Assembly: GCA_030747595.1 (NCBI GenBank)
Contig: JASLKK010000015.1
Location: 1-41,765 of the forward strand
DNA from: Acidimicrobiales bacterium
GTDB taxonomy: Bacteria > Actinomycetota > Acidimicrobiia > Acidimicrobiales > MedAcidi-G1
Length of the DNA: 41,765 bases
Reading direction: 5' to 3'
Both the position numbers and the translations under genes were made by a program. The notes below the pieces were generated by a model, which made no database searches, was not told the origin of the DNA, and saw only the letters and a program-made list of their open reading frames with translations. Shown one piece after another: positions 1 to 41,765 of the stretch; position 1 is the stretch's first letter, and the number at the start of each line of letters is the position of its first letter.

Positions 1-1950
1 GGCGTTCCAGTTGCCCGACGTGAACGTCAACTGGGCCGTCGACACCGTCGCCTCACCGGTAACGGCCGAGACGGCCGACAGGGCCACGTCCGTGGACGGT
101 TGGGCGCCCAGCACCACGGTGAACGTCGCCGTGGAACCCGCCTCGGACACCGTCACCGAAGTCCCAGACAGAACGAAAGCGGCCGTGTCGTCATCAGAGG
201 TGGTCACCGACACGGTCGAATCGACCACCGCGTCGTACGCGTCATCCGACGACCCGTCGACGACGGCCACGGTCACCGCCGTCGTCTGGGTCCCGTCGAC
301 GGCACTGTCGTCGACACCGGTGACCGTAACGGTCTGCGCGGTGTCCCAGTTCGAGTTGGTGAACGTCAACTGGGTCGGCGACACCGTCGCCTCACCGGTG
401 TCAGCCGAGACGACCGACAGGACCACATCGGAGGACGGCTGGGCGTTCAACGCCACCGTGAACGAATCCGTCGACCCCGCCTCGGACACAGCGGTCGACC
501 CACCTGACAACGCCACCGTCACGCCGGCACCGGTAACGAGGTTGCCCGAAGAATCCAACTTCCACACGAACGCGTCGACCCCGCCGTTCAAGTTTGATTC
601 GGCGGTGCCCGCACCTATTAATTCGAGGGTGCCCGCACCCGGGTCGAAGTCGACCGCACCCTGATATCCGCCCGAGTGGAATGACCCGGCGGTGTACACG
701 TTGCCCGACGAGTCGACCGCCACCGAATGGCCATAATCGCCGGCGGGACCGCCCAAGCTCTTGGCCCACACGTAGTCGCCCGACGAGTCCAACTTCGAAA
801 CGAACGCGTCGTGACTGCCGTTCGAGGGGAGGCCGGCGGTGCCCGCACCCGGGTCGAAGTCGACCGTGCCGGAGGAGTAGTAGGTGGCGAAGCGACCGGT
901 GGTGTACACGTTGCCCGACGAGTCGACCGCCACCGATTCGGCCCAATCCGAATTGGGTTCGCCGAAGCTCTTGGCCCACACCAGGTCCCCGGACGAGTCC
1001 AACTTCGAAACGAATACGTCGGGGCCCTGGTACACCGTGCCAGCGGACACAATCACCGACGCGGTGAGGTTGGTAGTGCCCGCACCCGGGTCGAAGTCGA
1101 CCGTGTCTCGGAAGTATCCGGTGGTGTGCACGTTGCCCGACGAGTCGACCGCCACCGATTTGGCCGAATCCGATTCGGATCCGCCGAAGCTCTTGGCCCA
1201 CACCAGGTCCCCGGACGAGTCCAACTTCGAAACGAACACGTCGGAACTGCCGTTCGAGGTGAGGTTGGTAGTGCCCGCACCCGGGTCGAAGTCGACCGTG
1301 TCGTTGAAGTATCCGGCGGTGTACACGTTGCCCGACGAGTCGACCGCCACCGAATAGCCATAATCCGTGCCGGATCCGCCGAAGCTCTTGGCCCACACCA
1401 GGTCCCCGGACGAGTCCAACTTCGACACGAACACGTCGCCGTTGCCGTTATGGGTGACGTTGGTAGTGCCCGAACCCGGGTCGAGGTCGACTATGTGGTT
1501 TTCGTTGGCGTGCCCTTCGAAGCGACCGGTGATGTACACGTTGCCCGACGAGTCGACCGCCACCGAATAGCCATAGTCTTTGCCGATGCCGCCGAAGCTC
1601 TTGGCCCACACGTAGTTACCCGACGAATCCAACTTCGAAACGAACGCGTCAGAATGGCTGATGTTTTTCGCGGTGAGGTTGGCGGTGCCCGGTCCCGGGT
1701 CGAAGTCGACCGTGTCGTTGAAGTATCCGGTGGTGTACACGTTGCCCGACGAGTCGACCGCCACCGAATAGACAGCGTCCGCATCGATACCGGGGTAGCT
1801 GCTGAACACGGCGACCGCTCCGTTATCTGACGACCACGCACCGGCCGGTGGCCCAGACACCCACACCAGCGTCGAAGTGGCTAGAGCGAGTATCGCGACA
1901 AATGGCAGTACACGCCGGGTTGTAAAGGCGAAACGGGCAGGACGAGGCAT
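1..1950 (-). CDS. Secreted SBBP beta-propeller / Calx-beta repeat protein (C-terminus beyond window)
   Basis: A minus-strand frame is open from the ATG at 1950 to the window edge (650 codons seen, no stop). Residues 1-37 form a signal peptide: basic n-region, hydrophobic core around FVAILALATSTLVWV and an AGA-type cleavage region. Residues about 60-470 hold six tandem SBBP-type repeats (PF06739-like) of about 65-74 residues with the core SVAVDSSGNVYTTG, then VDFDPGAGT, then FVSKLDSSGDLVWAKSFGG. From about residue 475 there are two Calx-beta-like repeats 113 residues apart (VSEAGSTDSFTVAL, then VTVTGVDDSAVDG), the second incomplete. Such proteins are exported and usually surface-attached; the function here is unknown, and adhesion or Ca binding is inference. 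The plus strand and other frames also lack stops because of repeat composition, but only this frame gives a signal peptide and family repeats. Confidence 0.88.
   Translation of the reverse strand, partial: MPRPARFAFTTRRVLPFVAILALATSTLVWVSGPPAGAWSSDNGAVAVFSSYPGIDADAVYSVAVDSSGNVYTTGYFNDTVDFDPGPGTANLTAKNISHSDAFVSKLDSSGNYVWAKSFGGIGKDYGYSVAVDSSGNVYITGRFEGHANENHIVDLDPGSGTTNVTHNGNGDVFVSKLDSSGDLVWAKSFGGSGTDYGYSVAVDSSGNVYTAGYFNDTVDFDPGAGTTNLTSNGSSDVFVSKLDSSGDLVWAKSFGGSESDSAKSVAVDSSGNVHTTGYFRDTVDFDPGAGTTNLTASVIVSAGTVYQGPDVFVSKLDSSGDLVWAKSFGEPNSDWAESVAVDSSGNVYTTGRFATYYSSGTVDFDPGAGTAGLPSNGSHDAFVSKLDSSGDYVWAKSLGGPAGDYGHSVAVDSSGNVYTAGSFHSGGYQGAVDFDPGAGTLELIGAGTAESNLNGGVDAFVWKLDSSGNLVTGAGVTVALSGGSTAVSEAGSTDSFTVALNAQPSSDVVLSVVSADTGEATVSPTQLTFTNSNWDTAQTVTVTGVDDSAVDGTQTTAVTVAVVDGSSDDAYDAVVDSTVSVTTSDDDTAAFVLSGTSVTVSEAGSTATFTVVLGAQPSTDVALSAVSAVTGEATVSTAQLTFTSGNWNA
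28..437 (-). repeat. Two Calx-beta-coding direct repeats
   Basis: Segments 28-98 and 367-437 are near copies 339 bp (113 codons) apart. Both encode the SADTGEATVSPTQLTFT-type stretch of a Calx-beta-like module. Further copies probably lie beyond the left edge. Confidence 0.75.
600..1790 (-). repeat. Six tandem SBBP-coding repeats
   Basis: The strongly conserved core encoding AVDSSGNV begins at plus-strand positions 699, 909, 1131, 1326, 1539 and 1740. The spacings (210, 222, 195, 213, 201 bp) are all multiples of three. Near-identity at the nucleotide level points to recent duplication or homogenisation. The unit length and coding content rule out CRISPR. Confidence 0.9.
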
Positions 1951-1960
1951 GGCAGGCTAG

Positions 1961-1966
1961 AGCCTA
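1961..1966 (-). promoter_or_regulatory. Putative -10 element of the SBBP gene
   Basis: TAGGCT on the minus strand ends 10 nt before the ATG at 1950, so a transcript would have a 3-4 nt leader. It is similar to, but a few bases further than, the leaderless arrangement of other genes here. No -35 element is evident. Confidence 0.35.
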
Positions 1967-2011
1967 CGAAAGCCGCCTCATCCGCCCTACCAGTCGCTTG
2001 TCTTTGTGCCG

Positions 2012-2158
2012 ATGAACCGGGAACCTGGTGGTGAGTTCTGTGGTACGCCCCCCAGGAAACGCAAGAACTTCTGGAACTCCGAGTACGTGTATCACGAAGC
2101 CATCGAGGCGGTCACCGATCATGCGCTTGTTTTGGCAGGGCTGGTGGTCGGCTCGTAG
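2012..2158 (+). CDS. Possible small ORF, 48 aa, unrecognised
   Basis: ATG 2012 to TAG 2156-2158 encodes a 48-residue peptide with a basic patch (PPRKRKNFW) and a C-terminal hydrophobic stretch (ALVLAGLVVGS). There is no clear ribosome binding site, no recognised family, and third-position GC bias is only moderate. It could be a real small protein, a remnant of an older gene left between the SBBP gene and aroK, or chance. The 273-bp gap it lies in otherwise holds only the two flanking promoters. Confidence 0.2.
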   Translation: MNREPGGEFCGTPPRKRKNFWNSEYVYHEAIEAVTDHALVLAGLVVGS

Positions 2159-2211
2159 CTCTTATCTGTCACGCCGGCCAGAATCATCCCAGCCGCCGCG
2201 ACGGCCATCGC

Positions 2212-2217
2212 TAGCCT
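2212..2217 (+). promoter_or_regulatory. Leaderless -10 element of aroK
   Basis: TAGCCT is followed by 6 nt and then the aroK ATG at 2224, so the transcript should begin at or next to the start codon. No Shine-Dalgarno sequence or -35 box is visible. Confidence 0.6.
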
Positions 2218-2223
2218 GTTGCG

Positions 2224-2778
2224 ATGGACTCTGAGCCCACCGTGACGCCCCCCCGCCACCTGGCACTGGTCGGCCTGATGGGGGTCGGCAAGACGGCTGT
2301 CGGAGCCTCGGTGGCCTCTCGTCTGGGTTGCCGCCACGTAGACCTGGACCGAGCGGTAACTCAGTTGGCCGGACGCTCCATCGGTGTGATCTTCCACGAA
2401 GGCGGAGAGGAATCCTTCCGCGACCTGGAAGAGCAGGCCCTGGGCCTCCAGATGCAAGCCGTGGACCCCATCGTGTTGTCCACCGGTGGAGGCGTCCTGG
2501 GCCGGGAAACCAACCGGGCGGTCCTAGCCCGGGAGGCGACCGTGGTGTGGCTCCGGGCCACACCCGAGACGCTGGCCGCCCGGGTAGGCGACCCATCGAG
2601 CCGCCCCCTGCTAGCCGACAGTGACCCGGTCGAAGCACTGCGACGTCTGGCTTCCGAGCGGACCCCGGCCTATGAGACAGCTGCCGACGCGGTGATCGAC
2701 ACCGACGGGTTGGATGTCTCGATGGTCGGCACCCTCGTGGTGGACGCCTTGCCGGCCACCGACGGAGCTGTCCAATGA
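2224..2778 (+). CDS. aroK: Shikimate kinase
   Basis: Phosphorylates shikimate with ATP to shikimate 3-phosphate in the cytosolic chorismate pathway. 184 residues, normal for the family. The P-loop GLMGVGKT is at residues 17-24, the DLDRAV shikimate-binding segment follows at about 40, and STGGG marks the second substrate loop near residue 84. The ATG is fixed by a TAGCCT element 6 nt upstream (leaderless). aroC, usually just upstream in actinobacteria, is absent: the SBBP gene takes that place. The stop overlaps the aroB start as ATGA. Confidence 0.96.
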   Translation: MDSEPTVTPPRHLALVGLMGVGKTAVGASVASRLGCRHVDLDRAVTQLAGRSIGVIFHEGGEESFRDLEEQALGLQMQAVDPIVLSTGGGVLGRETNRAVLAREATVVWLRATPETLAARVGDPSSRPLLADSDPVEALRRLASERTPAYETAADAVIDTDGLDVSMVGTLVVDALPATDGAVQ

Positions 2779-3779
2779 TCCGCCTCGAGGTGACACTGCC
2801 CGAAGGCCGGTCCTACCCCGTGCTGGTCGGCCCGCAAGCAGCGGAGGAGCTGGCTTCGGTACTGCCATCCGGGGTCCAAAGGGTGGCCATTGTCACCCAG
2901 CCGGACATTCCCGTCGCCGTGGACCCGGGCGTAGACCACCGAATCTTTCCCATCCCGGACGGCGAGACCGCCAAAGCACTGTCCACCATCGAGGAACTCT
3001 GCCGGGCCTTCGCAACCTGGGGCCTGACCCGCGGCGACGCCATAGTCGGCGTAGGCGGAGGGGTGGTCACCGACGTGGCCGGCTTCGCCGCCGCCTCCTA
3101 CCACCGCGGCCTACCCGTGGTTCACGTCGCCACCACGCTGCTAGCCCAGATCGACGCAGCGATCGGCGGCAAGACCGGCGTCAACCTCCCGGAAGGAAAG
3201 AACCTGATCGGCGCCTTCTGGCAACCGGCAGCCGTGCTGTGCGACACATCCACCCTGGACACCCTGCCCGCACGCGAGATGCGCTGCGGTCTGGGCGAAA
3301 TGGCCAAGTACCACTTCCTCGGAGGCGACGACCTAGCCGACCTGGCCTTCGACCAGCGGGTGGCCCGCTGCGTGGAAATCAAAGCCGACATAGTGGTCGC
3401 CGACGAGCGAGAAGCCGGACGAAGAGCCGTCTTGAACTACGGCCACACCCTCGCCCACGCCATCGAAACCACCGGCCACTACGACCTCCGCCACGGCGAA
3501 GCGGTAGCCATCGGCCTGGTCTATGCCGCCGAACTAAGCCAAGCCCTCGAACGAATCGACAGCGACCGGGTAGCCGAGCACCGAAAGATCGTGGACGGCT
3601 ACGGCCTTCCCATTTCGCTACCCGAAGGCGCCGAGACCGACGACCTTATGGCCGCCATGGCCCGCGACAAGAAAGCCGTCGACGGCCTGACCTTCGCCCT
3701 GGACGGCCCAACAGGCATCGAGGTGGTAGCCAACATCGACCCGGGCCTCGTACGCGACACCCTCGACGCCGTCCGATGA
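2775..3779 (+). CDS. aroB: 3-dehydroquinate synthase
   Basis: Converts DAHP to 3-dehydroquinate, NAD- and metal-dependent. 334 residues, slightly shorter than typical (about 360) because the N-terminus is compact. Visible motifs: GGGVVTD at 94-100 (nucleotide binding), GGKTGVN from 131, and metal ligands Glu175 (GLGEMAKY), His224 (NYGHTLAH) and His240 (RHGEAVAIG). It overlaps aroK by 4 nt, so the two are translationally coupled. Its own stop opens a bridge mini-ORF leading into aroQ. Confidence 0.97.
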   Translation: MIRLEVTLPEGRSYPVLVGPQAAEELASVLPSGVQRVAIVTQPDIPVAVDPGVDHRIFPIPDGETAKALSTIEELCRAFATWGLTRGDAIVGVGGGVVTDVAGFAAASYHRGLPVVHVATTLLAQIDAAIGGKTGVNLPEGKNLIGAFWQPAAVLCDTSTLDTLPAREMRCGLGEMAKYHFLGGDDLADLAFDQRVARCVEIKADIVVADEREAGRRAVLNYGHTLAHAIETTGHYDLRHGEAVAIGLVYAAELSQALERIDSDRVAEHRKIVDGYGLPISLPEGAETDDLMAAMARDKKAVDGLTFALDGPTGIEVVANIDPGLVRDTLDAVR

Positions 3780-3832
3780 GCAACAACCGGCGACCGGACC
3801 AGGCCGCCGTCGTGGGAAGATGTCGACTATGA
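3776..3832 (+). CDS. Bridge mini-ORF between aroB and aroQ, 18 aa
   Basis: The ATG at 3776 overlaps the aroB TGA (ATGA), runs 18 codons (MSNNRRPDQAAVVGRCRL) and stops with a TGA at 3830-3832 that overlaps the aroQ ATG at 3829 (again ATGA). It exactly fills the gap and would let ribosomes pass from aroB to aroQ by two termination-reinitiation steps. The peptide itself is probably irrelevant. Translation is inferred. Confidence 0.45.
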   Translation: MSNNRRPDQAAVVGRCRL

Positions 3833-4272
3833 GCGACCGCATCGTGCTCCTCCTGTCGGGACCCAACCTGAACCTGCTGGGCGAACGGGAGCCGGACATC
3901 TACGGATCAGCCACCCTGGACGACCACGTGGCCGACGCCACGGCAGCCGCCACCGCCCACGGACTGGTCCTGGAACACGTCCAGTCCAACCACGAAGGCG
4001 AACTGGTGGACGCCATCCACGATGCCCGACGACGCTGTGCCGGCATCGTCGTCAACCCGGGGGCCTTCACCCACTACGCGTGGGCCATACACGACGCCCT
4101 GGCGGCCTTCGACGGCCCAATCGTGGAACTCCACCTCTCCAACCCGGCAGCCCGCGAACCATGGCGCCACACGTCGGTGGTAGCCCCGGTGGCCGCCGGA
4201 ACTATTGCCGGCTTCGGAGCTGTCGGCTACCGGATGGCAGTCGAGGCGGTAGCCGACCTCCTAGACAGGTGA
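3829..4272 (+). CDS. aroQ: 3-dehydroquinate dehydratase, type II
   Basis: Dehydrates 3-dehydroquinate to 3-dehydroshikimate. 147 residues. GPNLNLLGEREPDIYG at 11-26 contains the catalytic Tyr25 and loop Arg20; NPGAFTHY at 76-83 and His102 in ELHLSN complete the type II active site. Start choice: an ATG at 3820 is also in frame, but GGGAAG at 3814-3819 would touch it, whereas it lies 9 nt before the ATG at 3829; the bridge ORF ending at 3832 supports 3829 too. The stop overlaps the next start as GTGA. Confidence 0.96.
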   Translation: MSDRIVLLLSGPNLNLLGEREPDIYGSATLDDHVADATAAATAHGLVLEHVQSNHEGELVDAIHDARRRCAGIVVNPGAFTHYAWAIHDALAAFDGPIVELHLSNPAAREPWRHTSVVAPVAAGTIAGFGAVGYRMAVEAVADLLDR

Positions 4273-5372
4273 CCAACGGAACCGTCGACGGGTTGCCGCC
4301 GCTAGCCGTAGCCGATCGACTTGACGCCCTACGCGCCCTGTTCGACGACGCCGGGGTCGACGCCCTGCTGGTCACCGGAACCACCAATGTCCGCTACCTG
4401 ACCGGCTTCACGGGCTCCGCAGGAAACCTGTGGGTCGACGACCGGCAAGCCGTACTGATCACCGACGGGCGATACAGCCAACAGGCTCCAACCCAGATAG
4501 CCGATGCAGGCACGCCAGTCGACGTCGAAGTACCCGCAAGCAGCGACCAGTCACCGGTCACCGCCCTGGCCGCCGGATCAACCCGGATTGGCCTGGAAGC
4601 CCGATCGGTCACATGGTCCGAACAACAGCGCCTAGCCAAACTGCTGGACGACGACCCGGTAGCCACCGACGGCCTCGTCGAGGCACTGCGAGAAGTCAAG
4701 GACGACGGCGAAGTAGCACGAATCGCCACCGCGGCAGCCATCGCCGACCGGGCATTTGCCGAAGTGCAACCAACCATGGTCGCCGGAACCACAGAGGCCG
4801 ACCTGGCCCTGGCCCTCGACCACGCCATGCGGACCGGCGGCGCGTCGGACCGAGCGTTCGAGACAATCGTGGCCGCTGGCCCCAACAGCGCCCTGCCCCA
4901 CGCCCGACCCGGCTTCCGACCATTGGCCGACGGAGACCTGGTGGTATGCGACTTTGGGGCGGTGTACGACGGCTACCGATCCGACATGACCCGCTCCTTC
5001 CGGGTTGGAGGGTCGGGCTCCGGCCAGGAAGCCAACCTGCTGTCCGCCGTCCTAGACGCCCAAGAAGCCGGACTGGCCCTGGTGGCCGACGGCGTGCCGC
5101 TAGCCGAGATAGATCGGGCGTGTCGTGACATCCTCGTGGAGGCAGGTCTAGGGGAGGCCTTCTCGCACGGAACGGGCCATGGCGTAGGCCTCGACATCCA
5201 CGAGGGCCCGGCCGTGGCCTCCACAGCCAGCGGTAGCCTCAGGGCCGGACAGGTGGTCACCGTTGAACCCGGGGCCTACGTCGCCGGGATTGGCGGCGTG
5301 CGCTGGGAGGACACGGTGCTGGTCACCAGCGACGGCCACCGTCCACTCACCGGTTACCCGAAGATCCTCTGA
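4269..5372 (+). CDS. pepQ: Xaa-Pro aminopeptidase (M24B family)
   Basis: Cytosolic metallopeptidase removing residues N-terminal to proline, from the family sitting before efp in many bacteria. 367 residues from a GTG at 4269 that overlaps the aroQ stop. The N-terminal creatinase-like domain (about 12-140) contains TNVRYLTGFTGS; the C-terminal pita-bread domain carries metal ligands Asp228 (CDFG), Asp239 (SDMTR), His304 (GTGHGVG), Glu333 (TVEPG) and Glu347 (WEDT). The frame stays open upstream inside aroQ, but that part is not family-like. pepP versus pepQ naming is not settled by sequence. Confidence 0.93.
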   Translation: MTNGTVDGLPPLAVADRLDALRALFDDAGVDALLVTGTTNVRYLTGFTGSAGNLWVDDRQAVLITDGRYSQQAPTQIADAGTPVDVEVPASSDQSPVTALAAGSTRIGLEARSVTWSEQQRLAKLLDDDPVATDGLVEALREVKDDGEVARIATAAAIADRAFAEVQPTMVAGTTEADLALALDHAMRTGGASDRAFETIVAAGPNSALPHARPGFRPLADGDLVVCDFGAVYDGYRSDMTRSFRVGGSGSGQEANLLSAVLDAQEAGLALVADGVPLAEIDRACRDILVEAGLGEAFSHGTGHGVGLDIHEGPAVASTASGSLRAGQVVTVEPGAYVAGIGGVRWEDTVLVTSDGHRPLTGYPKIL

Positions 5373-5412
5373 TCCACCGATCGAGTCCGCTGCCCCCGAG
5401 TCCGGAGCGACC

Positions 5413-5976
5413 ATGCCCACAATCACCACCAATGACCTGAAAAACGGGATGACCCTCGAGATCGAGGCCGACCTCGTTCAGGTGGTCGAGTTCCAGCACG
5501 TGAAACCGGGCAAGGGTCACGCCTTCGTCCGCACGACGTTGCGAAACGTCCGTACCGGGTCGGTGGTGGATCGCACCTTCCGGGCCGGCGAGAAAGTGCA
5601 ACGGGCCATGATTGACAAGCGGTCGATGCAGTTCCTGTACCGAGACGGCGCCGACTATGTCTTCATGGACGACCAGACCTACGACCAGATGCAGGTCGCA
5701 CCGTCGACCCTCGGTGACGCGTCGAACTACATCGTGGAGCAGGCCACGGCAATCATCCTGCTGTTCGGCGAGGAGGTCATCGGTGTGGAACTCCCGGCAT
5801 CGGTCGACCTGGACATCACCGAGACCGAACCTGGCCTTCAGGGCGACCGGGTGTCCGGAGCCCGTAAGCCGGCGACCCTGGAAACCGGGCTGACCGTTCA
5901 GGTGCCGTTGTTCATCGAAAACGGTGAGCGCGTCAAAGTCGATACCCGTTCGGGCGAGTACCTCAGCCGGGCCTGA
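5413..5976 (+). CDS. efp: Elongation factor P
   Basis: Binds between the P and E sites and relieves ribosome stalling at polyproline. 187 residues, the standard length with three beta-barrel domains. The tip loop KPGKGHAFVR carries Lys34, the position that contacts the P-site tRNA; His replaces the more usual Gly or Pro after PGKG. The ATG at 5413 is preceded by GGAG at 5404-5407; the frame is open further upstream, but conserved sequence begins at this ATG (MPTITTNDLKNGM). It lies between pepQ and nusB as in other actinobacteria. Confidence 0.97.
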   Translation: MPTITTNDLKNGMTLEIEADLVQVVEFQHVKPGKGHAFVRTTLRNVRTGSVVDRTFRAGEKVQRAMIDKRSMQFLYRDGADYVFMDDQTYDQMQVAPSTLGDASNYIVEQATAIILLFGEEVIGVELPASVDLDITETEPGLQGDRVSGARKPATLETGLTVQVPLFIENGERVKVDTRSGEYLSRA

Positions 5977-6017
5977 GACTGCTGAACAACGAGTCGAGCA
6001 GAGGGAATAGGCGAACA

Positions 6018-6473
6018 GTGGCAGCGGATCCCGTCGACGCAATCGGATCGCGCCGAGAAGCCCGCGAGACCGCCCTGGGCGTGCTCTACGCCGCTGAGGC
6101 GCAGGGCCGCGACCTACTCGAGGTGCTGGCCGACCGGCCGGTGGCCCCGTCGGAGTACGCCGTAGAGATCGTGCAAGGGGTGGCTGCCACACTCGACGAG
6201 CTCGATGTGCTAATCGGACGTCACGCGGAAGGCTGGCGGACCGACCGGATGCCGGCCGTGGACCGGGCGCTCCTGCGGATGGCCGTCTACGAGTTGTGCC
6301 ACCGTGCCGACGTTCCCACGTCAGCCGTGTTGTCCGAAGTGGTGGACCTAGCGGGCGACTACTCGACAGATCGCTCGTCGCGTTTCGTGAACGGTGTCGT
6401 CTCGGCGGTAGCTGCCGTGGCCCGTCCCGAAACCCGTTCCAAAGTTGGTTCCGAGTCGGACGACGCGACATGA
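6018..6473 (+). CDS. nusB: Transcription antitermination / rRNA processing factor NusB
   Basis: All-helical RNA-binding protein that binds boxA RNA with NusE (S10) in rRNA antitermination complexes. 151 residues from a GTG at 6018; AGGGA lies 11 nt upstream. Family signatures are SRREARETALGVLYAAEAQ at the N-terminus, RMPAVDRALLRMAVYEL in the middle and SSRFVNGVVSAVA near the end. The stop overlaps a 6-codon bridge ORF that leads into the acetyltransferase. Confidence 0.95.
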   Translation: MAADPVDAIGSRREARETALGVLYAAEAQGRDLLEVLADRPVAPSEYAVEIVQGVAATLDELDVLIGRHAEGWRTDRMPAVDRALLRMAVYELCHRADVPTSAVLSEVVDLAGDYSTDRSSRFVNGVVSAVAAVARPETRSKVGSESDDAT

Positions 6474-6490
6474 CCGACACTCAGGTGTGA
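6470..6490 (+). CDS. Bridge mini-ORF between nusB and the GNAT gene, 6 aa
   Basis: ATGA at 6470-6473 overlaps the nusB stop. MTDTQV follows, and the TGA at 6488-6490 overlaps the GTG start of the next gene (GTGA at 6487-6490). The 13-nt gap is thus filled by a start-stop relay. Translation is inferred from geometry only. Confidence 0.45.
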   Translation: MTDTQV

Positions 6491-7125
6491 CCGGGAGACA
6501 TCGACTAGCCGTCCCCGATCCACCGCTGGTGGTCGACGGCCTGGAGTTGCGGCGGTGGGCGATTGGTGATCGGGACGACCTAGTTGAGGCCTGGGCAGAT
6601 CCGGAGGTTCGACGTTGGACCGCCGTTCCCGACGACGTCGATTCGGATGTCGCGGCACGGTGGATAGCCGGCGAGGAACGGCGCCGAGAAGCTGGCCTGG
6701 CACTGGACCTGGTCGGTGTGGCGGTCAACGACGGCCGGTTACTCGGAGAGGTGGGACTCTCGGCCTTCGATATGCAGCGCGGCGCGGCCCGAATCGGTTG
6801 GTGGGTGGCGGCTTCTGAACGCGGACGGGGAGTGGCCACGTCGATGGTCAGGGTGTTGACCGCCTGGGCCCATGCCGGACCGCTCGCCCTGCGTGCCGTA
6901 GTAGCCGAAGTGGACCCGGCGAACCCGGCGTCCGCTGCCGTGGCACGTGCAGCCGGATTCAGGCTTCTCTCATCAAGCCCCGAGGCCCCCATGACCACCG
7001 ACGCTGCCCCACCACGGTTGGTGTTCGCGTCGGTCAGACCTGACTCCGAACCCGTCACTGGAATAGAGGGCCCTGTGGTCCGAGCCTCTGAAGACCTGAC
7101 CTCTGAAGATCGGCCGGACGCGTGA
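6487..7125 (+). CDS. GNAT-family N-acetyltransferase (RimJ/RimL-like)
   Basis: 212 residues from the GTG at 6487. The N-terminal LVVDGLELRRWAIGDRDDL strand-helix, WAD-PEVRRWT segment and acetyl-CoA loop ERGRGVATSMV (R-G-x-G-x-A type) are typical of acetyltransferases of the RimJ/RimL group; VDPANPASAAVARAAGF matches the C-terminal NxxSxxvlekaGF motif. The substrate (ribosomal protein N-terminus, other protein or small molecule) cannot be told. The last 45 residues are acidic and unconserved-looking. It sits between nusB and pyrR, where mycobacteria do not have such a gene. Confidence 0.85.
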   Translation: MTGRHRLAVPDPPLVVDGLELRRWAIGDRDDLVEAWADPEVRRWTAVPDDVDSDVAARWIAGEERRREAGLALDLVGVAVNDGRLLGEVGLSAFDMQRGAARIGWWVAASERGRGVATSMVRVLTAWAHAGPLALRAVVAEVDPANPASAAVARAAGFRLLSSSPEAPMTTDAAPPRLVFASVRPDSEPVTGIEGPVVRASEDLTSEDRPDA

Positions 7126-7139
7126 CATCGACGCGCGTG

Positions 7140-7145
7140 TAGGAT
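7140..7145 (+). promoter_or_regulatory. Putative -10 element of the pyr operon
   Basis: TAGGAT 15 nt after the GNAT stop would place the transcript start near 7152, immediately before the PyrR-binding hairpin. This gives a leader of about 50 nt to the pyrR ATG. No -35 element is recognisable. Confidence 0.4.
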
Positions 7146-7155
7146 CCCCACTCGA

Positions 7156-7186
7156 CCGTGAAGCGGGTCCCGAGAGGCCCGTACGG
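7156..7186 (+). promoter_or_regulatory. PyrR-binding RNA hairpin of the pyr leader
   Basis: Lower stem CCGT (7156-7159) with ACGG (7183-7186); purine bulge GAAG (7160-7163); upper stem CGGG (7164-7167) with CCCG (7178-7181); then T, and CC with GG enclosing a loop. C7170 to A7175 reads CCGAGA, an exact fit to the known PyrR hexaloop consensus CNGNGA inside UCC-loop-GG. The element ends 5 nt before AGGAG (7191-7195), the Shine-Dalgarno of pyrR, so UMP-loaded PyrR bound here should block ribosome entry. Confidence 0.8.
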
Positions 7187-7204
7187 ATCGAGGAGATGAG
7201 GCCG

Positions 7205-7771
7205 ATGGCCGAAAGAGAACGAAGCCAGACGCCCCCGTTCGGGGGCGTTTTTGTGTCCCACGCGCGGATCATGACCGCCGATGACATGGGCAGGGCCATC
7301 CGTCGCATGGCCCATGAGGTCATCGAGCGGAACCACGGACTAGACGAGATCGTCGTGGTCGGTCTCCAGACCGGTGGCGTGCCGGTGGCCGAACGCCTCG
7401 CCGAGACCCTCGAGGAGATCGAGGGCATCCGACCGCCGGTGGGCACCCTTGACGTGGCGTTACACCGCGACGACATCGGCATCCGTCCGGTGGTCGCTGA
7501 GGCCACCACGGACCTCTCGACCGACCTCGATGGTCGGATCGTGATCCTGGTCGACGACGTCCTGTTCACCGGTCGAACTATCCGGGCCGCACTCGATGCG
7601 GTCTGTGACTTCGGTCGACCCCGATCCATCCAGCTGGCGGTCATGGTCGACCGCGGCCATCGGGAACTGCCCATCCGGCCGGACTACGTGGGCAAGAACC
7701 TTCCGACCCGGCGAGACGAGGTGGTCGACGTACACGAGGTGGGCGTCGACCTCGGAGCGATGGAGAAGTGA
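7205..7771 (+). CDS. pyrR: PyrR bifunctional regulator / uracil phosphoribosyltransferase
   Basis: UMP-dependent RNA-binding attenuator of pyrimidine genes with type I phosphoribosyltransferase fold. The PRPP loop ILVDDVLFTGRTIRAALDA and VDRGHRELPIRPDYVGKNLPT are diagnostic. Starts: ATG 7205 has AGGAG (7191-7195) 9 nt upstream and gives 188 residues, beginning MAERERSQTPPFGGVFVSHA; a GTG at 7253 and an ATG at 7271 are in-frame alternatives, nearer the usual family start but without good binding sites. With the 7205 start, the terminator lies in codons 9-16. The stop overlaps pyrB as GTGA. Confidence 0.93.
   Translation: MAERERSQTPPFGGVFVSHARIMTADDMGRAIRRMAHEVIERNHGLDEIVVVGLQTGGVPVAERLAETLEEIEGIRPPVGTLDVALHRDDIGIRPVVAEATTDLSTDLDGRIVILVDDVLFTGRTIRAALDAVCDFGRPRSIQLAVMVDRGHRELPIRPDYVGKNLPTRRDEVVDVHEVGVDLGAMEK
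7229..7252 (+). terminator. Intrinsic terminator inside the pyrR 5' coding region
   Basis: Perfect 8-bp stem ACGCCCCC (7229-7236) with GGGGGCGT (7241-7248), loop GTTC, followed by five T (7248-7252). This is the strongest terminator shape in the window, and it lies 24 nt downstream of the best pyrR start codon (7205), inside the reading frame. Ribosomes translating this stretch would melt the hairpin. Confidence 0.8.
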
Positions 7772-8787
7772 CAGTCACCACGATGAGCCCGACGGCCGGA
7801 CACCTGTTGGGAATCGACGGGATGTCCCGGTCCGAACTCGAGGAGTTGCTCGAGTTGACGGACACGTTCGCAGAGGTCGGACGTCGGCCCATCCCGAAGG
7901 TGCCTGCCTTACGGGGCCGCACAGTGGCCACCGTCTTCTTCGAGAACTCGACCCGGACCCGCATGTCCTTCGACACCGCGGCCCGTCGTCTGTCCGCCGA
8001 CACCATCGCCTTCGCCGCCGGCGGTTCGTCCCTCAGCAAAGGTGAGAGCCTGCGGGACACGGTCGAGGTAGTGGCCTCGTACGGTGCCGACGCACTGGTG
8101 GTCCGTCATCCGATGGCCGGGACCGCCCACCGGGTGGCCGGATGGACTAATGCCTCCGTGATAAACGCTGGTGACGGCTGCCACGAGCACCCCACTCAGG
8201 CCCTCCTCGACTGCTACACCCTCCGGGATCGCCGTGGATCCCTAGATGGCATGCGAATCGCCATCGTGGGCGACGTCCGACACTCCCGGGTGGCCCGCTC
8301 CAACGTCCTGGCGTTCACTGCGTTGGGGGCCGAGGTGGTACTCGTGGCCCCGGCCACGCTGCTGCCACCTGCCGTGGATGTCTGGCCGGTCACGGTGAGC
8401 CACGAACTGGACCCACTGCTGGCCGGATTGGACGCCATCTACCTCCTACGGATGCAGAGCGAACGCATCACCGAGGGGCTGATTCCGTCAATGCGCGAGT
8501 ACGCCACGGACTTTGGACTCTCGGTCGAACGAGCGGCCCGCCTACCTGACGATGCCCTGATCCTGCATCCCGGTCCGACCAATCCCGGAGTCGAGATTTC
8601 TGCGGCCGCCGCGGCCGACCAACGATCGGTGATCCTCGACCAGGTGGTCCACGGGGTGTCGGTCCGCATGGCGGTCCTGTTCCTGCTCCTGGGCTCGGGC
8701 CGAACCCCAGCACCGACCGGTAGTTCAGAGACCGGTATTTCAGCAACTAGCGGTTCAGCATCTGACGACGAAGGGGTTCGACCATGA
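7768..8787 (+). CDS. pyrB: Aspartate carbamoyltransferase catalytic subunit
   Basis: Joins carbamoyl phosphate and aspartate, the committed step of UMP synthesis. 339 residues from a GTG at 7768. FFENSTRTRMSF at 58-68 includes the carbamoyl-phosphate loop STRT (61-64); GDGCHEHPTQALLD and HPGPTNPGVEI are the further active-site segments. TNPG replaces the commoner MNRG. A 30-residue Ser/Gly/Thr-rich tail after VLFLLLGSG is unusual. No regulatory pyrI is present. The stop overlaps the pyrC start as ATGA. Confidence 0.97.
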   Translation: MTVTTMSPTAGHLLGIDGMSRSELEELLELTDTFAEVGRRPIPKVPALRGRTVATVFFENSTRTRMSFDTAARRLSADTIAFAAGGSSLSKGESLRDTVEVVASYGADALVVRHPMAGTAHRVAGWTNASVINAGDGCHEHPTQALLDCYTLRDRRGSLDGMRIAIVGDVRHSRVARSNVLAFTALGAEVVLVAPATLLPPAVDVWPVTVSHELDPLLAGLDAIYLLRMQSERITEGLIPSMREYATDFGLSVERAARLPDDALILHPGPTNPGVEISAAAAADQRSVILDQVVHGVSVRMAVLFLLLGSGRTPAPTGSSETGISATSGSASDDEGVRP

Positions 8788-10076
8788 GCGTCGTGCTGCG
8801 AGGCGGCCGCATCATCGACGCCGATGGCGAACGGACCCTCGACGTCGAAATCAGCGAGGACGGAACGATCGCCGCAGTCGGCACCGGGTTGATTGGCGAC
8901 CTCGACCTCGACGCATCGGGGTGCGTAGTTTCCCCCGGCTTCGTCGACCTCCACGCCCACCTCCGTGAGCCGGGCCAGGAAGAGGCCGAGACCATCGAGA
9001 CCGGCGCAAGGGGTGGATCGCTCGGTGGCTACACGGCACTGGTGGCCATGCCCAACACCGATCCGACCACCGACTGCGTGGCCGTGGTCGAACAGGTCCG
9101 GGCCCTCGGGCGGCGGTCAACGTGCGAGATAGTGCCGTCGGCGGCCATGACGGTGGATCGGGCGGGCACCGACATGGCGCCCATGGGCGAGTTGGTGGAC
9201 GCCGGGGTTGGGATCTTCACCGACGACGGCACCGGCCTCCAGGACCCCCGCCTCATGCGGCGGGTCATGGAATACAGCACCGGTCTCACTCGCCGCCTGG
9301 GTCGACCGGTGATGCTGGCCCAGCACTGCGAGGTATCGGCCCTGTCGGCCGGCGGCTACATGCACGAAGGGGAGTGGTCGTCGCGGCTGGGCATTCCCGG
9401 CCAACCGGCGGAGGCCGAAGAACTAATGGTGATGCGAGACATCGCCCTGGTTCGACTCACCGGTGCCCACCTGCACTTCCAACACCTCTCCACGGCCAGT
9501 TCGGTGGCCATGGTGCGTGGCGCCAAGGCGGCCGGCCTTCCGGTGACCGCCGAGGCGACCACCCACCACTTCACCCTCACCGATGCGGCGTGCGCCACCT
9601 ACGACCCGGTGTTCAAGGTTCACCCGCCGCTGCGGACCGATGCCGACGTTGCCGCCATCCGGGCCGGCCTCGCCGACGGGACCATCGATGCGGTGGCCAC
9701 CGACCACGCACCGCACGCACCGCACGCCAAGGAGCGAACCTTCGACGAGGCCCCCCCAGGAATGCTGGGCCTGGAGACGGCCTTTGCCCTCACCCTGAGC
9801 GAGTCAGGACTAGACCTTCCCGAAGTACTAGCTGTTCTCTCATGGAGGCCAGCGGCCATTGCCGGCATCGCGGATCGGCACGGCGTGTCGGTGGTACCCG
9901 GTGCCCCGGCGAACCTCTGTGTCGTCGACCCCGATGAGACATGGACGGTGTCCGGAGCGGCGATGGCCAGCCGGAGCAGCAACACCCCCTACGAGGGGGA
10001 CACCCTGCGGGGGCGGGTACGCCACACCATTCGCGCCGGTGAGCTGGTCGTGGTCGATGGAGAGGCCCAACGTTGA
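8784..10076 (+). CDS. pyrC: Dihydroorotase
   Basis: Zinc amidohydrolase cyclising carbamoyl aspartate to dihydroorotate. 430 residues, class I type. His57 and His59 in VDLHAHLREPG are metal ligands; MPNTDPTTD, AQHCEVSALSAGGYMHEGEWS, LHFQHLST and the catalytic-Asp segment ATDHAPHAPHAKE follow in family order. Both flanks are 4-nt overlaps (ATGA with pyrB, TTGA with carA). Confidence 0.97.
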   Translation: MSVVLRGGRIIDADGERTLDVEISEDGTIAAVGTGLIGDLDLDASGCVVSPGFVDLHAHLREPGQEEAETIETGARGGSLGGYTALVAMPNTDPTTDCVAVVEQVRALGRRSTCEIVPSAAMTVDRAGTDMAPMGELVDAGVGIFTDDGTGLQDPRLMRRVMEYSTGLTRRLGRPVMLAQHCEVSALSAGGYMHEGEWSSRLGIPGQPAEAEELMVMRDIALVRLTGAHLHFQHLSTASSVAMVRGAKAAGLPVTAEATTHHFTLTDAACATYDPVFKVHPPLRTDADVAAIRAGLADGTIDAVATDHAPHAPHAKERTFDEAPPGMLGLETAFALTLSESGLDLPEVLAVLSWRPAAIAGIADRHGVSVVPGAPANLCVVDPDETWTVSGAAMASRSSNTPYEGDTLRGRVRHTIRAGELVVVDGEAQR

Positions 10077-11232
10077 GCGAATCCACCCACGAACCGCATC
10101 GGAACCGTCGGCATCGCCCCCCCGAAGCGGCCCTGGTGCTGGCCGACGGTGAGGTCTTCGAGGGTGAGGCAATCGGTGCCGCACCGCCCAACGGCGTGGC
10201 CAGCGGTGAGGTCGTGTTCAACACGGTGTTGTCGGGGTACCAGGAGGTCATCACCGACCCGTCCTACGCCGGTCAGATCATCACCTTCACGGCCTCGCAT
10301 CTAGGGAACTACGGGGTCAGCCCCCACGACAACGAGAACCGGCGACCGTTCTGTCGTGGTGTGGTCGTCCGTGACCTAGCCAGACGTCGCAGCAACTGGC
10401 GGGCCGAGGACGACCTCGACGGACTGCTTCGGACCCATGGCGTGGCGGGTATCACCGGAATCGACACCCGGCGCCTCACCCGCCACCTGCGCGACGCGGG
10501 CGCCATGCCGGGCGCCTTCGGAACGGCGGACCTGGCCACGCTCACAGCGGCAGCGAACGTCGAACCGGGCACCGACGGCCTCGACCTGGTGTCGACGGTG
10601 ACCTGCGACGCGCCGACCACCGTGGCGTCGACCGGTGGTGGTCGACGCATTGTCGCCTTCGACTTCGGCATCAAGGCCACCATCATCCGGCATCTGGCAG
10701 GGCTAGGAGAGGTCACGATCGTGCCGGCGTCCACGTCGGCGTCCGACGTCCTAGCCATGGAGCCCGACGGCGTGTTCCTCTCCAACGGTCCCGGCGACCC
10801 GGGCCCCCTGGCCGACGTCCGCACCCAGATCGGCGTCCTTCTCGGCGAGGTGCCGGTGTTCGGGATCTGCCTCGGACACCAGTTGCTAGCCGGAACCATC
10901 GGCGCCGAGACCTACAAACTCCCGTTCGGCCACCACGGAGGCAATCACCCGGTGCGGAACCTGGCCACCGGAGCCGTCGAGATCACCAGTCAGAACCACA
11001 ACTACTGCGTGGCCGAGGGATCCATCCCCACCGCCGAACTAACGCATGTGAACCTCAACGACCAGACCGTGGAGGGCATCCGCTGCCTGGACGTGCCGGC
11101 GTTCAGCGTCCAGTACCACCCCGAAGCCGGCCCAGGCCCGCACGACAGCCGGTATCTCTTCGATGAGTTCGAGGACCTGATGGCACGAGTTCGGGGTACG
11201 GCGTCGGTGGCCTCACCGGGAGGGGCAGCCTG

Positions 11233-11233
<1 letters not shown>
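10073..11233 (+). CDS. carA: Carbamoyl-phosphate synthase small (glutaminase) subunit
   Basis: Hydrolyses glutamine and channels ammonia to CarB. 386 residues from a TTG at 10073, chosen because it overlaps the pyrC stop (TTGA) and has GAGAGG about 8 nt upstream. The N-terminal CPSase domain spans about 18-150 ([19 protein letters not shown]). The class I amidotransferase domain has nucleophile Cys266 (GICLGHQ) and His349/Glu351 ([13 protein letters not shown]). The first 16 residues (His/Arg-rich) are not conserved. The stop shares one base with carB (TGATG). Confidence 0.96.
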
Positions 11234-14582
<3,349 letters not shown>

Positions 14583-14586
<4 letters not shown>

Positions 14587-15515
14587 GTCGCCGGACCGCT
14601 ACCGTCGACCTGACGACGCGCATCGGTTCGGTCGTGCTTCCCAATCCGGTGCTCACAGCATCGGGAACCGCCGGCCATGGCCACGAACTGGCCGACCATC
14701 TGGACCCGGCCGCGTTGGGTGCCGTGGTAGTGAAGTCGCTGCACGCCGAGCCATGGGCCGGCAATCCACCGCCCCGGGTGCACGCCACCCCATCAGGCAT
14801 GGTCAACAGCGTGGGTCTGCAGGGGCCAGGTGTCGAGTCCTGGCTGGAAAACGACCTCCCTGGCCTGGCCGCCACCGGTGCCCGAGTCGTGGCCAGCATC
14901 TGGGGGCGGACCGTCGAGGAGTTCGCCCGTGCCGCCGAACTTCTGGCCGACGCTCCAGACGTGGTGGTGGCCGTGGAGGTCAACGCCTCGTGTCCCAACC
15001 TCGAGGATCGGCGTGCCCTCTTCGCCCACTCGAGGTCGGCTACCACCGAGGTTGTCGATGCGGCCGGCGCGGCCGGTCGACCCCGATGGGCGAAGTTGAG
15101 CCCCAACACCCCCGAACTTCCTGACGTGGCCGCCGCGGCGATGGCCGCGGGTGCCGAGGCGGTGACGGTGGCCAACACGGTGCTGGGCATGGTGATCGAC
15201 ACCGAGACCCGGCGCCCGCTCCTCGGTGCCGGACGGGGGGGACTGTCGGGGCCGGCTATCCGACCGGTGGCCGTGCGTGCGGTGTTCGACACCAGAGAGG
15301 CGTTGGGTAATGCCCCGATCATCGGTGTAGGTGGGGTGGCGTCGGCTGACGACGCCGTCCAGTTCCTGCTGGCCGGCGCCTCGGCGGTCCAGGTAGGGAC
15401 AGCGACCTTCGCTGACCCACGGGCCCCAGCCCGGATTCTGCGTGACCTCGGTCGATGGTGCGACCGCCAAGGGGTGGCTCGTCTCGATGAACTGATCGGA
15501 GCAGCCCATGGCTGA
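14583..15515 (+). CDS. pyrD: Dihydroorotate dehydrogenase, class 1B-like catalytic subunit
   Basis: Oxidises dihydroorotate to orotate on FMN. 310 residues from a GTG at 14583. The catalytic base is Cys137 (VNASCPN), which marks class 1; the N-terminus ([18 protein letters not shown]) and the [26 protein letters not shown] phosphate-binding end are PyrDB-like. Class 1B enzymes normally work with the iron-sulfur flavoprotein PyrK, but none is encoded in the operon or window. The 8-nt overlap ATGGCTGA joins it to pyrF. Confidence 0.94.
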
Positions 15516-16245
15516 TGTGGAATCGACGACGAACCGTTTCAGGGATTCGGCTCCGCCGTACATCCGTGAGTCGCTCTGCCTGGTGCTCGACGTCGACGAC
15601 CTAGTGGCCGCTCGTCGGACCGCAGCGGCACTGGTTCCGTGGTTCGGCACCGTCAAGGTGGGCCTCGAACTCTTCTCGGCCGCCGGGCCGGATGCCGTGG
15701 CGAGCTTTGTGGAGGACGGATTTCAGGTTTTCTGCGACCTGAAGCTCCACGACATTCCCAACACGGTGGGCAGCGCAGCCCGGGTGCTGGGTTCGTCGGG
15801 GGCCCGCTGGGTCACCGTGCACACCGCTGGCGGCGAGGCGATGCTGCGGTCGGCCGTGGAATCCATGGCCGACGGCGCGTCCCGGGTCGGAGCTGAGACC
15901 CCAGGCGTGTTGGGTGTAACCGTGTTGACCAGCGATCAGACGGCCGGTCGAGAGGTACTCGAGCAGCGTTGCGATCTAGCGGCGTCGACCGGTTGCGCGG
16001 GCATCGTCTGCGCTGCTCCCGATCTGCCGGTCACCGATCCGTGGGCTGATCAGCTGGTTCGGGTCGTGCCCGGTATTCGGATGCCCGGCGGCGATGTCCA
16101 CGACCAGGCCCGGGTGGCGACGCCCCGAGACGCCATGGCCGCCGGGGCCGACCTCCTAGTAGTCGGCCGAGCGGTAACCGCTGCACCTGACCCTGTGGCG
16201 GCCGCGGTCGAACTGGTAACCCACCTGGCTGGTCGCGGGACCTGA
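15508..16245 (+). CDS. pyrF: Orotidine 5'-phosphate decarboxylase
   Basis: Last step of UMP synthesis. 245 residues. The DxKxxD catalytic signature is DLKLHD at 77-82 (Asp77, Lys79, Asp82), followed by IPNTVG; Lys50 (TVKVG) is the second conserved lysine, and VVPGIRMPGG and LLVVGRAVTAAPDP bind phosphate. This is the bacterial (E. coli-like) type, not the mycobacterial type 2 enzyme. It is the last gene of the pyr operon. The next gene has its own promoter 56 nt downstream, and no terminator was seen. Confidence 0.95.
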   Translation: MADVESTTNRFRDSAPPYIRESLCLVLDVDDLVAARRTAAALVPWFGTVKVGLELFSAAGPDAVASFVEDGFQVFCDLKLHDIPNTVGSAARVLGSSGARWVTVHTAGGEAMLRSAVESMADGASRVGAETPGVLGVTVLTSDQTAGREVLEQRCDLAASTGCAGIVCAAPDLPVTDPWADQLVRVVPGIRMPGGDVHDQARVATPRDAMAAGADLLVVGRAVTAAPDPVAAAVELVTHLAGRGT

Positions 16246-16301
16246 GACGGCGAACCTGGGCGTCTGGCCATCGAGAGTCGGCCATGGGCATCTGACGCCA
16301 C

Positions 16302-16307
16302 TAAGGT
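16302..16307 (+). promoter_or_regulatory. Leaderless -10 element of mihF
   Basis: TAAGGT followed by 7 nt and the mihF ATG at 16315. It lies in the 69-bp gap after pyrF and starts a new transcription unit of nucleotide and DNA-metabolism genes. Confidence 0.6.
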
Positions 16308-16314
16308 CCGGGAC

Positions 16315-16629
16315 ATGGCAGGACTCCCCCAACTCACTGACGAACAGCGGCGTGCCGCTCTGGCCAAGGCAGCCGAGGCTCGAAGGGTCCGTGCCGAGAT
16401 CAAGAACCGACTCAAGATGGGGTCGCTCTCGTTGCCCGAACTACTGGAGCAGGCCGATGACGACATCATCTTGGCCAAGATGAAGGTGCTGGCCGTGCTG
16501 GAGTCCCTGCCCAAGTTGGGCAAGGTCAAGGCCCGGCGGACCATGGACGAGGTAGGCATCAGCGACAGCCGCCGACTGCGAGGACTCGGAACCCAGCAGC
16601 GCGCCGAACTGGTTTCCCGCTTCGGCTGA
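16315..16629 (+). CDS. mihF: Actinobacterial integration host factor (mIHF)
   Basis: Nucleoid-associated DNA-binding protein specific to actinobacteria. 104 residues, all-helical, with the family pattern LTDEQRRAALAKAAEARRVRAEIKNRLK, then LPELLEQADDDIILAKMKVLAVLESLPKLGKVKARRTMDEVGI and SRRLRGLGTQQRAELVSRF, the helix-two-turn-helix end. It is next to gmk exactly as in Mycobacterium and Streptomyces. The ATG is placed 7 nt after a TANNNT box, so the mRNA is probably leaderless. Confidence 0.94.
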   Translation: MAGLPQLTDEQRRAALAKAAEARRVRAEIKNRLKMGSLSLPELLEQADDDIILAKMKVLAVLESLPKLGKVKARRTMDEVGISDSRRLRGLGTQQRAELVSRFG

Positions 16630-16668
16630 GCCGGCTCACCGAAGCCTTCCGGATCGCTCGACGTCGAC

Positions 16669-17211
16669 GTGCTGGTCGTCGTCCTCTCGGGACCCGGCGG
16701 TGCCGGGAAGGGGACCATTGCCCGTGCACTCGTCGACGGTGATGCCCGACTGTCCCTGAGTTGTTCTTGGACCACCCGTGAACGTCGGTCCGACGACGCC
16801 GAGGACGCCTACGTGTTCGTGTCCCGTCCAGAGTTCGACAGGCGACTCGAGGCCGGCGGCTTCCTGGAATGGAACGAGTTCCTGGGATGCGCCTACGGGA
16901 CCCCGGTGCCCGATGCGAACGCCACCCAAGATCTCCTGTTGGAGATCGACGTGGCGGGAGGCCGCCAGGTGCTCGAGCACACGCCCGAGGCACTCGTTCT
17001 CTTCGTGGATGCCCCAGACGATGCCGAGTTGCGTCGTCGACTGCTGGGCCGGGGCGATGCACCGGATCGAGCGGAACAGCGCGTCGTCGAGGCGGCTCGG
17101 GAGCGCGACGAGGCCGAATCTCTCGGCTACCGACGGGTGGTGAACGACGTGCTGGAAGAAGCGATCGTCGAGATCCGTGATCTGATCGACGCTGCCCGGT
17201 CCAGTTCCTGA
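16669..17211 (+). CDS. gmk: Guanylate kinase
   Basis: Phosphorylates GMP to GDP. 180 residues. The P-loop SGPGGAGKGT is at 7-16; SWTTRERR is the GMP-binding SxTTRxxR motif (Trp where Ala is usual); FLEWNEFLGCAYGTP matches the E-Y-G-x-x-YGT segment, and DVAGGRQV the DxxGxxQ motif. Start: the GTG at 16669, 39 nt after mihF, without an obvious Shine-Dalgarno; translational coupling to mihF is unclear. Confidence 0.93.
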   Translation: MLVVVLSGPGGAGKGTIARALVDGDARLSLSCSWTTRERRSDDAEDAYVFVSRPEFDRRLEAGGFLEWNEFLGCAYGTPVPDANATQDLLLEIDVAGGRQVLEHTPEALVLFVDAPDDAELRRRLLGRGDAPDRAEQRVVEAARERDEAESLGYRRVVNDVLEEAIVEIRDLIDAARSSS

Positions 17212-17220
17212 CCGGAACTC

Positions 17221-17266
17221 CGGAACGGTCTGGTCGGGCTCGGGAACGGATCCCGGACCGTTTCCG
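17221..17266 (+). terminator. Large imperfect hairpin after gmk
   Basis: CGGAACGGTCTGG (17221-17233) pairs with CCGGACCGTTTCCG (17253-17266): 13 bp with one bulged T and one G-U pair. It is preceded by a smaller AGTTCC/GGAACT hairpin (17203-17219) around the gmk stop. No T-run follows, so it may be a factor-independent terminator of the GC-rich type, an RNA-processing site, or neither. Confidence 0.3.
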
Positions 17267-17304
17267 TTGGCGGGCCCGCTCGAGGGTTCATGCAGGCTCG
17301 GTGG

Positions 17305-17310
17305 TACCGT
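17305..17310 (+). promoter_or_regulatory. Possible -10 element upstream of rpoZ
   Basis: TACCGT in the 198-bp gmk-rpoZ gap would give a leader of about 95 nt with the AGAGGA binding site at its end. It is the only TANNNT candidate noted there; the match is weak evidence on its own. Confidence 0.25.
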
Positions 17311-17409
17311 GGAGGGCCGATCGGCCCGTGTAGAGGGACCGATTTACCGCCCGTTTCATTCTTGGAACCGGGCATCGACTTAGACGAACAACGGATAGAG
17401 GATTCCCCG

Positions 17410-17772
17410 GTGCAGCGTCACGACAGCATGGTCAACCCGCCGATCGAAGGTCTCCTAGAGGCCGCCGACTCCAAGTTCCGTCTGGTAACGGTGAGCGCCA
17501 AGCGCGCCCGTCAGATCAACGCGTACTTCGGCCAGTTGGGCGAGGGCCTTGGCGCCGCCATCCCACCGCAGATCACCTCCACGTCCCGCAAGCCGCTCTC
17601 CATCTCCTTTGAGGAACTTTCGGTGGGCAAGATCGAGGCCATCGAGCCGCCCGATGAGCCTGAGGATGTCGATGCCCTGCTGGATGCCATCGACGCCGAG
17701 ATGGCCGAGCATCAGGGCGATGAACTTCCCGAGGGTGACGTCACGGTCACCGATGGCGCCGAGGGCGCCTGA
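17410..17772 (+). CDS. rpoZ: RNA polymerase omega subunit
   Basis: Small subunit that chaperones beta' into RNA polymerase. 120 residues from the GTG at 17410, chosen because AGAGGA (17397-17402) lies 7 nt upstream; an ATG at 17428 is an alternative, and the open frame to 17290 is not family-like. NPPIEGLLEAADSKFRLVTVSAKRARQINAYF is the conserved omega core; KPLSISFEELSVGKI follows as in mycobacterial omega. An acidic tail of about 40 residues ends the protein. Confidence 0.92.
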   Translation: MQRHDSMVNPPIEGLLEAADSKFRLVTVSAKRARQINAYFGQLGEGLGAAIPPQITSTSRKPLSISFEELSVGKIEAIEPPDEPEDVDALLDAIDAEMAEHQGDELPEGDVTVTDGAEGA

Positions 17773-17804
17773 TCCGAACTCCGGTCGTCCTCGCGGACGG
17801 ATGA
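17769..17804 (+). CDS. Weak bridge mini-ORF between rpoZ and coaBC, 11 aa (CTG start)
   Basis: Reading from the CTGA that overlaps the rpoZ stop (CTG at 17769), the frame is open for 11 codons and ends at the TGA 17802-17804, which overlaps the coaBC ATG at 17801. The geometry matches the other bridge ORFs, but CTG is a poor start codon, so this may be coincidence. Confidence 0.2.
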   Translation: MIRTPVVLADG

Positions 17805-19087
17805 CCCTCATGGGACCCCTCGCCGGCCGTCGCATCGTCCTCGGTGTCACCGGTGGGATAGCTGCCTACAAGGCCGTTGAGGTTTGTCGCCGATTGGTCG
17901 ACGCCGGCGCACACGTGGCGCCCGTCATGACCGAGGGTGCACTCCACTTCGTAGGACGGGCCACCTTCGATGCCCTGGGCTCCGAACCCGTACAAACCAG
18001 CCTCTGGGATGAACGCCATCCCATCCCACACACCCGTCTAGGGCAGGGCGCCGACCTGGTGCTGGTCTGCCCGGCCACGGCCCGGCTGTTGTCGGACTAC
18101 CGAACCGGCCGGTCCGATGATCTACTCACCGCCACCCTGTTGGCCACCAGGGCGCCGGTTGTCGTGGCGCCGGCCATGCATACGGAGATGTGGGAGCAGC
18201 CCTCGGTGGCCGAGAACGTGGCCGTGCTGGCCGACCGTGGGGTGACCATGGTTGGTCCGGTGGACGGCCTTCTGGCCGGCGGGGACGTAGGTGCCGGCCG
18301 TATGGCTGAACCGGCTGACATCGTGGCCGCCGCCTTCGAGGTGCTGGGGGCGACGGATGGAAGCGAACCGGCAGGGGACCTCGCCGGCCTGACCGTCCTG
18401 GTGACCGCCGGCGGTACTCGGGAGCCCATCTGTCCGGTCCGCTTCATCGGAAACCGGTCGTCGGGCAAACAGGGCCACGCTCTGGCTGCCGAGGCGGCAG
18501 TCCGCGGGGCGAAGGTCCAGTGCATCACCACCCAGTCGGCGTCGGCACCCGATTGCCCGGGTACCGAGGTTGTCGCCGTGGAGACGGCCGCCGAGATGGC
18601 TTCCGCCGTCCTGGAACGCTTTCCGCTCGTCGATGTGGTGCTCATGGCCGCAGCGGTGGCCGACTTTCGCCCTACCGAGGTGGCCGACCACAAGATCAAG
18701 AAGGGCCGAAACGTGCCCGAGATCCGTCTCGAGCCCACCGTTGACATCCTCGCCCAACTGGGTCGGACCCGGGCCAGTTCGCAGGTCCTGGTGGGGTTCG
18801 CCGCGGAAACCGACGATCTGCGACAGAATGCCGCGCAGAAACTGCAGGCCAAGGGCGTCGATCTCATCGTGGCGAACGACGTGTCGGCTCCTCAGGTGGG
18901 GTTCGAACACGAGACCAACGCCGTAGTCCTGCTCGGAATCGATGGCGGGATCACCGAGGTGCCCCTGTGCGACAAGCGGGAGGTGGCGAGGGTGGTCCTC
19001 GATGCCGCCCGCGACATCCACCAGGCGAACTGTGAACAGATGAACGATGACGGGGCCGACCGGGCATCGAACGGAGGCGACACATGA
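17801..19087 (+). CDS. coaBC: Bifunctional phosphopantothenoylcysteine synthase/decarboxylase
   Basis: Two steps of coenzyme A synthesis. 428 residues from the ATG at 17801 (ATGA); an ATG at 17810 with GGACGG 9 nt upstream is equally possible. CoaC domain (about 5-180): flavin-binding [12 protein letters not shown], active-site His in [13 protein letters not shown], and PAMHTEMW, the actinobacterial form of PAMNxxMW. CoaB domain: [34 protein letters not shown] and the KIKK lysines. It overlaps metK by 4 nt (ATGA). Confidence 0.95.
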
Positions 19088-20280
19088 GTGACAACTGGAC
19101 CTTCACCTCCGAATCGGTGAGCGAGGGCCATCCGGACAAGATGGCCGATCAGATCTCCGATGCCGTGCTCGACGCGATGCTGACCGTGGACCCTGAGAGC
19201 CGTGTGGCGTGCGAAACGCTGATCACCACCGGCCTGGTCGTGGTGGCCGGCGAGGTCACCTGCCGCGGCTATGTCGACATCCCACGGACCGTCCGGAACA
19301 CGATCTGCGAGATCGGCTACGACCGTGAGGACTTTGGTTTCGATGGTCACACCTGCGGTGTGATGGTCACCCTCGACGCCCAGTCCGTCGACATTGCCCA
19401 GGGCGTGGACGCCGCCGAGGAGGTCCGCTCCGGCACGGCAGGCGAGGACGATGACCTGGACCGCCAGGGGGCCGGCGATCAGGGGATGATGTTCGGCTTT
19501 GCCTGCGACGAGACCGACGTGCTCATGCCGTTGCCCATCCACCTGGCCCATCGGATGGCTGAACGCCACGCAGAGGTCCGCAAGGCGGGAACGGTGCCGT
19601 ACCTCCGACCTGACGCCAAGACCCAGGTCACCTTCGAATACGAGGGAAACACCCCGGTACGGCTCCGGACGGTCCTGGTGTCGACCCAGCACAACGACGG
19701 GATCGACCGGGATTCGATGATTCGCCCGGACCTGATCGAGCAGGTCATCCGACCGGTGATCCCCGAGCAGTTCGCCGACGACGACTACGAGGTGCACGTC
19801 AACCCGACGGGCCGGTTCGTGATCGGTGGTCCAGTGGGAGACGCCGGCCTAACCGGTCGAAAGATCATCGTGGACACCTACGGCGGCATGGCCCGCCACG
19901 GTGGTGGCGCCTTCTCAGGCAAGGATCCGTCCAAGGTCGACCGCTCAGCGGCCTACGCCACCCGATGGGTGGCCAAGAACTTGGTGGCGGCGGGAGTGGC
20001 AACCCGTTGCGAGGTCCAGGTGGCCTACGCCATCGGTATGGCCCGCCCGATCTCGGTACTGGTCGACACCTTCGGTACGGCCAACGTAGACCCGGAGCGG
20101 ATTTCGGCCTGCGTGCAGGAGGTCTTCGACCTCCGTCCGGCGGCCATTATCCGCGACCTAGACCTGAAGCGCCCGATCTACGGTGAGACCGCGGCCTACG
20201 GGCACTTCGGCCGGCCCGGACTCCCCTGGGAGGCCACCGACCGGGTGGACGACGTCCGTTCCTTCCTGGGCCTGGGCTGA
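19084..20280 (+). CDS. metK: S-adenosylmethionine synthetase
   Basis: Makes SAM from methionine and ATP. 398 residues, full length. [18 protein letters not shown] (13-30) binds ATP and metal through His16 and Asp18; [16 protein letters not shown] is the family signature hexapeptide region, and [22 protein letters not shown]-like sequence is the P-loop-like phosphate site. It supplies SAM to the methyltransferases nearby, though that link is general. The stop is followed by a candidate CTG bridge into priA. Confidence 0.98.
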
Positions 20281-20303
20281 ACCGGAAGTCGTTGACCCGG
20301 TGA
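20277..20303 (+). CDS. Weak bridge mini-ORF between metK and priA, 8 aa (CTG start)
   Basis: CTG at 20277 overlaps the metK stop (CTGA). The frame reads LNRKSLTR and stops at the TGA 20301-20303, which overlaps the priA GTG at 20300 (GTGA). An in-frame TTG at 20292 is an alternative entry. It has the same geometry as the ATG-started bridges but a weaker start. Confidence 0.22.
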
Positions 20304-22234
20304 GTGTCGGGTCGATCGGAGAGGCCGGGCCGGAGCAGGGCCGACTGGCGTTCGACGAGGTTGAGCCGGCTTCGGGGGAACCAGAAGTGGATGTCGCTCC
20401 CTACGAGACCGCGGGACCCGACGAGGGGCCGAAACGTGTGGTCCGGGTCCTACCGGACGTCGCTGCGGTCTCGAAGGCCTTCGACTACCTGGTTCCCGAG
20501 GCATGGTCAAGGGACGGTCGGGGTGAGCGCCTCGGCATCGGAAGCCGTGTCCGGATCATCCTGCACGGCCGGCGGGTGGCCGGATGGGTGGTGGACGATC
20601 AGGTCGAGCCACCACCGGGGGTTGCCCTGCGGCCGCTCTCACGTCTGAGTGGTCTCGGCCCCAGCGTCGAACTGATCGAGCTCGCCCGTTGGGCGGCCCA
20701 CCGCTGGGTCGGCCCAGTGGCCGGTCTGTTGTCCACGGCGTCGCCGCCCACGATGGTCGAGGCGCTCGGATCGCCACCCCACCCGTGGACCGTGCCGACC
20801 ACCGGCGATCGGTGGTACGACGAGGCATGGCGGGTGGATCCCGATGGTCGGCCGTCGGTGGTGCGACTCCCGCCGGGTGACGATGTGCTGCCGCTGGTGT
20901 TCGAGGCGGCCCGCCTCGGTGACGCGCTGATCCTGGCTCCCACAGCCGAGGCCGTTCGACGGCTGGCCGGTCAGCTGCGGCGAGCGGGCGTCCCGGTGTC
21001 CGTGGCCCCTCGGGACTGGGCCCGGGCAGCGGCCGGGGGCGTGGTGGTGGGAGCCCGAGCGGGGGCATGGGCACCAGTCCGGGATCTTCGGGCGGTTCTG
21101 GTGCTCGACGAGCACGATGATGCCTACCGGGAGGAGCGGTCACCGACCTGGAACGCCCGCGACGTGGCTGTCGAGCGGGCTCGACGGGCAGGGGTGCCCT
21201 GTGTGCTGGTCTCGGCCAACCCGAGTGTCGAATCCCTCGAGGTGGCCAGTCCGGCGCGGGTGTCGGTCCCGTCCCGGTCGGCTGAGCGGATCGGCTGGCC
21301 GGTAGTCGACCTGATCGATCGTCGGACAGACGACGCGGCGCGAAGCGGGCTGTTCAGCCCCCTACTGGTGCCGGTCCTGCGCGGTGACGGTGGCGACCCT
21401 GTCGTGTGCGTCCTCAACCGGAAGGGTCGGTCACGGCTGCTGGCCTGTAATGCCTGTGGTGTGCTGGCCCGCTGCGAGGTCCACGACGCGGCGCTCATCG
21501 AGGACCGGCCGGCCGGAGTCGATGAGATGCCCGGGTTGCGTTGCCCAGTGGATGGTGCCGTACGGCCGGTGGTGTGCGACAGCTGCGGCGGCACACGAAT
21601 GCGAAACCTCCGGGCCGGGGTGAACCGGGTACGCGAGGAACTCGAGGCGCTGGCCGGTCGACCCGTCGTGGAGGTGACCGCGGAAACCGATCCGTCGGCG
21701 TTGGACGGCGTCCATGCCGGGCTCTTCGTGGGAACCGAGGCGGTACTCCATCGGATTGGCCGTCGAGTGGCCCGCGTGGTCTTTTTGGATTTCGATCAGG
21801 AGTTGCTGGCGCCACGGATGCGGGCCGCCGATCAGGCCATGGCCCTGTTGGCCAGGGCCGCCCAACTGCTGGGGCCTCGGTCGGCTGGCGGACGCCTCAT
21901 TGTCCAGACGCGCCAACCCGACCATGAAGTCCTCCAGGCCGTGCTCCACGCCGACCCGGGTCGGCTGGCCGTTGCGGAGCGCGAGCGTCGGGAGATTCTC
22001 GGCCTGGCGCCGTTCGGGGCGTTGGCTCGTATCTCGGGTGCCGTGGCGCCAGCATTCATGGAGCGACTGGCTGCAGCCGAGGGTCGGACGGGACCCGGCA
22101 TCGAGGTGATGGGCCCCAGGGACGACGCCTGGTTGGTCCGGGCACCCGATCCCGGCGCCCTTTCGGACCTCCTCCGGTCGGTTGAACGCCCTTCCGGACG
22201 ACTCAGAATCGAGGTCGATCCGGCCCGGGCCTGA
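20300..22234 (+). CDS. priA: PriA-like replication restart protein, helicase motifs degenerate
   Basis: 644 residues from the GTG at 20300; a GTG at 20387 with GGGGGAA 6 nt upstream is an alternative, but codon use already looks coding before it. The N-terminal 3'-DNA-binding domain begins at VVRVLPDVAAVSKAFDYLVP. The helicase core has lost the Walker A motif: the expected place reads RLPPGDDVLPLV with no GKT. The DEAH box is DEHD and motif III SANPS. The zinc-binding insert keeps CNACGVLARC, CPVDG and CDSCGG, with some cysteines replaced by His/Asp. This is the known actinobacterial pseudo-helicase form, probably a DNA-binding restart factor without ATPase activity. Confidence 0.9.
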   Translation: MSVGSIGEAGPEQGRLAFDEVEPASGEPEVDVAPYETAGPDEGPKRVVRVLPDVAAVSKAFDYLVPEAWSRDGRGERLGIGSRVRIILHGRRVAGWVVDDQVEPPPGVALRPLSRLSGLGPSVELIELARWAAHRWVGPVAGLLSTASPPTMVEALGSPPHPWTVPTTGDRWYDEAWRVDPDGRPSVVRLPPGDDVLPLVFEAARLGDALILAPTAEAVRRLAGQLRRAGVPVSVAPRDWARAAAGGVVVGARAGAWAPVRDLRAVLVLDEHDDAYREERSPTWNARDVAVERARRAGVPCVLVSANPSVESLEVASPARVSVPSRSAERIGWPVVDLIDRRTDDAARSGLFSPLLVPVLRGDGGDPVVCVLNRKGRSRLLACNACGVLARCEVHDAALIEDRPAGVDEMPGLRCPVDGAVRPVVCDSCGGTRMRNLRAGVNRVREELEALAGRPVVEVTAETDPSALDGVHAGLFVGTEAVLHRIGRRVARVVFLDFDQELLAPRMRAADQAMALLARAAQLLGPRSAGGRLIVQTRQPDHEVLQAVLHADPGRLAVAERERREILGLAPFGALARISGAVAPAFMERLAAAEGRTGPGIEVMGPRDDAWLVRAPDPGALSDLLRSVERPSGRLRIEVDPARA

Positions 22235-22256
22235 ATGGGAACAACCGGCAACCGTT

Positions 22257-22775
22257 CTACCAGCGTCGACGGTTCAGCTCGTAGAGGGCGATGCCGGCGG
22301 CGGTGGAGACGTTGAGGCTCCCGACCTTGCCGAGCTGGGGGATGAACGCCACGGTGTCGCAGGCATCAAGCACGGTGCTCGAGAGACCCCGGTCCTCATG
22401 GCCGAGGGCTAGGCAGGTCCGGTCCGGGAATGCCACGTCGTGGATGGGGAGAGCACCATCGGCCAACTCGACACCTACCAGCCCGTACCCGGCCGACGCG
22501 ATAGCTGCCAACGCCTCGTCGGCCTCCTCGCAAATCGTCCACGTGAGGTACCGGCCGGTCCCGAGGGCCGTCTTGGCCACCTTGGCGTGCGTAGGTGGAC
22601 TGGTGGCCCCGGCCAACCAGAGGTGGGACACCCGGTAGGCGGCGGCCGTCCGCAGGATGGCCCCCACGTTGTACGGGGTCTGGACGCTGTCGAGCAGCAG
22701 GGCCACGTCTGGTTCGCTTCGGCGGCGCCATTCGCGGTGGAGGCGTTTGAGTCCGGTGCCATCGAGGTTCTTCAT
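22257..22775 (-). CDS. SpoU/TrmH-family RNA 2'-O-methyltransferase
   Basis: SPOUT-fold enzyme of 172 residues. Motif 1 is VALLLDSVQTPYNVGAILRTAAAY (Asn and Arg), motif 2 ALGHEDRGLS, motif 3 IPQLGKVGSLNVSTAAGIALYEL, the knot that binds SAM. It lacks the N-terminal ribosome-binding extension of RlmB, so a tRNA target (TrmH-like) is plausible but unproven. The ATG at 22775 is used because it overlaps the stop of the bridge ORF from the upstream methyltransferase; the frame is open 17 codons further. It converges with priA, 22 nt apart, with no visible terminator. Confidence 0.9.
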   Translation of the reverse strand: MKNLDGTGLKRLHREWRRRSEPDVALLLDSVQTPYNVGAILRTAAAYRVSHLWLAGATSPPTHAKVAKTALGTGRYLTWTICEEADEALAAIASAGYGLVGVELADGALPIHDVAFPDRTCLALGHEDRGLSSTVLDACDTVAFIPQLGKVGSLNVSTAAGIALYELNRRRW

Positions 22776-22789
22776 GCGGAGCTCTTCAT
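22772..22789 (-). CDS. Bridge mini-ORF between the two methyltransferase genes, 5 aa
   Basis: On the minus strand ATGA (22789-22786) overlaps the stop of the upstream methyltransferase. MKSSA follows and TGA (22774-22772) overlaps the ATG at 22775 of the SpoU gene (ATGA). Both junctions have the same 4-nt form, filling a 10-nt gap. Function as a reinitiation relay is inferred. Confidence 0.45.
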   Translation of the reverse strand: MKSSA

Positions 22790-23421
22790 GTCGGGTTCCT
22801 GACGTCGGGCTCCACGCGGGCCACATCCAGCAGACGGAATCCCTTGCGCGACCCCCTCCGGGTGGTGGTCCAGCCCGCTCCGTCGAGCCATCGGGCGAGG
22901 GAGTCGGCCCCCAGGTGGCGTTGGACCACCAGGTGAGCCGTCCCTTCGGGGGCGAGCCGACCCAGCCAGCGGTTCAGGAGGTCGTGGAGGGCTTCCTTGC
23001 CGATACGGATGGGCGGATTGGACCAAAGGCCGGCCAATGACAGGTCGTCAGGGACCTCGTCGGGCGCCACCACCCGTACGCCGTCCAGGCCGGCGTTGGC
23101 GGCATTAGCCCGGCACAGGTCGCGGGCCCGTTCGTTCACGTCGACGGCCCACACCGTGGCCTCGGGGTTACGGGTGGCCAGTGCACAGGCGATGGGTCCG
23201 TAGCCACAACCCAGGTCCATGAGAGCAACTGGACCGGTCGGTGGCGGCGGCCCCTCTAGCAGCAGATACCGGGTTCCGCGGTCGACCCGGTCGGCGGAAA
23301 ATACCCCCCGGTCGGTAGCCAGCGTCAGGTCGACGTCGGGAAGTAGAAGGGAGACCTCGCCCGGTCGCGACACCGCCTCAGGTCGATCCGACCAGTAGTG
23401 CTGGTCCTTCCGGGCGTCCAC
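22786..23421 (-). CDS. Class I SAM-dependent methyltransferase (RsmC/RlmG-like, MTS domain)
   Basis: 211 residues from the GTG at 23421. LMDLGCGYGPIACALA is SAM motif I, VWAVDVNERARDLCRANA motif II and SNPPIRIGK the NPP catalytic motif of N-methyltransferases such as RsmC, which modifies 16S rRNA guanine; the target here is not certain. The N-terminal HYWSDRPEAVSRPGEVSLLLPDVDLTLATDRGVFS is typical of the single-domain group. Start: the GTG at 23457 is in frame, but 23421 lies 7 nt after a minus-strand TACCGT box, matching the leaderless pattern. Confidence 0.88.
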   Translation of the reverse strand: MDARKDQHYWSDRPEAVSRPGEVSLLLPDVDLTLATDRGVFSADRVDRGTRYLLLEGPPPPTGPVALMDLGCGYGPIACALATRNPEATVWAVDVNERARDLCRANAANAGLDGVRVVAPDEVPDDLSLAGLWSNPPIRIGKEALHDLLNRWLGRLAPEGTAHLVVQRHLGADSLARWLDGAGWTTTRRGSRKGFRLLDVARVEPDVRNPT

Positions 23422-23428
23422 GGTGGCG

Positions 23429-23438
23429 ACGGTAGCCT
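23429..23438. promoter_or_regulatory. Overlapping divergent -10 elements (methyltransferase / def)
   Basis: ACGGTAGCCT contains TAGCCT reading right (23433-23438), 7 nt before the def GTG at 23446, and TACCGT reading left (23434-23429), 7 nt before the methyltransferase GTG at 23421. The two boxes share the central TA. Both genes would be leaderless, with start codons only 24 bp apart. Confidence 0.6.
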
Positions 23439-23445
23439 CGTCGCC

Positions 23446-24009
23446 GTGTCCACCCACGAGATCAGGGTCATTGGCGACCCCGTCCTTCGCACGCCGGCTG
23501 CCGACGTGACCAACGTCGACGGCGCGCTGGCTCGGTTGTGCGAAGACATGTTCACCACCATGTACGAGGCGCTAGGCATCGGACTGGCAGCCCCCCAGGT
23601 CGGCGTGCAGAAGCGTTTCTTCGTATACGACCACGGCGAGGACTCCGGCGTGGTTCTGAACCCGCGGATCGTGGAGTCCGACGGCGAGTGGGCCTTTGAG
23701 GAAGGGTGTCTCTCTGTGCCCGGCCTGTCGTGGGAAATCGTCCGCCCGAAGACGATCCACCTGGTAGGCGTGGATCTCGACGGCAACGAGCTCTCGATCG
23801 AGGCCGACGAGTTGGAGGCCCGACTCTTCCAACACGAGATCGACCACCTGGATGGGGTTCTGCTAGTCGACCACCTCGATGACGAACAGCGGCGAGACGC
23901 CCGTCGTGCCCTAAACGAGTTGACCGTGGCTCGCCCGAGCCAGCCTGGTGGGTCCTTCCCAATGGACACAGGTGGCCGATCGTCGGGCGGGGGACTTCAA
24001 CTGCCGTGA
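23446..24009 (+). CDS. def: Peptide deformylase
   Basis: Removes formyl from nascent N-terminal methionine. 187 residues from the GTG at 23446, fixed by TAGCCT 7 nt upstream. All three PDF motifs are intact: GIGLAAPQVG (44-53), EGCLSVPG with metal ligand Cys88, and QHEIDHLDG with His130, catalytic Glu131 and His134. The C-terminal 25 residues are Gly/Ser-rich and unconserved. It overlaps fmt as GTGA, so the formylating and deformylating enzymes are coupled. Confidence 0.96.
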   Translation: MSTHEIRVIGDPVLRTPAADVTNVDGALARLCEDMFTTMYEALGIGLAAPQVGVQKRFFVYDHGEDSGVVLNPRIVESDGEWAFEEGCLSVPGLSWEIVRPKTIHLVGVDLDGNELSIEADELEARLFQHEIDHLDGVLLVDHLDDEQRRDARRALNELTVARPSQPGGSFPMDTGGRSSGGGLQLP

Positions 24010-24917
24010 CGGCCACCGTCCCGGAGCGGCCCCGCCGTCTGGCCTACCTCGGGAATCCGGCGGTCGCCGTGGCACCCCTGCGGGCACTTCACGAGGCCTC
24101 CGAACGACTGGGTACCGAGGTCGTCGTGGTGGTCACCGCCGAAGACCGTCGACGGAGCCGGCGGGGAGCGCCGTCGCCCACCCCAGTGGCTCAGGCCGCG
24201 GTCGAACTCGGTCTCCCAGTTACCCATGACCTCTCGTCGGTCGTCGATTCGGATGCAGACCTGGGAGTGGTGGTTGCCTACGGCCAGATCATCCCGGTGT
24301 CGTTGTTGAACCAGCTACCCATGATCAACCTGCACTTCTCGCTACTACCCCGATGGCGGGGTGCGGCACCTGTCGAACGGGCGTTGCTGGCCGGCGACGT
24401 CGCAACAGGGGTCTGTCTCATGGACGTGGCCGAGGAACTCGATACCGGTGGCATCCGGGGTCGGGTGGCCACACCGATCGGCCCGGACGAGACGGCTGAG
24501 GACCTACGGGGACGACTCGGAGACCTGGGTGCCCGGCTCCTGGTGGACGGCCTGGCCGCTGGCCTCGAGGCCTCCGAGCCCCAGCAGGGAGAACCCACGT
24601 GGGCCCACAAGATCGGGAGCGGTGACCTGTGGTTGGACTGGTCCCGTTCGGCCACCGAATTGGAGCGGATGGTCCGGGTGGGCGGCGCTCACACCACATT
24701 CCGGGGCGAACGGTTCAAGGTGCACTCGGCCGTTCCGTGTGATGGGCCCGCCAACGGTCCTTCCCCCGGAACGCTGGTGGGAGACATGGTGGCAACAGGA
24801 TCCGGTGGCCTGCGCCTGGTCGAGGTCCAACCGGCCAATCGGGCCCGAATGACATTCGGTGCGTGGGTGACCGGTGCCCGCCCGACCGATGGCGAGGGGT
24901 TCGCTTCTGATGGGTGA
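24006..24917 (+). CDS. fmt: Methionyl-tRNA formyltransferase
   Basis: Formylates initiator Met-tRNA using 10-formyl-THF. 303 residues from a GTG at 24006. Catalytic residues correspond to Asn108, His110 (INLHFSLLPRWRGAAP, with the SLLP loop at 112-115) and Asp146 (LDTGGI). The C-terminal tRNA-binding OB-like domain starts near residue 210 (WLDWSRSATELERMVRV). The 8-nt overlap ATGGGTGA links it to rsmB. Confidence 0.95.
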   Translation: MTATVPERPRRLAYLGNPAVAVAPLRALHEASERLGTEVVVVVTAEDRRRSRRGAPSPTPVAQAAVELGLPVTHDLSSVVDSDADLGVVVAYGQIIPVSLLNQLPMINLHFSLLPRWRGAAPVERALLAGDVATGVCLMDVAEELDTGGIRGRVATPIGPDETAEDLRGRLGDLGARLLVDGLAAGLEASEPQQGEPTWAHKIGSGDLWLDWSRSATELERMVRVGGAHTTFRGERFKVHSAVPCDGPANGPSPGTLVGDMVATGSGGLRLVEVQPANRARMTFGAWVTGARPTDGEGFASDG

Positions 24918-26097
24918 TGCCCGAGGGTTGGCCATCGAGGTGCTGGGACGCATCGAACATGATGGGGCGTACGCCAACCTGGCGCTACGGGCCGCGCTGG
25001 ACCGGTCCGACCTGGAGCGACGGGACCGGGCGTTCGTCACCGACATGGTGTACGGCACGACCCGGATGCGACGGGCCTGCGACCACCTGGTGGACAGGTT
25101 CCTCCATGACGAGATCCAGCCCGAGGTCCGCACGGTGCTTCGTCTGGGTGCTTGGCAACTGGCCTTCGGTGGGGTTCCGGCACACGCCGCGGTCTCGGCC
25201 ACCGTCGCCGTGGCACCCCGACGGGTGCGCGGCCTGTGCAACGCCGTGCTGCGTCGAGTCGCCGACGAACAACGGGCAGGAGCACCGCCCTGGCCGTCGC
25301 CGGCTGTGGCCCTGAGTTGCCCCGAAAAGGTGTTGGACCGGCTGGTGACCGACCTTGGCGAGGCCGACGCGATGGCGGCCATGGAATCCATGAATCGTCC
25401 GGCACCCGCCGTGGTGCGTGACGACGGCTACTACCAGGATCGAGCCTCCCAGCTGGTGGTCGAGGCGGTACTGGCCCCGGACCTCGGTGACAGGGAAGCG
25501 TCGGGAGCCGGAACACCTGTCGGTGAACGGATCCTGGACCTCTGCGCGGCACCTGGAGGGAAGGCCACGGCGCTGGCCGCGTCGGGTGGCCGGGTGGTGG
25601 CCTGCGACCTTCGGGAACGACGCCTCGGGCTCGTGGCGGACAACGCCCGCCGGCTGGAGCGTGACCTATTGCTGGTCGCAGCCGACGGTCGAGCGACGCC
25701 TTTCCGATCGGGTTCGTTCGACCGGGTTCTGGTGGACGCCCCGTGTTCGGGCCTCGGGGTCCTGCGACGCCGGGCTGATGCCCGCTGGCAGGAGGGCCGG
25801 TTCACCGATGTCGCGATCAGCGAGTTGGCCGACCTGCAGGTGGAACTACTGAACGGTGCCGTCGACCTCGTGGCATCAGGGGGCCTGCTGGCTTACAGCG
25901 TGTGCACTCTGACGGCTGCCGAGACCTCCGGGGTCGATCGTCGGATCCGGGCCGCCCACCCGACGCTGGTTCCCGAGCCGGTGGGGGAGCCGTGGCGACC
26001 CCATGGCGACGATGGTGGTGGAGGGCTTCTAATGCCTCAGGACCTGGACAGCGAGGGGATGGCGGTCTTCATGTACCGGGTCGGGTCAGGCCAGTAG
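24910..26097 (+). CDS. rsmB: 16S rRNA (cytosine-5)-methyltransferase RsmB/Sun
   Basis: 395 residues from the ATG at 24910, with GAGGGG (24894-24899) upstream. The N-terminal NusB-like RNA-binding domain (about 1-130) is followed by the Rossmann domain: ILDLCAAPGGKATALA (SAM), VDAPCSGLGVLRRRADARW (motif IV Cys) and YSVCTLTAAET (motif VI catalytic Cys). In E. coli the family member methylates C967 of 16S rRNA. Its 3' end overlaps the converging hydrolase gene by 12 nt. Confidence 0.94.
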   Translation: MGDARGLAIEVLGRIEHDGAYANLALRAALDRSDLERRDRAFVTDMVYGTTRMRRACDHLVDRFLHDEIQPEVRTVLRLGAWQLAFGGVPAHAAVSATVAVAPRRVRGLCNAVLRRVADEQRAGAPPWPSPAVALSCPEKVLDRLVTDLGEADAMAAMESMNRPAPAVVRDDGYYQDRASQLVVEAVLAPDLGDREASGAGTPVGERILDLCAAPGGKATALAASGGRVVACDLRERRLGLVADNARRLERDLLLVAADGRATPFRSGSFDRVLVDAPCSGLGVLRRRADARWQEGRFTDVAISELADLQVELLNGAVDLVASGGLLAYSVCTLTAAETSGVDRRIRAAHPTLVPEPVGEPWRPHGDDGGGGLLMPQDLDSEGMAVFMYRVGSGQ

Positions 26098-26907
26098 CCC
26101 GACCCTGAGGTGTTCGAGCACCGCATCGAGTGCGTCGCGCGTCGGGTGACCCGGCTCGTCGACCAGTTCGTCGGTCAACACCGAGTGGGCCCGCTTGGAG
26201 ATCCGGTGCTCGTTGCCCGGTGACGAGTCGATCTCCACGCCAATGAAGCCGTCGCCGAACTCCTCGGCCAGCCGCTCGAAGCGCTCGGCAGGGGCCATGG
26301 AATCCTCGCTGAACCGGAGGCCCAGAACACAGACACCAGCGTCGTCCCCTCGGTCGCCACGCACCCGCTCCCGCACGATCTCCAGATCCCGGTTCGATAT
26401 GCCCAACGATCGTCGTCGCCGACCACCAATAGGCAGCGGCAGGCTGGGTTGGCTGAGCACCGGGGCCAGCATCCGCCGGTCGACCATCATCCCGAGTGCG
26501 AATCCTCCGGTGAAGCACATGCCGACCGCGCCAACGCCCGGGCCGCCACAACGGCCGTGCTCGAAGGCGGCCAGCGCCCGCAGCCAGTCGGTCACCGGCG
26601 AGGTGCGGCGTCTCAGGAAGGCCGTGAACTCCCGTGAAACGCATCCGCCAGCCAGCGATCGAAGGATGTAGCCGGGGGTGGCCCGACGTCCCGGCGTTCC
26701 GAACAACGAAGGAAGGACGGCCGTGCAGCCGATGGCGGCCACCCGTCGCCCGAAGTCGGCTACCCGGGGAGTGATGCCGGGCATCTCGGCCATGACGATG
26801 ACCGCCGGCCCACTGCCGGTCCGCAGCACGGTCCGGGTGGTCCCACCGTGGGCGAACTCGTCAATCTCGTACCCGGCCAGTGCATCGATGTCCATCGGTC
26901 GAGCCAT
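26086..26907 (-). CDS. Dienelactone-hydrolase-family alpha/beta hydrolase
   Basis: 273 residues from the ATG at 26907, placed 6 nt after a minus-strand TACCCT box; the longer frame to 26985 would run into the mog start. The nucleophile elbow is GVGAVGMCFTGGFALGM with Cys131, the G-x-C-x-G-G form of dienelactone hydrolases rather than a serine; a C-terminal His candidate is in SKRAHSVLTDE. VIVMAEMPGITPRVADFGRRVAAIGCTAVLPSLFG matches the family N-terminal half. The substrate is unknown; involvement in aromatic degradation cannot be inferred from neighbours. Confidence 0.85.
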   Translation of the reverse strand: MARPMDIDALAGYEIDEFAHGGTTRTVLRTGSGPAVIVMAEMPGITPRVADFGRRVAAIGCTAVLPSLFGTPGRRATPGYILRSLAGGCVSREFTAFLRRRTSPVTDWLRALAAFEHGRCGGPGVGAVGMCFTGGFALGMMVDRRMLAPVLSQPSLPLPIGGRRRRSLGISNRDLEIVRERVRGDRGDDAGVCVLGLRFSEDSMAPAERFERLAEEFGDGFIGVEIDSSPGNEHRISKRAHSVLTDELVDEPGHPTRDALDAVLEHLRVGLLA

Positions 26908-26913
26908 CGGCTG

Positions 26914-26919
26914 AGGGTA
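26914..26919 (-). promoter_or_regulatory. Leaderless -10 element of the hydrolase gene
   Basis: TACCCT on the minus strand, 6 nt before the ATG at 26907. Confidence 0.55.
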
Positions 26920-26963
26920 CTCCCGGACACCGGGCCGGATCGGGGCGTCGACGGGGCCTCCGG

Positions 26964-26969
26964 TATCGT
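26964..26969 (+). promoter_or_regulatory. Leaderless -10 element of mog
   Basis: TATCGT, 6 nt before the ATG at 26976. With the hydrolase element it makes a 69-bp divergent promoter region. Confidence 0.55.
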
Positions 26970-26975
26970 CCGGGG

Positions 26976-27524
26976 ATGGACGCACACGATCACGGGCCGG
27001 CCGGCGAGACGCCCGCTGATCCGGTACTGGTTGTCAAGGTCCTGACCGTCTCGGACGGTGTGGTGCACGGGGTTCGCGAAGACCGCTCCGGAGCCGCCCT
27101 CGTCGCTCTCTGCGACGATCAGGGGTGGCACGTGGCCGAGACCGCGGTGACGGCCGACGGCGTCGATGAGGTGGCAGGGGCGCTACAGCGGCTGGCTGAA
27201 GGCTTCCACGGCCTGATCGTGACCACCGGAGGCACAGGGTTCGGCCCGCGCGACCTCACCCCAGAGGGAACGCTCGCAGTCCTGGGCCGTCAGGCTCCTG
27301 GTCTGGCCGAAGCGATGCGCCTGGTCAGTCCACTGGGCCGCCTATCGCGCGGTGTCGCAGGCACGCTGGGCACCGCACTGGTCGTCAACACCCCGGGTTC
27401 GGCGCGAGGCTGCGTCGAATGCCTGGAGGCGGTGGCCGATGTGGTTCCCCACGCCGTCCGCCTGTTGGTCGACAATGCCGACCCGCATCCCTCCGGCGAA
27501 GGATCCGGTGGCGGTCATGGTTGA
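26976..27524 (+). CDS. mog: MogA/MoaB-family molybdopterin biosynthesis protein
   Basis: Adenylyltransferase-type domain preparing molybdopterin for molybdenum insertion. 182 residues from the ATG at 26976. VLTVSDGVVHGVREDRSG and IVTTGGTGFGPRDLTPEGT are the family motifs, followed by LVVNTPGSARGCVECL, which matches the NLPG-type segment with TPG instead. MogA versus MoaB cannot be separated here, and no other molybdenum cofactor gene is nearby. The 8-nt overlap ATGGTTGA joins it to ribD. Confidence 0.9.
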   Translation: MDAHDHGPAGETPADPVLVVKVLTVSDGVVHGVREDRSGAALVALCDDQGWHVAETAVTADGVDEVAGALQRLAEGFHGLIVTTGGTGFGPRDLTPEGTLAVLGRQAPGLAEAMRLVSPLGRLSRGVAGTLGTALVVNTPGSARGCVECLEAVADVVPHAVRLLVDNADPHPSGEGSGGGHG

Positions 27525-28563
27525 ACAGGCCGACGACCTGACCCCCGGAACGTCGGGCGACGGGCCGGCCATGGACGCGGCCATTGCCGCGGCGGCGACC
27601 GCTCGCTACCGGACGTCGCCGAATCCCTGGGTGGGTTCCGTGGTCCTGGTCGACGGCCTGATCGTCGGCACGGGTGCCACCGAACCGCCCGGCGGCGCAC
27701 ACGCCGAACGCTCGGCCATGGATGCCGCGACGCTGGCCAACGGCGGATCGATCGTCGGCTCCACGTTGGTGACCACGTTGGAGCCGTGCCACCACGAAGG
27801 TCGAACGGGACCATGTACCGAGGCCATCGTTGCCGCCGGAGTTGCCCGTGTTGTGGTGGCCATCGAGGACCCGGACCCGCAGGTGGCCGGCCGGGGCATC
27901 GCCCACCTACGAGATGCCGGTCTGGACGTGGTCGTCGGCATTCGTGCCGTAGAAGTCGCCGAACAGTTGGCGCCGTACCTCCACCACCGGAGGACCGGTC
28001 GCCCGCAGGTCGTCTTGAAGATGGCCATCACACTGGACGGACGCATCGCCGCCCCCGACGGGTCGAGCCGGTGGATCACCGGTCCTGAGGCCCGTGCCGA
28101 CGTGCACCGGATGCGGGCGGAAAGCGACGCGGTCTGTGTGGGATCGGGAACTGTGCGAGCTGATGATCCCCGCCTCGACGTCCGGGACTGGCCTGAGGCC
28201 GATGCGATGGGTTCGACCGATCCCCGCCGCATCGTGTTGGGCGCTATTCCCGATGGCGCGCGGGTACTACCCGCAGAGGAACACCACGGGGACCTGGGCG
28301 TCCTGCTCGACCGGCTGGGTGACGAGGGTGTGCTGCAGTTGCTGGTGGAAGGCGGCGCCGAAGTGGCCGGACGGTTCCACCGCGAGGGACTGGTCGACCG
28401 TGTGGTGGCCTACGTGGCCCCGGCCCTACTGGGAGGCGATGACGGCCGGCCTCTGTTGGCTGGTGCCGGAGTGGCCACCATGGCTGAGGCGTGGCGCGGC
28501 CGGTTCACCGACGTCCGGCGTCTCGGTGACGACCTTCGCATCGAGCTGGTACCCGACGCTTGA
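27517..28563 (+). CDS. ribD: Bifunctional riboflavin deaminase/reductase RibD
   Basis: Two early steps of riboflavin synthesis: deamination and reduction of the pyrimidine intermediate. 348 residues from the ATG at 27517, which overlaps the mog stop by 8 nt. Deaminase domain: GGAHAERSAM (zinc His and catalytic Glu) and LEPCHHEGRTGPC (two zinc Cys). The reductase domain starts at RPQVVLKMAITLDGRIAAPDGSSRWITG, with LLVEGGAEVAGRFHREGLVDR near the end. The usual partners ribE, ribBA and ribH do not follow; hisG on its own promoter does. Confidence 0.95.
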   Translation: MVEQADDLTPGTSGDGPAMDAAIAAAATARYRTSPNPWVGSVVLVDGLIVGTGATEPPGGAHAERSAMDAATLANGGSIVGSTLVTTLEPCHHEGRTGPCTEAIVAAGVARVVVAIEDPDPQVAGRGIAHLRDAGLDVVVGIRAVEVAEQLAPYLHHRRTGRPQVVLKMAITLDGRIAAPDGSSRWITGPEARADVHRMRAESDAVCVGSGTVRADDPRLDVRDWPEADAMGSTDPRRIVLGAIPDGARVLPAEEHHGDLGVLLDRLGDEGVLQLLVEGGAEVAGRFHREGLVDRVVAYVAPALLGGDDGRPLLAGAGVATMAEAWRGRFTDVRRLGDDLRIELVPDA

Positions 28564-28611
28564 ACCCGTTCGGGAGCTGAAATCCCCGGCGGCGGCGGCG
28601 GTCCCGACGGG

Positions 28612-28617
28612 TAGGTT
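28612..28617 (+). promoter_or_regulatory. Leaderless -10 element of hisG
   Basis: TAGGTT, 6 nt before the GTG at 28624. Confidence 0.58.
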
Positions 28618-28623
28618 CGTGTC

Positions 28624-29499
28624 GTGCTGAAACTCGTCCTTCCCAAGGGTTCCCTTGAAAAGTCCACTCTCGACCTGTTCGAGGGTGCCGACCTGGGGGT
28701 CCAACGAAATTCCTCGGTCGACTACCGGGCAACCATCGATGATCCACGGATCGACGATGTCCGGATCCTGCGGCCCCAGGAGATTCCCACCTACGTGGCC
28801 GACGGCCTGTTCGACCTCGGGATCACCGGACGGGACTGGATCGAGGAGACGCATAGCAACGTCGTGTCTCTCGGCGAGCTCCACTATTCGAAGGCCACGG
28901 CCCGACCGGTCCGCATCGTGGTCGCCGTCCCCGGCGATTCCGACGTCGAGTCGGTGGCTGACCTCCCAGCCGGGGTTCGGGTGTCGAGTGAATACCCGGT
29001 GATGACGCGTCAGTTCTTTGAGGCCCACGGCGTCGAGGCCGATATCCGACTCTCGTATGGGGCGACGGAGGCCAAGGTTCCCGACATCGTCGACGTGGTG
29101 GTGGACATCACCGAGACGGGCCGGGCCATCCGGGCGGCCGGTCTGAAGATCATCGACACCATCCTGACCAGCTACACCGAACTGGTGGCCAACGCTGAGG
29201 CCTACGCCGATCCCGACAAGCGCCACGCCATGGAGCAGATACACCGGTTGCTTCAGGGAACGCTGGAGGCCCGCGGCAAGGTCCTCGTGAAGATGAACGT
29301 GTCGGGCGAGCACCTGGACGCGGTGATCGACCTGATCCCGTCAATGAAGTCGCCGACGGTCAACGAGCTGTACGGCGGCTCCGGCTTCGCCATCGAGACC
29401 GTGGTGGCCAAGTCGGAGATCAACGTGCTCATCCCGGCGCTGCGTGACGGTGGTGCCACCGACATCATCGAACTACCGCTTTCCAAGATCGTCCACTGA
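28624..29499 (+). CDS. hisG: ATP phosphoribosyltransferase, long form
   Basis: First step of histidine synthesis. 291 residues from the GTG at 28624. Catalytic domain: LVLPKGSLEKSTLDLFEGADL, FDLGITGRDWI and the PRPP-binding segment DIVDVVVDITETGRAIRAAGL. The C-terminal 70 residues (about 210-285) form the histidine-binding regulatory domain of the long form, so no HisZ is required. hisE, often adjacent in actinobacteria, is not here. It converges on the DUF1844-like gene. Confidence 0.96.
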   Translation: MLKLVLPKGSLEKSTLDLFEGADLGVQRNSSVDYRATIDDPRIDDVRILRPQEIPTYVADGLFDLGITGRDWIEETHSNVVSLGELHYSKATARPVRIVVAVPGDSDVESVADLPAGVRVSSEYPVMTRQFFEAHGVEADIRLSYGATEAKVPDIVDVVVDITETGRAIRAAGLKIIDTILTSYTELVANAEAYADPDKRHAMEQIHRLLQGTLEARGKVLVKMNVSGEHLDAVIDLIPSMKSPTVNELYGGSGFAIETVVAKSEINVLIPALRDGGATDIIELPLSKIVH

Positions 29500-29500
29500 C

Positions 29501-29514
29501 CGGCGGTTCCGCCG
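29501..29514. terminator. Short GC hairpin between hisG and the converging gene
   Basis: CGGCGG and CCGCCG around TT give a compact stem directly after the hisG stop, in the 37-bp convergent gap. Only scattered T residues follow, so termination activity is uncertain. Confidence 0.3.
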
Positions 29515-29536
29515 TTCAGTGGTTCACCGGAGAGGC

Positions 29537-29998
29537 CTACTCCTCCTCGTCGGTCGCTTCTGACCCGGGGTTCTCGGCGGCGTCCCGAAGGGCTTTTTCG
29601 ACGGACACGTAGGCCAGTCGGATCTGGTGGAGGGCGTCGCGCATCGTGGCCTCGGCTTCCCCGAGACGACCGGGCAGCTTCTCGACCACGGCTCCCAGGG
29701 CGTCGATGGCCACGGAAGCCTCGCTCATGTTGGGCGGCTGCTGGGAGAGGTGGATGGCCGCCAACTCGTAGAACCCCATGAGGTGGTTGGCCACCACCAC
29801 GGCGGCGGGCGCCGAGGCGATCTGTTCCTGGACTTGTGCCATCTCCCGGGCCATGTCCTCGGCCTGCTGGCGTTCCTCCGGGCTCAGGGCCTCGTCGGAC
29901 AAGTCGTGGGTTGGCGCGGTGCCGCCAGCGGCGTCTGTCCCTGAAACTTCCTCGGGTTCGACGGGGTGCTCTCCACCGGGGGTCCAGAGGCTGCTCAT
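29537..29998 (-). CDS. DUF1844-like conserved protein
   Basis: 153 residues from the ATG at 29998, with AGGAG 8 nt upstream. The N-terminal 70 residues are acidic, Pro-rich and Gln-rich (EERQQAEDMAREMAQVQEQ). The C-terminal helical part ANHLMGFYELAAIHL, then SEASVAIDALGAVVEKLPGRLGEAE, then LHQIRLAYVSVEKAL has the helix pattern of DUF1844. DUF1844 genes sit next to infC in other actinobacteria, as I recall, which fits this position. Function unknown; a ribosome-linked role is only suggested by context. It ends in an acidic tail (EATDEEE). Confidence 0.75.
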   Translation of the reverse strand: MSSLWTPGGEHPVEPEEVSGTDAAGGTAPTHDLSDEALSPEERQQAEDMAREMAQVQEQIASAPAAVVVANHLMGFYELAAIHLSQQPPNMSEASVAIDALGAVVEKLPGRLGEAEATMRDALHQIRLAYVSVEKALRDAAENPGSEATDEEE

Positions 29999-30076
29999 CG
30001 TGTTCGCTCCTGTTGTTCGTGGTGGCCTGCCCGGCGGGCGGCACTCTCGTCGGGTGCTGGTCGACCCCGGGAGCGG

Positions 30077-30083
30077 TAGCCTA
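30077..30083. promoter_or_regulatory. Symmetric bidirectional -10 element (DUF1844-like / infC)
   Basis: TAGCCTA holds TAGCCT reading right (30077-30082) and TAGGCT reading left (30083-30078). Rightward transcripts would start near 30089 with an infC leader of about 290 nt; leftward transcripts near 30071 with a 70-nt leader containing AGGAG. Confidence 0.45.
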
Positions 30084-30240
30084 CGGCTCACAACTAGATG
30101 GAAAGCGGGGTTCACCCCCCACCCGGCACGCGTTCAGCGGGCCCGGGTCCTCATCTCGTCTGATCGACGGGTCGTCCAGCGTCTTGAAGGGCAATGTCCT
30201 GAAAGGCAGTGCCTTCAGTGGCTAGACGGCCGTCGACCTT

Positions 30241-30268
30241 GGCGGGTGTCGGCTTTCCGGCGCCCGTC
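30241..30268 (+). promoter_or_regulatory. Attenuator-like hairpin in the infC leader
   Basis: GGCGGGTGTCGG (30241-30252) pairs with CCGGCGCCCGTC (30257-30268) through 12 bp including G-U pairs, loop CTTT, followed by the T-rich stretch GTTTCGGCTTTTCC. infC-rpmI-rplT leaders are L20-regulated in several bacteria; whether this hairpin is an L20 site, a terminator or neither is open. A second smaller hairpin (CTGA-AGGC/GCCTTCAG) lies near 30199-30219. The remainder of the 30000-30357 leader shows no gene. Confidence 0.4.
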
Positions 30269-30357
30269 GTTTCGGCTTTTCCGGGGTCTTTACCCTGTGT
30301 ACCAGTCGGTTCCGTCGGACGCCACCGCCCAAACCCCCACGAGGAGCGAGAGCCAAC

Positions 30358-30381
30358 GTGACGCACAGGAGTGACGACTAA
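30358..30381 (+). CDS. Leader mini-ORF ending on the infC start codon, 7 aa
   Basis: GTG at 30358 with GAGGAG (30341-30346) 11 nt upstream reads VTHRSDD and stops at TAA 30379-30381, whose last base is the first base of the infC ATA start (TAATA). The infC Shine-Dalgarno AGGAG (30367-30371) lies inside it, so its translation should affect infC initiation. Confidence 0.4.
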   Translation: MTHRSDD

Positions 30382-31118
30382 TAGCAACGCCGACGAATCA
30401 GGAACCGCGGATCAATGACCGCATCCGGGCCCGACAGGTCCGGCTGGTCTCGCCCGACGGTGAACAGATGGGGATTCAGACCCTGTCTGACGCACTGGAC
30501 GCGGCCCAGGAGATCGGGTTGGACCTGGTGGAGGTGGCCGACAAGGCCGACCCACCGGTTTGCCGGATCATGGACTACGGGAAGTTCAAGTACGAACAGT
30601 CCCAGCGGGCCAAGGAATCGCGCAAGAAGGCCACCCATGTCCTGGTCAAGGAGATGAAGTACCGACCCAAGATCGGTCCTGGTGACTTTGAGACCAAGAC
30701 CCGCAAGGTTGAGGCTTTTCTGAGCGAGGGTTGCAAGGTCAAGGTCACCATCATGTTCCGTGGCCGGGAGATGCAGCACCCGGAGCTCGGTCGCCGCATC
30801 CTCGATCGGGTGGCCGAGGTCGTGTCCCATGTGGGACGAGTCGAGCTGTACCCGAAACAGGATGGCCGAAACATGATCATGGTTCTGGTGCCCGGTCAGG
30901 CCACGCGCAAACAGCGCGAGGCTGCCGCCGATCGCCAGGTCGTCGACACTGAGTCCGATTCCGGCGAAGCCGCGGAGGCTGCTGATCTGGAGGCGACCGA
31001 CACCGCCGAGACCGTCGCTCCCGCGACCGACACGACCGCACCGGAGGCCACTCAGCCCGAGACGCCTTCCGAGGCGGCCGTCGCCGAGGACCAGCCCACC
31101 GAACCGCCGTCCGCCTGA
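30381..31118 (+). CDS. infC: Translation initiation factor IF-3, apparent AUA start
   Basis: Binds the 30S subunit, prevents premature 50S joining and rejects non-canonical start codons. 245 residues. The conserved N-terminus [22 protein letters not shown] lies before the first ATG (30468), and an in-frame stop sits at 30372. The only usable start with a good binding site is ATA at 30381, 9 nt after AGGAG (30367-30371); ATC at 30411 after AGGAA is a weaker alternative that would cut off the conserved PR. The N domain is about 10-85 ([13 protein letters not shown]); the C domain follows ([29 protein letters not shown]). The last 70 residues are an Ala/Glu/Thr-rich acidic tail as in Streptomyces. 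Confidence 0.93.
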
Positions 31119-31159
31119 CCGGCCGACGAACTACTAGACCCGAAAACGGAGCAGAAACC

Positions 31160-31354
31160 ATGCCCAAGATGAAGACCCACCGCGGCGCTGCGAAGCGCTT
31201 CAAGGTGACCGGCAGCGGGCGCCTCAAGCGTCGCAACGCCAACCTCAGCCACATTCTCGAGAAGAAGTCCCCGAAGCGAAAGCGTCGGCTGGCTCGCCAG
31301 AGCGACGTGGACCCGGCGAATGTGCCGGCTGTCCGCAAGCAACTCGGCATCTGA
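31160..31354 (+). CDS. rpmI: 50S ribosomal protein L35
   Basis: 64 residues, very basic: [20 protein letters not shown] at the start, [16 protein letters not shown] in the middle and [10 protein letters not shown] at the end, all L35 signatures. GGAG lies 7 nt upstream of the ATG. It is the second gene of the conserved infC-rpmI-rplT operon. The 120-bp gap to rplT contains the direct repeat GGTACCGAC twice (31396, 31411) but no gene. Confidence 0.97.
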
Positions 31355-31474
31355 CCGAGCCCCACGGGGCCTTGGAGCCCCATCGAGACAACACCGGTAC
31401 CGACTGAACGGGTACCGACCGAACAGCGATCGTCCCTGCCGCCGCCGGTGGGGACCCGAACACAGGAGAGCGTG

Positions 31475-31831
31475 ATGGCCAGGGTCAAGCGAGCCGTCCA
31501 CAGCAAGAAGAAGCACAAGGCAGTCCTCGAGCAGGCGAAGGGCTACTACGGCGACAAGAGCCGTACTTTCCGCGCTGCCAACGAGCAGGTGATGCATTCC
31601 GGGAACTACGCCTTCCGCGACCGTCGGGCGCGTAAGGGACAGTTCCGTCGGCTCTGGATCCAGCGGATCAACGCCGCCTGCCGTCAGCACGGGACCAACT
31701 ACAGCGTCTTCATCGCCGGTCTCAAGCAGGCTGGAATCGAAGTCGACCGAAAGGTGCTGGCCGACCTGGCCGTCAATGACAGTGCGGCGTTCGCCGCCCT
31801 GGTAGAGATGGCCGGCGCCGAAGCGGCCTGA
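31475..31831 (+). CDS. rplT: 50S ribosomal protein L20
   Basis: 118 residues from the ATG at 31475 ([15 protein letters not shown]), with AGGAGAG upstream; the frame is open to 31448 but the preceding nine residues are not L20. [19 protein letters not shown] and [21 protein letters not shown] are diagnostic. L20 also represses this operon in several bacteria by binding its leader. Confidence 0.97.
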
Positions 31832-31869
31832 ACGCCGCTCAACGGTTGCCGACGACGGCTACCGATCAG

Positions 31870-32706
31870 ATGATGCACGGTTATTCAGGGAGCAACCTGC
31901 GGGTTCGTCGGTTGCGAAGGCTGGCCCGTGATCGCGGAGAGCGGCATGAGCGACGTTCCTTCGTCGTCGAGGGTCCGGGCCTGGTGGCCGAGGTGCTCGA
32001 TGCCGGCCGCGACGTGAACATGGTGCTGGTTCCCGAGTCGTCGTTGGGCGACCTCGACGTCGGGCCACGTCTCGAAGCGCTCCTGGCGCGTGCTGAGGCA
32101 ACCGGGGCTGATGTCGGCACGGTGCCCGACTCGGTTTTCGACGGGTTGACCAGCACCACGTCCCCCCAGCCCGCCCTAGCCGAGGTGGGGTTCGTCGACG
32201 TCGACCCGGATGTGCTGTTCGCCGGCGTCGAGACCGGGCATCCGTTGCTGGTGCTCGTGGGCCTGGCTGATCCGGGCAACGTGGGCACCCTGTTGCGGTC
32301 AGCTGAGGCCTTCGGAGCTGCGGGCGTCCTTCTCGTCGGCGGCGTGGACCCCTACAACCCGAAGGTCGTACGGGCGGCCGCCGGTTCTGCCTTCCGGATC
32401 CCGTTCGCCATGGTGGGCGAAGACGAGGCCGTGGAGGTCGGGGGGCGACTCGCCGAAGCCGACATTGTCGCCTGGGCGACCGTGCCCACCGGTGGGGCGC
32501 CGATGGTCGACGTGGCCAAGGCGGAGGGGTTGTTGGCCCTCGTTCTCGGCAATGAGCCCCACGGGCTCACCGACGATGTACTGACGGCCTGCGCTGGTTC
32601 GGTCACCGTGGAGACAACGGGAAATGTGGACTCGCTCAACGTGGCCGTAGCCGGATCGGTGGCGCTCTACGAGGCGTGCCGGACCCGGGGAGCCTCAGAC
32701 GCCTGA
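31870..32706 (+). CDS. TrmH/SpoU-family 23S rRNA methyltransferase (RlmB/TsnR-like)
   Basis: 278 residues. The N-terminal substrate-binding domain starts at NLRVRRLRRLARDRGERHERRSFVVEGPGLVAEVL, the L30e-like part of RNA 2'-O-ribose methyltransferases. The SPOUT domain carries LADPGNVGTLLRSAEAFGAAGVLL, LVLGNEPHGL and VDSLNVAVAGSVALYE. It sits between rplT and pheS as in mycobacteria. The start is uncertain: ATG 31870, ATG 31873 or TTG 31846, none with a clear binding site. Confidence 0.9.
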   Translation: MMHGYSGSNLRVRRLRRLARDRGERHERRSFVVEGPGLVAEVLDAGRDVNMVLVPESSLGDLDVGPRLEALLARAEATGADVGTVPDSVFDGLTSTTSPQPALAEVGFVDVDPDVLFAGVETGHPLLVLVGLADPGNVGTLLRSAEAFGAAGVLLVGGVDPYNPKVVRAAAGSAFRIPFAMVGEDEAVEVGGRLAEADIVAWATVPTGGAPMVDVAKAEGLLALVLGNEPHGLTDDVLTACAGSVTVETTGNVDSLNVAVAGSVALYEACRTRGASDA

Positions 32707-32746
32707 TCGGTCCGAAACGATCATCGGGGACCAGAGGGCCGTGCCC

Positions 32747-32752
32747 TAGCCT
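32747..32752 (+). promoter_or_regulatory. Possible -10 element upstream of pheS
   Basis: TAGCCT would start a transcript near 32759. GGAGGA follows at 32755-32760 and a GTG at 32762. If used, pheS is either leaderless from that GTG or has a 75-nt leader to the ATG at 32834. Confidence 0.35.
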
Positions 32753-32833
32753 GCGGAGGACGTGCCCCGTCCAGGGCGCCCGTCGTGCACCGTCTTCAAC
32801 CGACCGCCCCGAAAGCCTCCACGCGCTCCACCC

Positions 32834-33832
32834 ATGACCCCAGAACTAGACCAACACCTCGCCGATGCCGCCGCCGCGGTGGCGGCCGCTGGCGACCTAG
32901 ATGCGCTCCGGCTGCTCGACGGTGATCTCCTGGGGAAGTCGTCGGTGGTCACCGAGGCCCGCCGGGGCCTGGGGGCACTGGATCCTGACGAGCGAAAGGA
33001 CGCTGGTCGCCGCCTCAACGAGGTCCGGACCGAACTGGAACGCCTGCTCGCTGATCGCCGGGCGACGCTGGAGGCCAGTGCACGGGCCGTCACCCTCGAG
33101 GCCGAGCGTCTCGACCTGACCGAACTCGACGGTGGCCGTCGCCTGGGCCACCGCCACGTAGTCACTCAGACCTGGGAGCGTCTCGAGGACCTGTTCGTGG
33201 GGATGGGGTACACGGTGGCCGAAGGTCCCGAGATCGAGGACGAGTGGCACAACTTCGGCGCTCTCAACTTCCCGCCCGGACATCCCGCGCGCGACATGTA
33301 CGACACGCTCTACGTCGATCACGGTGAGCCCGGAAGCACTCTGCTGCGTACCCACACCTCCCCTGTGCAGATACGCGTCATGGAGTCCTGCGAGCCGCCG
33401 ATCTACTCGATCATGCCGGGACGCGTGTTCCGCAGCGACACGGCCGATGCCACACACATGCCGGTGTTCCACCAGATCGAGGGTCTGGTGGTCGATCGGG
33501 GCATCACCTTCGGCGACCTGGCGGGCACCCTCGAGGCATTCACCAAGGCCTACTTCGGCGGCGAGTTCACGTCGCGCCTACGACCCTCCTACTTCCCGTT
33601 CACCGAGCCTTCAGCTGAGTTCGACATCCAGCGTCCCGACGGCACGTGGCTGGAACTGGCTGGTTGCGGCATGGTGCATCCCGAGGTGCTAAAGGCCACC
33701 GGCATCGATCCGGAGACCTGGTCGGGCTTCGCGTTCGGCTTCGGCCTGGATCGCCTGGCTTTGATGCGCCACGGCATCGACGACCTCCGAGAGCTGTTTC
33801 GCAACGACCTCCGATTCCTGGGGCAGTTCTGA
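32834..33832 (+). CDS. pheS: Phenylalanyl-tRNA synthetase alpha subunit
   Basis: 332 residues from the ATG at 32834. The N-terminal coiled coil (about 10-90, RRLNEVRTELERLLADRRATLE) is followed by the class II core: EGPEIEDEWHNFGALNFPPGHPARDM, motif 2 HQIEGLVVDRGITFGDL and motif 3 GFAFGFGLDRLALMRHGIDDLR. An in-frame GTG at 32762 close to a TAGCCT box would add 24 Pro/Arg-rich residues that do not resemble the family. The stop shares a base with the bridge ORF to pheT (TGATG). Confidence 0.95.
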   Translation: MTPELDQHLADAAAAVAAAGDLDALRLLDGDLLGKSSVVTEARRGLGALDPDERKDAGRRLNEVRTELERLLADRRATLEASARAVTLEAERLDLTELDGGRRLGHRHVVTQTWERLEDLFVGMGYTVAEGPEIEDEWHNFGALNFPPGHPARDMYDTLYVDHGEPGSTLLRTHTSPVQIRVMESCEPPIYSIMPGRVFRSDTADATHMPVFHQIEGLVVDRGITFGDLAGTLEAFTKAYFGGEFTSRLRPSYFPFTEPSAEFDIQRPDGTWLELAGCGMVHPEVLKATGIDPETWSGFAFGFGLDRLALMRHGIDDLRELFRNDLRFLGQF

Positions 33833-33864
33833 TGCGCCAACATCCCGAGGGCGAATCCCGATGA
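33832..33864 (+). CDS. Bridge mini-ORF between pheS and pheT, 10 aa
   Basis: The ATG at 33832 shares its A with the pheS stop (TGATG). MRQHPEGESR follows, and the TGA at 33862-33864 overlaps the pheT ATG at 33861 (ATGA). It spans the 28-nt gap between two subunits that must be made in equal amounts. Translation is inferred. Confidence 0.45.
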   Translation: MRQHPEGESR

Positions 33865-36269
33865 AGGTGCTCCTGTCGTGGCTCCGGGAGTTTGCGCCGG
33901 TGGAAGGCGACCCGGTCGAGATTGGTGACCAGCTCAGCGGTCTGGGACTCGCTGTGGATGAGATGACGATCATCGGCGGGGGACTCGACGGAGTCGTCGT
34001 TGCCCGCGTGCTCGACCTACGGCCCCATCCCGACGCCGATCGGATCCAACTCGTAGACGTGGACGCCGGTGACGGTGAGGCCCTGCAGATCTGCTGTGGT
34101 GCGTTCAACATGTCGGTGGGGGACCTGGTCCCGCTGGCAACCCTGGGTACGACCATGGCCAACGGCATGGAGATCGCCCGCCGGAAGATGCGTGGTGAGT
34201 GGTCCAACGGGATGCTGTGTGCCGCAGAGGAAATCGGGTTGGGTGACGACCAGGACGGGATCATGGTGCTGGAGGGCTCTTCAGCGGATGACGGTCCCAC
34301 GCCCGGAACCCCGCTTGCCGAGGCCCTCGAGTTGGTCCCCGATGTCCTGTACGACCTGGAGGTCAACCCCAATCGGCCCGACGCCATGTCGATCGCCGGC
34401 GTGGCCCGGGACCTGGCCGCCCGTCAGGGTGTGGCGTTCGCCCTGCCCGTGCCGGACGCCACCGAAACAGGCGAGGACGCCGTCGGGCGAATCGGCGTGG
34501 AGGTCCTCGACCCCGACCTGTGCGGCCGATTCGTGGCCCGGGTGGTCGACGGCATCCGGGTCGGGCCGTCGCCTCGATGGTTGGCCAACCGTCTCACCGC
34601 CCTGGGCATGCGCCCCATCAACAACGTGGTCGACGCCTCGAACTACGTGATGTTGGAGTTGGGTCAGCCGAACCACACCTACGATCTGGCTGCCCTTGGC
34701 GACGGTGGCGGAGCGGTCGCGCTCCGGGTCCGTCGTGCGAGCGAGGGAGAGGCGCTGGAGACCCTGGACGGCGAGGTCCGGACGCTCACGGCCTCCGATG
34801 GCGTGATCGCCGATGGGACGGACACGGCGATCGGCATCGCCGGAATAATGGGCGGCGCCTCGACGGAGGTCTCCGACAACACGACGTCGATCCTCCTGGA
34901 GATGGCCTGGTGGGACCCAATGACCATCACCACGTCGTCGCGACGACTCGGCCTCCGGAGTGAGGCCTCGGCCCGCTTCGAACGGGGAAGCGACCCCGAG
35001 GTGGCCGAGCGGGCGATGCGACGATTCGTCGAACTACTGGCCGACGCCGGCGCCACGTTGGCCCCCGGGATCGTGGACGTCCGCGGAAACCTGCCCGACC
35101 GGTCGCCGGTCCGGGTTCGGACCAGCAGGGTGAACGCCCTCCTGGGAACTGATCTGACCCGTGACGAGATGGCGGACCTCCTGACCTCCATCGAGTTCAC
35201 AAACACGCCGGTCGGCGACGACCTGGACGTGACGGTGCCGAGCTTTCGTCCAGACAGCGCCACGGAGATCGACGTGGTCGAGGAGGTGGCCCGCCTCCAT
35301 GGATACGAGCGCATCGCCCGGACGTTGCCCCGCTCCACGATCACTGGAGCTCTGACCCCATACCAGCATGACCGCCGCCGGATCCGTGACGCCATGGTGG
35401 GCCTGGGGCTTGACGAGGTCATGCCGGTGCCCTTCCTGGCCCCCGGCGACCTGGAGCGGGCCGGCCTGCCCGCTGACGGGATCACGGTGACCAACCCGCT
35501 GGTGGCTGAGGAATCGGTTATGCGGGCCTCGTTGCGGCCCGGCATCCTCAAGACGTTGGCCTACAACGCCTCCCATCGCCTGCACGGACTGGGTCTGTTC
35601 GAGATCGGCCACGTGTACAGGACGCCGGCACCGGTGGGTGGCGAGGTGTCACGCCTGCCTGACGAACGGGAACACCTGGCCGTGGCCTTGGGTGGGCGCG
35701 ACGCCGGTGAGGCAGTGGCTGTCTGGTCGGCCTTGGCCGACGCCCTTGACGCCCGTCACTACCAGCTGGTGGCTGACGGTCCGGCTGGCCTGCACCCGAC
35801 CCGTACGGCCCGCATCGAGGTGGACGACCCGTCGTCGGGAACCGTGGTGGTCGGCCATGTGGGTGAGGTTGACCCCGGGGCGCTGGCTGCGTACGACATT
35901 GCCGACCGGGTGGGCTGGTTGGAAGTCGATCTCGAGACCCTTCTGGATCTGCCCCACGGGCAGAGGCCGTATCGCCGGGTGAGTCGCTATCCGTCGTCGG
36001 ACATCGACCTGGCGTTCGAGGTAGACGAGGGCACGCCGGCGTCAGCCGTGGGCTCGTGCCTGACCGCGGCGGCCGGTGATCTGCTGGCAGATCTGTCGCT
36101 GTTCGACGTGTTCCGCGGAGCACCGGTGGCCGACGGCCGGCGAAGTCTGGCTTTCACGCTGCGTTTTCAGGCCGACGACCGGACGCTCACCGATGCCGAG
36201 GTGGCTGCGGTGCGTACGGCGTGCATCGATGCTGTCCAGTCGAACCTGTCGGCCACCCTGCGCGGCTAG
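33861..36269 (+). CDS. pheT: Phenylalanyl-tRNA synthetase beta subunit
   Basis: 802 residues, full length. EMAPII-like tRNA-binding domain at about 40-150 (VVARVLDLRPHPDADRIQL); B3/B4 editing domain from about 200 (GMRPINNVVDASNYVMLELGQPNHTYD); B5 from about 400 (SRVNALLGTDLTRDEM); catalytic-like fold (VMPVPFLAPGDLERAG); C-terminal FDX-ACB anticodon-binding domain (SRYPSSDIDLAFEVDE to TLTDAEVAAVRTACIDAVQ). It pairs with PheS as an alpha2-beta2 tetramer. Confidence 0.97.
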   Translation: MKVLLSWLREFAPVEGDPVEIGDQLSGLGLAVDEMTIIGGGLDGVVVARVLDLRPHPDADRIQLVDVDAGDGEALQICCGAFNMSVGDLVPLATLGTTMANGMEIARRKMRGEWSNGMLCAAEEIGLGDDQDGIMVLEGSSADDGPTPGTPLAEALELVPDVLYDLEVNPNRPDAMSIAGVARDLAARQGVAFALPVPDATETGEDAVGRIGVEVLDPDLCGRFVARVVDGIRVGPSPRWLANRLTALGMRPINNVVDASNYVMLELGQPNHTYDLAALGDGGGAVALRVRRASEGEALETLDGEVRTLTASDGVIADGTDTAIGIAGIMGGASTEVSDNTTSILLEMAWWDPMTITTSSRRLGLRSEASARFERGSDPEVAERAMRRFVELLADAGATLAPGIVDVRGNLPDRSPVRVRTSRVNALLGTDLTRDEMADLLTSIEFTNTPVGDDLDVTVPSFRPDSATEIDVVEEVARLHGYERIARTLPRSTITGALTPYQHDRRRIRDAMVGLGLDEVMPVPFLAPGDLERAGLPADGITVTNPLVAEESVMRASLRPGILKTLAYNASHRLHGLGLFEIGHVYRTPAPVGGEVSRLPDEREHLAVALGGRDAGEAVAVWSALADALDARHYQLVADGPAGLHPTRTARIEVDDPSSGTVVVGHVGEVDPGALAAYDIADRVGWLEVDLETLLDLPHGQRPYRRVSRYPSSDIDLAFEVDEGTPASAVGSCLTAAAGDLLADLSLFDVFRGAPVADGRRSLAFTLRFQADDRTLTDAEVAAVRTACIDAVQSNLSATLRG

Positions 36270-36290
36270 GAGCAAATCCCGCCCCGGCGG

Positions 36291-36296
36291 TACGGT
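36291..36296 (+). promoter_or_regulatory. Leaderless -10 element of the quinone oxidoreductase gene
   Basis: TACGGT, 7 nt before the ATG at 36304, just after the pheT TAG stop. Confidence 0.58.
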
Positions 36297-36303
36297 CGCT
36301 GCC

Positions 36304-37281
36304 ATGCGCGCATGGCAGGTACACGAACTGGGTGATCCGATCGACCGCATGGTCCTGGACGAGGTCGACCTTCCTGTTCCGGGGCCCGGTCGACTGGTGG
36401 TGAACACCGAGGCGGTGGGGTTGGCCTTCCCTGACGTCCTGCAGGTGAGGGGTGAATACCAGGTGAAACCACCTCTTCCGTTCGTGCCAGGCAGCGAGAC
36501 GGCGGGCACGGTGGCTTCAGTGGGTGAGGGGGTGTCCAGCGACCTGATCGGCCGCCGGGTGGTGGCCCTGGGTGGTGGATTGGCCGAGCAGATCGAGCTT
36601 CCGGCTTCGCAGTCCTTCGAGGTGCCCGAGGGGCTTTCGTCGGCCAAGGCGGCGGCTATTCCGATGAACTACTGCACTACGTGGTTCGCCCTGCACGATC
36701 GGGCTCACCTGGCGGCCGGTGAGACGCTGCTAGTCACGGGGGCGTCGGGTGGTGTGGGGTCGGCGGCAATCCAACTGGGGCTGGCTGCTGGTGCCCGAGT
36801 GATCGCGGTGGCCGGCGGACCCGACAAGGTGGCGGCATGTGAGTCCCTCGGAGCCGACGCGGTCATCGACCACCGCGAGGTCGACGACCTGGTGGAGCGT
36901 GTACGTGAGCTCACCGACGGGAAGGGCGTGGACGTGGCCTACGACCCGGTGGGCGGCGAAACGTTCCAGCAGGTCCGGCGGTGCATGGCCTGGAATGGTC
37001 GCCTCCTGGTGGTCGGCTTTGTGGCTGGCATCCCGAAGCTGGCCACCAACCACGTGTTGCTCAAGAACTACTCGGTGGTCGGCGTCCACTGGGGCGCGTC
37101 GTTGGCTCGTGATCCCGAGTCGCTGCCCAGCCAGGTCGCATCGGTGATGGCTTTGGTCGACGAGGGCGCCGTGGATCCGCTACTCCACCCGCCCTATGCC
37201 TTCGAGGATGCCGCTCGGGCCCTCCAGGACATCTACGACCGGCAGGTGGTGGGCAAGGTAGTGGCAGACCTGACGGCCTGA
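36304..37281 (+). CDS. Zinc-free MDR-family NADPH:quinone oxidoreductase
   Basis: 325 residues from the ATG at 36304 (leaderless). GroES-like N-terminal domain (MRAWQVHELGDPIDRMVLDEV, then VGLAFPDVLQVRGEYQVKPPLPFVPGSETAG) lacks the zinc cysteines of alcohol dehydrogenases. The Rossmann domain has LLVTGASGGVGSAAIQLG at about 142-159 and GKGVDVAYDPVGG. The substrate is unknown; quinones or activated alkenes are usual. A terminator-like hairpin follows at 37318. Confidence 0.9.
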   Translation: MRAWQVHELGDPIDRMVLDEVDLPVPGPGRLVVNTEAVGLAFPDVLQVRGEYQVKPPLPFVPGSETAGTVASVGEGVSSDLIGRRVVALGGGLAEQIELPASQSFEVPEGLSSAKAAAIPMNYCTTWFALHDRAHLAAGETLLVTGASGGVGSAAIQLGLAAGARVIAVAGGPDKVAACESLGADAVIDHREVDDLVERVRELTDGKGVDVAYDPVGGETFQQVRRCMAWNGRLLVVGFVAGIPKLATNHVLLKNYSVVGVHWGASLARDPESLPSQVASVMALVDEGAVDPLLHPPYAFEDAARALQDIYDRQVVGKVVADLTA

Positions 37282-37317
37282 ATTGCCGGTTCGGGCTGTT
37301 CGCCGACTCCGGTCGTT

Positions 37318-37340
37318 GGACAGAAGTTGTCCGGATTTTT
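37318..37340 (+). terminator. Terminator after the quinone oxidoreductase gene
   Basis: GGACA (37318-37322) pairs with TGTCC (37328-37332) around GAAGT, followed by GGATTTTT (37333-37340). A further GGACA at 37341 could pair with the same TGTCC, giving two alternative hairpins. Confidence 0.5.
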
Positions 37341-37400
37341 GGACAGGGGTTGCTCTGCGTTCTTGAATTAGTTAGATCAGGCCCCAGAACTCGCCCACAG

Positions 37401-37438
37401 AGCCCCCAGAACCCCTTGATTACAACGGTTTTTGGGCT
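37401..37438 (+). terminator. Imperfect hairpin with a T-rich arm
   Basis: AGCCC/GGGCT and AACC/GGTT enclose CCTTGATTACAAC, with TTT in the 3' arm. It could be a second terminator or part of a small RNA; not decisive. Confidence 0.25.
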
Positions 37439-37615
37439 TCAGAGGTTGTTCACGGCGGGGGATAGAGGTGCGTTGTGTGGCTTAGTCCGTCTAAAAATGC
37501 CGGTTCTTTCGTTGCCAGGGGTGCCAAAAGAGCCTCTCTAACCCTCTGGGTCGGCCGACTGGGTTGATCTCGAGTGCTCCGGTATCCACCAATATGCCAA
37601 GAGTTGTTGCTTAGA

Positions 37616-37626
37616 CTTGAGTCAAG
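37616..37626. promoter_or_regulatory. Possible operator palindrome CTTGA-G-TCAAG
   Basis: Five-base inverted repeats around one base, 84 nt upstream of the TetR-like start. TetR-type proteins often repress their own promoter through such sites. It is short, so chance cannot be excluded. Confidence 0.3.
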
Positions 37627-37709
37627 CCAAGGAATATCGGATCGCTTGCAGAGTCGTAGGGGCTTGCGGGCGGGCGTCTCGGTAGGCCTGGGTGAACTGG
37701 AGAGCAACT

Positions 37710-38363
37710 GTGCACGACGGGCCGCTGGCCGAGAGTGCATTGAGTTCACCGGTTTCGTCGCGGACAGGCGACGGCCGGTCTGCTCGTGGTGCCCGTGAAC
37801 GTGCCCAGAGTCGACAGCGCATCCTGTCGTCTGTTCGTGACATTGCGGCGGCCGACGCTGGTACCGAACTGAAGATCGAGGACATCGCGCGAGTCGCCGG
37901 CTGTTCCCGGGCCACAGTTCACAACCACTTCCCCCACGCGATCCCCGGCATCTTCGAAGCGCTGGCTGTCGAGACCATCGAGACAGCCATCCGCCGTTAT
38001 CGGATTGATTCAGAGAAGTACTCCGGCCTCGACAAGCCCCGGCACTTCATAGGTTTGACTGCAGACGAGTTCTACAGGGCCGGCGATCTAGCCGTCGTGA
38101 TGGTCAGAGCTTCAGTTGACCAGGCCACAGACAGTCCTTGGCCCTGGGGTCTCGGATACCAGACCACGATCGACTGCTACGACGAAGCAGCTGAAGATGA
38201 CGACCTGCCAGGTACATCCGCGGACCTAGCAGAGGTCACACACATCCACTTCTACGGTTCCGTCTACCTGTGGGCGCTCGGCAGACTCGACGGCGACAGG
38301 TTCCTTCAATCCGCGAAAAGCAGTGTTGACCTGGCCTTAAACGCATTGCAGGCCAGCCGATGA
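37710..38363 (+). CDS. TetR-family transcriptional regulator
   Basis: 217 residues from the GTG at 37710, preferred because GGAGAG (37699-37704) lies 5 nt upstream; a GTG at 37692 is also in frame. The helix-turn-helix is SRQRILSSVRDIAAADAGTELKIEDIARVAGCSRATVHNHF at about 39-79. The position normally Tyr in LYxHF is His-Asn here, and the following PHAIPGIFEAL is divergent. The ligand domain is unrecognised. The stop overlaps the start of the giant secreted protein (ATGA), so regulator and surface protein share a transcript. Codon use is less GC-biased than in the housekeeping genes. Confidence 0.8.
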   Translation: MHDGPLAESALSSPVSSRTGDGRSARGARERAQSRQRILSSVRDIAAADAGTELKIEDIARVAGCSRATVHNHFPHAIPGIFEALAVETIETAIRRYRIDSEKYSGLDKPRHFIGLTADEFYRAGDLAVVMVRASVDQATDSPWPWGLGYQTTIDCYDEAAEDDDLPGTSADLAEVTHIHFYGSVYLWALGRLDGDRFLQSAKSSVDLALNALQASR

Positions 38364-41300
38364 AACGTTTCGCTGGCCGCCGGCCCGAGCAGAGGACCCG
38401 TCGTCCTCTTCGCCGTAACAACCGTCTACGGCTTGTTCGGGTATTCCTTGGCGTCACGCTGTTCGCTTCGACAGTGGCCACCCCGGTAGGAGTCTCCGCT
38501 GCTTCAACAGTCGTAGAAGCCGAAAACGTCGGGAAAACCCTTCCGGCTTCAATGTCCAGTCGAACAACCACACGGGTAACCACCCAAACGTCCTCCAGCA
38601 CAGAGTTCTTCGACTGTGAAGGAGACCGAGGCGGCGTGCTCTACCAGGTCATCTGGAAAGAGGGCCCTGATAAGGAGAACCCGTACCCTCTGTCCCCGAG
38701 TAGAAAAAAAGTGTTCTCCCTCAAGGAGTACGACCCGGTCACCGCGAAGTACACCATCGTGGCTGAATACGCGTATGAGGATTTCCTCTATAAGGACGCG
38801 AAGGGGAAAGAACAAAAAGGGAGTAAGGGGAACCCGAACGGCTTGTCCTTAGACCCAGAGGGCCGGGCCTACGTCACCTACTCGTATGACAAGGACAACA
38901 AGTACGTCAGCCTCATACGGCTCCGTCCCGGTGGCGAACTCGGTGGCAAATATCCCTATCCCAGCCACGAGGTCATCGCAAAGCTCCGCGAAAATGACGC
39001 GGGCAGTGACCTCAATGCGGGTACCTACCTCGAAGAGGGCGGGGTTCCCTATGTGATTGTCTCCACCGGTTTCGGCGGGGGTACCAGCATGAAGGTCAAC
39101 CTGGATACGGGAGCCGTTGAGGACTGGAATCTGAAGAAGGGAGAAGATTTCAGCGGCGGGTCGTTGTCAAACGCCAAGGACTACTCCTGGGTTCCTGAAG
39201 GAATCAAGTACAGGGGTGAGACCTACAACATTGTGGGGCTCGTGATGGACGGTGATTCCGGTCATGTGCTCCTGGCCTCGTCTGACGACAGCGTTCCGTA
39301 TGCGAGTGCGACGGTTTCCGCCCCAGCGGGTGAGGGCTCCGATTACGTGGGCACCTACGGGGCTTCGTTCAACTTCAAGCCGGGTGGCCTCGGCAGCGAC
39401 GAACCAAGCTTGGTGTTCTTCTCCAACAACGGCAACAACAACGGTGGAGAGGGTTTCCTGACCCAGTTGACCTGGGACGACTCTGATGGTGACGCTGCCG
39501 GCTCGTTCGCCTTGGGGACTATCGGGGATACGCAGGAGACAAGCAACAACGACGGTGGAGGATGCCCGTTCGCGGATCCGCCGACGACCTTGGGGCCAGT
39601 CGTGGTGTGGCCGCCGGATTGTGTGCTCGACAACCCCACGGCAATCGGTTCGAAATTCCCGCTGAAGATCACCAATACGAGCGATAAGTACGCCACCTTC
39701 TACGTCACCGTCAACGTCAACGGCCGGGCACAGGCAATCGTTGACGATGACGGTGGCGAATTCGGGCGCGAGCGGGCCTCCGTAGAGATCGCCAGTGGAG
39801 TCACGAAGGAGTTCACGTTCGACATCGAATGGGGCGACGAGTGGGAGGCCGAAGTCGAACTCAACGGCGAGAAGCTCGCCTTCGACCCGACCGGGGGGGT
39901 CCTCAACGAGGAGGCATGTGGCGGGGAGCCCGTTGACGACGGAGTCTTCCTGCCGACGGCAACGTTGTTGTCAGTCATCTGTGCCGTAGACGGTGGTAAG
40001 GCCGACGTCACGGTCACTCTGGACAACATGGAATCGACGATGGACGTCGAATTCGTGGTCACCAGCACCATCGGCGGCGTTGTCGAAGAGGAGTTCGCCG
40101 GCACGGTCAATGCCCGCGACAGCAAAGAAATCGAGATTCTGGTTCCCCACGGAAGCGAGTGGAGCCTGGAGTGGGAGGCGTCAGACCCGAAAGACTCGGG
40201 AACTCGTACGGAGCGCGTCGGTCTTCCCGTCAACGGTTCTGAGACCGCGAATTGCCCGCCGGACGATGTGTTCGAGCCCGGCGCGGACGTCATCGACTTG
40301 GACTGCTCAGAGCAAGGGCCGCCCCCTTATGAAGTGACGGTCACTCTGGACAACATGAAATCGACGATGGACGTCATATTCGTGGTCACCAGCACCATCG
40401 GCGGTGTTGTCGAAGAGGAGTTCAACGACACGGTTGGAGGCGGGCTGCCTGAGACGGTCAATATCTCGGTGCCCGAAGACGCCACCTGGTCGGTTTCGTG
40501 GCAGGCCACAAACAGCCAGAATTCGTCCGAAGTGGAAAAAGGAAATATTCCGGAGAGCGGTTCGAACCAGGCCGACTGTGTGGGTGACACGGACCCGGAG
40601 ATCATCGGGAACGTCTACGGCTACGTATGGGCAGATTGGGACAAGTCCGGAACCCGAACTGAAATCAAAGATGGCGCCGAGGAGCATGTAGCCGGAGCAG
40701 TCGCAACCCTTACGAACACCACCGACTATTTCGACGAAGAGGGGCAGGTTCTCTACGGGCCCGGCGGGTACGTGGAAATGGCCACCACCGGCGACGAGTC
40801 AGAGGGTGGCAGCGATGCCGGTGACTACCGCTGGTTCATCTCTGACGTGCCAGTCGAGGACCAATCGGGAAACATCCAGCAGTACACGGTCCAGGTTGAC
40901 TACGCCGGAGCGACCTTCCCTTCCGGGTTCACCCCGGCTGGATACACGGTCCAGCACAACGAGGACAACGTCCTTGCTGACGAAACCGACTCGGACGTCG
41001 CACCGCTGGCTGGAAGCATCGGCGAGTCCGCACCGTTCTCCCTCGTCGAGAATCTGGACGAGCACCGAGTTGACGCCGGCGTCGTCACCGACATCGCCTT
41101 CGAACCGACAGCCGAAGTGACGATCGACTGCGATTCGGGAACCGCGCAGATCACCCTTGACAACACCCTGTCAGCGGTCGACGCCAACTTCACGGTCGAC
41201 GCGTGGGCCGGAATCCGCAGCGACGAGAACCGACTCGATGGGTCGGGAACCCAAGTAGTCACCGGTGGATCAAGTACCGACTACGAGCAGGCCATCGCGA

Positions 41301-41765
41301 CTCCCGCCGGCCAGGTGCTCCTCATCCGGGTCACTGCGATGGCCTGGGAGGATGGAAAGGACCTCGGTCTCGGCTCGTTCCAGGTCTGGGACCAGTCGGT
41401 TTCCGACGCCCCGGCCCGCTTCTGCCCGGCGATTCAGGTCATCGCGACGGACTGCCCGCCAACCGTTGTCCTTGACAACAGCCAATCTGAAGTCGACGTC
41501 GTCTACTTGTTGACCACCATGATCGACATCACCAACTCGGCAGGAGAAGACGAAGTACGGGTAGCTCCCCTCACCGTCGAGCCATACGAACTTCCGACGC
41601 TTTCGGAAGGCGCAACCTGGCACCTGGAATGGGTGATCACGGATCCGGACGACTCAGATCGTCGTTATGAGGGCACCATCCCGGCGCCGTCAGGTACCGA
41701 GTTCCATCAGTTCTCTGTTGACTGTGAGCCGCCCCCGTTTGAACCGGTCGTCGAACTTGAGACGG
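38360..41765 (+). CDS. Giant secreted repeat protein with SdrD B-like module (C-terminus beyond window)
   Basis: From the ATG at 38360 the frame is open to the window edge: 1135 codons, no stop. It starts with an Arg-rich n-region and a hydrophobic core (VRVFLGVTLFASTVATPVGVSA), a signal peptide of about 48 residues. Residues about 80-420 form an acidic domain rich in Gly, Asp, Ser and Asn, unrecognised. From about 425 to the edge come modules beginning near a Cys followed by VTLDN..S..DV.F.VT and ending GATW-LEW..DP.DS....IP.SG....C: at least four, perhaps five copies, the second and third nearly identical. Between the third and fourth is an SdrD B-like domain (GNVYGYVWADWDKSGTRTE to VDAGVV). 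Exported and acidic; a surface or matrix role is inference. Confidence 0.85.
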   Translation, partial: MKRFAGRRPEQRTRRPLRRNNRLRLVRVFLGVTLFASTVATPVGVSAASTVVEAENVGKTLPASMSSRTTTRVTTQTSSSTEFFDCEGDRGGVLYQVIWKEGPDKENPYPLSPSRKKVFSLKEYDPVTAKYTIVAEYAYEDFLYKDAKGKEQKGSKGNPNGLSLDPEGRAYVTYSYDKDNKYVSLIRLRPGGELGGKYPYPSHEVIAKLRENDAGSDLNAGTYLEEGGVPYVIVSTGFGGGTSMKVNLDTGAVEDWNLKKGEDFSGGSLSNAKDYSWVPEGIKYRGETYNIVGLVMDGDSGHVLLASSDDSVPYASATVSAPAGEGSDYVGTYGASFNFKPGGLGSDEPSLVFFSNNGNNNGGEGFLTQLTWDDSDGDAAGSFALGTIGDTQETSNNDGGGCPFADPPTTLGPVVVWPPDCVLDNPTAIGSKFPLKITNTSDKYATFYVTVNVNGRAQAIVDDDGGEFGRERASVEIASGVTKEFTFDIEWGDEWEAEVELNGEKLAFDPTGGVLNEEACGGEPVDDGVFLPTATLLSVICAVDGGKADVTVTLDNMESTMDVEFVVTSTIGGVVEEEFAGTVNARDSKEIEILVPHGSEWSLEWEASDPKDSGTRTERVGLPVNGSETANCPPDDVFEPGADVIDLDCSEQGPPPYEVTVTLDNMKSTMDVIFVVTSTIGGVVEEEFNDTVGGGLPETVNISVPEDATWSVSWQATNSQNSSEVEKGNIPESGSNQADCVGDTDPEIIGNVYGYVWADWDKSGTRTEIKDGAEEHVAGAVATLTNTTDYFDEEGQVLYGPGGYVEMATTGDESEGGSDAGDYRWFISDVPVEDQSGNIQQYTVQVDYAGATFPSGFTPAGYTVQHNEDNVLADETDSDVAPLAGSIGESAPFSLVENLDEHRVDAGVVTDIAFEPTAEVTIDCDSGTAQITLDNTLSAVDANFTVDAWAGIRSDENRLDGSGTQVVTGGSSTDYEQAIATPAGQVLLIRVTAMAWEDGKDLGLGSFQVWDQSVSDAPARFCPAIQVIATDCPPTVVLDNSQSEVDVVYLLTTMIDITNSAGEDEVRVAPLTVEPYELPTLSEGATWHLEWVITDPDDSDRRYEGTIPAPSGTEFHQFSVDCEPPPFEPVVELET
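40010..40423 (+). repeat. Recent 87-bp direct repeat within the secreted protein gene
   Basis: Positions 40010-40096 and 40337-40423 match at 83 of 87 bases, 327 bp (109 codons) apart. They encode the TVTLDNMxSTMDVxFVVTST part of two consecutive modules. The flanking parts of the modules have diverged much more, so this segment was recently duplicated or gene-converted. Confidence 0.9.

Follow-up and report, generated by a model that had tools for sequence, protein, structure and literature searches.

A short reading frame ends on the AUA start codon of infC in many Acidimicrobiales and may couple its translation to the level of initiation factor 3

Initiation factor 3 (IF-3) controls its own synthesis through a weak start codon in a textbook autogenous loop that has been studied in E. 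coli. The Acidimicrobiales locus considered here raises the question of where infC, the gene for IF-3, begins, and whether a very short reading frame that ends on this start takes part in its translation. We call the whole stretch of DNA that was analysed (41,765 nucleotides, from a genome of 2.46 Mb in 84 contigs) the window. In it, no ATG, GTG or TTG was found in the infC frame between an in-frame TGA and the codons for the conserved residues R-I-N. A preliminary description of this DNA had named this stop at 30372 and proposed the ATA at 30381, with AGGAG 9 nt upstream, as the best start; it had also reported a small open reading frame (mini-ORF) running from GTG 30358 to TAA 30381, with a GAGGAG of its own, that covers the Shine-Dalgarno (SD) sequence of infC. 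All of these elements are present as described, to the base, and the layout of the locus is as follows.

29537-30019, minus strand: divergently oriented gene next to infC, whose match to DUF1844 falls below threshold (25.9 bits, cut-off 27)
30341-30346, plus strand: GAGGAG, likely SD of the mini-ORF, with an 11-nt spacer to the GTG (duplex energy of this site -7.9 kcal/mol)
30358-30381, plus strand: mini-ORF, GTG ACG CAC AGG AGT GAC GAC TAA, 7 codons, MTHRSDD, read from the sequence
30367-30371, plus strand: AGGAG, SD sequence of infC, inside the mini-ORF, with a 9-nt spacer to ATA (-7.5 kcal/mol)
30372-30374, plus strand: TGA in the infC frame, which rules out starts further upstream in the window
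30379-30381, plus strand: TAA, stop of the mini-ORF, forming TAATA with the infC start; its last A is the first A of ATA
30381-30383, plus strand: ATA, start codon of infC, identified from the matching place in loci of the order
30381-31118, plus strand: infC, encoding IF-3, 245 codons and stop (TIGR00168; Pfam IF3_N and IF3_C)
30382-30384, plus strand: TAG, the next codon of the mini-ORF frame after the TAA (TAATAG), at which the mini-ORF of most relatives stops
31160-31354, plus strand: rpmI, ribosomal protein L35, with an ordinary ATG start (PF01632); control gene
31478-31831, plus strand: rplT, ribosomal protein L20, with an ordinary ATG start (PF00453); control gene

The product of infC is IF-3 (TIGR00168, 214 bits; PF05198 and PF00707). 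The parts from the mini-ORF SD to the end of rplT, including infC, rpmI and rplT, all lie on the plus strand within 30341-31831, and infC appears to head its operon because the DUF1844-like gene upstream is on the minus strand. Past its C-terminal domain the IF-3 of the window carries a tail of about 65 residues (30920-31115) that is rich in Ala, Glu, Thr and Pro and that has a poor match in relatives.

The sample in which we read the infC start consists of 232 Acidimicrobiales genomes, comprising 190 of 193 order matches, 39 more genomes of the window's family and 3 others, and kept 230 loci in 57 families; infC had no match in 5 of 198 order genomes and in 2 of 48 family genomes. Excluded from this set were L269 (genome G201, at a contig edge), the duplicates L300-L303, and L283 (genome G134), in which ATAGCA is present but at -42, beyond the set limit. 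The matched genomes G129, G021, G037 (partial) and G234 (contig edge) lie outside the sample, and within it L001 and L031 are one species. Starts were assigned by a rule that takes ATA, then ATC, then ATT, nearest to -30; L030 alone was set by hand, to GTG.

The start codon of infC is ATA in 187 of the 230 loci, ATC in 40, ATT in 2 and GTG in 1, so that ATA, ATC or ATT occupies the start place in 229 of 230. The preliminary description had suggested comparing relatives for conservation of these three codons and for an ATG at the same place: the codons are conserved, ATG occurs in 0 of 230, and the proposed start stands. Its view of AUA as an uncommon choice does not hold within the order, where AUA is the rule. 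The ATA at the start place is not there as an isoleucine codon, since ATA makes up only 140 of 1830 isoleucine codons inside the infC genes of the order and yet is the start in 187 of 230. Judged by position and conservation, ATA 30381 is likely the best infC start. The in-frame TGA that delimits it in the window is absent from L002, L003 and L011.

Other starts were considered. The ATC at 30411, offered earlier as the alternative, encodes the Ile of the conserved R-I-N and is replaced by a different codon (GTC, GTG and TAC among them) in 82 of 230 loci; we reject it. An in-frame CTG at -57 from R-I-N, after an SD-like stretch and with the frame open into infC, is found in 13 loci of the family; it was set aside because the window has CAA there with TGA in between, and because the GTG 4 bases further on is better spaced. 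A canonical in-frame codon occurs within 15 nt upstream of the assigned start in 12 of 230 loci, 6 of them at -6 (families f45 and f56), which leaves little room for an SD, and one lies between the assigned start and R-I-N in 10 of 230.

Outside the order we read 86 loci (42 plus 44, a few of the latter with Acidimicrobi- titles) with a looser script, and found ATC in 61, ATA in 12, GTA in 3, ATT in 2, TTG in 1, GTG in 1 and nothing readable in 6. As far as these start places tell, infC generally has a weak start and AUA prevails within this order, since the loci outside it mostly have ATC. L333 and L343 (family f77) have GTA at the expected place (GAGGAGTGGTGCACAGTAGC) and are without ATG, GTG, TTG or ATN codons in frame nearby, a possible GUA start. 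L306, L307, L310, L315 and L117 carry GTC there (GGGAGGTGATGCGGGGTCTCG type) and may start with GUC, as has been described for Streptomyces sigR. In the Lentzea loci L094 and L121 the usual ATC place is not ATC, and an in-frame ATG lies upstream after AAAGGACGTGA; this ATG may be the infC start, in which case the lineage may have abandoned the weak start.

We searched for mini-ORFs among reading frames starting 30 to 11 nt upstream of the infC start and recorded where each stops; a wider count also takes stops at -2 and -3. A mini-ORF of 5-9 codons on or against the infC start is the majority state in 27 of 57 families, in which 136 of 141 loci carry it, and in the other 30 families it occurs in 7 of 89 loci, about the chance level. 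The total, with stops at -2 and -3 included, is 143 of 230. Conservation of the small ORF, which the preliminary description had proposed to check, is thus the majority state in many families but does not extend to the 30 others. The usual form is a stop at +1, overlapping the AUA as A-UAG or A-UAA, in 135 loci, most often A-UAG; other stop places are few, with 17 at -9, 22 beyond +20 and at most 6 at each of the rest. The window has the minority variant, in which TAA comes one codon earlier and stops at -2. The observation that a short ORF ends on the infC start was well founded, but the exact TAATA seen in the window is found in only 6 of 230 loci, whereas A-UAG is widespread.

Several comparisons indicate that, at the level of sequence, a short ORF ending on the infC start exceeds chance. 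ORFs with a +1 stop are present in 135 of 187 ATA loci (the window itself is outside the 135); when the 45 nt before the start were dinucleotide-shuffled 200 times, on average 43 loci and never more than 58 had one. Averaged over families, the observed fraction is 0.65 versus at most 0.38 in the shuffles. The signal is confined to one frame: among the 184 loci in which ATA is followed by a purine, start codons from -29 to -11 occur in the UAG frame in 135, in the infC frame in 1 and in the third frame in 6. Among AUC loci, 7 of 40 have a start codon in the matching frame, a contrast with 135 of 184 that is uncorrected for kinship; AUA loci without a mini-ORF number 44 of 187. The signal is also specific to infC: in 85 long loci, short ORFs ending between -6 and +3 are found at 67 of 85 infC starts, compared with 0 of 61 rpmI starts and 3 of 82 rplT starts.

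What is conserved in the mini-ORF is its frame rather than its peptide. Its start moves by threes between families (-14, -17, -20, -23 and -26), and ATG, GTG and TTG replace one another as start codons while the frame onto the stop is kept. In the window's family the start lies at -23 in 42 of 44 loci (41 GTG, 1 ATG), of which 36 stop at A-UAG and 6 at the TAA one codon earlier. Beyond the SD-encoded residues we found no conservation of the peptide, and no clear codon periodicity in the three large groups (20/28/36, 24/29/26 and 26/31/30 changes by codon position); zero changes at start bases 2 and 3 arise by construction because the loci were grouped by having a start. Selection therefore seems, from these patterns, to act on translation itself and on its end point.

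The SD sequences add a further line of evidence, for which we rely on a letter test, the background of the duplex energies (10.11, sd 99.5) being an artefact that was not used. An SD core precedes 131 of 141 mini-ORF starts; among loci that lack a mini-ORF, 51 of 261 pseudo-starts at matched distances have one. Family means of the duplex energy are -8.0 at the mini-ORF site and -3.5 at the pseudo-starts. At the infC site the family means are -6.9 in mini-ORF loci and -9.1 (ATA) and -10.0 (ATC) in the others. A four-letter SD core is missing altogether before infC in 39 of 143 mini-ORF loci versus 0 of 87 others (Fisher p about 2e-9, uncorrected for kinship); these 39 loci, of which L241, L189 and L013 are examples, belong to 13 families and correspond to 16 changes on the IF-3 tree. 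In 35 of the 38 scored, the mini-ORF has an SD core, and the other three are of family f52. Both starts have a core in 96 of 141 mini-ORF loci, and in the window the infC SD is fair (-7.5 kcal/mol) compared with -7.9 kcal/mol for that of the mini-ORF. In the three loci of family f52 (L274, L277 and L326), where the mini-ORF is present and neither start has an SD core, a leaderless transcript from the mini-ORF ATG is a possibility.

The mini-ORF is inherited: on the IF-3 tree the trait requires 15 changes, compared with at least 63 in 50 shuffles, and the loci are therefore not independent. Single loci where the arrangement has changed are informative. L030 (family f28) has GTG as its infC start, with the mini-ORF ATG CGG AAC GAG CGT CGA TAA ending directly before it, which suggests that a mini-ORF is useful even with a canonical start. 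L305, L163, L256 and L260 retain ATA after loss of the mini-ORF, and all four have an SD core at infC, which suggests that the mini-ORF can be lost where infC has an SD. In L154 (family f18), where infC starts with ATC, the upstream ATG is at -16, which is not the frame used by its relatives.

We consider it reasonably probable that the mini-ORF delivers ribosomes to the AUA by termination-reinitiation and that excess IF-3 suppresses this delivery. Initiation on the mini-ORF would occur at a usual start codon (GUG in the window) with an SD of its own; the ribosome would translate a few codons across the infC SD and stop on or beside the AUA, where the same or a neighbouring 30S subunit would reinitiate. 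IF-3 would disfavour the infC AUA, as it has been established to do with non-canonical start codons of E. coli and Streptomyces, and at high IF-3 infC would be translated less while translation of the mini-ORF continues. At the sequence level we observe the AUA start and the position, frame, stop overlap, upstream SD and conservation of the mini-ORF; from these we infer translation of the mini-ORF, a supply of ribosomes from it to infC, and feedback by IF-3. The stop on the start, the two SDs and the confinement of infC SD loss to loci with a mini-ORF are most likely the traces expected of termination-reinitiation. Reinitiation at a codon that IF-3 rejects would be a sensitive read-out of IF-3, because excess IF-3 cuts reinitiation in E. 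coli. The window has kept a fair SD of its own, so its infC could start unaided and its dependence on the mini-ORF may be partial; more generally, the mini-ORF is not essential to an AUA or AUC infC, because 30 of 57 families are without the arrangement.

The preliminary description had left the choice between reinitiation-based and competition-based control. Reinitiation fits better and competition less well, because 39 loci lack the infC SD core while 35 of the 38 scored have one at the mini-ORF. Under competition, the mini-ORF start would act as a decoy that vies with the AUA for the ribosome; high IF-3 would favour GUG or AUG, and infC would be repressed with no reinitiation. The sites do overlap, the infC SD of the window lying inside the mini-ORF, so that a ribosome at the GUG would hide it, and the many loci with SD cores at both starts agree with such a decoy. 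A decoy leaves unexplained, however, why the stop falls on the start (at +1 in 135 loci, at -2 in the window and at few places elsewhere), and would leave infC without a ribosome site in the 39 loci that have no SD core; we regard it as unlikely. The simplest account, an AUA infC with its own SD and IF-3 feedback like that of the E. coli AUU, would make the mini-ORF an unused by-product of the leader. It draws on the 30 families that manage without a mini-ORF, on the infC SD of the window at 9 nt, and on shared ancestry, by which counts of loci overstate independence (15 trait changes on the tree). It does not account for the frame, gene and SD controls and the shuffles, for length steps of three bases with the frame kept, for conservation in 27 families, or for the mini-ORF of L030, which outlives the change of the infC start to GTG. 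We therefore hold this account, too, to be rather unlikely.

Two further explanations would dispense with coupling or with the AUA itself. Control could lie in attenuation or RNA structure (a stalling peptide, a terminator or an L20-type leader), and the setting would suit it: infC leads an operon with rpmI and rplT, the infC-rpmI-rplT operon is controlled by leader RNA elsewhere, and the mini-ORF would be the first ORF after the divergent minus-strand gene. Such elements did not appear in our searches, which gave no Rfam match in the whole window at the gathering score nor in 29950-30450 at E values up to 1, no terminator-like or sigma-70-type promoter site, no unusual RNA fold (z -0.05), no hit in a tRNA search, and no conserved peptide beyond the SD-encoded residues, and we consider this explanation very improbable. 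Alternatively, the AUA might not be a start at all, a -1 frameshift at the UAG joining the mini-ORF to infC and giving IF-3 a short N-terminal extension. In 135 loci the mini-ORF does overlap the infC frame, offset from it by -1, but no slippery heptamer was found by eye before the stop, ATC, ATT and the GTG of L030 occupy the same place, and loci without a mini-ORF retain ATA or ATC with a good SD; a frameshift here would surprise us greatly.

Termination-reinitiation at the AUA could be taken one step further. The AUA may have been kept both as a start that IF-3 rejects and as the end of a mini-ORF that delivers ribosomes, so that IF-3 is read twice, start-codon choice and reinitiation together reporting its level. 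The lineage would then keep AUA because, among the weak AUN codons, only AUA can hold an overlapping stop (A-UAG or A-UAA). The counts of 135 of 184 versus 7 of 40 are in keeping with this, but a co-evolution test of AUA and mini-ORF on independent tree pairs had only 4 and 6 of these and gave no significant signal. We offer this extension tentatively and consider it doubtful.

Parts of the arrangement have precedents. The infC of E. coli starts with AUU and is autoregulated by IF-3, and that of Streptomyces starts with ATC (PMC5472188). The genes described here resemble them as IF-3 genes with a non-canonical AUN start expected to be repressed by IF-3, and differ in their AUA and in the leader mini-ORF that runs onto it, of which the available part of that source makes no mention. 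In Staphylococcus aureus, an AUA start of infC has been seen by retapamulin ribosome profiling, and AUA and AUU starts of three other genes in poor medium reached about 10% of the AUG level (PMC13009471). The AUA start is shared with that species; an overlapping mini-ORF is not described in the portion of the source at hand. Junctions of the overlapping ATGA or TGATG kind are widespread, and they couple translation by termination-reinitiation (PMC6728339). In such coupling, as here, an upstream stop overlaps a downstream start and the downstream SD lies inside the upstream ORF; the present case differs in its AUA start (AUAG or AUAA), in an upstream ORF of 5-9 codons that is not a gene, and in a product that itself judges start codons.

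Excess IF-3 cuts reinitiation in E. coli about threefold without an SD sequence, and hardly affects de novo initiation at canonical starts (PMC2268962). A synthetic 'nonsense' short ORF with an internal ribosome-binding site raises expression of a downstream gene up to twentyfold in E. coli and needs at least 8-10 codons (PMC13255528). Like that construct, the mini-ORFs are short, have no fixed peptide, lie immediately upstream and contain the ribosome-binding site of their target; unlike it, a man-made ORF with an AUG target, they are natural and mostly 6-8 codons long. A search of titles and the openings of abstracts, covering few subscription papers, returned no mini-ORF at infC and no infC starts from Acidimicrobiia. 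The new part is the mini-ORF at infC, the AUA start of this gene being already documented in S. aureus.

The arrangement explains why gene finders likely misplace the infC start in these genomes. Because the mini-ORF is fixed in many families and still missing from others, infC genes that have it can be set against infC genes that do not. Should it work in the way proposed, it would be a natural case of a very short ORF coupled to a non-canonical start, and one bacterial order would have added a second, reinitiation-based arm to the IF-3 loop.
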